Below, piece after piece: positions 1 to 64,000 of a stretch of DNA of 64,000 bases; the stretch's first letter is position 1; each line of letters opens with the position of its first letter. The notes under the pieces were generated by a model. That model was not told the DNA's origin, did not search any database, and saw nothing but the letters and a program-made list of their open reading frames with translations. Both the position numbers and the translations under genes were made by a program. The stretch covers positions 11,952,335 to 12,016,334 of the forward strand of contig NC_092669.1 of the NCBI RefSeq assembly GCF_032118995.1, written 5' to 3'. This stretch comes from Asterias amurensis. Lineage: Eukaryota; Echinodermata; Asteroidea; Forcipulatida; Asteriidae.

Positions 1-58
1 TTTCCAAAATGTAACCACCTTTAATTCAAACTTTTGCTGTTTGTTTTTCCCACTGTAG

Positions 59-214
59 GAATCCTTGAAGAAACCTCGCCAGTCGCCACTGTGTACATCC
101 TTTCAAATAACACGGTTTTAGTCATCACCAACCATCAGAGCAAGAAGTCCTCAGCAGAGGAAAGTTCAAACTATGCGCTCTTATCTTGGAATTACTGCAA
201 TTAGGCTACTACTG
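59..214 (+). CDS. Terminal coding exon of an unrecognised gene
   Basis: A pyrimidine-rich tract ending in AG at 57-58 precedes an exon that ends at a GTGAGT donor after 214. In one frame it is open from 61 to a TAG at 202-204 and encodes 47 residues ending ...YALLSWNYCN; a second frame gives only about 20 residues before a stop. The stop lies 10 nt before the last intron, which is acceptable for a normal transcript, and a 3'UTR exon would follow at 1619. I do not recognise the family. The upstream exons lie left of the window. Seen: splice signals and frame. Inferred: that the longer frame is the coding one. Confidence 0.4.
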
Positions 215-286
215 GTGAGTTACACTCAAATCTTCTGCTTGCCAATTAATTTGATTGTTACAATGTTACCCAAGACTGTACATTAA

Positions 287-1231
287 TCCCAACCTCCACA
301 TTTTAGTTTTTTCTTTAACTGCCCCAATACGCACTTTAGCCTTACGTCCATCCCAACCTCCCCTTTTTGTCCATCTGAAACCGCCCCCAAGTTATACCCC
401 TCCTATTATTATTATTAGCCTTGTAACTCCATCCCAACCTCCCTCTTTTCAGTCCATCTAGAACCGCCCCAAGACATATGCCTTCTATTATTAGCCTTGT
501 ACTTCCATTCCAACCTCCCCTTTTCTGTCATTCTTGAACCGCCCCAAAAATATTCTACTTTAGCCTTGTACAATCCATCCCAGCCATCCCTTTCCTTCAA
601 TCTTGAACCGCCCTCAAGACGTACCCCCTTCTGGGACTTACTATTATTGTACTCTCATCAACAAAACCTCACCCTTTTTTGTCCATCTTAAATCGCCCCC
701 AAGATATACACCCTACCTTGTACTTCCATCTCAACCTCACCCTTTTCTTTCCATCTGGATCCGCCCCCAAGACGTAACACTTTTTATGACTGGCATTGTA
801 CAGTCCATCCCAACCTCCCCCTTTTCTGTCCATCTTGAACCGCCCCCAAGTTATACCCCTTCCACTATTAGCCGTGTACTTCCATCCCAACCTCCCCCTT
901 TTGTGTCAATCTTGAACCGCCCCCAAGGTATACCGCTTCTACTATTAGCCTAGTACAATCCATCACAACCTCCCCCTTTTCTGTCCATCTTGAACCGCCC
1001 CCAAAAAGTACCCCGTCTATTATTACCTTGTACTTCCATCCCAAAACTCCCCTTTTTTGTCATTCTTGAACCGCCCCAAGGTTTACCCCTTTACCAAGTA
1101 TTAGCCTAGTACAATCTATCCCAACCACTCACTTTTCTTTCCATCTTGAACCACATCCAAGATGTACCCATTAGCCCACGTACTTCCATCCCAACCTCCC
1201 CCTTTTCCACCTTTAACCGCCCCCAAGATGT
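287..1231. repeat. Minisatellite, about 75-80 bp unit, roughly 12 copies
   Basis: Tandem degenerate units each carry 'TCCATCCCAACCTCCCC', then 'TTTTCTGTCCATCTTGAACC', 'GCCCCCAAG', a short 'TATACCCCT' and 'ACTATTAGCCTTGTAC'. The array sits in the intron between the terminal coding exon and the putative 3'UTR exon. Pyrimidine bias leaves long meaningless open frames on both strands. Confidence 0.9.
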
Positions 1232-1618
1232 GTTTCAGTTCCATGTTGTGAAACAAATGAACAGCTCAGAGGCTTTCTTCTCAATTTCATTTTATTTTTT
1301 ATTTCAATAATCAAAAGTGAACTGTTATCCAAGAGCAAACACTTTCATAAAACAAACTTTAAAAGTACAACTAAGTAAACCCCTTATTTTATTAGACAAT
1401 GTTTTTACTTTTAAAAAACAATAATTCTACTTCAGAAACTATTAGTTTAATTTCAGCTGCTCACTTATAGGATAGGAAACTGTTTATAACATTGCCATTA
1501 TAGTTAAAAAATAGTATAATAAAAACAAAATAAGGTTAAATTTTGATATCGACTGTCAAACTTGATCAATGGCTCTTATAATTCATACAATTCTTGATTC
1601 TTTGATTTCTGTTTACAG

Positions 1619-2284
1619 GTTCATTAAGATGATGAGGAGCAGCAGTTTCCTCACAAGAGATGAACCAAGGCTGTGATGAGAACACTTAGATTGCAGCTTC
1701 ATCACGACTTCAAACACTTAATCATCCCTCTACTACAAGCTTCTCGTACTTCAACTTTGGACATTATTCAATACTAGGATATTAAGGTAGGCTTTTTGTT
1801 TTATTAATATGAATTGTAAAAAGGTTTGTTTACAAATACACAATGACTTCATCATGATGATACTTAAAGGGCCGTGTCACACAAGTCAATTTGCTGGCAA
1901 TTTTGAGTCGACTGCTCCAGTGCACACAAACAAAAACACTTTGATATCAAAGTATTTTTTCAAACATGGTTTCACCAAACCCTACATGTAAAAACTTAGA
2001 TGGCAATGTACTTTTCGTGTTGGGTATTGCCTGAAAGTGGTTGGCTATAAATCGTCTTGTGGGACATGGATCGTTTGCACTTATTGTAGTCCAGGTCCCA
2101 GGGGAACGCCAGGGATGTACAACAAACAAGTTCCCCCTGCTCGCCAAGGCAGCAGCGGGGCATGGCTTGGACTATCATCCCGATCCATCCCCGGCCATGT
2201 TCTCCGCTAGTTCTAGGCCCCCTACAATATTGTGCTTTAGACTCAAATACACTTCCTCTGAAAATGTTTTAAAATACAAATAAA
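1619..2284 (+). other. Putative 3'UTR exon with poly(A) signal
   Basis: An acceptor (TTTCTGTTTACAG) ends at 1618 and an AATAAA hexamer lies at 2279-2284. No convincing frame continues through, so this is best read as the 3' untranslated exon of the plus-strand gene ending at 204. The stretch 1232-1618 before it is plain AT-rich intron. Confidence 0.35.
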
Positions 2285-2606
2285 GTGTGCCAAAAAGCAA
2301 TGAGGTAAATTTGTTGAAGTCTTACACTTTGTAAACAGACCTTTACTTATAATCAGTCCTTTTATTGAGACTGTTGATGTAAGGTAGTTATTAATTGGTG
2401 CTGGCAGAAGAATATTTAAAGTTACTTGTGCCATTGCTGGCAAAGCGTACAACAGTCAACTTATGAGCAGAAAACACACAATAAATTGCAATGTCCACAT
2501 TTCTTATACTAATGCTAGCTGCAATATAAAGATGTGTTGCTAGAATTACTCTTACTCTGTCATGTGTCTTAATCCATTCTCTTGGAGAGTGGAGAGTGTA
2601 ACTTTC

Positions 2607-2741
2607 CTACAAAGACCGATACTTTTTCGGGTTAATGCGAACTCTCCAGCTCAGCTTTTTCATAGCAGTGTCGATTAAAGATAATTGCCGAGGAGTTTCT
2701 GCCTGGAATACTTCTCCTGAAGTCCTTCTGCCAGCACACAT
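2607..2741 (-). CDS. Last coding exon of an unrecognised minus-strand gene
   Basis: Reading the minus strand, TTTTACAG precedes 2741 and the frame runs 44 codons to a TAG at 2607-2609, ending ...VRINPKKYRSL. The entry phase is 0, matching the phase-0 donor of the exon at 3355-3448, which supports the pair. The C-terminus is basic (KKLSWRVRINPKKYR). No family recognised. The gene is convergent with the plus-strand gene ending near 2284. Confidence 0.5.
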   Translation of the reverse strand: MCAGRRTSGEVFQAETPRQLSLIDTAMKKLSWRVRINPKKYRSL

Positions 2742-2950
2742 CTGTAAAATAATTGGGATAACAATTAATTAGTTTAGTGTAGTATACAATAATGTATCTA
2801 TTTGATACTTTCAAAAGTGGCTCACAGGTATGGGTGTTTGACGTAGCTCTGTCAAAGATCACATCAAGTTTGTCTAGTTTAGATTTACACACCAACCCGC
2901 TGAACCGTTAAAATGTCAACAAGTTATTTTCAAGTCTAAGATTTTGTACC

Positions 2951-3371
2951 ATTCACACTTTCACTTCAACGGCACTTCTAGAAAGAAAAAGTTGAAACTG
3001 ACAAACAATAGTATCGATTGTTGGTATTAAAATTTGATTTTAGATTTTATCAAGTAGTAAACCACAAGGGAAACTGGCATTGTAAATTATATAAAATAAA
3101 GTGGGTTGAACAAAAGGACAAACTGATTAGAGCAGGGTTTGAACTGACTACCTGCTGATTAAAATATGCCGGCACACTTTCACTTCAACGGCACTTCTAG
3201 AAAGAAAAAGTTGAAAGTGACAAACAATAGTATCAATTGTTGGTATTAAGATTTGATTTTATCAAGTGTTAACCACAAGGGAAACTGGAAGTTTAAATTG
3301 TAAATAATTTGTTGTTGAACAACAAGACAAACTAACTAGAGCAGAAGTACTTACGGATAAATTATGCCGGC
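2951..3371. repeat. Two-copy tandem duplication, about 220 bp per unit
   Basis: The stretch starting 'CACACTTTCACTTCAACGGC' at about 2951 recurs at about 3173, and both copies run through 'AACCACAAGGGAAACTGG' to 'TATGCCGGCACAC'. The right copy overlaps the 3' edge of the exon at 3355-3448; the left copy has lost the ACTTAC (donor) sequence. 'AACCACAAGGGAAACTG' also occurs near 48880, so part of the unit is dispersed. Confidence 0.8.
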
Positions 3372-3448
3372 ACACAACTGAGTCATCCAGCCCTTTGTTG
3401 GCAGTCTCCCTCAAAATGTTTACTTTGGGTGCCAGTTCTTGTTTCAAC
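3355..3448 (-). CDS. Penultimate coding exon of the same unrecognised gene
   Basis: On the minus strand an acceptor (TTTCAG) leads into 3448 and a GTAAGT donor follows 3355. One leftover base completes a codon, then 31 codons read LKQELAPKVNILRETANKGL and on to ...CRHNLS, exiting in phase 0. It joins in frame to 2741-2607. The 3' edge lies at the end of a 220-bp tandem duplication (2951-3371), so the splice donor region has been copied. Further upstream exons were not found. Confidence 0.5.
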
Positions 3449-3776
3449 CTGAAATTATTTCAAATTATAAGACGATTAGTGTTTTTGATCACCAGTAAGC
3501 ATGTATCCTTGTATACATTGCCTATATTGTAACAATTATAAAGCAGAGAATGTATTAATATTTAGTAATTGTATTTAAACTTTTAAACTAATGGATCACC
3601 AATGTCAAGTTGTTGTAACAACAATGGTTCTTTTCAGAACAAACTTGTTATTGGATCAAAATTTTACTCTCATTTATTCAGAGAGAATTAACTATCTGAA
3701 ACTTAATACTCCATTAACTTTCAGATTAAAACACATCAGTTTTGTTGTTGATGGTGATACATTGGAGCTGAGCGAA

Positions 3777-4530
3777 TATTATTAGAACACCGGACTCAAG
3801 CTCTGTTGATGTTCTTTTTGAACAGCAGAGTGTGGGTTCAAGTCCCGGTCGAGACACTTGTGTCCTAAAGCAAGACACTTAACCATTATTGATAAGTAGT
3901 TCGAATGGATAAGAACACCGGACTCAAGCTCTGTCGCTGTTTCTTTTCAGCAGAGTGTGGGTTCGAGTCCCGGTCAAGACACTTGTGTCCTAAAGCAAGA
4001 CACTTAACCATTATTAATACCTAGTTGAATGGATAAGAACACCAGACTCAAGCTCTGTCGCTGTTTCTATTCAGCAGAGTGTGGGTTTGAGTCCCGGTCA
4101 AGACACTTGTGTCCTAAAGCAAGACACTTAACCATTATTGATAAGTAGTCGAATGGATAAGAACAGCGGCCTCAAGCTCTGTCGCTGTTTCATTGTTACA
4201 TTGGAGCCGAGCGAATATTAGAACACCGGACTCAAGCTCTGTTGCTGTTTCTATTCAGCAGAGTGTGGGTTCGAGTCCTGGTCAAGACACTTGTGTCCTA
4301 AAGCAAGACACTTAACACGTAGCCGAATGGATAAGAACACTGGACTCGAGCTCTGTCGCTGTTTCTATTTAGCAGAGTGTGGGTTCGAGTCCCGGTCAAG
4401 ACACTTGTGTTCTTAAGCAAGACACTTGTGTTCTAAAGCAAGACACTTAACCATTATTGATACGTAGTCGAGTTGTGTAAGAATATCGGACTCGAGCTCT
4501 GTCGCTGTTTCTATTCAGCAGAGTTTGTGT
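3777..4530 (+). repeat. Tandem array of a tRNA-SINE-like unit, about 120 bp, six or more copies
   Basis: Each unit contains 'GAATGGATAAGAACACCGG' (box A-like), 'GTGGGTTCGAGTCCCGG' (a good box B) and 'AAGACACTTAACCATTATTG'. Units start near 3784, 3905, 4022, 4145 (truncated), 4212, 4325 and 4470. The phrase 'ATTGGAGC(C/T)GAGCGAATATTA' precedes both the first and the fifth unit, so blocks of more than one unit were copied together. SINEs are normally dispersed; a head-to-tail array is unusual. Confidence 0.8.
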
Positions 4531-4554
4531 ACGACGCTTTTAATGACAAGTTCA

Positions 4555-5245
4555 AATGAAACTTCATTCTCTGAAATGATGTCTTTGCCCCACTTGCCAC
4601 TAGGCCCCCTCCCACCCCAAACAACTTGGCTACATAATATTGATATGAATCTTGTAGACATATAGAAATCCTTTGGTAGAGTTAAAGATGCTCAAAGATC
4701 GTGTATGATGTCTTTGTCCCCCCACTTGCCGTCCCCCATCCCTCCCTGCCCACACCACAAACGTTGTAACAACTTGGCAACTCAATAATGTTATGAATCT
4801 TGTAAATTACGTACAGTTAGAAATCCTTTGGTAGAGTTTTAGATGCTAAAAAGATCGTGTAAAATGATACGTTTGCTCTCCCCCCCCCCCCACTTGCCAC
4901 CCCCTCCCCTCCCTCCCCACTCTCTGGTTCCTCCACAAACGTTGTAAACAACTTGGCTACTCAATATTGTTATGAATCTTGTAAATTACTCACAGATAGA
5001 AGTCCTTTGGTAGAGTTTTAGATGCTCAAAGATCGTGTAAAATGATGTCTTTGGCCCAAGATGGTGTTACTGTAAAATGATATCTTTGACCCCACTTGCC
5101 ACCCCTCCCCACACCCTCCCCAATCTCTGGTTACTCCACAAACGTTGTAAACAACTTGGCTACTCAATATTGTTATGAATCTTGTAAATTACTCACAGTT
5201 AGAGATCTTTTAGTAGAGTTTTAGATGCTCAAAGATCGTGTACTT
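4555..5245. repeat. Tandem repeat, about 170 bp unit, four copies
   Basis: Units share 'AAATGATGTCTTTG', a C-rich 'CCCCCCACTTGCCACCCC', 'CACAAACGTTGTAAACAACT', 'TATTGTTATGAATCTTG' and 'GGTAGAGTTTTAGATGCT'. The array directly follows the SINE-like array. Confidence 0.85.
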
Positions 5246-5249
5246 TGTA

Positions 5250-6220
5250 CTCAAATGCTCAGGACATGTTGTTTACATATGGCAACCGTCTATGTCTAGT
5301 TCCCAGTCTCTAAGAAGTAGTAATACAGGTAGTGATGGGTGTCTGACTATTTTTTCCTTTGATATTTACTGGAAAAATATACGTGAATAAGTGTTCGTTT
5401 TTATAGTTTTTTCGTTGAAAATGAGTTGTTTTTGACTCGCAATGTATGTAAAGTGTTCTAATTGTCTTAGAATTGGTAAAAAATGTACAATAATTGGAAA
5501 TACCGATGTACGAAAATGCGTTAGGTGTAGTATGTATTGTTATTGTAAGTTGAACCGTAGGGCTGTACGCCTATACACATTGTTAAAGTCAATTAAGATG
5601 CATTTAAAGGCCGTTTTTTGAGTTAAGTTGTATATTTTGGATGAACTTTGAAGTAGAAAAGGTTTAGATTGCTGTAGTACAACGGTGTGAGCAGTGTGAA
5701 GGTGTTTAGAAGTAATTTGGGGACGTTTTAGTGAGGTAAATCGTAATGAAATTATGAGTTTGACGACTTTTTGCACTTATAATTTTTTTTTTTTTCACCG
5801 ATTTTGACCAAAATTAACGAGCGTACGTTTGAAGCGATTTTAAGAAAATGATTTTCCAAAAATGCGTAAAAAATACAAGTTTTTTGTAAAAAAAACTTTT
5901 CTACCAACTTTTTTCACCAAAATTAACGAGCGTGCGTTTCAGGCGATTTTAAAATTTTGAATCACCGTTAAAAAAAAAAATAACGGTGATTTTTTTTTTT
6001 TTTTTTTCCCAAAAATGAGATTTTATTGAAAAAATCTTGCCTCCCTCTCCCCCACTCTTCCCGGTGCCGCCTCCCCCTCTCTCTCTCTGGTCCCGGTGTG
6101 GTCCCCTCCTCGTGGTGCCGCCTCCGTGTTACCTCCTGCTGCTGCGTCTCCTGTCCGGGCGTCGGGTACCTTTCATGTTCCTGTGGAAGAAACGTGGGTT
6201 ATTTCTTTATTTCGCTTACC
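5250..6220. other. Intergenic AT-rich stretch with a short hairpin
   Basis: Apart from the small ORF at 5442-5621 I see no gene. 'CCAAAATTAACGAGCGT' occurs twice (about 5809 and 5920), showing a short direct duplication. 'ATCACCGTTA', an A run and 'TAACGGTGAT' at 5961-5990 form a small perfect hairpin. 6060-6180 is a pyrimidine-rich tract with no supported coding content. Confidence 0.5.
5442..5621 (+). CDS. Hypothetical 59-aa cysteine-rich ORF
   Basis: ATG at 5442 opens a frame of 59 codons to TGA at 5619-5621. It contains C-X2-C-X6-C, ten residues, then C-X2-C-X3-C-X-C, followed by a basic tail (KLNRRAVR). The spacing resembles a zinc-binding knuckle and partly a Zn2Cys6 cluster, but no family is recognised. 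Flanks are AT-rich with no splice or promoter evidence. It may be chance or a remnant of a mobile-element protein. Confidence 0.2.
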   Translation: MYVKCSNCLRIGKKCTIIGNTDVRKCVRCSMYCYCKLNRRAVRLYTLLKSIKMHLKAVF

Positions 6221-6224
6221 TCAT

Positions 6225-6296
6225 GGTCCGTGCCGGGGCTCGAACCTCTCACCTTGTCCTCGCGAAACTGTAACCTTAACCACTAGGCCACAACGA
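6225..6296 (-). repeat. tRNA-derived SINE head or tRNA pseudogene
   Basis: On the minus strand 'TGGCCTAGTGGTTAAGG' (box A) and 'GGTTCGAGCCCCGG' (box B) are spaced as in a tRNA, but the sequences that should form the acceptor stem do not pair. It is therefore a tRNA-derived repeat rather than a functional tRNA. Confidence 0.5.
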
Positions 6297-6299
6297 TGA

Positions 6300-7756
6300 C
6301 TGTACAGATCATACATTTTTTGGAGTGATGAATATTACACAACCACCTATGCGTTATATATTTACGGGAATAAATAATTAAATAGCCCCCTCTGTTGGTC
6401 AAAAATTAATTAAGTAGCCCCCTCTGTTGGTCAAGATTGTCCAGTGTGTAATAAAAAACCTTGTTACTGTTATAAAAAAAAAAAGTTTTGCCAATCAGTT
6501 ATTTAAGGAGTCTAATTTAGTGTACATAAAGTTTACCCTTTTCATAGCTTCTATAATTAAGCCCAAATATTTTTACCCACCATTTTAAAATATTATAACA
6601 TTTAAAACAAAGACGCTTATTAAAAAAGAACACCTGGCACACTTTCTTTTATTAAATTCATGCCCCCTTATTTTTTATTGGAACATATATAAAAAACAAT
6701 AAAACATTTTAATAATAATAATAGACAATATTTAATACAAATTATTTGTCAAAATATCACTTTGTGACAATTAATAAAATTACGAGATAAAACTCACAAT
6801 AAACTAGTGCAGTAATATTAATAATAATAATAAACAAGACTAGTAAAGCGCATTTTACAAGATACAGTGCGCTGGTAAGAGAGCTACGAAAAAGTAAGTT
6901 TACAAGTAAGACAATCTATTAAACAAGAATGACTCTATATATAGGCCAGAAAGTTTTTTTTTCAACGCTAAGGTTGAAAACTCACAATTAAAGTGAAAGA
7001 AATAAAAAATGCCTTAAATTTTGACATTACAAATTAAATATAAATATTTAATTTTTAAAGTCAAAATGTAAGGTATATTTTATTCCATATAATATATATA
7101 TATATTTATCCTCTCGGTTAATTGTCCTGCCTCCAAATTACAAAAACTTTAAACACTCGAATTTCTAATTCCAACATTACAGAATTTTGTCCTCTAGGTT
7201 TTCAGTTTACTGTAAAAGATGCTAAGTCAGATTTTTGACCCCAAACATTAAAAAATAATTTTTTTTGATTGAATGGTATTTCAAAGAGTATCCGCTCTAA
7301 CGAAAAAAGGTTTAACTTTTACTTTTAATGGTCAGGAACCATGAAAACAATTTAAAACGTTTCTTATAAAACACATAAGAATTGGTCACGTGATATATTG
7401 TTGGGATCCCGACAAAATCTAATTTTGAGCACTTTATTTCACTGCTACTAATAATTGGCAGACTTTTTCGAGCAATGGCTCAAATGAAAGCTTGTAACTT
7501 TCTCCACCCCCATCAAAATACCTATTGAATTTTAAATCAAAATTTTGGGGTCAAATCGATCAAATATCTGACATAGCATCTTTAAACATTATTTTCAGCA
7601 GGCAAACACATAATTGCTTAATTGTAGGGGTAACGACCCAAATCAACTATGTAGAACTTTCCAGATGTTTTTCAGACATGTTTCTTCAAAATCAGTATGT
7701 TTTCAAACTAAATTTATAAGATGGCCTTTTTTTATCCTGCAATCCTGTATCAAACC
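6300..7756. other. AT-rich intergenic stretch, no gene seen
   Basis: Contains a duplicated 'TAGCCCCCTCTGTTGGTCAA' (about 6383 and 6415), an imperfect palindrome around 7012-7073 and a short AT microsatellite near 7090. No exon-like frame with splice signals was found. Confidence 0.4.
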
Positions 7757-8102
7757 TTTAAAGGCACTGGACTTTTTTGGTAATTGTCAAAGACCAGTCT
7801 TCCCCCTTGGTGTATCTCAACATGCACAAATAAACAAACCTGTGAAAATTTGAACTCAATTTGTTCATTGAAGTTAGGAGGGAATAATGAAAGAAAAAAA
7901 CACCCCTGTCACACGAAGTTGTGTGCTTTCAGATGCTTGATTTCGAGACCTCACGCGTGAGGTCTAAAAAGGAATTTAACTATTTTGCTGAGAAATTACT
8001 TCTTTCTCAAAAACTACGATATTTCAGAGGAAGCAGTTTCTCACAATGTTTTATGCTAACAATTATCTTGAGTAATTACTAATAGTGTCCAGTGCCTTTA
8101 AG
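7757..8102. repeat. MITE family A, copy 1
   Basis: Near-complete copy, ends 'TTTAAAGGCACTGGAC' and 'GTCCAGTGCCTTTAA'. Family A has TTAA at both ends, about 25-30 bp terminal inverted repeats (TTAAAGGCAGTGGACACTAT) and a short central palindrome 'GATTTCGAGACCTCA'. No coding capacity; the non-autonomous TTAA-target class (piggyBac- or Kolobok-like) is an inference. Confidence 0.85.
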
Positions 8103-8735
8103 ATAAACAAAGCATTTATCCGCATTTTTTTCGGTGTCAAGTTATGCCCATCATTAAGTTTGAATCTTGTTAAAATTTTCAACAAATAATTAGTGGTCAC
8201 ACTCGAGCTGAATGATAGTTCTGCTTTGGCCAAAAAACAAAACAAAATACCAGTTTTAACACGGGTCCTCATGCAACAATAAAATAAGTTTGGTGGGTTA
8301 ATCTGAAGAATTTGTGGCCTGTTTGATTTGAAAAATGGTTTCTTTTTCTTCAAATTGGTCCAAACAAAGAGGTAGCAATTTTTCCTACATATTATAATAA
8401 TAACAATAATAATAGTTCCATACCTCAAGGCACAATACACTAATCAAATAATTTGGCCAAATAACAATAACGTCATGTTCTTCATAACAAATGGGCAACA
8501 TTTTTTTATTTTTTTTTATTTGGCCAAACAAAAAGATAGTCATGTTTAATGTATCCTGTAATAACAAGGCGCGTACGGTAGTTTGAGAAAAAAGAAGAAG
8601 TTTTTGTTTGAATGGTTTAAGCCTGCAGTGCCACATACATTTTACCCTTGTTCGGTGTAATAGGAAACATTATTATATTTTTGTTTGGCCCAACTATACA
8701 GTTTTCCCAACATCCAAAATTCTATTCCTTCCAAT

Positions 8736-8782
8736 TCACAAAGTAGCCTTGATTTCTACACCCTTGACAGCAGCAGCGAAAC
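8736..8782 (-). CDS. Alternative terminal exon, copy 1
   Basis: Minus-strand acceptor CACGTAG leads to GT + FAAAVKGVEIKATL and a TGA at 8736-8738. It is a duplicate of the exon at 9106-9167: 'GCTGTCAAGGGTGT' is identical, with D/A and V/I substitutions and a shortened end (six residues fewer). Entry phase matches the exon at 9897-10044. It may be an alternative last exon or a decaying copy. Confidence 0.4.
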
Positions 8783-9105
8783 CTACGTGGTTTCTTTTTC
8801 ACAGTTGGACCAAGCAAACAGGTAGCCTACTTCCCACATTACACTAGTTTGATAGTTTGGGCCAAACAAACATAATAATAATGTTACACTGAATTTGGGT
8901 AACAGGTGGGCAACATTAAAAATTGTTTAAAAAAAAAAGGTGGGCTATACAAAAATAAAGTTTTGTTTCACATTACACTGAAAAAGGGTAAGTAAACAAA
9001 AGTATAGTAATTTTCCAATATTTTGATATATACCCATTGTGAAAACATTATTATATTTTTGTTTGGCCAATCAATCCTTACTCAAAAATAGTATTTTTTT
9101 CCAAA

Positions 9106-9167
9106 TTACAAAGCAGGTTTTTTATACTCAGCCTTAACTTCCACACCCTTGACAGCATCAGCAAAAC
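9106..9167 (-). CDS. Alternative terminal exon, copy 2
   Basis: Minus-strand acceptor CCTGTGCAG precedes GT + FADAVKGVEVKAEYKKPAL and a TAA at 9106-9108. Spliced to 9897-10044 it gives ...LMKDGPGFADAVKGVEVKAE... in frame. The duplicated relative at 8736-8782 keeps the frame, with some synonymous differences, which argues for real coding sequence. This is my preferred last exon. Confidence 0.45.
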
Positions 9168-9250
9168 CTGCACAGGTTGTTCACTCGATCAAGTTTGGAG
9201 TAGTATTTGCCAATAAAGATGTCACAGAGGATCCAAAAAGCGCCAAGGGG

Positions 9251-9312
9251 TTAAGGGATGTCCATTCTGATGAATCCACTCAGAGGCAAAGTGTCTCTCA
9301 TATCTCGGTTTC
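9251..9312 (-). CDS. Third candidate terminal exon
   Basis: Minus-strand acceptor GCATTTTAG precedes an exon that, in the phase set by the exon at 9897-10044, reads GNRDMRDTLPLSGFIRMDIP and stops at a TAA at 9251-9253. Unrelated to the duplicated pair. A different frame also stays open for about 29 codons, so the assignment is uncertain. Confidence 0.35.
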
Positions 9313-9896
9313 CTAAAATGCAAGACGAGAAGAAGATCATTATTTCATCAGATACACCAGAAGTTGACCAAAGAGTAAATGTCAAAGTACATACCAGCTC
9401 TGTTCAGAGCCACAACGGGATTCAAACAAACTGATGAAATCTACTCAAAAAAACTTAAAGTAATTTCCTAAGACAACTGTGCAAGAAGAACACTAAGTAT
9501 GCCAAACAAAACTATGGGCCAAACAGAAATAAAGTTATGTTTCCCATTATAATGAAAAAGGTTAGTACACAGGTGGACAAAACCTTTTCACTTTTTTTTT
9601 TTTTAAAGTTTGGCCAGACAAATAAAAAGTCATGTTTCCAAATACAACCTAAGGTAGTAGGTTGGTGGGCAAAATATTTTTATTTTTTTTACAGTTGGGC
9701 TAAACAAGGTAGCCACGCTTCCAAATCATACTAATTGATGGTTTGGCAATAAAAAGAAGTTCAGTGTTACTTTCACAAACAGGAAAACAAGGCATTTGTT
9801 CCATTACACCAAGGCTAAGACTAGGGTAAACAGTGTAGCCTCTGTAGTCTTTGTGTTATTCCACTTCCAGGCCCATAAACAAAATCTCAAGCTTAC

Positions 9897-10044
9897 CAGG
9901 TCCATCTTTCATAAGTTTAGGTTGGGTGAGTCCATTGTACTCTCTCAGTCTTAGTCTCTCTGAAGCATTACAAGTCAGATAAGATGGATGGATCTGTGTG
10001 AAGATGCTCTCCTTGATCTTGTTGAAAGCCTTAAGTAGCAACTC
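9897..10044 (-). CDS. Internal exon of an unrecognised minus-strand gene
   Basis: The minus strand shows an acceptor (TTGTGTAG) before 10044 and a GTAAGC donor after 9897. In phase 0 it encodes 49 residues beginning ELLLKAFNKIKESIFTQIHP and ending ...GLTQPKLMKDGP, with one base carried over. The start is helical and charged; codon use looks coding. Three downstream exons (9251-9312, 9106-9167, 8736-8782) accept this phase. I do not recognise the family. A start exon may lie at 10830-10867, but an exon between would be needed because phases differ. Confidence 0.5.
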
Positions 10045-10829
10045 CTACACAATACAAAAATTACAATAATTTGATCAATCATAAATATAATGTGCCACCA
10101 ATGGAGACTGGTTTCTCAAATAATCAGGGTTTGTGGCTCCCAAAGTTTTTTAAAGGAAAATAAATTGTGAAAATTTATGGTGTAACTAAAGTCAGTGTCC
10201 CTCATCTTGGTCATGCCTAATCAAACAGTCACTGTTTATTTTCAGTTCAGCTGCCACCAGTATTTTGCGTGGGATTAACCCTGCCTCGGTGTGTGTGCAT
10301 ACATATAAAATAACAGGGCCTGAACTGAAGGAAGTGGACAATTTCTGTACCCTGCCAAGTCTACTTTTTCATTTATGATTGAAAATTGAAATAAATAAGG
10401 GCCCTAAAACATTAACTCACACAACATGAGATTTATAATACTCTTGGTAAAAATGAATGAAAAAGTTTGGGAGGGAGGGCACAATCTCCTGGGCACAGAC
10501 AATCAGGCCATCATGCACACCGGCAAACAACTGGCAAATCACTACACTACTGTCACTGTGCTGTGGCAACAATTGACAGTCATAACTCACTAGAATTTAG
10601 TGGCTCTGTTCCCGAGTGTGGAAATGTATGCGAGAATTTAAGCACGAGAACAGAAGACCATCAATACTAATTAATCATATTCAATCATTTTATGCAATGA
10701 CACGGACATTCTACTTCTCTGCACATCACTGACTCAGTGACTGACACTAGCATGACTAGTGACAGTGATGACATCCTTGACAGACTGTCTTGCGCCTTTT
10801 GGCGGTTCATTCAATCAAACAAAACTTAC

Positions 10830-10867
10830 TCAAAATGCCGGGTAGTCTGCCTGAAGTTTACACCCAT
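10830..10867 (-). CDS. Possible first coding exon
   Basis: On the minus strand ATG at 10867 gives MGVNFRQTTRHF plus two bases, followed by a perfect GTAAGT donor. It lies upstream of the exon at 9897-10044 but exits in phase 2, whereas that exon enters in phase 0, so at least one exon is missing between them or this is not the start. Confidence 0.2.
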
Positions 10868-10899
10868 TCTCCGGCTGGCTGTTCTCTGTGATTTGATGT

Positions 10900-12340
10900 A
10901 TATTCCCATGGTGACATTTGCATTCGCAGACGACGAACAGAAAACGGCATACTGATTTACAAAATCGTCCAAATCATAACAACAACAAAGATGCGTTTTC
11001 GTTGCAGAAGTCAGTATCTATACAGGCAGTCTAGTCCCCCGTCGTTTGCTATTTCCTGCCCGTTTCTTCATACTAATATCCACGTAAAGAAAATAGTTTA
11101 GGGACCATACCAAATATTATGTAACTTCTCGAATGAGGGCGCTATTTACATTTTATTTATTTGGGGGCCAAAGTTTTTGTCGACCTGAACTAAGAATTTA
11201 ATATTCATATTACTTTTGAACTAACTTTGGCGTTTGCTGGAGAAACATTCTGCTTAATTTGATGCAGCAAACATTATTATTATGATACAGTAGGAACTTC
11301 TAGTGCTTTTGAAATAATGATTGGTATTTTATTTCTGGGGAAAAAGGCAAACAAAAAATGCGTTTGGTTATCCAGCAGTTTTGTGAAATTTTGCCAATTC
11401 AAAGAGATGCAGTAGCTTTTTGTATGATTTGATGCAAAGCTATTATTTGGGGAAATATCGGTTCTTGAAAATAATTATAAAGTAGGCACAAACTGAAGAA
11501 AGAACTCATCATATTACGGGGGTAAGTCCAGTATTTTAATCACAATTTTGAGTTACGATTTTATGCTCTGTTTTATTTAACTTGACCCAGTACAACAATA
11601 ATAAGCTATCAATAACATGCGAAAATTAGGCAAAGAATTGATAGAGAAACAGATTCCCACAAAGTCCAGCGTTTTAATCAAAATGTTATCAACTTTTGTT
11701 GCTCTAAAATGATGTAGTTTGCTCTTCTGCCTTTTTATAGATAGGCCTAAACGTAAAAAAAAAACAAGGGTTATGTCCCGGCATTTTATTTAAAATTTTA
11801 GTACATTTTTGCGCCGATTGTCATCAAAAGTGCAAGGCTCCCTTTTTAGTTTTTATCAAAATGTTTGCAAATTTTCAACAAACATGCAGTAAGCCGACTC
11901 CTTACAATTTATGTTGTTTTGGTGGAAAGCTAGCCCTTTTTTTATCAAAATCTTGAACCCGTTTAAAAAAAAAAAAAAAAAATGCAAGGCTAGGGCCAAG
12001 TAAAAAACACAACATGTTTAGCGTCCGGATTTCTAAGAAAAAGAAGCAAAATATCCATTGGTTTTTATACTGTTCAAACACACAATACATAAATACATTT
12101 TGTCAAGACATTGAACATGATAGTGGTTTTATTTGTTTTTGGTCAAGGCAAGCCAAAAAAGAAGTAATGTTTAGCGCACCAATTTTTGAAAAAAAGGAGT
12201 AAGATGGTTTCACCTTCTTTTAAAATGCCTCTTAAGGCAAAATAAATATATACAAACAACGCTAAACACGTTTTTTTTTTGGTCTATGAAATATTGAATT
12301 TTGACTCATTTTCAACAATAAATGTAAGGTTTACCCCCGA
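10900..12340. other. AT-rich region with degenerate short repeats
   Basis: Words like 'TTTTATCAAAAT' and 'TTTTCAACAAAAATGCAAGG' recur from about 11480 to 12320 and again at 13060-13330, suggesting an old, decayed tandem array of about 80 bp. No gene seen. The segment 10900-11090 could hold the promoter of the minus-strand gene. Confidence 0.35.
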
Positions 12341-12354
12341 CACTTAATATTTTT

Positions 12355-12868
12355 TTAGGTATCTGAAAGCACACAAATTTGTGCAAACAAGTGTGTGTTT
12401 TTCTTTCATTATTCTCTTGCAACTTCAATGACCAACAATTGAGCCAACATTTTCAAATATGTTTTATTTTATACATACTATTATGCTGGGATACATCAAG
12501 TGAGAATACCGGTGTTTGACAATACTACCAAACGTGTCCAGGGGTGGATTTCACAAAGGTAGTCCTAACTTAGGACTAGTTCTAGGCAATGCTAAGAGAT
12601 AGGACCAGTCCTAAGTTAGGATGAGTTACTGGTCCTAACTTAGGACTAGTCCTAGGCAATGCTAAGAGATAGGACCAGTCCTAAGTTAGGATGAGTTACT
12701 GGTCCTAACTTAGGACTAGTCCTAGGCAATGCTAAGAGATAGGACCAGTCCTAAGTTAGGATGAGTTACTGGTCCTAACTTAGGACTGGTCCTATCTCTT
12801 AGCATTGCCTAGGACTAGTCCTAAGTTAGGACTACCTTTGTGAAATCCACCCCAGTGCCTTTTAAGAA
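12355..12868. repeat. MITE family A, copy 2, truncated and split by a foldback
   Basis: The right half of family A (from 'GAAAGCACACAA' to 'GTGTCCAG...CAGTGCCTTT') is interrupted by the foldback at 12541-12852, proving the foldback inserted later. Confidence 0.75.
12541..12852. repeat. Foldback element B, copy 1, with internal 70-bp triplication
   Basis: Terminal arms are 'GGGTGGATTTCACAAAG' and 'CTTTGTGAAATCCACCC'. Inside, a 70-bp unit with 'TCCTAACTTAGGACTAGTCC' and 'ATGAGTTACTG' starts near 12561 and repeats at 12631 and 12701, ending in an inverted partial copy. Flanking CAG on both sides may be a 3-bp target duplication. Confidence 0.85.
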
Positions 12869-12869
12869 T

Positions 12870-13907
12870 ATAATTTATAGCTGTAAATTAATCATAATTA
12901 CAGTAAAGTAATTTACCGCTGGTTCCATAATACCCAGTTATTAATTTTCTAATCAGGACTCAGAAATAAATAATGTAATTAAAATTTTGCTATCATTTTT
13001 TTTTACAAAAGTTTCAAAAACTTCTGTTTCTACATTGTTTGACAATAGAATGTAAAAAATAAAAGGTACAAAGACATTTATGTATCAAATTTTAGCCCAT
13101 TTCTAACAAAAATGTAGAGCTTACCCTTGCAATTTTATGAAATTGTTGCCCATTTCCAACAAAAACTATTACAGCCCCATGCGATTTCTTTTAATTTTGT
13201 TTGAATTGCAACAAAACTGCATCTTAGCTTAATACCCCTTGCACATTTATCAATTTTTTTTCTCCCATTTTCAAGAAAAAATGCAAGGTTTACCCCTTGT
13301 GATTTTATCAAAGATTTAAATCAAAACTATCATCGTTGGATAAATGCATTACATTTATAACGAAAATAGACTGATGTCGGTCTACCAGTATACTGCAGTA
13401 TTAACCAACCGACAGTTTTAAGTATTTACAGCTGTGATTTTGTGGAAGACCTAAACTACAAAGTACACACCGAAACATCCAACGATAAACTTTTTATACA
13501 AATTTACAGTTTACAATTTACAGGTATTTACAAACTAAATTAACTTGATAACAATACGAGAGAGATGGAGGTCTAGTACCTGGACTGAATGATTGACACG
13601 GCTTCAAAACTTGCACGAAAAATCACCTCCACTTCCAAATGTCAGTCTTGTTTTCTCAGGCACCTCCAAAGATCGCCATGACAATGCGAAAGGCATTGGA
13701 AGTGTTGAATACCATGGAAACCGATGGTTGACTACACTTTCAAACGAGTCATTCAAGCGAGTACGTCACTGTACATTGCTTGTCAGTGGTCAATCAGGAG
13801 TCGACTAAATGTTCGCACTCAAACTTGCTCATGTCCAATGCACATTGTCTTTCTTGACCTCTGACCTTTGACCTCTGATGACCCCAATGAGGTAATCATC
13901 TCTCTCT
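12870..13907. other. AT-rich stretch and probable 3'UTR region of the FGFR1OP2/SIKE-like gene
   Basis: 13060-13330 continues the degenerate 'CAACAAAAAT' repeats. 13500-13907 lies just beyond the stop of the minus-strand gene and may be its 3'UTR. No clear AATAAA was found on the minus strand here. Confidence 0.3.
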
Positions 13908-14330
13908 CTAAGCGTCTGACTCTGTATCATCCATGTCCAATCCAGCGGTCATGTCATCAAAAGCGCTTAGGACACTCTCCACCTCTTCATCGATCAAACC
14001 TCCGCCTCCCTGCCCCTCAGCGACCCTCCCTTTACTCGCGTCCTCCTCCACTGACGTCTTGACGCCATCTGTCTTCTCCCCGGCTTCACTCTCCAATTTT
14101 GACGAGTCCTTCTCCGTGTTTGATGAGGGGGTGAGATTAAGCTCGGTCCTCGTTGGGGTCGGTTGATCCGTGGGGCCGCTGACGGCATCTTTGTTGTCGG
14201 TGATGACAGCCTTGGCGGCGGGATCCTTGGAGGGAGTGTTCTTCACGTCTTCCCGCTGCGTAGCAGGGCTGTGGACCGTGTGGACGGCTCGGCTGATCTC
14301 AAGGAGCTCGCGAAGACCTCGATTTTCAAC
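13908..14330 (-). CDS. FGFR1OP2: FGFR1OP2/SIKE-like exon 4 (last coding)
   Basis: Acceptor TTTCTCAG precedes VENRGLRELLEISRAVH, the conserved end of the coiled coil. The remaining residues are rich in S, T, D, E and K and end in DDMTAGLDMDDTESDA before a stop at 13908. The tail looks disordered. Confidence 0.85.
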   Translation of the reverse strand, partial: VENRGLRELLEISRAVHTVHSPATQREDVKNTPSKDPAAKAVITDNKDAVSGPTDQPTPTRTELNLTPSSNTEKDSSKLESEAGEKTDGVKTSVEEDASKGRVAEGQGGGGLIDEEVESVLSAFDDMTAGLDMDDTESDA

Positions 14331-17300
14331 CTGAGAAAAGAAAGTTATCAGTAGGATTAGAAACTTTGCATGGTGGAAGTATCGGGCATGTACGCTTCGT
14401 TTTTGAAAGAGCAAGGACACCAAGTAACTTTCTCCTTGGTAAAGGGCACCCTATGATTGAGGAAATTGTAAATTTCTACTGAAGCATTTCAAGGGCACCA
14501 AGGCAATAACAAGGGGGCATGGAGGCTTTCGTTGCCTCCGTGAGGTATCAGGCCTCGATGACTCTTTTAAATCGTTGGTACTCTCTCAACTTTTACCAAC
14601 AAACTAAAAACTTGTTCTCTAAATGAATACTAACGCGATACTGATGTATTTGTATGCGGAAATAAAAACTGCTTTATTTTCTGTCTAACACCTGTTTGTT
14701 TTGTCCTGTATTTTAATGCCTGTCTGTCTTTTTTGTCTGTCCGTTCATAGGCTGGGGAACAAAAGCTGTGCTTCAACCCGGACCTAGATGTTGCATCTTG
14801 TTTAAAGTTTCATCTTTTAATCTCTTTTATATTTACTATAATTTTGACAATCTTACTCTGTATTATCAGTATTTGCAACATTGAATAAACAAATCTATCT
14901 GTTTTAGTCTGTCCGTTCATAGGCTGGGGAACAAAATCTGTGCTTTCACCTTTAATCTTTTATATTAACTATAATTTTGAAAATCTTACTCTGTATTATA
15001 CACAACATTGAATAAACGTATCTATCTATCTGAGAGGTTTGAGGTAGCACCGTGTGAAAATCTTTTTTGAGAAGTGTTGGTTCTAAAAAGAATTTCATTA
15101 AATTAGATAAACTTCGTCACTATGTGAGGGGTTCTGCAAAAGTAGACTGGTGCGGAATCAACTGACAATTTGGCTCCCCTAATGCAAGACCGAATTACTT
15201 TGAAAAGCCAAACTCGAGCCCGCCTGTGGGCGACTGAGTGAGTTTTATTCCTACCTGAAGTCTGGTGAGTTTCTGCTCAACATCGAAGGAGGTTTTTTCC
15301 TCCAGGAAAATCGCTTGCTTCATTACGGCGGCCATCTCTATGATCTTAGCTGTTGTTGCGATTGACATCTGCAGAGAAATGAAATAGTTTAGGATTAACT
15401 CAGGCTTGGAGTTTCATCTTTAAAAGCGCAAGGCCTTTTTTATTTGGCAGTAATAGTAATATCAAATAATTGCAAATGACAAAAAGATAGTACGAAGGAT
15501 TTTTAAAGAAGAATTTTACAAGAACATTTATATAGGTACAGAAAACAGTTGTTATTATACAACAAAAATATTCACAAAATAATTCATTCAAAAATACATG
15601 ATTTTATAAGCAAGAATTAAGGGAAGGAAAACATTTGTTATTATACAACAAAAATACTCACACAGTGAAATTATTCAAAAATACAAGATAAGCAAGCAAT
15701 ATGGGAAGAAGACAAGTTATTATTAGACAAGAAAAATACTCACAAAATAATTTATTTAAAAATACAAGATTTTATAAGCAAGAATTAAGGGAAGGAAAAC
15801 AGTTATGGTTATACAACAACTACATTCACAAAATGAAATTGTTGGAAAATACAAGATTTAAGCAAGAAATAAGGGAAGAAAAAGGTTATTATTATACAAT
15901 GGGACAATTATTATTCATTATTGGTTTAAAAATGCAAACATGCAAATTATGTAGGTACACCAACAGCAACAAAACTTATTTTGTTGTTGTTGGTGTAAAC
16001 TTCATAATTTGTAGTTCAAAATGCAAGATCATTTTAGCAGGAAATATGGAGAGAAAACAATTTCAAAGATTTACAAATTATGTAGATACACAAACAACAA
16101 CAAAAATATTTAAAAATGCAAGATCATAAGCAAGAAATATGGGAAGAAAGCAATTTCAAAGATACAAATTATGCAGGTACACCAACAGCAACAAAACTAT
16201 TTTGTTGTTGTTGGTGTAAACTACTTAATTTGTAGTTCAAAATGCGAGATCATTAAAGCAGGAAATATGGGAAGAAAGCAATTTCAAATATTATAAAGAT
16301 AGAAAAGCAAGAAATAATGGACGAAAATAATTCAAAGTTAAACAAATTATGTAGATACACCAACAACAATAAAAATATTGAAAAATAGACAAGCGAGAAA
16401 TATGGGAAGAAAACAATTTCAAAGTTAAACAACATATGAAGGTACACCAACAGCAACAAAAATATAAAAAAATGCAAAGCAAGAAATGAGGTAAGAAAAC
16501 ATTTCAAAGATTGTACAAATTATGTAGTTACACCAACAACAACAAAAACACATACTTTAAAAGACAATAAGCAAGAAATAAGCTCATGGTGTTATAAATG
16601 TCTTCATTATTATTAATATTTAAAATTTGATAGTATACTTACTTCTTGTTGCTCAGCATGCTTCTCCAAGCAGTCTTTATCAAATCTATTCGCCATCAGC
16701 ATCCGACATATCTGTTCTCGGTAGCTACTCATGATGAGGTCAAGAGCCGACTGGTGTTCCTCTAGCGCCACGCGGAGCTCCCGGTTCTCTCGCTGCAGCT
16801 CGCGGATTTGTCGGTTCTCCTGCTGGATACCGAGGATGAGGGCGGAGCGTGGACGGTGACGAGCGACGCTGTTCATCTCTTCCACTTCCTCCTGGTACTA
16901 CGCAGAGAGAAAAAGCGGTGAAAATCAGAAAGTCAGTTTTGTGTGTCATAAAAAAAACAGGTGTTTAAGATTCTGAATTTTTTTTTTTTAAACCGATTTT
17001 CTAGTGAGAGAGATCATCAGAACTTTTGAATCAACTAATAACTGTCTGTAATGTGATATCATCAAAATTGATTGGATTTTGACAAAAAATTGCACTTAAA
17101 AGATTATTAGCCACAGTGGTATTTTACATCCTTTTACTGTGAGGTTAGAGTGACTGTAGATTTAGAGAATTTATTTTATTTTATTTTAAGAGTGGTCTCC
17201 CCTCCTAGACGCTTTGGATTGCGGCTCTACGAAGCTACATGTACATGTACGAAGGCTTCAACAAATTGTTGATATTTTCATGATCTTGTCTCACCTGTTT

Positions 17301-17429
17301 CATGGCTTCAATCCGTTTGTTGAGAGTGGACGATTGTTCAATCAGTGAGTCGGCCGCGTTGTCATGATCCCGTAGTCTCTCTACCAGTCGCTTAGCGTCC
17401 GCTAACACTTGGTCTATTGTCAGACTCAT
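13908..17429 (-). CDS. FGFR1OP2: FGFR1OP2/SIKE family coiled-coil protein
   Basis: Four coding exons join in phase 0: 17429-17295, 16897-16643, 15368-15255 and 14330-13908, giving 308 residues. The start MSLTIDQVLADAKRLVERLR with DHDNAADSLIEQ, then RHRPRSALILGIQQENRQIR, EEHQSALDLIMSSYREQ and EMAAVMKQAI, follows the family closely. Known for the family: coiled-coil partners of striatin-type (STRIPAK) phosphatase-kinase complexes; SIKE also restrains IKKe/TBK1. Here the core coiled coil (about 1-180) is followed by a low-complexity acidic tail of about 120 residues, so the protein is longer than I recall for the vertebrate proteins (roughly 210-250). The linker between exons 2 and 3 is shorter than in vertebrates, so a small exon in the repeat-filled intron may have been missed. 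Whether it is closer to FGFR1OP2 or SIKE1 cannot be settled by eye. Confidence 0.88.
14437..14577 (+). repeat. Repeat family P, copy 1
   Basis: 'TTGGTAAAGGGCACCCTATGA', 'AAATTTCTACTGAAGCATTT', 'GGGCACCAAGGCAATAACAA' and 'GGGGGCATGGAGGC' define a short dispersed element also at 36345, 40707, 61678 and 62497. Confidence 0.7.
14735..15035 (+). repeat. Direct duplication ending in 'ATTGAATAAAC'
   Basis: 'GTCTGTCCGTTCATAGGCTG' at about 14735 recurs at about 14910, and each copy ends with 'TCTTACTCTGTATTAT' and 'CATTGAATAAAC'. The form suggests the 3' tail of a retroelement, duplicated in an intron. Confidence 0.55.
15255..15368 (-). CDS. FGFR1OP2: FGFR1OP2/SIKE-like exon 3
   Basis: 38 codons in phase 0 between a TCTCTGCAG acceptor and a GTAGGA donor. 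Contains IIEMAAVMKQAIFLEE, the conserved coiled-coil segment. Confidence 0.88.
15560..16580. repeat. Degenerate tandem array, about 95-100 bp unit
   Basis: 'AAGCAAGAAATATGGGAAGA', 'CAATTTCAAAGAT', 'AAATTATGTAGGTACACCAA' and 'CAACAACAAAAATA' recur about ten times in the intron between exons 2 and 3. Two places carry a hairpin around 'TTTTGTTGTTGTTGGTGTAA'. Confidence 0.75.
16643..16897 (-). CDS. FGFR1OP2: FGFR1OP2/SIKE-like exon 2
   Basis: 85 codons in phase 0 between a GCGTAG acceptor and a GTAAGT donor. Begins YQEEVEEMNSVARHRPRSAL; RHRPRS and GIQQENRQIRELQ are family hallmarks. Confidence 0.92.
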
Positions 17430-17456
17430 GGTGTGTTCATAGATCTCTGACGATGT
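17295..17456 (-). CDS. FGFR1OP2: FGFR1OP2/SIKE-like exon 1 (first coding, with 27 nt of 5'UTR)
   Basis: An acceptor (TTTTACAG) ends just before 17456, so a noncoding 5' exon lies upstream. ATG at 17429 starts 45 codons ending in EAMKQ at a GTGAGA donor. This is the family's normal start. Confidence 0.9.
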
Positions 17457-17504
17457 CTGTAAAATTAAAAAGTAAGAACTTGAATAATGCAAACAAAATT
17501 ATCA

Positions 17505-17725
17505 GACTGGTGTTTCGACCCAGGCAGCAGCAGAGTCTTTCTTCGAAGGCTAAATACTTGAATAATGACTTGACAACCAGGGACCCAATTTTAAAACGCT
17601 GCTTTCAAGCTTAACGCTAAGCAAATTTTGTGCTAACGGTAGCAGAAACATTTGCTTAAGTATCCTTAAGCATAAGCACATTTCACAGTGTAGCACACCT
17701 CTTGATGTGATTACGGTTAGCAACG
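17505..17725. repeat. Two repeat fragments upstream of the FGFR1OP2/SIKE-like exon 1
   Basis: 'GCAGAGTCTTTCTTCGAAGG' at about 17530 matches a piece near 48812. From 17579 a degraded family C element runs: 'CCCAATTTTAAAACGCTGC' and 'CTTAACGCTAAGC'. Confidence 0.5.
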
Positions 17726-17759
17726 CTATAATGAGTTCAATTAGATCTCTATTTTATGA

Positions 17760-19285
17760 TTCAGAAGTGAATTGAGAGGGGCAGTAAATATGTAGGTTTC
17801 TTTCCAGCTATTTTATCGTGTCTATCATTCAGAATATCATCATAATTTGGACAATGTTTAGAAGCAAACATGGGACGACAACCACAGTAAATTACCAACA
17901 TGACCAAATTATGGTGGAAAAGGGAGCGTTTGCCTACCGTCTAGTACGACAGTCGGCGTCATGATGATTATTGACAGCACGCGTCGTTAATTGAATACAT
18001 ATATTAAATAATAAAACAAGAAATAGACATAGAAAAGGTTCATTGCGATTCAGAACCGCAATGCACTGTGAGAAGGCAGATCGGGCAGTTTGGTATGCGA
18101 TTTATGTTGTCATGCACGACTCGCACAAGCATCGCCTATTATCTTGGTGACATGTGGGTTCAACACACAACAGCACCCTCTCATTTCTCAACATTCAATT
18201 CAACAATATTACCCAAATTAAATTGGCCAAATCTGCATCTTACCCCTTACAAAAGTTCATAGAATAATGAATATGAAATCCATAGTGCGAACGCTTGAGC
18301 GGTTTAAACAATTCTTTTAGTTTAGGTTCGGATTGCTAAAATTAAAAACAAAACAATTAAAGGTTTCTCACGGAACTGGTGCAGTGTTATTTTGTATTCC
18401 AATTTCCGCATCAGATTTTGGCCGGCACAATAATGGATTACATTAAGCCAGAAATGCGTATGATTCATAGTTTCGGGTATATAAAGGAGCTTTGAACTAT
18501 TAATAACATATTGTTCGAATAAATATTTGTCTTAAACTTACCAAAAACTATTTATTATTGCCTCAAAAAAACACTGCGCCCAGCCCACACATTCAATTCA
18601 GGTAAAACATTTCTTGTCTTTTCCGTTAGAGGGCGCTATGCATCTCAAGAATAGAGCAAAGAGCTGCGCCAGCCCCCAACGCACACAAAAAGTCATTTGA
18701 ATAAAAAAGCAAATAATGGGCTGTAACAATAAAATTATGACTGTGATGAAATGTGAAAATCTAAATTTCTGATGACAGAGAATGATTATTTGAAAATGGA
18801 CTTTATTTTTCTTTACGGATAAAGACATGGGCCCAGTCTAGTAGTAGTAGTCTAGTAGTAGTAGTACACAACTAGTTCGCCGTATCAGCGGACGGAATGC
18901 TCCTCTGGGCGGGGGTTGGGGGGAAGGGCGGCAGGCAGTCATTACATGATGAACGGAGTTTCAGATTATCCTATTTCAATTTTGAAATGTATTTATTTTA
19001 AGATTTTGTTGTGCTGCATGTGTACTTTTGTCTCGAGTGACCAAACCACGATCAACAGAAAGGGCAGTCAGGTTTTTTTTGTCCCTGCCTTTCGATCACC
19101 TCTCTAGCTGTGCCCGGTTCGAATCACGGCGGGACTGAGGCCTTGCGTGGATTGGGTTTTTCAGTCCCTACCTGACTTGGTTTTCCCATGTCTAAAAACT
19201 GAAATTTCTTTGTTGTCTTTTTTAGAAAAAGTTGGTGTGGTGTGTTTCCATTAGGATGGTTTGCCAACTTTTATTAATTCAGATT
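17760..19285. other. Region upstream of the FGFR1OP2/SIKE-like gene, no further gene seen
   Basis: The noncoding first exon and promoter should lie here, but I cannot place them. 18840-18868 has a short 'TAGTAGTAG' tract. 19110-19200 holds a SINE-like fragment with 'CGGTTCGAATCACGGCGGGA' (box B) and 'TTTTTCAGTCCCTACCTGAC'. Confidence 0.35.
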
Positions 19286-19814
19286 CGGGGCCCAATTGCA
19301 TAAAGCCTGTTAGCACACAAACTCGCTAAGCACAGACAAGTTTTGCTTAGCAGAAACAGGATACTAGTTAGTCTGCATTGTTGCGGCTGGTGCCTGACTT
19401 AAAGGAACACGTTGCCTTGGATCGGTCGAGTTGGTCTTTGAAAAGCGTTTGAAACCGTTTGTTATGAAATTAATATGGTTAGAAAGATATTTTAAAAGTA
19501 TAATACAATGATCCACACAAATTTGCCTCGAAATTGCGTGGTTTTCCTTTTAACTCCCATAAATGGCCGACCGTGTTAGTCGACGAGGTAAAAGGAAAAC
19601 CACGCAACTTCGAGTGATAACTTGTGTGGATCATTATATTCTACTTTTAAAATATCTCTCTAATCATATGCATTTTATAACAAATGGCTACAAACGCTTT
19701 TCAAAGACCAACTCGACCGATCCAAGGCAACGTGTTCCTTTAAGTTTTGCTAAGCAAAGGAATTAATTTGTCAAGCAGTATTTGCTTCAAAAAGCTTTTT
19801 GAAGTTTGGCCCTG
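19286..19814. repeat. Foldback family C, copy 2, split by MITE D
   Basis: Left part begins 'GGGGCCCAATTGCATAAAGC', right part ends 'AAGCTTTTTGAAGTTTGGCCC'. The intact relative near 22400 reads 'AACTTAAATTTTGCC' where this copy is interrupted, so element D (19398-19743) inserted at a TTAA. Confidence 0.75.
19398..19743. repeat. MITE family D, copy 1
   Basis: Ends 'TTAAAGGAACACGTTGCCTT' and its inverse 'AAGGCAACGTGTTCCTTTAA'; a long foldback with 'GGTCGAGTTGGTCTTTGAAA' in both arms. TTAA on both sides. Middle holds a second inverted pair 'GTCGACGAGGTAAAAGG'. Confidence 0.85.
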
Positions 19815-19865
19815 ATAATTTGTAATAACCATCTTGGTTTTCTCAGCCAGTCATCTATAGTCAAG

Positions 19866-20026
19866 CCAGGGCCAACTTTTATAGAGCCGTTTAAGCAAAA
19901 TAATATTGTTTAAAAAAATCTGCTACATATGAAATTGTGTTTTAGCAAACCCTTTTTTTGGTGAGCATATTACGGTGCTTAGCTAGTTTTTGTGCATGAG
20001 CAGCTCTATGAAATTTGGCCCAGGCT
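19866..20026. repeat. Foldback family C, copy 3
   Basis: Arms 'GGGCCAACTTTTATAGAGCC' and 'GAGCAGCTCTATGAAATTTG'. Short non-coding palindromic element. Confidence 0.7.
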
Positions 20027-20029
20027 TGA

Positions 20030-21070
20030 ATGAAAGGTAAAACAGTCTGCTCCCTTTTGGGATAATCATTATATTCAATACTATTAAGCACTGGGTACAC
20101 GACCAGTTGATCTGTTTTTTCGATCAGGGTCCCACACGATCAATCACTTTTTACTCTAATTATGCTGAGTTTCCATTCACTTAATAAAGTAGAGTAGACC
20201 TGCAGGCCAAAGTGCCTGTTAGACATTCCAAAGGCCTGCCCTCGATACTGTCAAAAATTGCGTGGTAATGTAATGAGGTCCTCAGTGGTGGACAGAGATG
20301 GTAGCAGGACTAACGCAAGTCTACTTTTGAAGATGCCCCTTGGATGGAGTGATGATACACGGCAAGTGGTTTTTCAATAAGGTGTTATAAATTTACCCAT
20401 CTTCCCCGAGTAGTCACACCACGGTCCCTGCATACTTTACATCTTCACCAAGTAGTACACCGAGAAGCAAGGGGACCTAGCCAGGGATTCCGGGTGGTTT
20501 TACGGGGGGAAAGCTGTGAAAATCACCGGCGTATAAAGAAGGTCGCTACGGCACCTCGCGCAAGGCTTTTCGGGGTTCAGTGGAAAATTAATTTGCTGAG
20601 ACACCACGGTCTGTTTCGGAGGTGTTTGAGTGACACGTTTGCCGTCTATGTTTTGAAGGACATTAGAAGAATTAATTGGAATCGGATGTGATGATTTATG
20701 GTCAGTACTTTATGATTTATTATCTCACTTTGTTTTTGTTTAAATTGAAAAAAATTGACAGAATAACTACTAGTTGGTTTGTCAGTGTTTATTGTTTTTA
20801 TTTATTTCATTTATTTTGTTTTATTTTAAGATCTTTATTTACAGGATACAAAAACAGCACAGCGGCTGTTTTACATTTTGGTCATGCGTCTTAAAGATCA
20901 ATGAGAATAAAGAAATACATTACTAATAAACAGTCAGTGCTAAGGGTATAACCTGAGATTTGACTTGAAACAATTGTTATTTGCAATTATATTTATTATT
21001 TGCCACAATCAAAATGCTATCATTATATTATAATTGCAAAGAAAAATCTTAAACACTTTTATTCGGTAAG
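20030..21070. other. Intergenic stretch, no gene seen
   Basis: Mixed-composition DNA to about 20690, then AT-rich. Reading frames here have no splice context or recognisable domains. Confidence 0.35.
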
Positions 21071-21073
21071 ATT

Positions 21074-21462
21074 ATTAAAGGCAGTGGACACTATTGGTAA
21101 TTACTCAAAAATAATTGTTAGCATGAAACCTTACTTGATAACGAGTTATGGGGAGCTGTTGATAGTATACACATTGTGAGAAACGGCTCACTCTGAAGTT
21201 TAACGTAGTTTTCGAGAAAGAAGTAATTTTCTACGAGTTTGATTTCAACCTCAGAGTTAGATTTGGAGGCATCAAAATCAAGCATCTGAAAGCACACAAC
21301 TTCGTGTGACATGGGTGTTTTTACTTTCATTATTATCTCGCAACTTCGACAACCAAGAGCTAAAATTTGACATGTTTGTTATTTTGTGCATTATTATGTT
21401 GAGATACACCAAGTGAGAAAACTGGTCTTTGACAATATTACTAATAGTGTCCGGGTCTTTAA
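21074..21462. repeat. MITE family A, copy 3
   Basis: Full-length copy, 'TTAAAGGCAGTGGACACTAT' to 'AGTGTCCGGGTCTTTAAG'; the centre has diverged. Confidence 0.85.
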
Positions 21463-21766
21463 GAACGTTATTTCTAAAGTGATAGCGTAAAAGTGGACAC
21501 ACAAGTTATGTACATAAGTAATTGCATTCCCTGTCCGTCTGCGTATGCATGCAGCTCAGATCTTCTGTTATTATGTACGTCCACCCTAAAGCACCAATAA
21601 CCCATACAAAATTGCTATAGTGCGCCATATGCATTCTGCTATAATGTCGGGTCACCCAGGCTGCTATTTATTTAGATATGTATTTGTTTACTTTATTTTT
21701 TTTACCCAGGGTGAGCCAAATCTGTATAGAGAACTGGTTTCCATTTGGACCATGCATACTTAGAGT

Positions 21767-22135
21767 TATTAAAGGTAGTGGACACTATTGGTAATCACTC
21801 AAAATAATTATTAGCATAAAACCTTTCTTGGTGACCAGTTTAATCGGGAGAGGTTGATGGTATAAAACATTGTGAGAAATGGCTTCATCTGAAGTGCCAT
21901 AGTTTTCGAGAGAGAAGTAATTTTCCACGAATTTGATTTCGAGACCTCAAGTTTAGAACTTGAGGTCTCGAAATCAACTATCTAATCGCACACAACTTCG
22001 TGTGACAAGGGTATTTTTTCTTTCATTATTATCTCGCAACTTCGACGACCAATTGAGCTCAAATTTTCACAGGTTTGATACACCAACTGTTAAGACTAAT
22101 CTTTGACAATTACCAATAGTGTCCACTGTCTTTAA
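21767..22135. repeat. MITE family A, copy 4
   Basis: Full-length, with the central palindrome 'TTTCGAGACCTCAAG' / 'CTTGAGGTCTCGAAA' well kept. Confidence 0.88.
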
Positions 22136-22284
22136 AAACAAACAATTCATATTACAAGTAAACAGACGTATTATCACATTATAATACATAACAAACAATT
22201 ATAAACTATGCTTTAAGCACACAAAGTAGCTTAGCACAAAAACATTATGCTTAACAGCAGAGAAAAGTTTACCAAGTGAACTAC

Positions 22285-22492
22285 CGGGGCCCAATTTCAT
22301 CTGCCTGTGTGAGCACAAAAACTTGCTAAGTACAGAAAAGTATTGCTTAGCAGAAACAGGTTACCAGCCAAAACTACATTTAGTATGCGTTTTAAAGGCT
22401 GACACCCCAACTTAAATTTTGCCAAGCAGAGGCATTATTTTGTCAACAGTAACTTCTGCTTACAGCTTTATAAAATTTGGCCCATTTTGTTG
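22285..22492. repeat. Foldback family C, copy 4
   Basis: Begins 'GGGGCCCAATTTCATCTGCC', ends 'CAGCTTTATAAAATTTGGCC'. A shorter related fragment lies just upstream at about 22205-22265. Confidence 0.7.
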
Positions 22493-22904
22493 TTGTTTAG
22501 CATTAAAATAGGCATTGGCTCCAGTATTTAGGTCAAAGGTTAAGTTGGGTTACATACTGTTGGGCGCGCGCATTCGTTTTGGGAACACGTGATGAATACG
22601 TGGCTTGAATTAAATTGTCGGAATAATGACTCACAAAAACAGTAAATTAATTTCTTATCTTTTTATCCTAATCGATGTTCTGATTTCGTTAGTTATTGTT
22701 CCGGCAATTATCGATATAATGCTCCCTCTGCTTTTAGAGTTGACCAGGTTAAAGATTTTGCAGAAAAATATTGATGCGAGAATCAGAACATTGAGATAAA
22801 AAGTTACGAAATAATTACGTAGTTTTCAAATCACTAACTTAAAGAAAAAGCACATAATTATTTAATAAATTATCTCTAAAGTTAATTTATAATTTCCGCC
22901 TTTT

Positions 22905-23020
22905 GAAACGCTTGGTGGCAGCAGACCTACCAGGTAAATCCGTTGTTATATTATCGGTAATGCGCGTATGTTCTTTATAAACAATGGAGATTTACCTGGT
23001 AGTCTACTGCCACCTAGCGA
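22905..23020. repeat. Foldback family K, copy 1
   Basis: Arms 'TTGGTGGCAGCAGACCTACC' + 'AGGTAAATC' and 'GATTTACCTGG' + 'TAGTCTACTGCCACC' with about 50 bp between. A second copy lies at 48168-48443. Confidence 0.75.
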
Positions 23021-23039
23021 TACAATGTCTCCCATTGTG

Positions 23040-23220
23040 CTGATCAGTTAGCCTGAACACCTGACGTCACACTTCGAGACTCGTGAATACCGCCAGCCTT
23101 GATCCTATACGTCAATACGCTTCCATAATCACCTTTGACCTTACATTCAGTCTACATGGAGATTCGCAGTCAAATCCTACGTACATATAAAACAAAAACA
23201 TGCTCATTATAGTTTAAATT
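23040..23220. repeat. Dispersed repeat E, copy 1
   Basis: 'GTTAGCCTGAACACCTGACG' then 'CTCGTGAATACCGCC' and 'TCGCAGTCAAATCCTACGTA'. Related or inverted copies at about 34690, 42080 and 54388. Confidence 0.5.
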
Positions 23221-23426
23221 TTACCCTTACACATTTTGTTTTAAACATTACATGCGTTATGTACAATAACAAACAAATGTTTCACGCTGCCATTTGGCCG
23301 CCATTTTTGAAAAGGGGGCTGCCATTTAAGAAACAACTATAAGCAAAGTGTATTCACAGAACAAATCACTATGTTAGTACTGACAGTCCATTTTAAGAAG
23401 AATCTTTAGTGCTTTATTTGAGCCTT

Positions 23427-23694
23427 GGGCCTTATTTCATAGAGCTGCTTAGCGGACGATTGTGTGCTTACTGCGCGATTTCCGTTTCATACTATTAAAC
23501 CTCCACCTGCTTAGACCTAACTGCACGAAAATAAATGAAGTTACAATGCAAATCAAACCTGAACGCGCAATATGGCAGCCTAAATTTATTGCTAACCTGT
23601 GAAATACGCTAACTCCTTAGCAATTTGTTCTGCTACAGTATAAGCACGTAAATGATTTTGCTTACCGAAACAGTGCTATGAAATTGGACCCAGG
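23427..23694. repeat. Foldback family C, copy 5
   Basis: 'GGGCCTTATTTCATAGAGCT' to 'GTGCTATGAAATTGGACCC'. Confidence 0.7.
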
Positions 23695-24040
23695 ATAGAA
23701 ATTACGGTCCTACATGATGCTTTGAAAAACTGGTCATTGACTATAGACGGATTGGGAGGGGGGGGGGGGGGGGTTGTCGATCGATATTGCCTCTCGGTGA
23801 CCCTGACACGGAAAGTCACGCGCCTGTGCGTTACAATCAAGATATCAAGATACAAGTATCGCGGCCATCTTGAAATAAATCCATTGATCTGTCTGGGATC
23901 GTTCAATAACCATTGTCGTCTGCTTCACACATTCCCCCGCGAAAAGTTCTAAACTCAAAAATTCCAATTATTATTACCCCCCCCCCCCTACTGTAAGTTA
24001 ATGTGTTTTTAATACGCATACATAATGCATAGAGACTGAA
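23695..24040. other. Unassigned stretch with G and C homopolymers
   Basis: A run of about 19 G at 23755 and a run of C at 23980. No gene seen. Confidence 0.4.
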
Positions 24041-24361
24041 TTAAAGGCACGTACAATTGGTAATTACTCAAAACAGTTGTTAGCGTAAAAACATGCTTGG
24101 TAACGAGCAACGGAGAGCTGTATGAGAGACGGCTCCCTCTGAAATGACGTAGTTTTTGAGAAAAGGGTAATTTCTCTCTCCAAAAAAATATAAAACACTG
24201 CATCTGAACGCACAAGGGTGTTTTTTGTTTCATTGTTCTCTGAAAATTCGTTGACAAATTGAGCCCCCAAATGTTCACAGGTTTGTTATTTTATTATGTT
24301 GGTAAAAACCAAAAGAGGATCTAGTCTTTGACAATTACCTCTGGTGTCCAGTGGCTTTAAC
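24041..24361. repeat. MITE family A, copy 5
   Basis: 'TTAAAGGCACGTACAATTGG' to 'GTGTCCAGTGGCTTTAA'; shortened interior. Confidence 0.8.
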
Positions 24362-26172
24362 AACTTCACACCCCTATTTCCCTTCCCCGGAGATCTTTAA
24401 TTCTTCCTCCTTGATTTGTATTTTGCTTCTCCTAATAATTTTTTTCTCTCTTCTTCCTTTCTCCTGTAGCCATCTTGGCGGGCACCTGCTGTTACCACGA
24501 AACCTTGATCGTGGCTTAATTGAAGGTGACAACATTGATGAAATTCCGCTGAGCGGGAAATAAAAAAATATCAGTCCGCTTTGCCGTTGAAGACTCGACG
24601 AAGATCGAGGCCGTCAGGCGTCAGACTCGATAAAAACAGGTGCTTGTTTATTACAACGAAACAAGCCACAAATCGGTAATTGCAAAGTGTAAGCCAGACT
24701 AAATTAGCGTGATTGAGAATTTGGTAATATTTTTTTTAATTTTTTTTATATTTTTTTTATTATCAGTACGACAGCGGGAGATCGTTGATTACTTCCAACA
24801 GAATCCGATATTGGCTTATTTTATTTCTGGATGAAGATATTGGTAATAATTGCTCCAATTAGAAAGTCTATACACATGGACGGCTGGTTAATTTTCATCA
24901 TCTGGAAGACCGCTCAATTTTAGCGTAGTGTTATTAGTAAGTCTTGAACCAGAAATCGAGTTAGGACTGCTTGTGTTGGCGCCATCAGTAAACCGTGAAG
25001 TAGCAAAAAAAGAGAGACATATTTTCGATTGGCCATGCGGGCCCAATGTACATCACAATGCTATCTAATCCAGTGACGAGAAAGCAAGACGAGTGAACCG
25101 GAATACGCGTATATTTCAAGTTCGCAAACCACCGAAAGAAACTCATGATTTGATAGTGATGTTGAATTTACATCGGGGATAAATAACATTAATTTTGACT
25201 TGACCAATACACCGATGTGTGTTAGCACTGTATACTCAGTACTTTTCCGAGTTCTGTGAAGAACAAAAATCACAAACATATTACTCAGGTGGGATTCGAA
25301 CCCACGACCTTCTGCAATTCTAGAGCAGTGTCATACCAACTTGACATGATGCTAATCTAAGGACATGCTATTCAGGTGAAAGGAAGAACATGGCGGGGAA
25401 ATGATTAGGAAAGACAGACGACTTTGATCTATAGTCTCGCGGGATGCATCAACGTCTGTACGTGTGGCCCTGCTGAGATGATGCCATATCGATTATAATT
25501 CCGACAGTGACCACCAGGGCGGCTTACCGGTATAAAAAATCATCACGTACACCACTACTAATAAAACAAATTAAAAAAAACCAAGACCAATCCAGATACA
25601 AACAGCTTGATCTCCTCATAACTCCTTGAACAAGAGACTACACTTGAAGTTTATTCTTAGCATCTATCTCCCAACGTCCAGACGTCACTTAAACAAACAC
25701 TGAAGCCAGACGCATTTGGGGTTTTCATGACAACACCAAGGTTTTCTCGGCTCCAGAGCAAAGGAAAAAAACAACAACACGGGGTCAAATTTATTCTCTC
25801 GTCGGCTCCCTGATCTCCAAGACGACCCTTCCAGGAAAACTGACACCTCACCAGCTCCACTCTCCTACGCCAGTTTAAAAATAGATCCGGCCGGCGATTG
25901 GTGAACCGGTTTAAGGACTACGTGGTCCCAAGAGCTAATTATCATTTTTATTAATAACATAAACCGAACCGGGGCGTTGGGAAACCGCGTCCAACTACTC
26001 GAACGGCACGCTGGAATTTTTCGTGCTCGCGTTATCTCGGGCGAAGCCCATAAGCCAGGCTCGACGGGTGTGGAACAGGGGTGAAAGAGCTCAAGACGAC
26101 GGTGGTATTGACGAAGAGGGAGGTACGTCCAGCAGGAGACAACACCGATACCACGTTAGGACAATTGATGAG
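24362..26172. other. Upstream region of the tetraspanin gene, no other gene seen
   Basis: 24560-25160 has no recognised feature. 25500-26172 is less AT-rich and should contain the promoter and 5'UTR: 'CCGGCGATTGGTGAACCGG' (about 25888) includes an inverted CCAAT box. No TATA box is convincing. Confidence 0.35.
25165..25370 (-). repeat. tRNA-derived SINE family T, copy 1
   Basis: On the minus strand: 'GTTGGTATGACACTGCTCTA' (box A region), 'GTCGTGGGTTCGAATCCCAC' (box B), then 'CGGAAAAGTACTGAGTATAC' and 'ACACATCGGTGTATTGGTCA'. Other copies at 26726, 56236 and 62866. Confidence 0.75.
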
Positions 26173-26241
26173 ATGGGGGCGCAGGAGGGGTGTTTGATGT
26201 GCTTGAGGTGCGTCATGGTGTTCTTTAACACACTGCTATGG
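26173..26241 (+). CDS. Tetraspanin exon 1
   Basis: 23 codons from ATG at 26173 to TGG before GTGAGT. The frame upstream is open to about 26023, but the MGAQEGC start gives the normal tetraspanin N-terminus. Two degraded copies of this exon follow within 310 bp. Confidence 0.9.
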
Positions 26242-29200
26242 GTGAGTTTATATACCTAATTTTGTTTTTATTTAAATTTTGGTATATTATTGATAAAGAC
26301 ACTGATGGTACTATTGGTAATGACTCAAAGTAATTGGGAGCGCAGAGGGGGGGGGGGGGGGGGTGGCTACTATTAAATGTGCCTGTGATGCATTGTGGTG
26401 TTTTTGAACACATGGGTGAGTTTTTACACCAGAACTGTTTTTGAAAAGGTTGGGGGGGGGAGGGGTTGTCCACTAATGTGCCTGAGGTGCATGATGGTGT
26501 TTTTCAACACACTGCCTTGGGTGATTTTGTTTTTACCAAAAATGTTGTTTGTGTACACAACATTGTTAAAGGCAATGGACACTGTTGGTATTGAAAGAGA
26601 CAATTTCTCACTCAAATTCAAAGGCTTTTGAAAGTGTACAACAAATACTTTATAATTATTATCTTGCAACCTCGACGACCAATTGAGTCCAAGTTTTCAC
26701 AGATTTGCATAATGTTGACATAATAAATGTTAAATTTGCATCGGGGATAAAGAATATATATATATTTTTTTTACCCATACACCGATGTGTGGTAGCACTG
26801 TATACTCAGTACTTTCCCGAGTCCTGTGAAAAAATATCACAGGCATGTTACTCGGTGGGATTCGAACCCACGACCCTTGCAATTCTAATATAATGTTGAC
26901 AATAATATGACCAAAGTTGCCCAGTGCAATACAAAGTTGTGTACAGTATTTTTTAAGATTGAAAGTTTTTTGTTTTCATTTGTTAATTGTTAATTTGTTA
27001 ATTTATTAATTAGTTAATTAGTTATTCATAAAAACATATTGAATATCATGAACAGCTAAGGCAAAAAAAAAAAAAAAATACAAGGAGAAAAAAAACTGAC
27101 CACAACTAAAAGCTTAAAAAATGTTTTAAATATTGCAAGTTAAAAAGTTTTAACAAGCTTTTCCCCCATTGAACAGCTCAGAATTCTGGGCGTCTGTCAA
27201 CCTGTGAAGCATAACAAACTTCTAAGCAAAAAAGGGTTTGCTGAAAAGAAATGTACCACCCCTTTATGTTTTGAAAACTAGAGGATTGGAATAAATGTAC
27301 TCTTCCAATAACCACTGACGTCACTCCCTTTATGATAAAATATAATATATGTCTTGAAAACTGGAGGATTTGAATAAAATGTTACTCCAAAAACCAAGTA
27401 TGACGTAGGTCTACCATATCTCTATGATATGTTTCTTGATAACTGTAAGAGGATTGGATTGAATGTACTATTCCGATAACCAATGATGTACCATCCCTTT
27501 GAAGACACTGGACACTATTGGTAATTGTCAAAGACCAGTATTCTCACGTGGTGTATCTCAACATATTTATGCATGAAATAGCAAATCTTTTAAAATTTAC
27601 ACTCAATCGGTCGTCGAAGTTGCGAGATAATAATGAAAGAAAAAAACACCCTTGTCACAAGAAGTTGTGTGCTTTCAGATGCTTGATTTCGAGACCTCAA
27701 ATTCTAAATCTGAGGTCTCGAAATCAAAGTCGTGGAAAATTACTTCTTTCTCAAAAACTACATTACTTCAGAGGGAGCCGTTTCTCACAATGTTTTATAC
27801 TATCAACCTCTCCCCATTACTCGTTACCAAGTAAGGTTTTATGCTAATAATTATTTTGAGTAGCTACCAATAGTGTCCACTGCCTTTAACCAATGATAGC
27901 GCACTTGTACACAAGTCAAAACCGATCAACAACGATGAACTCAAAACAAAATGGCACCTGCTGAGAAAGAACAGGTTGAAAGAAACGTAAGTCGAGATTG
28001 AATGGCGATATTAAACTGGGCAAGCACAACAATCCACACTCTGATAATAAATTCATGAACTGCCTGCCCGGCTGCACGAAGTCAGAGCCAGTTAGTTTAG
28101 GTCGAGTTGACTCACACGTACGGTTATGTTTTTTCTCTTATGCTTTTATTCTAGCACTGTGGTTTTAATGTTAAAGCCCACAATAAAGATACACAACACA
28201 TTGTTGTTTATGTTGTTGCTGTTGTTATTGTGAAACTTGTGAAAATTTGAGCTCAATTGGTCGTCGAAGTTGCGAGATAATGATGAAAGAAAAAACACCC
28301 TTGTCACACGAAGTTGTGTGCATTCAGATGCTTGATTTCGTGACCTCAAATTCTAAATCTGAGGTCTCGAAATCAAATTCGTGGACAATAAAACATTACT
28401 TATTTCTCGAAAACTACGTCATTTCCGAGGGAGCCAATTATCACACCATTTTATACTATCAATCTCTCCCCATTACTCCTTACCAAGTAAGGTTTTATGC
28501 TAATAATTATTTTGACTAATTGCCGATAGTATCCACTGCCTTTAAAGGTGCAGTCATAAATGAATGCCTTTTGGATGTTATGGTTTGGTGAATCAAAGTT
28601 CACTCCACACAAATCATGATTAATGAACAGTTTAAAAATGCGAACCAAATACGAGTTACATTGGCAAGCGTGTATCAAGATCCCAATCTGACATAGACGC
28701 ATTGGAATGCATCTCTCTACTTATGTTACACATGTTTGACATTTTCGCACCTCGGAAAAGTTTATCTATGGACAACCGGCGGATACCCTTAAAGGCGTTG
28801 GGGGTTTAGTCTGGTGGCTTTAAAGGGACATTGCAAATATATATTGACAGAAATATTGGCACCTATATTCACGACTTGTAGGCTACCACAAGTCGCAAAT
28901 ATTTGCGTCAATATTTGCAACTTGTTGTACAAGTCGTGAATATGTTGGCGTCAATATATGTTTGCGAAGTCCCTTTAAAGCCACCATAGTTGAGTCTGGT
29001 GTAACTTTTTTGCCCGAATTGGAGATCCGAGATAACGCTTTGCGATAATTTTGTACTGACAAACAATTTCGCTTTGTCATGACGTAAAGGCAATGGACAC
29101 TATATTGGTGATATTACTTAAAACAAATTTTGGCATGAAAACTTACCTAGTAACGAGCAACGGAGACTGTTAATAGTATAAAACATTCGGAGAAACGGCT

Positions 29201-32200
29201 CCCTCTAAAGTAACGTAGTTTTTGAGAAAGAAGTAATTTCTCACTAAAATATTTGAATTGAATTCAGTTCTCGATTTCAAGCATCTGAAAGCACACAATT
29301 TGTTCGACAAGGGTGTCTTTTCTTCCTTTATTCTCTCGCAACTTCGACGACCAGCTGAGCTCAAATTTTCACAGGTAGGCCATAGTGAGAAGAATGGTCT
29401 TTGACAGATACCAAAGGTGCCCATGCCTTTAAAACGTGAACATAAAATGAAAATATCCCACGGGTTGGTGGTGGATTGCATTGGTAAATAGAGGATAACT
29501 ATTAAATGAGATAATCTCCACGAAAATAAACGTTATCTAAGCATAGAGAGAGGGAATAGATGTTTCTGCAGGAGGCCGGGAGTGTATACCTTGTTAGATC
29601 GAAGGGGTGGATGTACCGGTAGTGGGGAAGGGGATATAATTATGCAGTTATATGTCAAAGCACTGAGTTGTGATATAAGCAACCGTCAAAAAAGATGTTT
29701 TTTTTCTAAGGTGAAGACACACTAATTACACATTAACTTGGGTGCTAAAATTGGGTTCTCGCATAAAAATTTTAGATACCGAGTAGAGAATCAAATTTAA
29801 ATAATAATAAAAAATAATAATAAAACCATTTATATAGCGCCTTTTCCAAAGGTTACAAAGCGCTCAGAGAATGACAGGAAAAAACAAAAAAGGGAATGCA
29901 AAGAAAAACCAAGAGGAAAACCACGACTAGGCAAAGCTAGCAGCATTTAGCCAAGAAAGTCCAGTGGACACTGTTGGCAGTGGACACTGTTGGTAATAAC
30001 TCAAAATAACTATTTAGCATATAACCTTACTTGGTGACGAGTAATGGGGAGAGGTTGATAGTATAAAACATTGTGAGAAACGACTCCCTCTGAAGTAACG
30101 TAGTTTGCGAGAAAGAAGTAATGTTCAACGAATTTGATTTCGAGACCTCATGATTTAGAATTTGAGTTCTTGAAATCAAACATCTGAAAGCACACAACTT
30201 CGTGTGGAAAGTGTGTTTTTTCTTTCATTGTTATCTCGCACCTTCGACGACCGATTGAGCTAAAATTTTCACAGGTTTGTTATTTTATGCATATGTTGAG
30301 ACACACCAAGTGAGAAGACTGGTCTTTGACATTTACTAATAGTGTCCATTGTCTTAAACATCACGGTGTTGAAATAACACCAATGTAGGATTGTCTTGGC
30401 TGAAATAAGTGTTATTTTGAAACAAGTGTTATTTTGATTTTCCCTTCAGTGTTTATGACAACACCAATGGTGTCGATTTTAACACCCCATTGCAGTGAAG
30501 AATTGTTTCTGCTGGAGGCTGGGAGTGAAATATATCTTGTTAGATCGAAGGGGTTGGTGTACCGTTATAGTGGGGGAGGGGAGATCTTGCGCCGTGCTAA
30601 TACGATCGCGAACGGTGGAAGATACCATGTTCCAGTGTGTGAGATTACATGGTCTAATAAACCAATTGAATATGCACTGGCTCGTGGTATTGGATTAGAT
30701 TCAGTGATATGTCAAAGCACTGAGCTTCTAATATATAGCGACCGTCGAAACAGATTTTGTGGGTTTTTTAAAGGTAAAGAAACACTAATTATTTGTTCAT
30801 ATGATAACAAAAATGTTTGCATTGTGTCATTGCGTATGCACATGACACAAATACATAATGTTGGTTTGATATTAACTTATTTATTTCGAGGCCATATGGG
30901 TAGGCCTATTTGTGTAACCATGACGATCACGTGACCATGTCGAATCGTGCTGAGCCAGACAGAATATAGACGTGTGTACGAGTTGAAAAAACGCCGACCT
31001 TTTTAAAGGCACTGGACACTATTGGTAATTACTCAAAATAATTGTTAACATCGAAACTTACTTGGTAACTAGCAATGGGGAGCTGTTGTTAGTTATAAAA
31101 CATTGTGAGAAACGGCTCCCTCTGAAGTAACGTAGTTTTTTAGAAAGAGGTAATTTCTTACTCAAATATTATTAAAATACTTAAGGCCTGAAGCCATGTA
31201 CAACAAGGGTGTTTTTTCTTTCATTGTTCTTGTGCAACTTCGATGACCAATTGAGTTCAAATTTTCACAGATTTGTTATTTTATGCACAATTTATGTTGA
31301 GATACACCAAGTGAGAATACTGGTCTTTGACAAACTATCAAAGGTGTCCAGTTCCATAAAGCGTTCGATCGCAGGCTCCGCCAGCCGTGGTACTTATATA
31401 TCACGCCCGTGGTATAACCATAAAACAGGCGATACGTGCGCCCCGTCAAGGGCTAAAAGTTCTCAGGCTTTCGCGTCTTAAGTGATGAATTTTTGGTCTC
31501 CTCCTCACACTCTCTCTTCACGTTGGTGATCTCAACTTCTTTGTCGCCGCGCACGTCGCTAAATCGCCTCCGAGGGATTAAGGGTGTATACAAGATGAAA
31601 ATATTAAGATGTATCTAGAGGGTGATAGGAGGCTATTGCTCTCCATAGTGGAGATTTGAAGCGCCATGTTTGTTTTGGGTGTCGTTGCCAGTGCCGAACA
31701 CAGGTAGCGATCGAAGCAGCACTCAATTAGAAATGGTTAGCACGCAAAAATGATAACAGTGCTTAGCGCACTACTCTCTTAAGTAAAAGAGTGAAAAACA
31801 CCACTCTTTACTTTTCGAGCTGTCCGTTATATGGCTCTTTAAAAAGAGTATTGGTTATTTCACTCTTTTAGAAGGGTTTCACTCCAGGACAGAGTGAAAA
31901 ATCACTCAAATAGATGCAAACTTCAATCTAAAAGAGTGGAAGACCACTCGTAAAAGAGTTGTCCTTCATATGGCTCTTCAAAGAGTGCCTTTTCACTCTT
32001 TTACCTTAAGAGAGTAGCTTGCCCATCAGGGCACAATTTCATAGCTACTTAAGCATACAAATTTGCTAAGCACGGCGACATCAACGCTTACCAGATTCAG
32101 TCCATAATAAACGGCTTCAGGCCTGAAGTCTTTTAACATTTGAGTGAGAAATTACCTCTGTCAAAACTACGTTACTTCAGAGGGAGTCGTTTCTCACAAT

Positions 32201-35200
32201 GTTTTATACTATAAACAGCCATCCGTTGCTCGTCCAAGAAACTCGTTATGCTAAAACTTATTTTGAGTAATTACCAAAAGTGTCCAGTGGCTTTAAGAAG
32301 TACTGCAACTGAAGAATATGTATTTGAGACATAATAACTTTTTGAGAAACAATTCCTTCACCAAGGAATGTGGTTTTAGAAACAGTACAGGGGTTAAAAA
32401 AAAAGAAAAAAAAAAAAAGAGAAGATTTTCATGCATAACATGTTTCTCAGTTTTTGTGTTTATTTTATACTCTTCCTAACCGCTAATAAGTTTTTACGCT
32501 AACACTTATTTTGAGTAATTACCATAAGTGACAAATGCCTTTAACTCTCAGCTAGTCTCCTCCTCTACACGTATAATATGCAAATACATTTTTTTTCGCT
32601 AGCGTCTTGATTTGAGACTATCAACACAAGGGGCTACATTTAGGTACATGTTTGGGGCTACATTCAGGTCCGGGCTACATTTAGGGCTCGGGCTACATTA
32701 TGGTGCCGCACAGTCGTGTGATGTTTCTCAAACATGCCCTGAAGCCAATCAATGTGCTATGCCGGCAGGAGCCAGCGAAATGCACACCATTTCATTTATC
32801 TGCCATAAATAGATTACTCCTGGACAACTGTACGGGGAGAGTTGCAGAACCTTACCCTATAAGTTTCTGGGTCAGTGCAAATGATATTTCTCAAGACCGT
32901 TTGTAATTCAGTTAATGAAATATGTTTCGTTATTATTGCATTTCTGCGTTCAGCCATACTCGTTTTGTAGCCAAGAACAGCATTTTGGCAAGTGTGGCCT
33001 TAAAACATAAATAAACACAACACATTTTATTTATTTTATTTATTTATTGTTAGATTTATTATAACAAATGGTTGTGTACTCGCTTAGGCCCATAACGTGA
33101 CATGACTCTTTCCAACTTACGCATAGGTTGAAAAAAATACCTAAATTTGTAACATTTGTTGTCAACCCAAAGATATCTGAAATTTAGATTCACTATTAAT
33201 CTTTTCTCAGATTAAAATATGCTTCAGCTGCTATACTATTTTGTACAATAGTTTTTGTTGCAAATGCTCAGGGTCATTACCAAACGTATACAGGCCCTTT
33301 AAAGTTCAAAAGAGAAGTAAAAAAAAACTCGCTTAAAGACACTGGACACTATTGGTAAGTGTCAAAGACCAGTCTTCTCACTTGGTGTATTTTAACATAT
33401 GCATAAAATAACAAACCTGTAAAAATTTGAGCTTGATTGGGCGTCGGTGTTGCGAGATAACTATGAAAGAAAAAACACCCTTGTCACACGAAGTTGTGTG
33501 CTTTCAGATGCTTGATTTCGAGACCTCAAATTCTAAACTTGAGGTCTCGAAATCAAATTCGTGGAAAATTCTTTTTTTTCTCGAAACCTACGTCACTTCA
33601 GAGGGAGCCGTTTCTCACAATGTTTTATACTATCAACCTCTCCCCATTACTCGTTACCAAATGAGGTTTTATGCTGATAATTATTTTGAGTAATTACCAA
33701 TAGTGTCCACTGCCTTTAAAACACGAACAAAACTGTAGTATTTTTATACACGGATTAGTATGGCATAATATTCGATTATTTTGAACCGTTCCTCCGAGCA
33801 TTAAACCCAATCTGTATTTACCTCTATGCTATCCGAAGTATGTTGATAGAAACATTCCCGGAGGGTTTTCCACAAATAAAAACAAATTAAGTAAAGGTCA
33901 CAGACGGAGAAATTTCATAATAAAAGACCGGGCAACATGAAGCATGAGCGACCGAGCCATGTCTTGTCTGAACCGTCGAAAACGCCACATTCACCCCGGG
34001 GTGTTGCAGACATTCACGGTGAGCATTGGCGGCTAAAACGGTTTTAAAACTGTTAAAGGTCCTGTACACGTTTGGTTATTGTCAAAAACCAGCCGTCTCA
34101 CTCGGTGTATCTCAACATATGCATAAAATAACAAACTTATGAAAATTTGAGCTTAATCGGTCTTCGAAGTTGCGATATAATAATGCAAGAAAGAACACCA
34201 TTGTCACACGGAGTCGTGTGCTTTTCGATGCTTGATTTCGAGACTTTAAATTCTAAATCTGAGGTATCGAAATCAAATTCGTGAAAAATTTCTTCTTTCT
34301 CGAACACTACGTTACTTCAGAGGGAGCCGTTTCTCACATTGTTTTATAATAAATTATCAACGTCTCCCCATTGCCTCCCCACTGCCTTTAAAGGAACATT
34401 TCAGAATTGTTAAGAAAGAAAATCGTCTAAGATCACAGATTTACATAAAACTTACACGGTCTTATGATGATGATGATAGAAAACATCCCTTGAGATATTT
34501 CTATCTGTATATTTAGCAGCATCCGGCCAGCAGGTATCTCACTATCTGGCGGTATTAGCCTTGCAACATTTTCTGTAAATATTCATAAGCTAAAATATTT
34601 TTTCCCCCCACAATTTCTTAACTTATTTGTTATTATTGTGTAACACTTTGACTGTCTGTTGGCAAAAACTCTGCATGTGACGTTACAATAGAAAAGTCTG
34701 TTCACGAGCCTCGTGTGACGTCAGATGTTCATGGTATTTCCGGTTCATCTTGACCCACATATATGACAGGCCCCTGGGACCTTAAACCGGGTCAACTCTC
34801 TGACCCAGAATGTCTGTGTTCAGAGTACATTGCTTTGTATAGGTCTAAACACCTTTAAGTTATAAAAGTCACATCGTTCAAGCATTCGGTTTAATCAACT
34901 CTGCCGGTACCCAAACTGTCTCGTATGTTTATACCATTACTATCAATGTGATGGGTTGATACATCGTTGATGATTTACAGCTAGCACTGGCATGGCTTAA
35001 TAACCTAGACTCTTATGAGTCAAAGCATTCAGACATGTTGATGTAGTGCTCATCTAAATAATTGAAGCTTATTTTACAGACGTGTCTAAAGGGGTTGTAC
35101 ACATTTTAGTAATTACTAGCAGTCGTAATGGCATAACAACCTTAACTTCATTTTGGAAGTCACACCATTCGGACATTTTTATTTAGTGCATGCTCATCAA

Positions 35201-38200
35201 AATTGAGGCATCCTTTAAAGGGATTGCAGGGGCCAATTTCATAGAGCTGCTTAAGCAAAAAAAAATGCTTAAGCACGAAAATAGCTCGCTTGTTTTACAC
35301 ATGTTAATGGCCAAAATTTCATGCCATATACATTGCTTATGACTAGTATTTAGCTGTTGTTTACTTAGCATAACAATTGAGTCGATTCTTGGCCGGTTAT
35401 CTGATTTTTCTAAGCAAGGATTTTTTTGCTTAAGCAAAATTTTGTGCTTAAGCAGCTCTACGAAATTGGGCCCAGGTATGTTTCCTTCAAATGCACCAAG
35501 GCATTTTCTCCGGTGGATGAGTGTAATTTGAGGTGGTTATTGCTGGATTGAAATATAGCAAGGGGCTGACAAAGTCTGCTCGGTATGGGTTTAGAAGTAG
35601 GTCTCCCAAATCGTGTCCAATTTGTTGGCAGAAAAACAATCTACATATACATTACACATGTAGGCCTACGTGTACACCCCAGCACATACAATGCATAGTT
35701 GTGTTTAAACGAAGTAAAGTGAAACACGACTGACCGAGTGTGCACATGTTTCCAAACTAAACTAATTGAATCAATCAAAATGCAAACCAAAAACACTCTC
35801 CAAACTTCCTCTATTTATAATGTGTATCCCCCTCTGTTCCGGTCGAAGCATTCTTTAAAAAGATAAAACTCACAAAAAACGAGGCACGAAATAAGACATG
35901 TGCAGACACACAAAAATGTTAAAACGTCATGTCCCATAAAGAGAATTTGATTTGATTTAAGTCCATTCATCAACCATGGAGAAGACCTTCGGAAGTGATT
36001 GTCATTTTGTGATCTTGAAGACTTTATTGTTTCAGGATGCGCTTGCCTACGTATATGCAAATTTTGTGACGTCATTGGTCGAGGACTGGCTGCAGCCGAA
36101 CAAAGACCTACGGAGTTAACCATGGATTGATTGACGCATTCATAGATTCGAAGAGAGTTGGTTTTAGTTCAGCCCAGCTGTAGAAATCTTGTACAAAGAT
36201 GTATCATTTGATCTTTAATCAGCGACAATGAACATTGGTTTAATATAATGATGTAAATCTCCGAATACTTAAAAGGAAAGGTATATTTGGTAATCCCGCC
36301 TAGAATTATTGGTAATACAAACGTTTGTATAGAAGCCCAGGACTGTTTGAAAGGGCAAGGGCACCAAGGCATTTTCCCCTTGGTAAAAGGGCACCCTATG
36401 AGGAAAATGTGAATTTCTACTGGAGCATTTGATGGGGACCAAGGCAATGACCAGGGGGCATAAAGGCAATCGCCTTCATTGCCTCCGTGAAGTGTTGATT
36501 AAACTAAGGCAATGGTGGCAGGAGATGGGGCATGTTTGGCCAAAATTACACACATACCGTACCTCGTAATTATTCCCATTTTAACCCCTCTCACTCTGCT
36601 AAAATAAGCACTACCGTACCTTATCTTGATTCAAAGACAGTAAAAGCCGCAGCGTATTGATGTTTCCAAGGGCTGTTCATTATGTTGATAAAGCCAGAAC
36701 AAGGATGACCGAAGAAGAAACATGTTAGGCAAACATTACACGAAACCGTATACCTCATCTTGATTACAAAGATTCTAATTTTAAAGGCAGTGGACACTAT
36801 TGGTAAATGTCAAAGACTAGCCTTCACAGTTGGTGTATCTCAACATATACATAAACTAACTAACCTGTGAAAATTTGAGCTCAATCGGTCTTTGAAGTTG
36901 CGAGATAATAATGGAAGAAAAAAACACCCTTGTCACACGAAGTTGTGTGCTTTTAGATGTTTGATTTCGAGACCTCAAGTTCTAAATCTGAGGTCTCGAA
37001 ATCAAATTCATGGAAAAATACTTCTTTTCTCAAAAACTATGTCACTTTAGAGGGAGCCGTTTCTCACAATGTTTTATACCATCAACCTCTCCCCATTACT
37101 CGTCACCAAGAAAGGTTTTATGCCAATATTTATTTTGAGTAATTACCAATAGTGTCCACTGCCTTTAACCCCTCTCACTCTGCCTAAATAATCACACCGT
37201 ACATTATCTTGATTCAAATACAGTAAAAATGGCAGCGTTTTATCACCAGCTTGTTTCCACGGGCTGAAGGTCTACATTATGTTGATTAGAGCAACGATTG
37301 CCGAACAAAAATGTTTGGCCAACATTACACACATACCGTATCCCATCATAATGATTCTCATTTTAACCCCCTCTCACTCGTCGCTTTACCCGCGCATCCC
37401 ACTCAATAACAAGCCCTGATTGCCACACGGACCCTCGCTCAGTCGTCGAGTATTTTCCGGCCTCAGAAAAAAGGGTTAACCCTTCTTAAAGGAACACGTT
37501 GCCTTCGGGTGGCCATTTTATGGAGTCAAATTGTCTCCACAAAATAGCCGACCGTGTTTCTTCGCGACGTAAAAGAACAACTGTGCAATTTCGAGTAATA
37601 CTTGTGTGGATAATTATATTCTACTTTTAAATTATCTATCTGCCATTTGCATTTCATAAGAAATGGTTTCAAACGCTTTTCAAAGACCAACTAGATCGCT
37701 AAAAAGCAACGTGTTCCTTTAAAGGCGCTGTGGACACTATTGGAAATTACTCAACATAAGTGTTAGCATAAACAATTAATTGGTTACGAGCAATGGAGAG
37801 CTGTTGATAGTATACAACTTTGTGAGAAACGGCTCCCTCTGAAGTAAAGCAGTTTTTGAGAAAGTGGTAATTTCTCACTCAATACTAACAGCCTTCAGGC
37901 CTGAAGCCTTTTATTGGGTTCTCAAATTTTATGTGAATCACCGTTTAGATTCAGGCAATTATTTACAGTAAAAGCACACGCAATGCATGAAACAAGTCTA
38001 TGAAATCAAAGACAATACCGCCAACCTTTTTAGTAAAAAAAAAAAAAAAAACTGTTGGCGACTCCTCAAAATCTACCTTACTTATATTATTAGCCAGAAG
38101 CAGCCGTTCCAGTACGCTCATCTTTGGCCCCGGCAAAAGTTCAGTAACAAGCCGAAGACAGTTTCCAGCAGCGCGGCTCTCGCGATTTTACACGCCGTTG

Positions 38201-41200
38201 ATTTCATAAAACCGCCCCGTACCCCCTCCGGGGTTTTATGCCATCAAGATATAAAGAACACGTGCATGTTCGAGATTCTTATTTGGTTCGAGCGACGTCA
38301 TAAAAAAAATAGTGGCCGCGTTTTCGAGGTTTAGGTTGGGGCCGCTAGCAGATAGTATTGTTTTTCTATATTTAAGCAATATTTTTCATAATTAACTATT
38401 TTTGAATCCGCCGGGGATCAGCCACAATCTGCAGCTGTGTAAAGATACAGATTTCCAATTAGTTAACGTTCGTATAAACAATCGATTTTGGTAAGGAACC
38501 ATCTAAAGTTCTATTTAAAAAGCCTAACTGAAAACCAGGGCAACTTTGCACAAGATTAAACAAGTACCGGGTTGTTAAACTTTTGTTTCAGGATAATGCG
38601 CATTCGTGTTTATATAAAAGGTACCACTGCCCCCTTACCTTTGCCTCCTTCAACCTTAATTTGGGCGCCTGTTGGGCTCGTGACGTCATATGCAAGGGGT
38701 CATGTAAATTGGTAATTACTCAAAATAATTTTTAGCAATTTTTTTTTGAAAAAGATCATTGTTCTTGTTTTAATGGTCAATCGCGTTCAGTCTCCCCTCA
38801 ACTTTAAAGGAATTTTTAATTTACGAATGTGACGAGAGCTCTCAGCGCGTATAGGCTGGTGCAATTACCAGGGAGATTTCTATTTTAAGACGGCCTGCGG
38901 GCTAGGCCTCGACTCGCTCGTGTGCAAATGAACTTTTTGTTTTATTCTGTTTTGTACACACAGGGAGTTGTTTGGACACATGGCGATACGGCACAAATTT
39001 TGCAATCACTCTGAGTAAATAAATAATTGTCACGAAATACGCCGATGATTTCGAAACAATTTTTTTTTGTGTGATATGAATTGGTAACAAATATTAAGTA
39101 GAGAGAGTTATGTGTTTAATGCAGGGACTTTATTGAACAAAATATAGGCGTGTAATGAGGTGGTCTAGCTGGCGCTTAAATTTGATCGCTAGCTAGACCA
39201 GCATGCACCTCATTCAACAGTTAGCGCTTGCGCAATGGGTATTTGCCAGAAGATAGGGTGCGTTCGTTTAGCTTCCCTGGGTCGACCCGGTCTTCCCCCG
39301 GTGCGTTCGAATAGCCTTGACGTCATTCCATGGGCTCATACGGGTCAGCCCCCAGTGCCCTGCTTGTGGAGTGGGTCACTTGGGGGCTGGCCCGAGGTGC
39401 ATGACGTCACTACTAGAGCGGTGAGTGATCGTTCGATTAGCTCTTGACAGGGGCTCACCCGAGTGAGCACCGCGGGGTAGACACAGGGAAGCTAATGGAA
39501 CGCACCAATTGTTTACGTTGTTCTAAGCATGCACACATTTCCAAGAACAATGGTTTTAATTGCTTAGTCTGCTGCCACCTAGAGTCCTCAAAAGTTAAAT
39601 TTTATTTATCCTTGTTTTCGATTTTCATAGTTAGCTGGTGTCGCCATGCTCGGCTTCGGTTTATGGTTACGCTACAATCAGGTTTTCTTCCCTCATCTGG
39701 CGGCTACCAGCGATGAGGAAGTACTATCCGCAGTGAGTGCCTACAACATAGGAACCTATGTACTCATGGCCGTTGGTGGCGCTATTATGACCATAGGAAT
39801 TCTGGGATGTTGCGGGGCCGTCAAGGAAAGCATATGCTTACTTGGATTGGTAAGACAGTAAAGTATGTTTTATTAATAATGCATTATCGTTATGACATTG
39901 TGACGTGCCATGGCCTAGCAGTTACTGGACTCAATCAGCAGAACGTGGGTTTGAATCCCAGTTGTGACACCTGTGTCCCTGAGCAAGACATTTAACCATT
40001 GCTTCGTCCTTCGGATGGGACGTAAAGCCGTTGGTCCCGTGTGTTTTAACACAGGGAAAAAAACCCAGTTCACTGATGAAAAGAGAAGGGGCTCATAACA
40101 TGGTGTCATTGAATGGAGACCCACATACCATTATTTGGCGACTTAACCAAATAACAAGATGGCCAATCTTTTCTTTCGAATGGTTCAAATCGAAAATTCA
40201 CCCCAAAGACTGTGGCAAGTCCAGACACAAAGACAAAATTAAAAGACATAATTATGCTGGATATGAAGAGGGGGAAAAATACTAATTGATGTTTTTTTCT
40301 TTTTTTTAGTATTTCGTGGTACTGTTTCTTCTGTTCGGAGTCGAAATCGGAGCGAGTGCCTGGACCTACCTCAATCGGGAAGAATTGGGCGAGAAAGTCG
40401 GCGACTACTTCGAGACGCTGGTCAAAGATAAATATTCTACGGAATCGAATACGCAGGTTGCTGTGGACTACACGCAGTCGAGTGTAAGTGTATTATATCT
40501 CATGATATAAACCATTGACGTCACAATGACGTCACATTAATTTTTAGAGCGATAACCAAACGTATACATTTTCCTTGTACACGCGACGTAGCTTCCAAAA
40601 TGGCCGCGAGCGTCCCAGCCAATCAGTAGTAGACGCGTGTGTGAGGGCGGAACATGGGGTTCAATGTAGCCTCATTAATAAAATAAACACATCCGTTTAC
40701 TGAGACAACGAAGGCACCGATTGCCTCCATGCCCCCTGGTCATTGTCTCGGTGCCCTTACTTATACCCCAGTAGAAATTTACAACTTCTAAGGCTACTCG
40801 TTACCAGGAGAAAATGCCTTGTGGTCTACTTTACCAAACGAAGCTTACAAGCCTGAATTTATTAGACGAAACCTTTTGAAGGAGTCATTTACCATGCATT
40901 TGAGACCGCTCGGACCAGGGTTGAAAAGGTCACCATCACACTGACCGCTGGTTGCAATTCATAAGCACTTAACAGAATTAATAGTTGTTTAAGTCCGTGA
41001 ATCTTGGGCAATTAAAGCTGTTTCGCATCGCCTGGGTACACGAGCCATTTACCGGCGTGGAGTTGCTGTCTCGACGCGACCAGAAAAACCACTCGGTAAA
41101 TTGAAATGTGATTAAAGAGATGTGGGTGTTCGTGTAGTGTTATATTGTTTTAAAACCTTAAAGGAGTTGTGCACTCTTGCAAATAAATGTGTTTAAAAGA

Positions 41201-44200
41201 CACTGGACACTACTGGTAATTACTCAAAAATAATGTTCAGTAAAACAATTATACTTGAACGAGCAATGGAGAGCCTTTGTTTATTCAAACCATAGTAAGA
41301 AACTGCTTCCTCTGAAGAAACTTTTTCTTTTCATAAGGGTATTTTCTCACTTTTATCGACTTCTATTGACTTTTAAATACACAAAATTAATTGTGAAACA
41401 AGGTAGGGTTTTTGTTAATTCATGATTCACTTGATGACCAATTCAGTTCAGACAAAAATTAACGTGTCACAGACTATTTTGTTATTATGTATGTCTGGAT
41501 ACACCAAGTAATAAAACTGGTCTTTGCGAATTACTAAAGGTAGTTTTTTTTTACCCCCCCCCCCCTTTAACCATTTCTGTTGTGTTTAAGCAACCCCTCT
41601 AACTTTTTATTCCAACAGTTAAAATGTTGTGGAGCTAACGGCCCGGATGACTGGCTTATATCGGGGCAGTTTATACCGCAATCATGTGGCGCCAACTGCA
41701 CGCTGGACTGTGACGCCGATGAGGGCGTCTTTGAGGATGTAAGTACCTGTATACCTTTATCTCGGTCATGTTCCCTGTTTCCAATAACAGTAATGCATGC
41801 TCACATTCACTGCGCAAACATGGCACCAGGCTATTATTTCGTCCAGCCCCAGTTTGGTTACAATGAGTTGGAATGGAGTAAAATCAAGATGGCCACTCGA
41901 TTAGCTTTCCAAATACCTATTGCGCAAGCGCTACATGTAACTGTTGCATGATGTGCATGTTGGTCCAGCTAGCGATCAATCAAACTTGATCGCTAGCTAG
42001 ACTAGCATGCACATTCCACGCCCAAGCGCGCGTACAGAGTATTTGCGATAAGGTCTATACTAAATGATTTATAGCTTAAACATCTGACGTCGCTGAGTTA
42101 CACCAGAGATCTGCCTCTTAGCACCTGTCCATAATCCCCTCCCATTAATTTAACATGGCCTTCATGGTCCTGGATATTCACAGTTAAATCCGACGTACAT
42201 GTGTATACTTAGTCAATAGCTGTATTGGGTGCGTTCGTTTTGGCTCCCCTGGGTCAACCCCGGTCTGCCCCGGTACGTTTGAATAGCTTTGACGGGGCTC
42301 ACCGGCACGGGTCAGCCCCCATCGCCCTGCTTGTGGAGTGGGTCACTTGGGGTGACCATGGACGAAGACAATATATCTTTTTTGTCCTCCATGGGGTGAC
42401 CTGAGGTACATGCCGTCACCACGAGAGGGCGAGTGTGATCGTTCGATTAGCTCTTGTCAGGGGCTCACCCGAGTGAGCACCGCGGGGTAGACCCAGGGAA
42501 GCTAACCGAACGCACCCCCCCCCCCCCCCATGATAAGGGGAACAGTTTTCATACCCTGCCCTTTGCCTTACAAACAGTTTTACTTTTCTTTTTTGTTGTA
42601 CAGGGATGCAAAGATAAAGTTACAGAAATGTTAGAGAAAAATATATACACAGTTGTTGCTGTAAGTTCATCGGTGGCGGCTTTCCAGGTGAAACATTTTT
42701 TTCTTTCTATTTAAGGTTTTAAAAAAACACTTCTGCCGTTGACGGCGCGCATCAAAATGATAATGCTTTGACGTCGTGTCTGGGAGTTTGCTATGGGTGC
42801 GTTCGTTTAGCTTCCCTGGGTCGACCCTGGTGTGTGACGTTTTTTTTCTTTCCAGGACGAACGTGTGCAGATAATTACCCACGTTCGTCCTGAAAAATAA
42901 AAACGCCACACACCGGGGTCGACCCAGGGAAGCTAAACGAACGCACCCTATGTTAGTTATAAGCTTCAACAAAGTGGCTCTACAAATTGGAGCTCCCTAC
43001 CATGGCGTATAACATGAGTGCGTAACGGAGTTTTTCGCGAATCGTTCTGAAAAGCGCTGCATGGATAGAGTGTTCGATTTTTTTTTTTTTTTTTTTTTTT
43101 TACACGATTAAAATCTAGGGGAACAGGTGGGTCTTAAGAGCCCTTTTGAAGGCTGGGATTTTGAGTTCCTGGTCTGGATGGGTAGCGACAATGACAAAGG
43201 CCACGTGTGTTTTCATCATGGAGGAAGGAAAAGAAGGAGCTCGAACGAAGGGACTTCAAAAGTCGAACCTGCGGTACCGCGGTCGTTTAACGACACCTCG
43301 TAATCACCCACATACCTTACACAGACAATGGGCGACCTGGTGTATGTGAGTTTGTGCGTGCACACTTTTGGTTCTTCACTCAACTATGGTGTCGTATGGC
43401 GTATGGATATAATACAGAAAAACAACTTTTTTGAGACCTGATAAAAATTGTGTACACTTGTGCTCACCAAATCGAAAAACACAATTGAATACCAACTACC
43501 CTTCAGTGCATATACCCAAATTTTGATCCACCGCTATTGACCGGAAAGTTACAAAAAATGTAAAAATATGCCATGATGTTTCAGCGAAACACCACAAACG
43601 GTAAATGAAAACGTGTATATTCACAATTCTTGTCTCCAATGATTCAACTTTACACGCAGGCAAGAGCGCAGACTGGCGGTACCACACGTTCTGTACAAAG
43701 AGATTTAATCCTACTCGTTAATCGGCCGTCCAGCTGGAGGTCTCCTATCTTTTTCCACTGGCCAGACAGGGGCATTGTCAGAGTATTCTTTTGTTACTCT
43801 GCGGTTTTGCGGATCGTTCGAGCTCCTTCTTTTCCTTCCTCCATGGTTTTCATGGACTGCGAGGGATTTACCGGTTGATGAGCGGAGTGAATAAGAACAA
43901 GTCCACAATGAAAGGAAAAGGAGAGCTAATCCGGGCGCAGTGATTGAGTGATTTATAACTGTGGACCATTGTACGGAGTTGAATATGTTGGGCAACGTAA
44001 GAAGTGGAGAGGTGTGCGTGTGTGTTTGGGGAACTTAAAGATAACTGTGTTGTGTGTGCGATGATAAACTATAAATTAAGGTGCAAGTAAAAAACGTGAT
44101 AGAAAGTTACAAGAGTTGGGCCAGCACAATGTTGAGCGTTGAAACACCAGCGACAAGAAAATACCGACAGATGTAGCGTCCACTACTGATGGGCACATTT

Positions 44201-44708
44201 GTGATGGGAGTAACCGGTTCTATTTTCTAACCACTGGTTGAATAGTAACTTGTATGACAATGAATGCTGCCAGTATGGTGTATTTAAGCTGGTGGTGCTG
44301 TTTGGTGAGTAATGGGGCTCAACAAAAACTCTGATCCCTATAATATATATATATCAGTGGGCTCAATAAAAATTACGAAGCCAGTAAGCGTAACTATTTG
44401 CGAAGCACAGGAGAAAGGTATTGCTTAAAAGAAACAGGTGCAAAATTATATCGTGTTTGTGCAATAATCACTGGAAGGTTAGCATGCCTGTTCGTGCGCT
44501 TACGGTTATGCAGCGCTATGAAATGGGAAACGGCCGCTAAGCAGCTCTATGAAATTTGGCCCTGGCATTAACTGGATGTAGAAGTTCTTCTTACCTTGTT
44601 TTCGTTGTTGTCATCTTCCCTCAGATCCTAGTGATGATCCTATCGGCGTGTCTGTGCAGAGCTATACGCCAGGCTGACCGAGAATACGACAAATGTGGTA
44701 CCGTCTGA
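26173..44708 (+). CDS. Tetraspanin (complete, six coding exons, 249 aa)
   Basis: Join 26173-26241, 39631-39849, 40310-40483, 41619-41738, 42604-42687, 44625-44708; every junction is phase 0 with GT-AG. The protein starts MGAQEGCLMCLRCVMVFFNT, has TM1 at about 13-33, a small loop, TM2 at about 62-84 with the family LGCCGAVKES motif, TM3 at about 95-115, a large extracellular loop with CCG at 157-159, further cysteines in QSC, NC and DC, and GC at 195-196, then TM4 at about 207-232 and a short tail ending YDKCGTV. Juxtamembrane cysteines are typical palmitoylation sites. Known role: scaffold of tetraspanin-enriched membrane domains with integrins and other receptors at the plasma membrane or endosomes. 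The 13.4 kb first intron is full of MITEs. Closest vertebrate relative not determined; CD9/CD81-like features in the TM1-TM2 part. Confidence 0.92.
26334..26425 (+). pseudogene. Degraded copy 2 of tetraspanin exon 1
   Basis: 'GGGAGCGCAGAGGGGG' matches the exon 1 upstream flank, then ATGTGCCTG, a TGA where exon 1 has AGG, ...GTGTTTTTGAACACATGG and a kept GTGAGT donor. Six bases are missing near the end. Host-gene exon duplicate, not usable as it stands. Confidence 0.75.
26448..26545 (+). pseudogene. Copy 3 of tetraspanin exon 1, open frame, weakened donor
   Basis: Reads GCPLMCLRCMMVFFNTLPW with no stop, compared with GCLMCLRCVMVFFNTLLW in exon 1. The donor is GTGATT instead of GTGAGT. ATG at 26476 could serve as a start. 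The coding frame is intact enough that use as an alternative first exon cannot be excluded. Confidence 0.65.
26564..26720. repeat. MITE family A, copy 6 (truncated)
   Basis: 'TTAAAGGCAATGGACACTGT' at the left end and 'CGACGACCAATTGAG' inside; the right end is replaced by a SINE. A further scrap lies at 26299-26340. Confidence 0.7.
26726..26895 (-). repeat. tRNA-derived SINE family T, copy 2
   Basis: Minus strand 'GGGTCGTGGGTTCGAATCCC' (box B) followed by 'AGGACTCGGGAAAGTACTGA' and 'ACATCGGTGTATGGGT'; box A part is missing. Confidence 0.7.
27497..27889. repeat. MITE family A, copy 7
   Basis: Full-length, centre 'TTTCGAGACCTCAAATTC' / 'GAGGTCTCGAAATCAAA'. 26900-27496 before it is AT-rich intron without other features. 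Confidence 0.88.
28229..28548. repeat. MITE family A, copy 8 (one end missing)
   Basis: Begins at the internal 'TGTGAAAATTTGAGCTCAAT' and runs to 'GTATCCACTGCCTTTAA'. Confidence 0.82.
28813..28988. repeat. Foldback family M with TTAA ends
   Basis: Arms 'GGTGGCTTTAAAGGGACATT' and 'AGTCCCTTTAAAGCCACC', with inner inverted pairs 'CACGACTTGTA' / 'TACAAGTCGTG' and 'GCAAATATTTGC'. Confidence 0.75.
29084..29432. repeat. MITE family A, copy 9
   Basis: 'GTAAAGGCAATGGACACTAT' to 'GTGCCCATGCCTTTAAA'; subtype without the DNA-symmetric 'GAGACCTCA' centre. Confidence 0.8.
29560..29745 (+). repeat. Local duplicate, left copy
   Basis: 'GTTTCTGCAGGAGGCCGGGA', 'CTTGTTAGATCGAAGGGG' and 'ATGTCAAAGCACTGAG' match 30500-30790 in the same order, with about 100 bp missing in the middle. 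Confidence 0.75.
29961..30356. repeat. MITE family A, copy 10
   Basis: Left end carries a doubled 'CAGTGGACACTGTTGG'; right end 'AGTGTCCATTGTCTTAA'. It lies between the two halves of the local duplicate. Confidence 0.82.
30500..30790 (+). repeat. Local duplicate, right copy
   Basis: Longer counterpart of 29560-29745. The segment just upstream (30356-30490) has 'ACGGTGTTGAAATAACACCA' and 'ACACCAATGGTGTCGAT', a separate inverted-repeat-like element. A 166-codon open frame crosses this region but has no support as a gene. Confidence 0.7.
31003..31351. repeat. MITE family A, copy 11
   Basis: 'TTTAAAGGCACTGGACACTA' to 'AAAGGTGTCCAGTT'; subtype with 'AAGGCCTGAAGCC' centre. Confidence 0.82.
31352..31770. 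other. Unassigned intron 1 segment, GC-richer
   Basis: 31355-31590 is GC-richer than its surroundings and resembles a dispersed element ('GAGAACTTTTAGCCCTTGAC' on the minus strand), but no second copy is present in the window. No gene seen. Confidence 0.3.
31771..32017. repeat. Foldback element with 'ACTCTTTTA' motif
   Basis: Arms 'CTACTCTCTTAAGTAAAAGA' and 'TCTTTTACCTTAAGAGAGTAG'; 'AAAGAGTG' / 'CACTCTTT' and 'ATATGGCTCTT' recur inside in both orientations. Confidence 0.8.
32030..32552. repeat. Fragments of family C and family A (copies 12a, 12b)
   Basis: 32033-32095 is a family C left end. 32108-32296 is the right part of family A with centre 'TTCAGGCCTGAAG'. 32430-32552 is another right part of A ('TTATTTTGAGTAATTACC' to 'AAATGCCTTTAA'). 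Confidence 0.7.
32553..33330. other. Intron 1 segment with a short 'GGGCTACATTTAGG' tandem
   Basis: 32631-32700 has four units of 'GGGGCTACATTTAGG' type. Remainder is AT-rich, no gene. Confidence 0.45.
33333..33720. repeat. MITE family A, copy 13
   Basis: Full-length with centre 'GAGACCTCAAATTCTAAACT' and both terminal repeats. Confidence 0.88.
34054..34393. repeat. MITE family A, copy 14
   Basis: 'TTAAAGGTCCTGTACACGTT' to 'CCCACTGCCTTTAAAGG'; the right end is rearranged. Confidence 0.8.
34394..35225. other. Intron 1 segment with a repeat E piece
   Basis: 34695-34800 resembles repeat E ('CGTGTGACGTCAGATGTTCA'). Nothing else recognised. Confidence 0.4.
35228..35475. repeat. Foldback family C, copy 7
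   Basis: The clearest copy: arms 'GGGGCCAATTTCATAGAGCT' + 'GCTTAAGCA' and 'TGCTTAAGCAGCTC' + 'TACGAAATTGGGCCC'. Confidence 0.85.
36345..36500 (+). repeat. Repeat family P, copy 2
   Basis: 'GAAAGGGCAAGGGCACCAAG', 'GAATTTCTACTGGAGCATTT' and 'CCAGGGGGCATAAAGGC'. 35476-36344 and 36501-36780 are AT-rich intron with no feature. Confidence 0.75.
36781..37169. repeat. MITE family A, copy 15
   Basis: Full-length; both ends and the 'GAGACCTCAAGTTCTAAATC' centre kept. Flanked on both sides by related 'CCCCTCTCACTCTGC' phrases (36588 and 37172) that suggest a second short duplication. Confidence 0.88.
37485..37722. repeat. MITE family D, copy 2
   Basis: 'TTAAAGGAACACGTTGCCTT' to 'AGCAACGTGTTCCTTTAAA'. 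Shares its right TTTAAA with the adjoining family A copy. Confidence 0.85.
37718..37912. repeat. MITE family A, copy 16 (truncated)
   Basis: Left half only, ending in 'CTTCAGGCCTGAAGCC'. It abuts element D at a common TTTAAA. Confidence 0.78.
37913..39152. other. Intron 1 segment, no exon seen
   Basis: 38700-38735 is a scrap of family A. A 115-codon open frame at 37987-38334 has no splice support. Confidence 0.35.
39153..39214. repeat. Short palindrome family G, copy 1
   Basis: 'AATGAGGTGGTCTAGCTGGC' against 'GCTAGCTAGACCAGCATGCA' + 'CCTCATT'. Copy 2 at 41951-42013 lies in another intron of the same gene. Confidence 0.75.
39256..39506. repeat. Foldback family F, copy 1
   Basis: Arms 'GGGTGCGTTCGTTTAGCTTC' + 'CCTGGG' and 'GGGAAGCTAATGGAACGCACC'; 'CTTGTGGAGTGGGTCACTTG' inside. 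Two other copies lie at 42227 and 42795 in intron 4/5 of the same gene. Confidence 0.82.
39631..39849 (+). CDS. Tetraspanin exon 2
   Basis: 73 codons, acceptor TTTTCATAG and donor GTAAGA. LAGVAMLGFGLWLRYN (end of TM1), then TM2 and GCCGAVKES. Confidence 0.93.
39903..40060 (+). repeat. tRNA-derived SINE, related to the array at 3.8 kb
   Basis: 'GTGCCATGGCCTAGCAGTTA' (box A), 'GTGGGTTTGAATCCCAG' (box B), 'TGAGCAAGACATTTAACC' then 'CCTTCGGATGGGACGTAAAG' and 'CCGTTGGTCCCGTGTG'. This is the fuller form of the unit that is tandemly repeated at 3777-4530. Confidence 0.75.
40310..40483 (+). CDS. Tetraspanin exon 3
   Basis: 58 codons, YFVVLFLLFGVEIGASAWTY (TM3) and the start of the large extracellular loop; acceptor TTTTTTTAG, donor GTAAGT. 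Confidence 0.93.
40707..40830 (-). repeat. Repeat family P, copy 3
   Basis: Reverse orientation: 'GATTGCCTCCATGCCCCCTG', 'CAGTAGAAATTTACAACTT'. Confidence 0.7.
41193..41544. repeat. MITE family A, copy 17 (diverged)
   Basis: 'TTAAAAGACACTGGACACTA' at the left; the right end is weak ('TTTGCGAATTACTAAAGG'). Confidence 0.72.
41619..41738 (+). CDS. Tetraspanin exon 4
   Basis: 40 codons carrying the diagnostic LKCCGANGPDDW and three further cysteines; acceptor CCAACAG, donor GTAAGT. Confidence 0.93.
41951..42013. repeat. Short palindrome family G, copy 2
   Basis: 'ATGTGCATGTTGGTCCAGCT' + 'AGCGATCAA' against 'TTGATCGCTAGCTAGACTAG' + 'CATGCACAT'. Confidence 0.78.
42080..42215. repeat. Dispersed repeat E, copy 3
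   Basis: 'AACATCTGACGTCGCTGAGT' to 'CACAGTTAAATCCGACGTAC'. Confidence 0.45.
42227..42517. repeat. Foldback family F, copy 2
   Basis: Ends 'GGGTGCGTTCGTTTTGGCTC' and 'AGCTAACCGAACGCACCC'; inside, 'TCAGGGGCTCACCCGAGTGA' as in copy 1. Confidence 0.82.
42604..42687 (+). CDS. Tetraspanin exon 5
   Basis: 28 codons, GCKDKVTEMLEKNIYTVVAV, last loop cysteine and start of TM4; acceptor TTGTACAG, donor GTGAAA. Confidence 0.9.
42795..42948. repeat. Foldback family F, copy 3 (short, near-perfect palindrome)
   Basis: 'GGGTGCGTTCGTTTAGCTTC' at one end and its exact inverse at the other, with a second inverted pair 'CAGGACGAACGTG' / 'CACGTTCGTCCTG' inside. Confidence 0.85.
43130..43850. repeat. Inverted repeat of 32 bp around a 560-bp spacer
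   Basis: 'CATGGAGGAAGGAAAAGAAG' + 'GAGCTCGAACGA' at 43217-43248 is exactly inverted at 43814-43845. The two flanks otherwise differ. A poly(T) tract lies just before (43079-43100). Located in the last intron of the tetraspanin. Confidence 0.75.
44380..44567. repeat. Foldback family C, copy 8
   Basis: Right arm 'CTAAGCAGCTCTATGAAATT' + 'TGGCCC'; the left arm is decayed. Confidence 0.6.
44625..44708 (+). CDS. Tetraspanin exon 6 (last coding)
   Basis: 27 codons plus TGA: ILVMILSACLCRAIRQADRE then YDKCGTV; acceptor CTTCCCTCAG. Confidence 0.92.
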   Translation: MLVMILSACLCRAIRQADREYDKCGTV

Positions 44709-44965
44709 AACAGCTTCAGCACGGCGGACGGTCCACCGGACAACACGGTGCCACAAAACGACCACAGCCCATAGTCTTGACTGGCGACCACGTTTTGTTT
44801 TAACCCCCGGTAGAGGGCGCTACATCGACTGTTTTAGAGCTTGACTCAGAAGGACTGGAGCAAGTCTACACATTTAGTTTTCAGTTTCGATCCAGATGTT
44901 TGTGTGATGCATATATATCTCTTCTCCAGTAATTCGTGTTGCGATATCGACAACTACTTCAACAA

Positions 44966-44971
44966 AATAAA
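44966..44971 (+). terminator. Candidate poly(A) signal of the tetraspanin
   Basis: AATAAA 258 nt after the stop. A second cluster of AATAAA-like hexamers lies near 45493-45512. Confidence 0.4.
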
Positions 44972-46186
44972 CGTCGTCACTCAAGACTAACCACATCCGT
45001 GTACAACGCCATCATGAACATCATGGAGATCGCCAATAGAACTCTATCTCTAGTATCAGTGGGCACAGCCAGGGAAGACTTGAAGCCCCTTTGAAAACAC
45101 CCTGGACACGTTTTAAGTTTGGAACTCGCTTGTTATCTGGGAAAGAGTTGCAAAGTCCTTACTCTCAAGGTAGAGTTTTAAACGAGTATCAGGCGAGCCG
45201 TTTGTATACGGGTCATAAGATAACTCCCTACAATGCCACGCCCTTTTTGACAAAGGGGTTTGTACTTATGATCACCTTAACAAATTATTATTTTGTAGAA
45301 AAAAAGTAATCGCTTAGCAAGATTAAGTATGGGTAAATCGTTCTCAGAGTCACACAGTTATGGGTAGAGTCATGGGAAGAACAGCCAGAAATTAAAGGGC
45401 CAGAAAAACTTGTTTTTCACTCTCACAAGAGGGCGTTCAGGTGTTACCAGAGAAGAACAATTGTTAATAATTATTCAAGTTGCCAAAGTTATAAATAAAG
45501 ACGTTAAAATAAATAACAATGTTTTCTTTCTACATTTTCAGTGAGGTATTTTATTGCTGAAAAAAGAGTGAAAACTTGTTACCTCTTTACAAAACAAAAA
45601 CGTTGGGCCGTATCAGGTAAATGTCACCAAATAGGAGTGTCAAGAGTGTGCCAATTTGCTTAATTCAAATTTCCCCTTTCGTTAGTTTGCAGTGGTCATT
45701 TTAGGCTACGTGTGTGCACATAACAATACGGATCCAGTTTGTGAGGTCCTACTGTTGTTGTTATATTATTCCCCTTTCTGTAGAACTCCCTTCTGGGGTA
45801 CTGGGGCCGATTTCACAAAGAGCTGATATCGTAACTGTTAAGTAAAATGTGATGCCGCAAAACAAATCACTATGGCTTTACTGACAATGAGCATTGGGAT
45901 GAATTTTATCGCTTTGTGAGATCGAACTCAGGTTGAACAAAGAATTCCCTGCGGGGTCCAGGTTGAACAACGAAATCCCTTGTGGTGTACATTGTTCCAT
46001 CGTGTAAAGTACCCCACAAGGGCATTCCCTTAGCCCAGTTAGACAAACACCTATTATCTTCATGTATATCTTGACTTCCAAAATCCAAAATGGCTGACTA
46101 CGGACAAGCAGTAGGCACGTGTGACGGCATGCAATGGGGTCAACGGATGTTCAAAATTTCATGTCAAATTTACCCAGATCTTGATG
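44972..46186. other. 3' flank of the tetraspanin, no gene seen
   Basis: 45806-45920 holds a foldback B-like piece ('GGGGCCGATTTCACAAAGAG' to 'GCTTTGTGAGATCGAAC'). 45950-45970 has a short 'CAGGTTGAACAA' duplication. Confidence 0.4.
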
Positions 46187-46742
46187 GCCCAATTTCTCAG
46201 AGCTTCTTAAGCACAAAACTGAGTAGCCAAGCATAACAAAATTATGCTTAATACCAAAATAAGGTTACCAGCTAAGCACTATGTCATATTTACATATTGT
46301 GACTGGTATCCTGCTTGTTTTTGTTTAACAGACAAATGTTTAGCAATAATTGTTGCTTACATCTCTTTGAAGTCAAAGACAGTGCACACTATTGGTAATT
46401 ACTCAAAATATTTATTAGCATAAAACCTTACTTTGTGACGAGTAATGGGGAGAGGTTGACAGTATAAAACATTGAGAAACGGCTTCCACTGAAGTAATGC
46501 AGTTTTCGAGAAAGCAGTAATTTTCAATGAATTTGATTTCGAGACCTCAGATGTAGAATTTGAGGTCTCGAAATCAACTTTGTGTGACAAGGGTGTTTTT
46601 TCTTTCACTATTATCTAGCAACTTCGACGACCGATTGAGCTCAAATTTTCACACGTTTGTTATTTTATGCATAATATGTTGAGATACAGCAAGTGAGAAG
46701 ACTGGTCATTGACAAGTACCAATAATGTTCAGTGTTTTTAAG
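46187..46742. repeat. Family C fragment followed by MITE family A, copy 18
   Basis: 46187-46360 is a family C left part. 46370-46742 is a full family A copy with the 'GAGACCTCAGATG' centre. Confidence 0.75.
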
Positions 46743-48167
46743 CCCCTGTAGTTAGTTAGAACTGACTCACGCAACAGAACTCTTTCTAATTAGTATAACC
46801 TTTCAGTATAGTTGGATTAATCAACCCTTAGGACGCATTTATATTTAAAATAAAAAAAGTTTACCCTTAAAATATTTAGATATTTTTCACATTCTATTCT
46901 ACTTTAAAATAACTGTCTACAAATAAGTCAAGTAGGGGTGTCTTATATTATTTTATAAATGTATATTAGATCTATATTTATTAAGTATCACACAAGATTT
47001 GCCAGTAAAATGTACAGTAAGTTAAATTTTGATGTTGTGAAAAGGAACTATTTAAACTTGTACCACATTGTTTGACTTTATCTAAATAAAAGTACGCACA
47101 AGCAGCATGCAAGGTGGCATGGGGCCCGAATGTGACACAAGGTTGGAATAGTAAAGCCTGTCACAAGTACTCCAACATTCAAAGGTATGCCAAAACACGT
47201 CAGTGCATCAGGGACAACTTTCGTAATAAAATGTGACGCCACATGCCTAAACATCCCCCATTGAGGTATGAAGATCATTATCACAGGCTGAGATATGTGC
47301 GCAGCATGTACACGCGTGCATATTTTCGATATATCAAAGATGGCGGCCAATGTAGGGGGTTTATTGCTATAACCTTCGAAAATGAACTCTCAGGGACGAA
47401 TTTTTTTGTTTTGTACCACACGCTGGCTGGCTACGGGGTCAACAATGAAGGGATCCGGGAAAGTGCCCATACATTATGCGTGTATGCGATAGCCAGCGTG
47501 TGGTGCGGAAAAAAAAATTGCCTCCAAGACAAACTCTAGTAGGTGCACCATATTCCCAATCGCCTATGATGCATTATACGTAACATCTATGGAAAGATGC
47601 TTGGCCACCTGCCAAAGCCTATACTAAGGCATCATTATGTGGCCACGCCTTCAGGCACCAAATCACTGCATCTACTACATTACCACAACATCCCACAGGC
47701 GTCTAATTCGGACACGGCCCATAATTCAAACCATGGCTCAAGTCGAAAATAAAGTGGTGCCTTACCCTTTCTAAGACGCAAAGCCGTTTGCCAGAGCCAA
47801 GGTACCATCCCTAAGAATGTACATACTTATTTCCTGAACTAGTTTTTCACTCTTCAACTCACATTTAATTAGTAATTGATGTATATTAGTGGACAGTTTT
47901 TCAGTTAAATAGTAACACTCAATTTGAATCTTTACATGTACAAAAAAACAAAATAAATATCTCACTTCTATGAATTGAAATAAAACTTTAGTTACTGGAC
48001 TCAAACAATGTTTATCTGTAGTTTTCTCTCACCGTAAACCTCGCCCCCACTTTTGATCGATTCCACATTATTATGAGTACTGTAGAGGGAATGAGGACTA
48101 CAAGCACTCTCAGTCTATATTTTAGACGTCAACTGTGCTATGACCTAAAAAAGAGACTTCGGAATGC
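46743..48167. other. AT-rich intergenic stretch with a palindrome at about 47415-47515
   Basis: 'TACCACACGCTGGCTGGCTA' and 'ATAGCCAGCGTGTGGTGCGG' form a foldback with poly(T)/poly(A) flanks. A 98-codon frame across it has no support. The last exon of the TMEM179B-like gene should lie between 44.7 and 49.3 kb but I could not identify it. Confidence 0.45.
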
Positions 48168-48443
48168 TATGTGGCGGTAGACTTACCAGGTAAACTTCCT
48201 TTGTTTCAACTCTTACGCCCTTTTCGAAACCAAGGTTTCGGCTTTGGATTCGGCTTCAGGCTCTGTCCTCTCGTCTGAAACCCTGAGCGCGCACACAAAG
48301 TATACGCGCAAATTGTCAAAGCAATCGCGAGGCCAGCCAAGCTAGCCATAGCCGAATCTGGAGCCGAAGCCGTTGATTCAAAAGGGGCCTTACCAAGAGA
48401 ACAATGGATTTTGTGACCTGGTATGTCTGCTGCCACCATGCGT
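48168..48443. repeat. Foldback family K, copy 2, with an inner palindrome
   Basis: Arms 'GTGGCGGTAGACTTACCAGG' and 'CCTGGTATGTCTGCTGCCAC'. Inside, 'TTCGGCTTTGGATTCGGCTT' and 'GCCGAATCTGGAGCCGAAGC' (48238-48370) form a second foldback, probably a nested element. Confidence 0.65.
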
Positions 48444-48466
48444 CCAGAAAAGCCCCAAATTAAGAC

Positions 48467-48573
48467 ATGATTCCAGACGATCACGTGTATTGTTACATCA
48501 TAGTCCTCTTAGGAACCAGACTAAGCCATGTTTTTGTCATCATCTCGGACGCAAATGCTTATCAGTGCCACTC
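48467..48573 (+). CDS. Possible signal-peptide exon of a Ly6/uPAR-like protein
   Basis: ATG at 48467 starts a hydrophobic stretch (CYIIVLLGTRLSHVFVIIS) followed by DANAYQCHSC and a GTAAGT donor right at the second cysteine. The layout (signal peptide, then CxxC, intron within the first finger) is that of Ly6 domain genes, but no downstream exons were found and the surroundings are repeat-rich. Confidence 0.2.
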
Positions 48574-49335
48574 CTGTAAGTACGAGCCACGTGCCCAGAG
48601 ACACCCACGAAGCGACCTATGGATGAAGGAGATACCAAAATGTATTATGATCAGTGTACACTCTAATTTGACAAAAAAATAATGGCCTGACGTTTCTAGT
48701 CTGGTTCCCAGACCCCCAAATCTCCGACTAGGCTCTGTCGAATTTTTAACAAGAGACGTCAAGGAATATTTGGTCAGGGGACCAGACCATGACGTTTCCA
48801 CCCTATAGCAGAGTCTTTCTCGAAGGCTAAATGACAAAGCAACAAAAATGAACTGTTATATTAACTATTAGTATCAATATAAACCACAAGGGAAACTGAC
48901 TGGTTTATATTGATATTTGAAACAAAAAGTCGCATCCCCTTAAGGTGATCCCCTGGCTGCCGCTTCTCAGGTTGTATCGTAATTTGGGTGAACCCCACTC
49001 TAGTCAATTCTTTGTTCAACCCCAAAAATCATTAACTATAAGTGTAACAAAAGCAGTGATTGGGTATTGTTGAAATACACGATTAGAGAGGGGGAGAGAG
49101 AGAGTCAGTAAGCACACAGAAACAAAGCAAGGGGCACACAATGAATAGGTAGACAGAGGGGGGGGGGGTAGAGGGAAGGGGCCAGGTTTAACTAAAAGAG
49201 GGTAGAAGTTTAATTTGTTTTTTTCCCTTACACAATACACGCCAAACTATTTATGGCCGAAGTCGCACACTAACTCGACACGAAAGCAAAACATACTCGA
49301 ACACGATCTCATTTTACGGTTGATTTCTAACTTAC

Positions 49336-49414
49336 CGCAGAAATTCGAAGGTCGCCGTAAAAATTGGCTTCACTCCCCATCAATGTGTTGAACAGATCCT
49401 GATTGCTCTGGCAA
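49336..49414 (-). CDS. TMEM179B: TMEM179B-like exon 4
   Basis: 26 full codons, CQSNQDLFNTLMGSEANFYG then DLRISA; acceptor TTTCAG, donor GTAAGT, exits phase 0. Confidence 0.7.
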
Positions 49415-51661
49415 CTGAAATCGAAAGGAAATGCAACAAAAACATGTTATATTGACAAAATCACTCCGGTGTATAAGCTCCAGTGTCGATTAAAGGTACA
49501 AGACACGTTTGTCAAAGACAAGTTTTCTCACTTGGTGTATATGCATTATAAACAAAACTATGAACATTTTGTGAGAGACTAATACATGAAAAACACCCTT
49601 TTTGCAATTACTTTGTGTGTTTTAAGATGCATAAGATAAGGCTTCGCTGAAGTATTTTATGTTTATTTAGTGAGAAATTACCTCTTTCTAAAGAACTACG
49701 TATACTTCAGTAGACACAGCTCTCCATTGCTCGATATTAAGTAAAGTTGTTAGCTAACAATTATTTTGAGCAACATTGTCCGACAAGTGCTCTTAAAATA
49801 AGCCTACAGCCCCGTCCAAAATCTTAATGGTTTTTTTTTTCAGTTCAAAAGTTAGAAACTAATCAAATGAATGTTTGGTAATAAAATAACAATTACTGAC
49901 AAAGTGATTCTTACGTTGAATTTGATAGAACAATCGGATTGTCAGTCATGGACTCGCAGAACTGCTCGACCCCGACGTGCACGATGACGCTTTCAATGAG
50001 CACAAAGGCTGCACTTAGACCGTAGATGATGACTGACAGAACACGAAAACACACCCTGGGAACGAGGAAACACACCAAGAAAAGTTATTTAACAACACTG
50101 GTTATTTGGCTGATTGGCTTTCAAAAATCATCGTGTACTTTTTTCCCCCCAAAACTTGTAAGTAGACCAATATTATCTTTACAATAATGGTCAATCTTTA
50201 CATCGCATTGAGGGGTTTCGAACTGTAACACTGTCAATTCCTGGCTTGAGATGAGACTATTTTTCTAATAACCCCGTTATGCACATGTTCCCCTATTGCA
50301 GAATTGATTCAAAAAGCGCTGCACTGTAGTCTCCTACTCAAGCCAGAAATTGGCAATTTATAGTTCACAACCCCTCACTGCGGTGTAAAAAAAAAACCGG
50401 ACGTGTCACACTAGCATTTTGTAACTGTGACGTCATTCCACTAGCCACGCCCAATTCATAACCATTTCACCTTTCAACATGTGAGTTTACTTTACAATGG
50501 GAAACGCTATCACAGTGTGGCTGGAAGAAACAGATTGTATCAGAGGACTATTATTTGAGTTGACCACAGCAAGGTCAAAGTTTAATTGATCGTGACCTTG
50601 TAATGAAAGACAATCTCCAGAGACACGCTTGGTGGCGCACTATATTCTAAACCCTCTGCGTCAATAAAACAATGTTGTAAACTGTTTATCCATAACTTGG
50701 GCCCAATTTCATAGAGCTGCTTAAGCGGACAAAATTGCTAGGAAGAAATGTACAGAATACCAGTTACATAATTAGTGCACACGTGGAGTGATAGTTTGGC
50801 TGGTAACCTTGTTCTGGTGAGCTTAATAAGCTTAGCTACTTTTTATGCTTCGGAAGCTTAATGTAACTGGGTCCTAATATGCATTCAACTTACAGGTCCA
50901 ACTTTTCACATGGGATACTCAAACACCGATAGAGGGCGCTGACAAGAGCAACACCAGACACCACGATCTGGGCGAAGAGGCTGAAATCACACTTTGCTTT
51001 GTCGCCCACTACGGCAGCTCCGGTCCAGTTAAAATTTCCGTAGAGCAGGCAATCTGAGCCTTCAATCTCTTGCTGAAAGAAACCAGATAAATACAAAAAA
51101 TTCTTTAAAAAAAAAAATAATAATGTGCTAGTCTCTCTGCATGCTCTATAAAAAAAATAAGTTCGGCTGGATTCAACATAATGCCGTCATTTTTGTCACG
51201 TCTCCTGTTTGCTTTCGGTGTTAATTCCCTTTTCGGTTAGGATATCTATAATATTAATGGCAATTGTGTCCATTTTGAACACACCCATTTTTTGCTTTGA
51301 TAACTTTTCAAAGGACAAATCTGCGATGGCCTATATATAGCAAAAATTTGCTCATTAATAGAAAAGTATACAAAAAACAATACAACGTAAAGCACAAGAA
51401 ATTTACAAAACAATCGTAATGTGATGGCCGAGATCAACAGAGGTAAAAATTAAACACTGTAGCTCGAAAGCTTGTTAATCCAGTCACAAAAGGGAGACAA
51501 AAACACTATAAAAATATTCTTAAGGTAGAGAAAATTATTTTGAAAATTTTGAAACTCACCCTGGATAGGAACAATGATGCGGTGGCCGCCAAACCCGCTC
51601 CCAAAGCTGTCAACAACAACAGCACCTCAAACCCTAGCAATGCACTTTTCAGTCCCGCCAT
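49336..51661 (-). CDS. TMEM179B: TMEM179B-like four-TM protein (last exon not found)
   Basis: Exons 51661-51560, 51072-50894, 50055-49915 and 49414-49336 join in phase and give 167 residues with an open end. Visible: TM1 (LLGFEVLLLLTALGAGLAAT), a loop with GSDCLLYG and an N-W-T glycosylation sequon (N49), CDF and TM2 (LFAQIVVSGVALVSALY), TM3 (LSVIIYGLSAAFVLIE), EQFCESMT and a second loop with NSTC and SEANFYGDL. These match the vertebrate TMEM179/179B plan (cysteines beside TM2 and after TM3, 'FY..L..AE' before TM4). Function of the family is poorly known. TM4 and the tail are missing because I could not place the next exon; it should begin in phase 0 below 49336. Assignment to TMEM179B rather than TMEM179 rests on the small loop and is less certain. 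Confidence 0.7.
49491..49798. repeat. MITE family A, copy 19 (in TMEM179B-like intron 3)
   Basis: 'TTAAAGGTACAAGACACGTT' to 'GACAAGTGCTCTTAAA'; diverged. Confidence 0.7.
49915..50055 (-). CDS. TMEM179B: TMEM179B-like exon 3
   Basis: TM3 exon, VCFRVLSVIIYGLSAAFVLI; enters and leaves in phase 2. Acceptor CGTTCCCAG, donor GTAAGA. Confidence 0.75.
50697..50877. repeat. Foldback family C, copy 10
   Basis: 'TTGGGCCCAATTTCATAGAG' + 'CTGCTTAAGC' at the left; the right arm is decayed. In intron 2 of the TMEM179B-like gene. Confidence 0.75.
50894..51072 (-). CDS. TMEM179B: TMEM179B-like exon 2
   Basis: QEIEGSDCLLYGNFNWTG and TM2; acceptor TCTTTCAG, donor GTAAGT, exits phase 2. Confidence 0.78.
51560..51661 (-). 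CDS. TMEM179B: TMEM179B-like exon 1
   Basis: 34 codons from ATG at 51661: MAGLKSALLGFEVLLLLTAL then GAGLAATASLFLSR; GTGAGT donor. The promoter should lie at 51.7-51.95 kb. Confidence 0.75.
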
Positions 51662-52599
51662 TACTTATCAAAGACTCGCACACACAACAAAAATGTCCAA
51701 AAACAGTTCAACAAAAATGGTCCAACAAGCGAAAAATGAACTAGCGGGAAAAACTCCTGTTTTGGGTTCTGAATGCCGAGTGTGGAAAACAAGTAACAAA
51801 ATCTTGTAGAGTTTGAAAATGACAGCGGTAGGTTTGAAGAAATTCCACAAAGTTATTGTTTTACGAGCAGCAAATTGTTTTATCCACGACACACAACTTA
51901 TCAATAGTCACTTCTCCACTTCAATGGAAACCAATGTGGTCAAATTGATACATTTATACCAGCAAAACCAAGCCTGTTAATATTATGATTAATCCACAGA
52001 GAGTCAATATTTGCCCAAGTAACCTAATCGCAGACATGTTTTAGGGAAGTTAAGCCCTATGGCCAAGTAAAAATAACTACTAGTTGATCGTCTGTGTTTT
52101 TCCAAAAAGAGGAGGATGAGGGCCTTTTTATTTGTTATTTCTTTCAAAGGTGACCGGCAAGCATTTTTATCCAAACTGGCCACCAATACTTAAAGTCATT
52201 GTCATCACTTTATTTTATAGTTACAAGCTCTTATAAAGATTAGTAAGTTTAATGGTACTACACAGTAAACAACTGTCTTTTTTACAGAAAAAAAGGGAAC
52301 AAAAATTGAAAGAAGGACGCGGCTCCAAAAGGGATGAGAGAGGGGACGATCAACTGGTATTATTTTTTATTTGGCCTAAAGATATTCGCCGCGGTAAATG
52401 ACGTTATTTTAGCGACCATATTACGTAATAGGGCTAGCCCTGGGCAAAGTTCACTATTAATTAATGACGAATGTCGACAGCATGTGGTGGTTCAGTGAAC
52501 GCCCTTTGAAGCAAGATATATGTTTTTAATAGTTTCACTTCCAACTCCTGGTTTAAAACGTTGGAAATGCTAAGTTGCGAGTCTTTCCTTTTGTCCTTT

Positions 52600-54125
52600 T
52601 ACAAACATGACAGTTCTTTTCAGAACTGAGAAGTCTCCCGGAAAAAAAAACGAACAACCTTCTCCGCGGTATATAGAAAGACAGTTCTCTATAAAACAAA
52701 CTCTACCTTGCAAGCAGATACACTCATGGTGTTACCGCAAACCAAATATTTATTGATACCTTAGCATGCAATGCCTCAAATCCCATATACAAATTAAAAA
52801 GTTGTAAATGGGTAATTATACATTTCAGATGAGGTGGAGATTTATAATTCACAAATAAAAAAAACCCCACACGATTTCAATTCTTTTAGTACAAAAGTAG
52901 TCTCTTTAATCAAACTAAAACCATAATTCCCACAATTAAACATTTAAACAACAGCGATATATACATGTACATAGAAAGTATAAGCAAAGTAAAGTTTCCC
53001 TAGTCTACTCACCACTAGAATTGTATACGGAGTGAATCTTAAAAATGGGCTTCGATGTATGAACGACTATGGTAAGTCTAAAACAAATCCTTAGGGTTAG
53101 TCTACCAAAAGGTGTGGGACCATATGTTTTGCTGATTTTTAAAAAACTTTATTTCGTTTTTAAAAATATTTGTAAACCTTGGCAATCACCATAGAGCAAG
53201 GACAAGACTTTCGCTCGTCCCCAGCGCCTTGCTTTAACCAAAGGCGCTGGGATGGGCAAACGTATCATGCACTGTCCTGTCATTGGTTTAATAATGCGCA
53301 GTCCCATCATGCATCGCACTCACACTGCACCATATTTCTATGCACTGTACGCATGACGTACTTCCTGAACAAGAATCTATGCAAGCGATTAGCCCATCCC
53401 AGCGGTCATGGATAGACTGGCCGCTGGGGCCGAGCAAAGGACAAGACTGTTCTTTATGATAGCTTTCTGGGAGACGTTTCACACAGAAACGTTATTCAGA
53501 TTGCGATGTTTTTGAATCCTTCCCTCTCCCTAAAACTTCATTCCTTAGTAGGCAATTATTTCTGAAGAAGGTACACATTATCACCAAAAGCTGCAGTGCT
53601 TCTTACTATTTAAGTAAGTTGTTATGGTAATTAATTTTTGGAATTACGTTCGTGTTTGATGAACGCTGCTTGCAAGTTTGCAGATGTAAATTTTGTCTCA
53701 ATGTTCAATTAGTATTTTCACCGCCTAGCCCAATTTATCAGTCAGGGCAAACATTATTACACAGATTACAAACGTTGGTCATAATGTACTAATCAATAAG
53801 CCAAAAGCCAAACACATTCTTGTGACTGCCCTTCCTCTATGTCTATACAGACCACACCCCCGTACATTACCCGCAACCATGGAGCCAACCACACGGGTGG
53901 TTTCGCTCGGGCCCACCGGTCTCATCCAAGACCGCTAGGATGGACAGGTGGCCGGCCTTGTATATCATTTTCAGAACTGAGATGTCTCCCGAATTCCGAA
54001 TATCTACTATGGGTAGTAGAATATAGCAAGACAGTTCTCTAAAGAACCAAATCTACATGTAATGTCAAGTAGACCACTCTATGAGTAGACACACACACAT
54101 GGTGTTACCGCAAACCAAATGCATT
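52600..54125. repeat. Pair of related segments 1.35 kb apart
   Basis: 52618-52762 and 53970-54122 share 'TTTTCAGAACTGAGA', 'GTCTCCCG', 'AAGACAGTTCTCTA' and 'ATGGTGTTACCGCAAACCAA'. Between them, 53195-53460 is a separate element with 'AAGGACAAGACTTTCG' and 'AAGGACAAGACTGTTC' near its ends. Confidence 0.6.
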
Positions 54126-56085
54126 ACATGTATAGTTTTTGTTCTGATCTTTGTTTACATCCCGCAACAGCGCCACCAACGCAAACACGAGGTACTTGCT
54201 TTTCAGAACCAGTGATTTCATCGGATACAATAATTTCATTGGACACGTGTTTGATTGGTCCGAGGTGGCGTTTGGCAGCGTGCACTTGCGGTCGTCTGCA
54301 TTGAATGAAGGTGAAAGGTGAAAAGTGAAAGGTGAAAGGTGATTCTGGACGGGTATTGACCTAGGCTTGAGGCCCCTCTCTGGCGTAATTCACGAGCCTC
54401 AAATGGTGACGTCAGATGTTCAGGCTAACTGGTGCCCTGTCTTTATCCGCAATCATAAATACAGGCACTGGTATTACAGGCCCAACGATTTAACTGACTA
54501 CAATGATTTCATTGGATAAACGCAGTGACGTAAAGCTTTCCATATCTGTGTTTTGATTGGTCAGAGGTGGTGCAGTTTGTCGGCTTGTGCTTTCGATCGT
54601 GTGCATGCAGAATGTATACATCATGTTTGCATCATGTTACCAAGTTGTTTTATTCACTGTGTAATATGTTTACATGTGATTCGACTGCGAATCTTCGCAT
54701 GAAATGAATGTTCGTGTATTCAAGTTATGTTGTTTTATTCACTGGGTTTGTACGAATCTTGAGTACAACTTGAGAATTTTTAACAACTCTTGTCTGTTTC
54801 TTAAATGGTGGCATTAGGAGATAAAATATTAATTGTTTACTTTTTTGAAATCCATCAGGGGTGCTACTTTTTTGTTTTCTATCCTGATGCGTGTATGTAT
54901 AATGTTTTCTTTATCGTGCTTTGTACCTTGCATTGTTACCTATGAAATGAAAAAATGAATGAATGAATTAATTAATAAATGAAAAAATTAATAAAGGAAT
55001 AAATGAATGAATGAATGGGTCCACAACCTAAGAAATAGTCTATTTACATTGTAGAAATGCATTTTTACATGTTGTTAAATTATGACTGATGAATACAATT
55101 GCTCAACTCTATTTTCTTTTAGATTAAAGTTTTTAAAAATTGTTTAAAGGAATTAAGTACAAACATACAGTTAAAATAAATACTACGCAAAAGTTTAAGT
55201 ATTATGCACAAAAAAACAAAAAAAACGCTGGCCCTAAAATATTTGCATAAAAATATTTCAGTGTAAAAAATACCTAAGAAAGTGCATGGTGAATCAGTTG
55301 AGTTAATACTAGTTACTGTTTTTCGGTGCTATAAGTTTTGCTCATTTTAGGCAGGCATATTTAGTCATTTGAATAAAAAAATTATAAAAAATAGTATAAG
55401 CTTTAGGCTTGCCTACCTATTCACAATGTCATGGTTTAGTATATGTTTTAGGTTACTAAATCACATTTTGTCTGATTCTTCAAGGGGAAAACAAATTTAG
55501 GAAAAAAAGTGAGACTACCTGGCCAGTTCAATGAATATTTAACATAATTTATGTCGCCCTTTACTTTTTTACATTTTCAGCAATGCAAGTAAAATATCCG
55601 GCCAGATGTTTAAAACAAATTGTTAGTCGTTGCTCAAATAACCTTTAAAATCCATTTCAAATTACATACAAAAATCATGATTCAAAATTTACATTTTTGA
55701 TTATAAAAATCCCACATAAATACGACTTTGTCTTTAAGGAGGCAGATAAAACTTCGGAGACCACTCCAGATTGGTAATTTCACACATGCTGAGATTCCAT
55801 TGCCCAGCTCAACTATCAATCACTAAATTGAAACACTTGGCTCCGCCTACTCTATTACTAGTTTTCATTTTCATTGGCAGCCTCAGCTGTCAATCAGTTA
55901 AACTCCGCCCACATGTCTCCATAATGCTGTCTGATCAGTGTAGTAATCATTTAAAGGCATGATCAATTGAAAGTAATTATAAAAACAAAATTGTTGAATT
56001 TATTTCAATCACTGTAAGCCCCTCCCACAAATCAATCTACCTGATGCCATTGGCTGCTTAGGCTGTCAATCACTGATGTCATAGT
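54126..56085. other. Intergenic stretch between TMEM179B-like gene start and right tetraspanin end
   Basis: 54308-54345 repeats 'GGTGAAA'; 54388-54470 is repeat E inverted; 54950-55015 is an 'ATGA' microsatellite. 51.9-52.6 kb and 55.0-56.0 kb show nothing recognisable. No gene seen. Confidence 0.4.
55999..56004 (-). terminator. Candidate poly(A) signal of the right tetraspanin
   Basis: TTTATT on the plus strand (AATAAA on the minus) about 80 nt beyond the stop codon. Confidence 0.4.
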
Positions 56086-56184
56086 CTAGTCCATGTCATA
56101 GTAGCTAGTCCCACAGCATCGGTTCTTTCCGTGTCCAAACTTAAGAATGTAGTACATGGCCAGGATGAAAATGATGAGAAGTAA
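56086..56184 (-). CDS. Right tetraspanin, last coding exon
   Basis: 32 codons plus TAG, LLLIIFILAMYYILKFGHGK then NRCCGTSYYDMD; acceptor TTTCTCAG. CC in the tail may be palmitoylated. Confidence 0.88.
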   Translation of the reverse strand, partial: LLLIIFILAMYYILKFGHGKNRCCGTSYYDMD

Positions 56185-59100
56185 CTGAGAAATTGGGAGA
56201 AAGAATTGTTTTAAATTTGTTAAGAATTATCAATAACAGGGCTCAAATTTTGAGGGAAAATTCACTAGACCGCAAGACTTAGCTCAGAATCTTTACGCGG
56301 CATATCACCCAAGTGAGATTCGAACCCACGACCTTTGCAATTCTAGAGCAGTGTCATACCAACTAGACCACCCAGATTGCCCGGTGGCTAGTACAAACCA
56401 AAATGAATATTCTTTATCCCGATGCAAATTTAACGTCTACTAAATTATATATAAGTAACATCTCGGTAAACTTGGATTTGTAAAAACGAATCTTTTAATT
56501 CATGATATACACCAATCCAGATGAATTTTTTCAATGAATTGAAGATTTGTATCTTCTGTTTTCGGACTTGTCTAGTTCTGAATTTACTGGCCCAGAGGTA
56601 AAATCACTGGCCTCGAACCTGTGAGCCAGCGAGGGTGGAAAGATTTGGGAAGTATATATTTTAATGTCACCCATTTTGTGGTCAATGATTTGAGTCATTA
56701 AACCTACCTGCAGTAGAATACATGCTATACAGATGACACCAATCAGGTAAAGGCCGCTGTTAACTGTTTCCACCATAGCATCTCCACAACTCTGCAACAA
56801 AATATAATATATAAAAAATGTTCACTTCCTCTGGCGACAAAAGCACAATACATAGTTGGTAAAAAATCTATAAGAGCAATTAAAGACATTCTGTGACTGT
56901 ACAGGGCACTTCTTGTTAAAACTCATAACTACGTTTATTTATTTCCTCATTAAAGCGCTCACAAAAACAACCTTATTAAGGTATAATGACTGGAAAGCAC
57001 AATTCATGACTGGTCATGATAAAAAAATCTATAAGAACAATTAAAGACATTCTGTGGCTGACCAAGGCACTTCCTGCTAAAACTAGGTTTATTTATTTAC
57101 TCATTAAAACAGAAGAGCTAACAAATACAAACATAATTTAGGCCTGTTGTCCCAAATTTACTGATGTAAACGCCCTATGAATCTTAGTGCACTGTTAACA
57201 TCAATACTTACTTGTATTTCCTTAAAACTAAAACCACATAGTTTAATAATAATATTAATAATAATTTATAAAGGCATTTGGCGCACTACAAAGAACACAG
57301 CGAAATGATGTTCACTTTGTGAAGTATTTTCAATCTCACTGGAGGGGGGGGGGGGGGGGCTAGAGGGGATGGAACAAGAGTTCGGTGTTAGGGAGGCTCC
57401 CCCACCCCCTAGATATGTCACTGAAAAGAATTTACAAGAAAATGTAACAGAGAGGACGAGAAGTCGTCAAAACATGATAAATGAACTGAAGCTGAGGGAT
57501 GGTGGGCTTCAAAAACACAGCTGTCTGTAGAATTTTTTTTAAGAAACTTGTTCAACACAATGTCTACCTCCATGGAATACTTTCCTTATGAGAAAGGAAC
57601 AATGTAACACAATGTCAATATTTATATCTGTCAAGAAGGTGGTTTTCAGTGCAAACAATTCTGGGCCTGAAAAAATACTTTGTGAGAATGGCTGTCAATC
57701 AATCGGGACAGAGAAAAAAAAAATATACAAAGACAAATTGAACAATAAGAAGTGCCCTTATTCTCAAAAGATCAGAAGACCTTTTATTTAATAAATTTTC
57801 ATTGTGGATAGAAATAAAGGAAGAGACAAAAAGGGCTTCCTTCCTATAAAACAAGAAACTGTTTTAATTTTTGACTTGGCCTTTATATTGAGACCAATAA
57901 AAAGAAGAGTAATTTCTATTGTTTGTATAGCTTCAAACCAAAACAATTCATGTCAGCAAGTAGGCAGAAAAGGAGAGGGTATGAGGAGTTTCTACACAAG
58001 AAACTGACAAGAAACTGTTTTTATTTTTGACTTGGCCTTAAGGAGTTAATAGTGAGAAAAGTGATCGCCTAATTTTGTACAGTTTGTAAAGCTTCAAACC
58101 AAAACACTTCAAGAAGGACTTGGAGTTGGGAGGAGAGGGGGTTGGGAGGAGGGGTTGCTATGCCGAGCCTACGTACCTCCTTCCAGACTTCATCAAGAGC
58201 CATTCCACATCCCTTTGAGACCACTCTGCAGCAGCTGTCTGGCGTGTCTGCCGAGTCAAACCGGCCGTACTCATACCAATCGGATGGCGCCTCGACACCA
58301 CAGCATTGCTCCTGTGGATAATAAAAAACAATAGTATTGAACATTTCTTGTCCGCCATGTCTGTCAATGATGACACTCCTGGCGCCAAAAAACAAGAACT
58401 CTGCAAGATAACCAATCGAACAAAATAGAAGAAAAACAAAAAATTAAAAAAATAACATTTTTAGCTGGATCTGAAAGCTTATTGATCAAAAGGTAAAAAA
58501 AAAATAGCTTATGGCCAAACATTTCGAGCCTACATTTACATGTAGGAACAGAGTTTTTCTCAAAGTCTAATTGAGGGCTGCAAAATAAATCTCTTCTTCA
58601 GTTCTTGAAAGTGCCAAGGTTTTAAGACTTTGATCACAGTCACCTTGACAACAAATAAGTCCATCTGATCGCAGATGGAATGTGGGCACATTTGTTTTTT
58701 TACTTTTCCGTTACCATGGTAACCGATAATATCCGCTAATGGATGTGGCCTTTACAGTTTGAGTGACCTTAAACCTCCATTGTCGAGAACACTTTACTAG
58801 AGTACAGTTGAGAACTGTCACAAAGAAGTTCAGATAACTGTTCTGGAAATGCCCTTTTTACGAGGCAATCCATCGACTCACAGCGCTACAATGGCCCCAA
58901 TTTCATATCCAGATTGATCAATATGTAGCTAAAAATAAAATAAAAATGGAATTTTGGAAGTTTGACCAAGAACGCTGAATTGCCATGTGGGTCTTTTTAG
59001 TGTTTTCCTGCTTTATCATGGTTTTAAATGCTCTACATGTAATGTGTATTCTGGAGCATTATAAGTGGTGTTATCTTGAAGCCTATTACGAAATTGATAA

Positions 59101-61570
59101 TTAAAAAAAAACAGCAATATTTTTGCCGTATTTTGCAAATATTTGTGTGAATTGTCTAAATGCTAGCAGGGTATAATAAATGTGTTTATCAAGAAATTAT
59201 TTTCATACAAACTAATGTTTATTTTAATCTTAAACAGTTAAAAGAAAAAGTTTCCAAAATGAATTTTTTTGGTGTGCTTTGAATGAAACTTGCGCAAACT
59301 GCGCATAAATTAGCTCGTTAAGTCTCGATATGCATGACACGACTTACATCAATCTGGATTCTGTCCCACGCCGCGGTGAACCCCTCTCGCTCCGGATGAC
59401 CGTAGTTGGCCATTTCTTTCTTTGACCCCTGCAAGATGTACGCCTTCACATAATCATTTTCGTACCATAGACCAACGAAGGCAATTATGACGATGGACAC
59501 CTCTAGGCAGATGCAGAACACCACTAGGAAATAGAACTGTGGATGATGAAGAAAAAAACAAATTGATTATAAAGAGGTTTGGCAGGTCTATGGACAATAA
59601 TAAAAATACAGCATTTGTAGGGTGTATTTCATCTGTTAAAGGCAGTGGACACTATCAAATCAAATAATTATGTACAAAAGTTACTTGTCAAGGAGCAATG
59701 GAGAGCTGTTGATAGTATAAAACATTGTGAGAAAAGGCTCCCTCTAAAGTAAGGTAGTTTTTGAGAAAGAGGTAATTTCTCACTCAAATAATAAACAACT
59801 TCAGGCCTGAAGCCATTTTTAAGGCATCTGAAAGCACAAAACTTGTGCAACAATGTTTTTTTTTCCTTGCATTATTCTCTTGCAACGTTGATGACCAATT
59901 GAGTTCAATTTTTCATGGATTTGTTAACACTCCATTTCTGACATGTTTTTACCAGGGCATTGAGGCACTACATGTAGGTAACCACCGAGACTGTTCGTTC
60001 AAGTAGGGAAAAACTGTGGATAAGGCGCCTTCAGACCATTAAACCCCAAGGTCTGACATGTCTGATCTAAGGAAATGAGTAATTGCTTCCTTTTCCTCAC
60101 AAATATCCCTCTTTTTAGCCTGCCTCATTCATCATTTAATTAATTATTTCTTCTGCCTCTTCCAACCCTTGATATTGTCCATTGTGTTTCCGTCTTTCTT
60201 GCGGTCAAACCAGCCCCTTCCCTCCAACCACCCCCCCTCCTCCGTCCTCATATTAATTGTTCACCCCTTGCTTCTTTCTGTGTGCTTTCTGACTTCCTCT
60301 ATTCATGTATTTCCACTTCACTGCTTTTGTATGTTATATAAAAAAATTATGTCATTTAGCCTTGGAGAAAAACTCCTAAAATCGAAATGTCAAGCAATTA
60401 ACCACTTTTTGTAATTATCTTTATAATATTCATATACTCATTCTGTGTGGTTGTTGCTTAGTCATTGTGTTATAACCTTCAACCAACAATGCACTATGCA
60501 TGATGCATCAACGCTGTAATTACAGCCAAGCCTAATCAACAACCCCCCCCCCTCCCACACAATCTAATAAATGTTTCAGTGTTGCCTCGTTAGTGGCATC
60601 CACTAATTAATCATTCAAACTAATGACTAAGCCATTGAGACTTCTTCTCTTAACCGTGACTCAAGAGACATTTGTTTTCCGAGACAATAAAAGTCCATGC
60701 ATCTCATGATGCTCATTTTATACTCCACAGTCCCACAATAAATCTCTTACAAAACATCAGAACTGACAACATCGGCTCTTTTCAGAGCCAACACTCCCTC
60801 AAAAAAGAGATTTCTCCTGAAGACGAGCAGAGTAAATTGTTTTGAAACGTCGAGACCACACTGGCTCTTTTCAGAGCCAAAACTCCCAGAAAAGAGATTT
60901 ACAGATACACGCAAAAAATAGATTTACACATACATGTACATGTACCCGCAAGTTTACTAGTTATTAGAGCTGCATTCTCCTGAAGACGAGCAGATCGAGT
61001 ATACTGTTCGAAACGTTGAGACCACATCTTTTCAGAGCCAACACTCCCTTAAAAAAAAGCTGCATTCTCCTGAAGATGACCAGAGTATACTGTATACTGT
61101 TGGAAACATCGAGATCGCACAAACTCTTTTCAGAGCCAACACTCCCTCAAAAGAGCTGCATTCTCCTGACGACGAGCAGAGTGTACTGTTTGAAACGTCA
61201 AGACCACAACGGCTTTTTTTCAGAACCAACACTCACACAAAAAAAATTCAAACATACATCGCAAGAAAGAGATTTACACATACCCACAAGTTAACCATTT
61301 ATTAATTTGTATAGTTTCTTCCGACTCTAAACATATATTTTTTGTGGGGCCTAGGCAATTAAGACTTCTTACCGTGACTAAAAGACATTTGTTTTCCGAG
61401 ACACCAGCGCAGCATCCAACCAGAGCGACCAGGATGATAATGAAGGCAATGATGAGGAGTGCATAGGCGATGTAGATGTAGGAGACACCACCGATCAGCG
61501 AGGCGTAGGTTCCGTTGACCACGCCCACTAGGACGTGGATGCCGACGCCCAAAAGGAGCACCCCTGTACA
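56086..61570 (-). CDS. Tetraspanin, TSPAN4/TSPAN9-like (first coding exon not found)
   Basis: Exons 61570-61373, 59536-59348, 58311-58177, 56791-56708 and 56184-56086 join in phase 0 and give 234 residues plus stop. They hold the end of TM1 (GVLLLGVGIHVLVGV), TM2 with VGCCAGVSENKC, TM3 (FYFLVVFCICLEVSIVI), a large loop with EQCCGVEAPSDWYEYG, TPDSCC, KGCG and SCG (six or more cysteines), TM4 and a tail KNRCCGTSYYDMD. The CCG, PDSCC and GC spacing is that of the TSPAN4/TSPAN9 branch. Known role: membrane scaffold; TSPAN4 and TSPAN9 act with integrins and in migrasome or platelet membranes in vertebrates, which need not apply here. The N-terminal exon (about 20 residues, ending in a TM1 start) must lie right of 61570, probably beyond the window. 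Confidence 0.9.
56236..56440 (-). repeat. tRNA-derived SINE family T, copy 3
   Basis: Minus strand 'GGTCTAGTTGGTATGACACT' (box A), 'GTCGTGGGTTCGAATCTCAC' (box B). The best preserved head of the family. Lies in the last intron of the right tetraspanin. Confidence 0.78.
56708..56791 (-). CDS. Right tetraspanin, TM4 exon
   Basis: 28 codons, SCGDAMVETVNSGLYLIGVI then CIACILLQ; acceptor TTGTTGCAG, donor GTAGGT. Confidence 0.9.
56800..58170. other. Intron with a poly(G) tract
   Basis: 'AATCTATAAGA(G/A)CAATTAAAGA' + 'CATTCTGTG' occurs at about 56867 and 57026, a short direct duplication. A run of G lies at 57341-57358. No exon seen. Confidence 0.4.
58177..58311 (-). CDS. Right tetraspanin, CCG-loop exon
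   Basis: 45 codons, EQCCGVEAPSDWYEYGRFDS and on to PDSCC...SKGCG; acceptor TATCCACAG, donor GTACGT. Confidence 0.92.
59348..59536 (-). CDS. Right tetraspanin, TM3 exon
   Basis: 63 codons, FYFLVVFCICLEVSIVIIAF and on to ...AAWDRIQID; acceptor CATCCACAG, donor GTAAGT. Confidence 0.92.
59636..59928. repeat. MITE family A, copy 20 (truncated)
   Basis: 'TTAAAGGCAGTGGACACTAT' at the left, centre 'CTTCAGGCCTGAAGCC', right end lost after 'GACCAATTGAGTTCAA'. Intronic. Confidence 0.8.
60715..61290 (+). repeat. Tandem repeat with hammerhead-ribozyme-like core, four copies
   Basis: Units contain 'CTTTTCAGAGCCAACACTCC', 'GCATTCTC', then 'CTGA(A/C)GA', a 6-bp stem (GAGCAG / CTGTTC), and 'GAAACGTC' followed by 'GAGACC'. 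Cores lie at about 60817-60851, 60980-61017, 61070-61110 and 61166-61199; spacing is about 90-96 bp for the last three. The array is in the intron between the TM2 and TM3 exons of the right tetraspanin. Confidence 0.8.
61373..61570 (-). CDS. Right tetraspanin, TM1/TM2 exon
   Basis: 66 codons, CTGVLLLGVGIHVLVGVVNG and on to GCCAGVSENKCLLVT; acceptor TTTTTCATATCAG, donor GTAAGA. Confidence 0.9.
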
Positions 61571-61677
61571 CTGATATGAAAAATGAAAAGAAATAACAAC
61601 AGTAATTACATGTAGACATCTGTTACATATTTTCTTTTTAAATAGGAACACTTTTATAATTAGAAGACGGCTTATAC

Positions 61678-61810
61678 TTCTCGCACGGAGGCAACAAAGG
61701 AGATTGCCTCCATGCCCCCTGGTCATTGCCTTGGTGCCCTTGAAATGCTCCAGTAGAAAATTACAATTTCCTCATATATTAGGGTGCTCTTTCAAAGAGA
61801 AAACACTTCA
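61678..61810 (-). repeat. Repeat family P, copy 4
   Basis: 'GATTGCCTCCATGCCCCCTG' + 'GTCATTGCC' and 'CTCCAGTAGAAAATTACAAT'; its far end runs into the foldback at 61816. Confidence 0.72.
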
Positions 61811-61815
61811 GTGCC

Positions 61816-61970
61816 TGGGGTCGATTTCACAAAGAGTTTAGACTAGTCCTAACTAAGGACTAGTCCTAGGAGATATTAAAAACATATGGCTAGTCCTAAG
61901 TTAGGACAAGTAACTCGTCCTAACTCGAGATAGGACTAGTCCTAACTCTTCGTGAAATCCACCCCAGGTA
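61816..61970. repeat. Foldback element B, copy 2
   Basis: Arms 'CTGGGGTCGATTTCACAAAG' and 'CTTCGTGAAATCCACCCCAG' with 'CTAGTCCTAACTAAGGACTA' inside. Flanking CTG/CAG again fits a CWG target triplet. Confidence 0.8.
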
Positions 61971-62496
61971 CAACATACATGTACTGTAAACAAATTTTGA
62001 AAAAAACAAGAAAGAAAAAATTCCCCTTATATTTAGGTGGAGACGTACATGTAGCACCATGGTAAATCTCTTTATATTTCAAAGGTACTCCTGAGGTCCC
62101 AGGTTCAAATCCTGCTCTAGTAATTTTTGTTTTCTTTGTTTAAGCCAAAATATTGATTCATTTCGATTCCATAGCCAAGCAATAGTCATCTCATACGCTT
62201 GGGAAAACACAAAGCATTTCTGAAGATTTCCTGCGACACAATAGCAATCCCTGACAATACCATCTCCAATACTGCAGTGTTGATTTCAGTTCATGGACTT
62301 AAATAGTGCAATCCTCTATTTGATTACCTCTGGATACAATGGGCCACATGGAAACAAAAACTTGTTTGTAGTTCTTCACTTCATGTAAATCACAGCATTT
62401 TTTGTGGAGGTGGAGGGTTGAGGTCAAACTAGGGTGATGCATTGTCGAAAACAAAATAACAATAAAAATTAGATATCGGTATTAAACATACTGTAG
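61971..62496. other. Intergenic or intronic stretch, no exon seen
   Basis: 62085-62125 has 'GGTCCCAGGTTCAAATCCTG', a box B-like piece of a tRNA-derived repeat. The first exon of the right tetraspanin was searched for here and not found. Confidence 0.35.
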
Positions 62497-62640
62497 TTTT
62501 TGAAAGGGCAAGGGCACCAAGGCATTTTCACCAAGTGGTAAAGAGTACTCTATGAGGAAATTTCTGGGCACCAAGGCAATGACCAGGGGGCATGGAAGCA
62601 ATCTCCTTTGTTGTCTCCATGAAGTATTAGGCCTGAGGGA
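62497..62640 (+). repeat. Repeat family P, copy 5
   Basis: 'GAAAGGGCAAGGGCACCAAG' to 'GACCAGGGGGCATGGAAGC'. Followed by a poly(G) tract at 62643-62660. Confidence 0.75.
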
Positions 62641-62774
62641 GTGGGGGGGGGGGGGGGGGGTGGGGAGGGAGGTCAAACTACGATGACGCATTTTCAAACC
62701 GAGACATTCCAAAATGTCTTGAAAAGGATAAGGCCAAGAAACTAAATAGAACATTCTGTAAATTAATCCCTTGC

Positions 62775-62842
62775 TTTTATCTACATTTACAATATAGAAT
62801 AATTTAAAACTAAATTATTCTATATTGTAAATGTAGATAAAA
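62775..62842. repeat. Perfect hairpin, 32-bp arms, 4-nt loop
   Basis: Left arm 62775-62806 begins TTTTATCTACATTTACAATA; right arm 62811-62842 is its exact inverse. Loop AAAC. No mismatches seen. It does not match other families in the window. Confidence 0.9.
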
Positions 62843-62865
62843 ACAAAAAAAAACTAAACCTTTGA

Positions 62866-62985
62866 AAAATTGGTATGACACTGCTCTAGATTTGCAAAGG
62901 TGGTGGGTTCGAATCCAACCAGAGCAATATGCCTGTGATTTGTTCACAGAACTCAATGAAAGTACTGAGTACACAGTTCTTGGTC
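62866..62985 (+). repeat. tRNA-derived SINE family T, copy 4
   Basis: 'TTGGTATGACACTGCTCTAG', 'GGTGGTGGGTTCGAATCCAA' (box B), then 'TTGTTCACAGAACTCA' and 'AAGTACTGAGTACACA'. Only plus-strand copy; the adjacent family A copy interrupts its 3' end. Confidence 0.75.
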
Positions 62986-63254
62986 ATCGAAGTTGCAAGA
63001 AAATGATGAGAAAAAAAAAACACCCTTGTTGGACGAATTTGTGTTCTTTCAGACAGGAATAAAAACTTCTGGCCAGAAGTCTTTTATTATTTTAATGAGA
63101 AATTACATCTTTCTCAAAATCTATGCTAGATCAGAGGGAGCCGTTTCTCATAATGTTTTATACAATCAACAGCTCTCCAATGCTCACTACCAAGTCAGTT
63201 CTTAAGTTAATATTTGTTTTGAGTAATTACCAAACGTGTACCTTCCCTTTAAAC
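62980..63254. repeat. MITE family A, copy 21 (one end missing)
   Basis: From internal 'GTCATCGAAGTTGCAAGAAA' to 'GTGTACCTTCCCTTTAA'. Confidence 0.75.
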
Positions 63255-63309
63255 ATCAATGCATTCGTTGTCGCTGCAAGTTTATATATAATTTGCCAAT
63301 CAGAATGAG

Positions 63310-63715
63310 GCAATACGGGGGAAATCTCATGCATTCTGACGACTTCTTTGTATTACGATCTTCTTCGTTTCTCTCTCTCGGAGAAAAACCTATCCTCCTC
63401 CAAGTGAACTTCCCTCTTCCATAGAAATCCTTTTGCAGGAGATACATCTCATGCATTCTGACAAATTCTTTGCATCACGATCTTCTTCGTCCCTCTCGAC
63501 AAAAAAAACCTCTCCTCGCTTAAACTTCCCTCTTCCACAGGAATCCCTTTTGCAGGAGAGATCTCACAAGATGCATTCTGACAAATTCTTTGTATCAAAA
63601 CCTTCATCTCTCTCTCTCTGAGAAAAAAAACCCATATCCCCTTCCAGTTGAACTTCCCTCTTCCACAGGAATCCCTTTTACATTTCATTGGAACAAGAGC
63701 GTATCCTCCTGCAAT
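63310..63715. repeat. Tandem repeat, about 110 bp unit, about 3.5 copies
   Basis: 'ATGCATTCTGACAAATTCTT', 'CGATCTTCTTCGT', 'TCTCTCTCGGAGAAAAAC', 'AACTTCCCTCTTCCACAGGA' and 'ATCCCTTTTGCAGGAGA' recur. 63716-64000 carries a run of C near 63808 and no gene. Confidence 0.8.
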
Positions 63716-64000
63716 CTGATCGACCACTCTTCTCTAAGTCAATAGTCTGGAGAGAATGTGATCCAAACAAAGGACCTTCCTTCCTCTCTTTTCTCTTCCC
63801 CCTTACACCCCCCCCCCCCACTGCCTCTCCATCAGATGTATCCTTTGTCCCACCATTATTAGCCGAATGGAATCAAATTTAATTATGGGGGGGGCTGAGC
63901 GATGACAAAGCTCCCAGCATGCCTGGGCCATCAGAGGTTAGATTCCTGTATATGAATCCGCTATATGTGACCATATTGAAATAATTAATAGTGTCTTGGA

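Follow-up and report, generated by a model that had tools for sequence, protein, structure and literature searches.

The first exon of a predicted CD9/CD81-like tetraspanin gene in a sea star genome has two diverged downstream copies, both on the same strand as the exon and both inside intron 1 of the gene. We consider it very probable that these copies arose by local tandem duplication of exon 1 and that they are now unused and decaying. The window, a stretch of 64,000 nucleotides at C22:11952335-12016334, belongs to a genome sequence of 491,506,623 bases in 23 contigs, and the positions given below are those of the window unless a contig or a locus is named.

The tetraspanin gene

The exon model was built from the sequence together with a profile and consists of six exons on the plus strand, namely exon 1 (26173-26241), exon 2 (39631-39849, with a Pfam match), exon 3 (40310-40483), exon 4 (41619-41738), exon 5 (42604-42687) and exon 6 (44625-44708, including the stop codon). 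With GT donors and AG acceptors, the six exons join in frame into a predicted protein of 249 residues. Judged by its sequence, the gene is a CD9/CD81-like tetraspanin: the joined protein covers the whole of the Pfam Tetraspanin profile (PF00335) with 181.6 bits, and the nearest solved structures are those of CD81 (7.3e-34) and CD9 (8.2e-34). A CCG motif, which in the large loop we take to be a hallmark of tetraspanins, is present in exon 4. Compared with CD9/CD81-like tetraspanins the gene itself is ordinary, and its peculiarity is limited to the copies in the first intron.

Exon 1 (MGAQEGCLMCLRCVMVFFNTLLW) opens with ATGGGGGCG, which places a G at both the -3 and the +4 position around the start ATG, and ends in phase 0 at the donor TGG/GTGAGT. 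Reading through this donor leads to a stop after VSLYT, so that a transcript starting upstream of exon 1 and using the donor of copy 2 or copy 3 would not encode the tetraspanin. Neither copy is needed for the gene model to be complete, and none of the five other exons of the gene was found to have a copy within 600 nt. Matches to tetraspanin exons were also observed to cluster on C22 (C22:12052747-12065382 and C22:666827-1002023), some of them near the gene and on the opposite strand.

Homology and extent of the copies

Copy 2 (26336-26415) and copy 3 (26450-26520) both lie on the plus strand and share with exon 1, hereafter also copy 1, a core of 53 nt that is in register at 26197, 26377 and 26476. 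The first-pass annotation had proposed that exon 1 occurs in three tandem copies with matching flanks, an arrangement that a match no better than chance would have spoken against. Local alignment of the parts behind the G-runs gave scores of 43 (copies 1-2), 68 (copies 1-3) and 59 (copies 2-3), each above all of its 2000 dinucleotide shuffles (maxima of 30, 30 and 38 respectively), and the three copies are thus confirmed. Some boundaries had to be corrected, as the exon part of copy 2 ends at 26415 instead of 26405 and that of copy 3 at 26520 instead of 26521, and exon 2 starts at 39631 instead of 39630.

The similarity extends from the G-rich start-codon tract to approximately 30 nt inside the intron, where in the alignment about 30 nt of the start of intron 1 (26242-26294, plus strand) are repeated behind both copies. 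Base differences in the exon core amount to 8 of 39 (copies 1-2), 7 of 45 (copies 1-3) and 5 of 39 (copies 2-3), and those in the first aligned intron columns to 6, 7 and 6 of 27 for the same pairs. These differences bear on whether the copies are an artefact of assembly or of haplotype. Long G-runs are error-prone and the PacBio coverage of the likely source assembly is given as 22.68x in PMC10625585, but the copies differ from one another at 5 to 8 bases in 39-45 with different indels, and their intron flanks differ too. A divergence of 13-21% between the copies makes the stacking of two alleles unlikely, and we regard an artefact as extremely improbable.

The copies were found to be confined to their locus. 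A scan of exon 1 over the plus and minus strands of the window gave a top score of 29 away from the locus, and no further match was found in genome searches with the region, with copy 2, with copy 3, with a degenerate exon 1 pattern allowing two mismatches and with the exon 1 peptide, in which only the best candidates are scored and very common words are skipped in the DNA searches. Since the genome searches gave no further match among the best candidates, a spread element or an exon of another gene is unlikely as the source, and both a second gene and a dispersed element were rejected as the origin of the copies. No paralogue similar enough to polarise the changes as an outgroup was found in these searches. 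With exon 1 as the query, tblastn recovered copy 3 with an E value of 3.6e-4 and 77% identity. The locus therefore shows what characterises a tandem exon duplication, namely adjoining exon-like copies on the same strand that score above chance and are restricted to one place.

State of copies 2 and 3

The start codon of exon 1 is kept in neither copy. At its position copy 2 reads ATTGGGAGCG and copy 3 reads GTTGGGGGG (with GTTGGG), and a search by eye found no ATG in 26336-26376 or 26416-26475. Two alignments placed the sequence around the G-runs differently, and because of this ambiguity we make no claim on the exact change of the start codon. The G-runs themselves, which had been reported in front of both copies, consist of 17 G at 26347-26363 and 9 G at 26452-26460.

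Copy 2 has extra bases before an internal ATG at 26377, from which the frame reads M, C and L and then meets a TGA as its fourth codon, and 6 nt are missing near its 3' end; its donor GTGAGT at 26416 is intact. Copy 3 is open from an internal ATG at 26476 (MCLRCMMVFFNTLPW) and then continues into the intron. This ATG stands in a poor context, with position -3 occupied by C and position +4 by T, and the donor GTGATT at 26521, whose phase fits exon 2, has lost the G at +5 and pairs less well with U1. A mutually exclusive internal exon would need a 3' splice acceptor in front of it; by eye, no acceptor was seen before copy 2, and a short T-run followed by AG (TGTTTTTGAAAAG) located just before copy 3 could be a weak candidate acceptor. 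The first-pass annotation had correctly described the stop and the GTGAGT donor of copy 2 as well as the open frame and the GTGATT donor of copy 3; it missed the loss of the start codon in both copies, the 6-nt deletion in copy 2 and a repeat fragment between copies 1 and 2. Of the two options it offered, the decay of old duplicates is favoured by the absence of the start ATG from both copies, by the stop and the deletion in copy 2, and by the weaker donor and poor initiation context of copy 3.

Exon 1 and copy 2 have the same predicted U1 pairing energy (-10.4), the value for copy 3 is -6.4, and the four remaining donors of the gene range from -6.8 (the exon 4 donor) to -8.4. That copy 2 keeps the full TGG/GTGAGT donor at an energy equal to that of exon 1, though the rest of the copy is broken, might be taken to mean that the copies, without being translated, offer U1 additional places to bind or serve as decoy donors behind exon 1, where they would tune splicing or early elongation. 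At 13-21% divergence, however, it is not rare for a 6-base donor to stay unchanged by chance, and the donor of copy 3 has weakened; we consider such a role very unlikely.

Possible signals of selection

Copies 1 and 3 differ by seven base changes in five codons, two of which change the amino acid (V/M and L/P) and three of which are silent. When seven changes were placed at random, two or fewer amino-acid changes were obtained in 1.1% of 20000 trials (P = 0.011). The random changes created a stop in 23% of the trials, and as a stop is expected in just this fraction, the stop-free frame of copy 3 says little. The silent bias between copies 1 and 3 is a weak signal suggesting constraint on copy 1, on copy 3 or on both. 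Copy 1 has presumably been under selection throughout as a part of the gene, so the bias is no proof of selection on copy 3 and could stem from selection on copy 1 alone.

Changes unique to a single copy were also counted. Within the exon, copy 2 has three of these together with the deletion and copy 3 has none, and within the intron there are two in copy 2 and three together with an insertion in copy 3. The comparison of exon with intron gives a Fisher P of 0.076 when one indel per side is included and of 0.20 without indels, a weak hint that copy 3 may have been held longer than copy 2. Divergence between copies 1 and 3 did not differ significantly between exon (7/45) and intron (7/27; P = 0.36).

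These observations, together with the tblastn match, bear on whether copy 3 functions as an alternative first exon, which would be transcribed from a separate start within intron 1 and supply the N-terminus MCLRCMMVFFNTLPW from the internal ATG. Its frame is open with three silent codon changes against two amino-acid changes, its donor phase matches that of exon 2 and its U1 energy lies only a little below that of the exon 4 donor. On the other hand, the original start ATG is gone, the internal ATG has the unfavourable bases at -3 and +4 described above, the donor is without the G at +5, leucine has become proline in the last codon but one, and selection on copy 1 by itself could explain the silent bias. 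We regard it as unlikely that copy 3, with copy 2 dead, still serves or recently served as an alternative first exon, giving a tetraspanin whose N-terminus is shorter. If true, the pair of copies 3 and 2 would show an alternative start exon in the course of being born.

Local tandem copying in the window

Local tandem copying was found to be common in the window. A self-similarity scan, in which segments of 80 nt were compared with the following 320 nt at a threshold score of 43, detected 20 clusters scoring at least 43, two of which are the exon 1 copies and eighteen of which lie elsewhere. In one simulated window, none of the 3175 segments reached 43 in the same scan. Self-similar sequence makes up 6616 of the 64000 bases, 263 of them at the exon 1 locus, and with approximately a tenth of the window self-similar, an exon caught in such copying is no rare accident. 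The window is also rich in minisatellite-like arrays, whose periods lie at about 70 to 170 bp and which TRF places at 347-1169, 3784-4427, 12562-12794, 15540-16548, 60966-61189 and 63324-63679.

Thirty tetraspanin loci were compared and nine were dropped (those of the window itself, overlapping ones, and the loci L035 and L036). Three of the thirty are the exon 1 locus itself, and only one of the other 27, some of which are neighbouring exons of one gene, reached a score of 43. This locus (L011, on contig C12) belongs to another tetraspanin gene, is a direct parallel to the exon 1 locus and contains an array of three 215-bp units at L011:1695-2350. Each unit consists of about 16 bases from the end of a likely tetraspanin exon, the adjoining GTGAGT donor and some 200 nt of the intron, so that splicing of this gene may have a choice of three candidate donors, one per unit.

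The first-pass annotation had suggested that slippage or unequal exchange at G-rich DNA may have driven the copying. The window contains twelve runs of at least nine G or C, three of which have self-similar copies no more than 15 nt away, two of these at the exon 1 locus. Only one run was found near the eighteen other self-similar clusters, and G-runs as a general driver of copying are not supported. For the exon 1 locus alone such a role is possible, because the G-rich tract at the start codon is where the two copies set in. The G-runs may also have lengthened after the copying.

A dispersed repeat at the locus

The fragment between copies 1 and 2 (26295-26335, plus strand, head score 42) is the 5' end of a dispersed repeat and ends where copy 2 starts. 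A second copy of this repeat (26568-26735, plus strand, head score 36) follows copy 3; it is degenerate inside and its far end is approximate. On the strand of the gene, the repeat starts 53 nt past the exon end of copy 1 and 47 nt past that of copy 3, distances that would fit a repeat already in place before the duplication. From the 16 plus-strand heads in 64 kb, a given place is expected to have a head no more than 7 nt away about 0.4% of the time, a value calculated post hoc.

Repeat heads scoring at least 36 number 25 in the window in both orientations, 16 of them on the plus strand including the two at the locus, and a simulated strand gave none at a score of at least 26. Further examples, with a head like AAAGGCAGTGGACACTATTGGTAATTACTC, are located at 21077, 31005, 41196 and 46375. 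In 29 of 38 collected heads a TT precedes the head and TTAA thus lies across the repeat border; this TTAA may point to a piggyBac-like target site. The copies being carried by the dispersed repeat is not supported, as the repeat has many copies and the exon copies are found nowhere else. A comparison of the adjoining flanks gave no support to the repeat as an anchor of the duplication, the observed score being reached by 32 of the 703 pairs among the 38 heads (fragment included) and by 2974 of 10000 shuffles, or by 2527 of 10000 with the anchor corrected by one base. The sequence GTGGGATTCGAACCCACGACC at 26850-26880 presumably resembles a tRNA-type B box. A literature search with the word for the dispersed repeat returned no paper.

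Origin and meaning of the copies

Under local tandem duplication of exon 1, the explanation we prefer, a segment made up of the G-rich region at the start codon, exon 1 and some 30-50 nt of intron 1 would have been duplicated in tandem. There were probably two duplications inside intron 1, in which copy 1 would have given rise to an ancestor of copies 2 and 3 and this ancestor to the two present copies. The dispersed repeat may already have been located about 50 nt 3' of exon 1 before the duplication, and we suggest that the first duplication, with the start codon at one end and the head of the repeat at the other, joined the first copy into this head and that the new copy was then duplicated again. 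Exon 1 itself would still serve the gene as its first exon. Copies 2 and 3, having lost the start ATG while their G-tracts drifted, are probably unused, and the stop and deletion of copy 2 and the weakened donor of copy 3 would be marks of their decay.

Tandem exon duplications, including unannotated duplicates in introns, are surveyed in PMC9013439, which cites a 2002 study for tandemly duplicated exons in about 10% of animal genes. The present locus resembles the duplications of that survey in having a diverged exon copy in the adjacent intron and in the same orientation. It differs from them in that the exon concerned carries the start codon, which both copies have lost, and in that it was identified by its sequence. 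The same survey describes UGT1A, where each of thirteen alternate first exons is served by a separate promoter. Tandem homologous first exons ahead of common downstream exons are found in both cases, whereas here the original start codon is present in neither copy and the UGT1A exons, as described there, each have a promoter. In a literature search on tetraspanins, echinoderms and sea stars, the term 'exon duplication' was absent among the best 10 of 17 matches.

The locus is thus an instance of a known phenomenon, tandem exon duplication. On a small scale it illustrates clearly how, in the repeat-rich genome of a sea star, duplication in local tandem seeds introns with copies of an exon and its donor, which tend to decay. 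With copy 3 open and the two copied donors of unequal strength, the locus could be used to test whether such copies recruit splicing.
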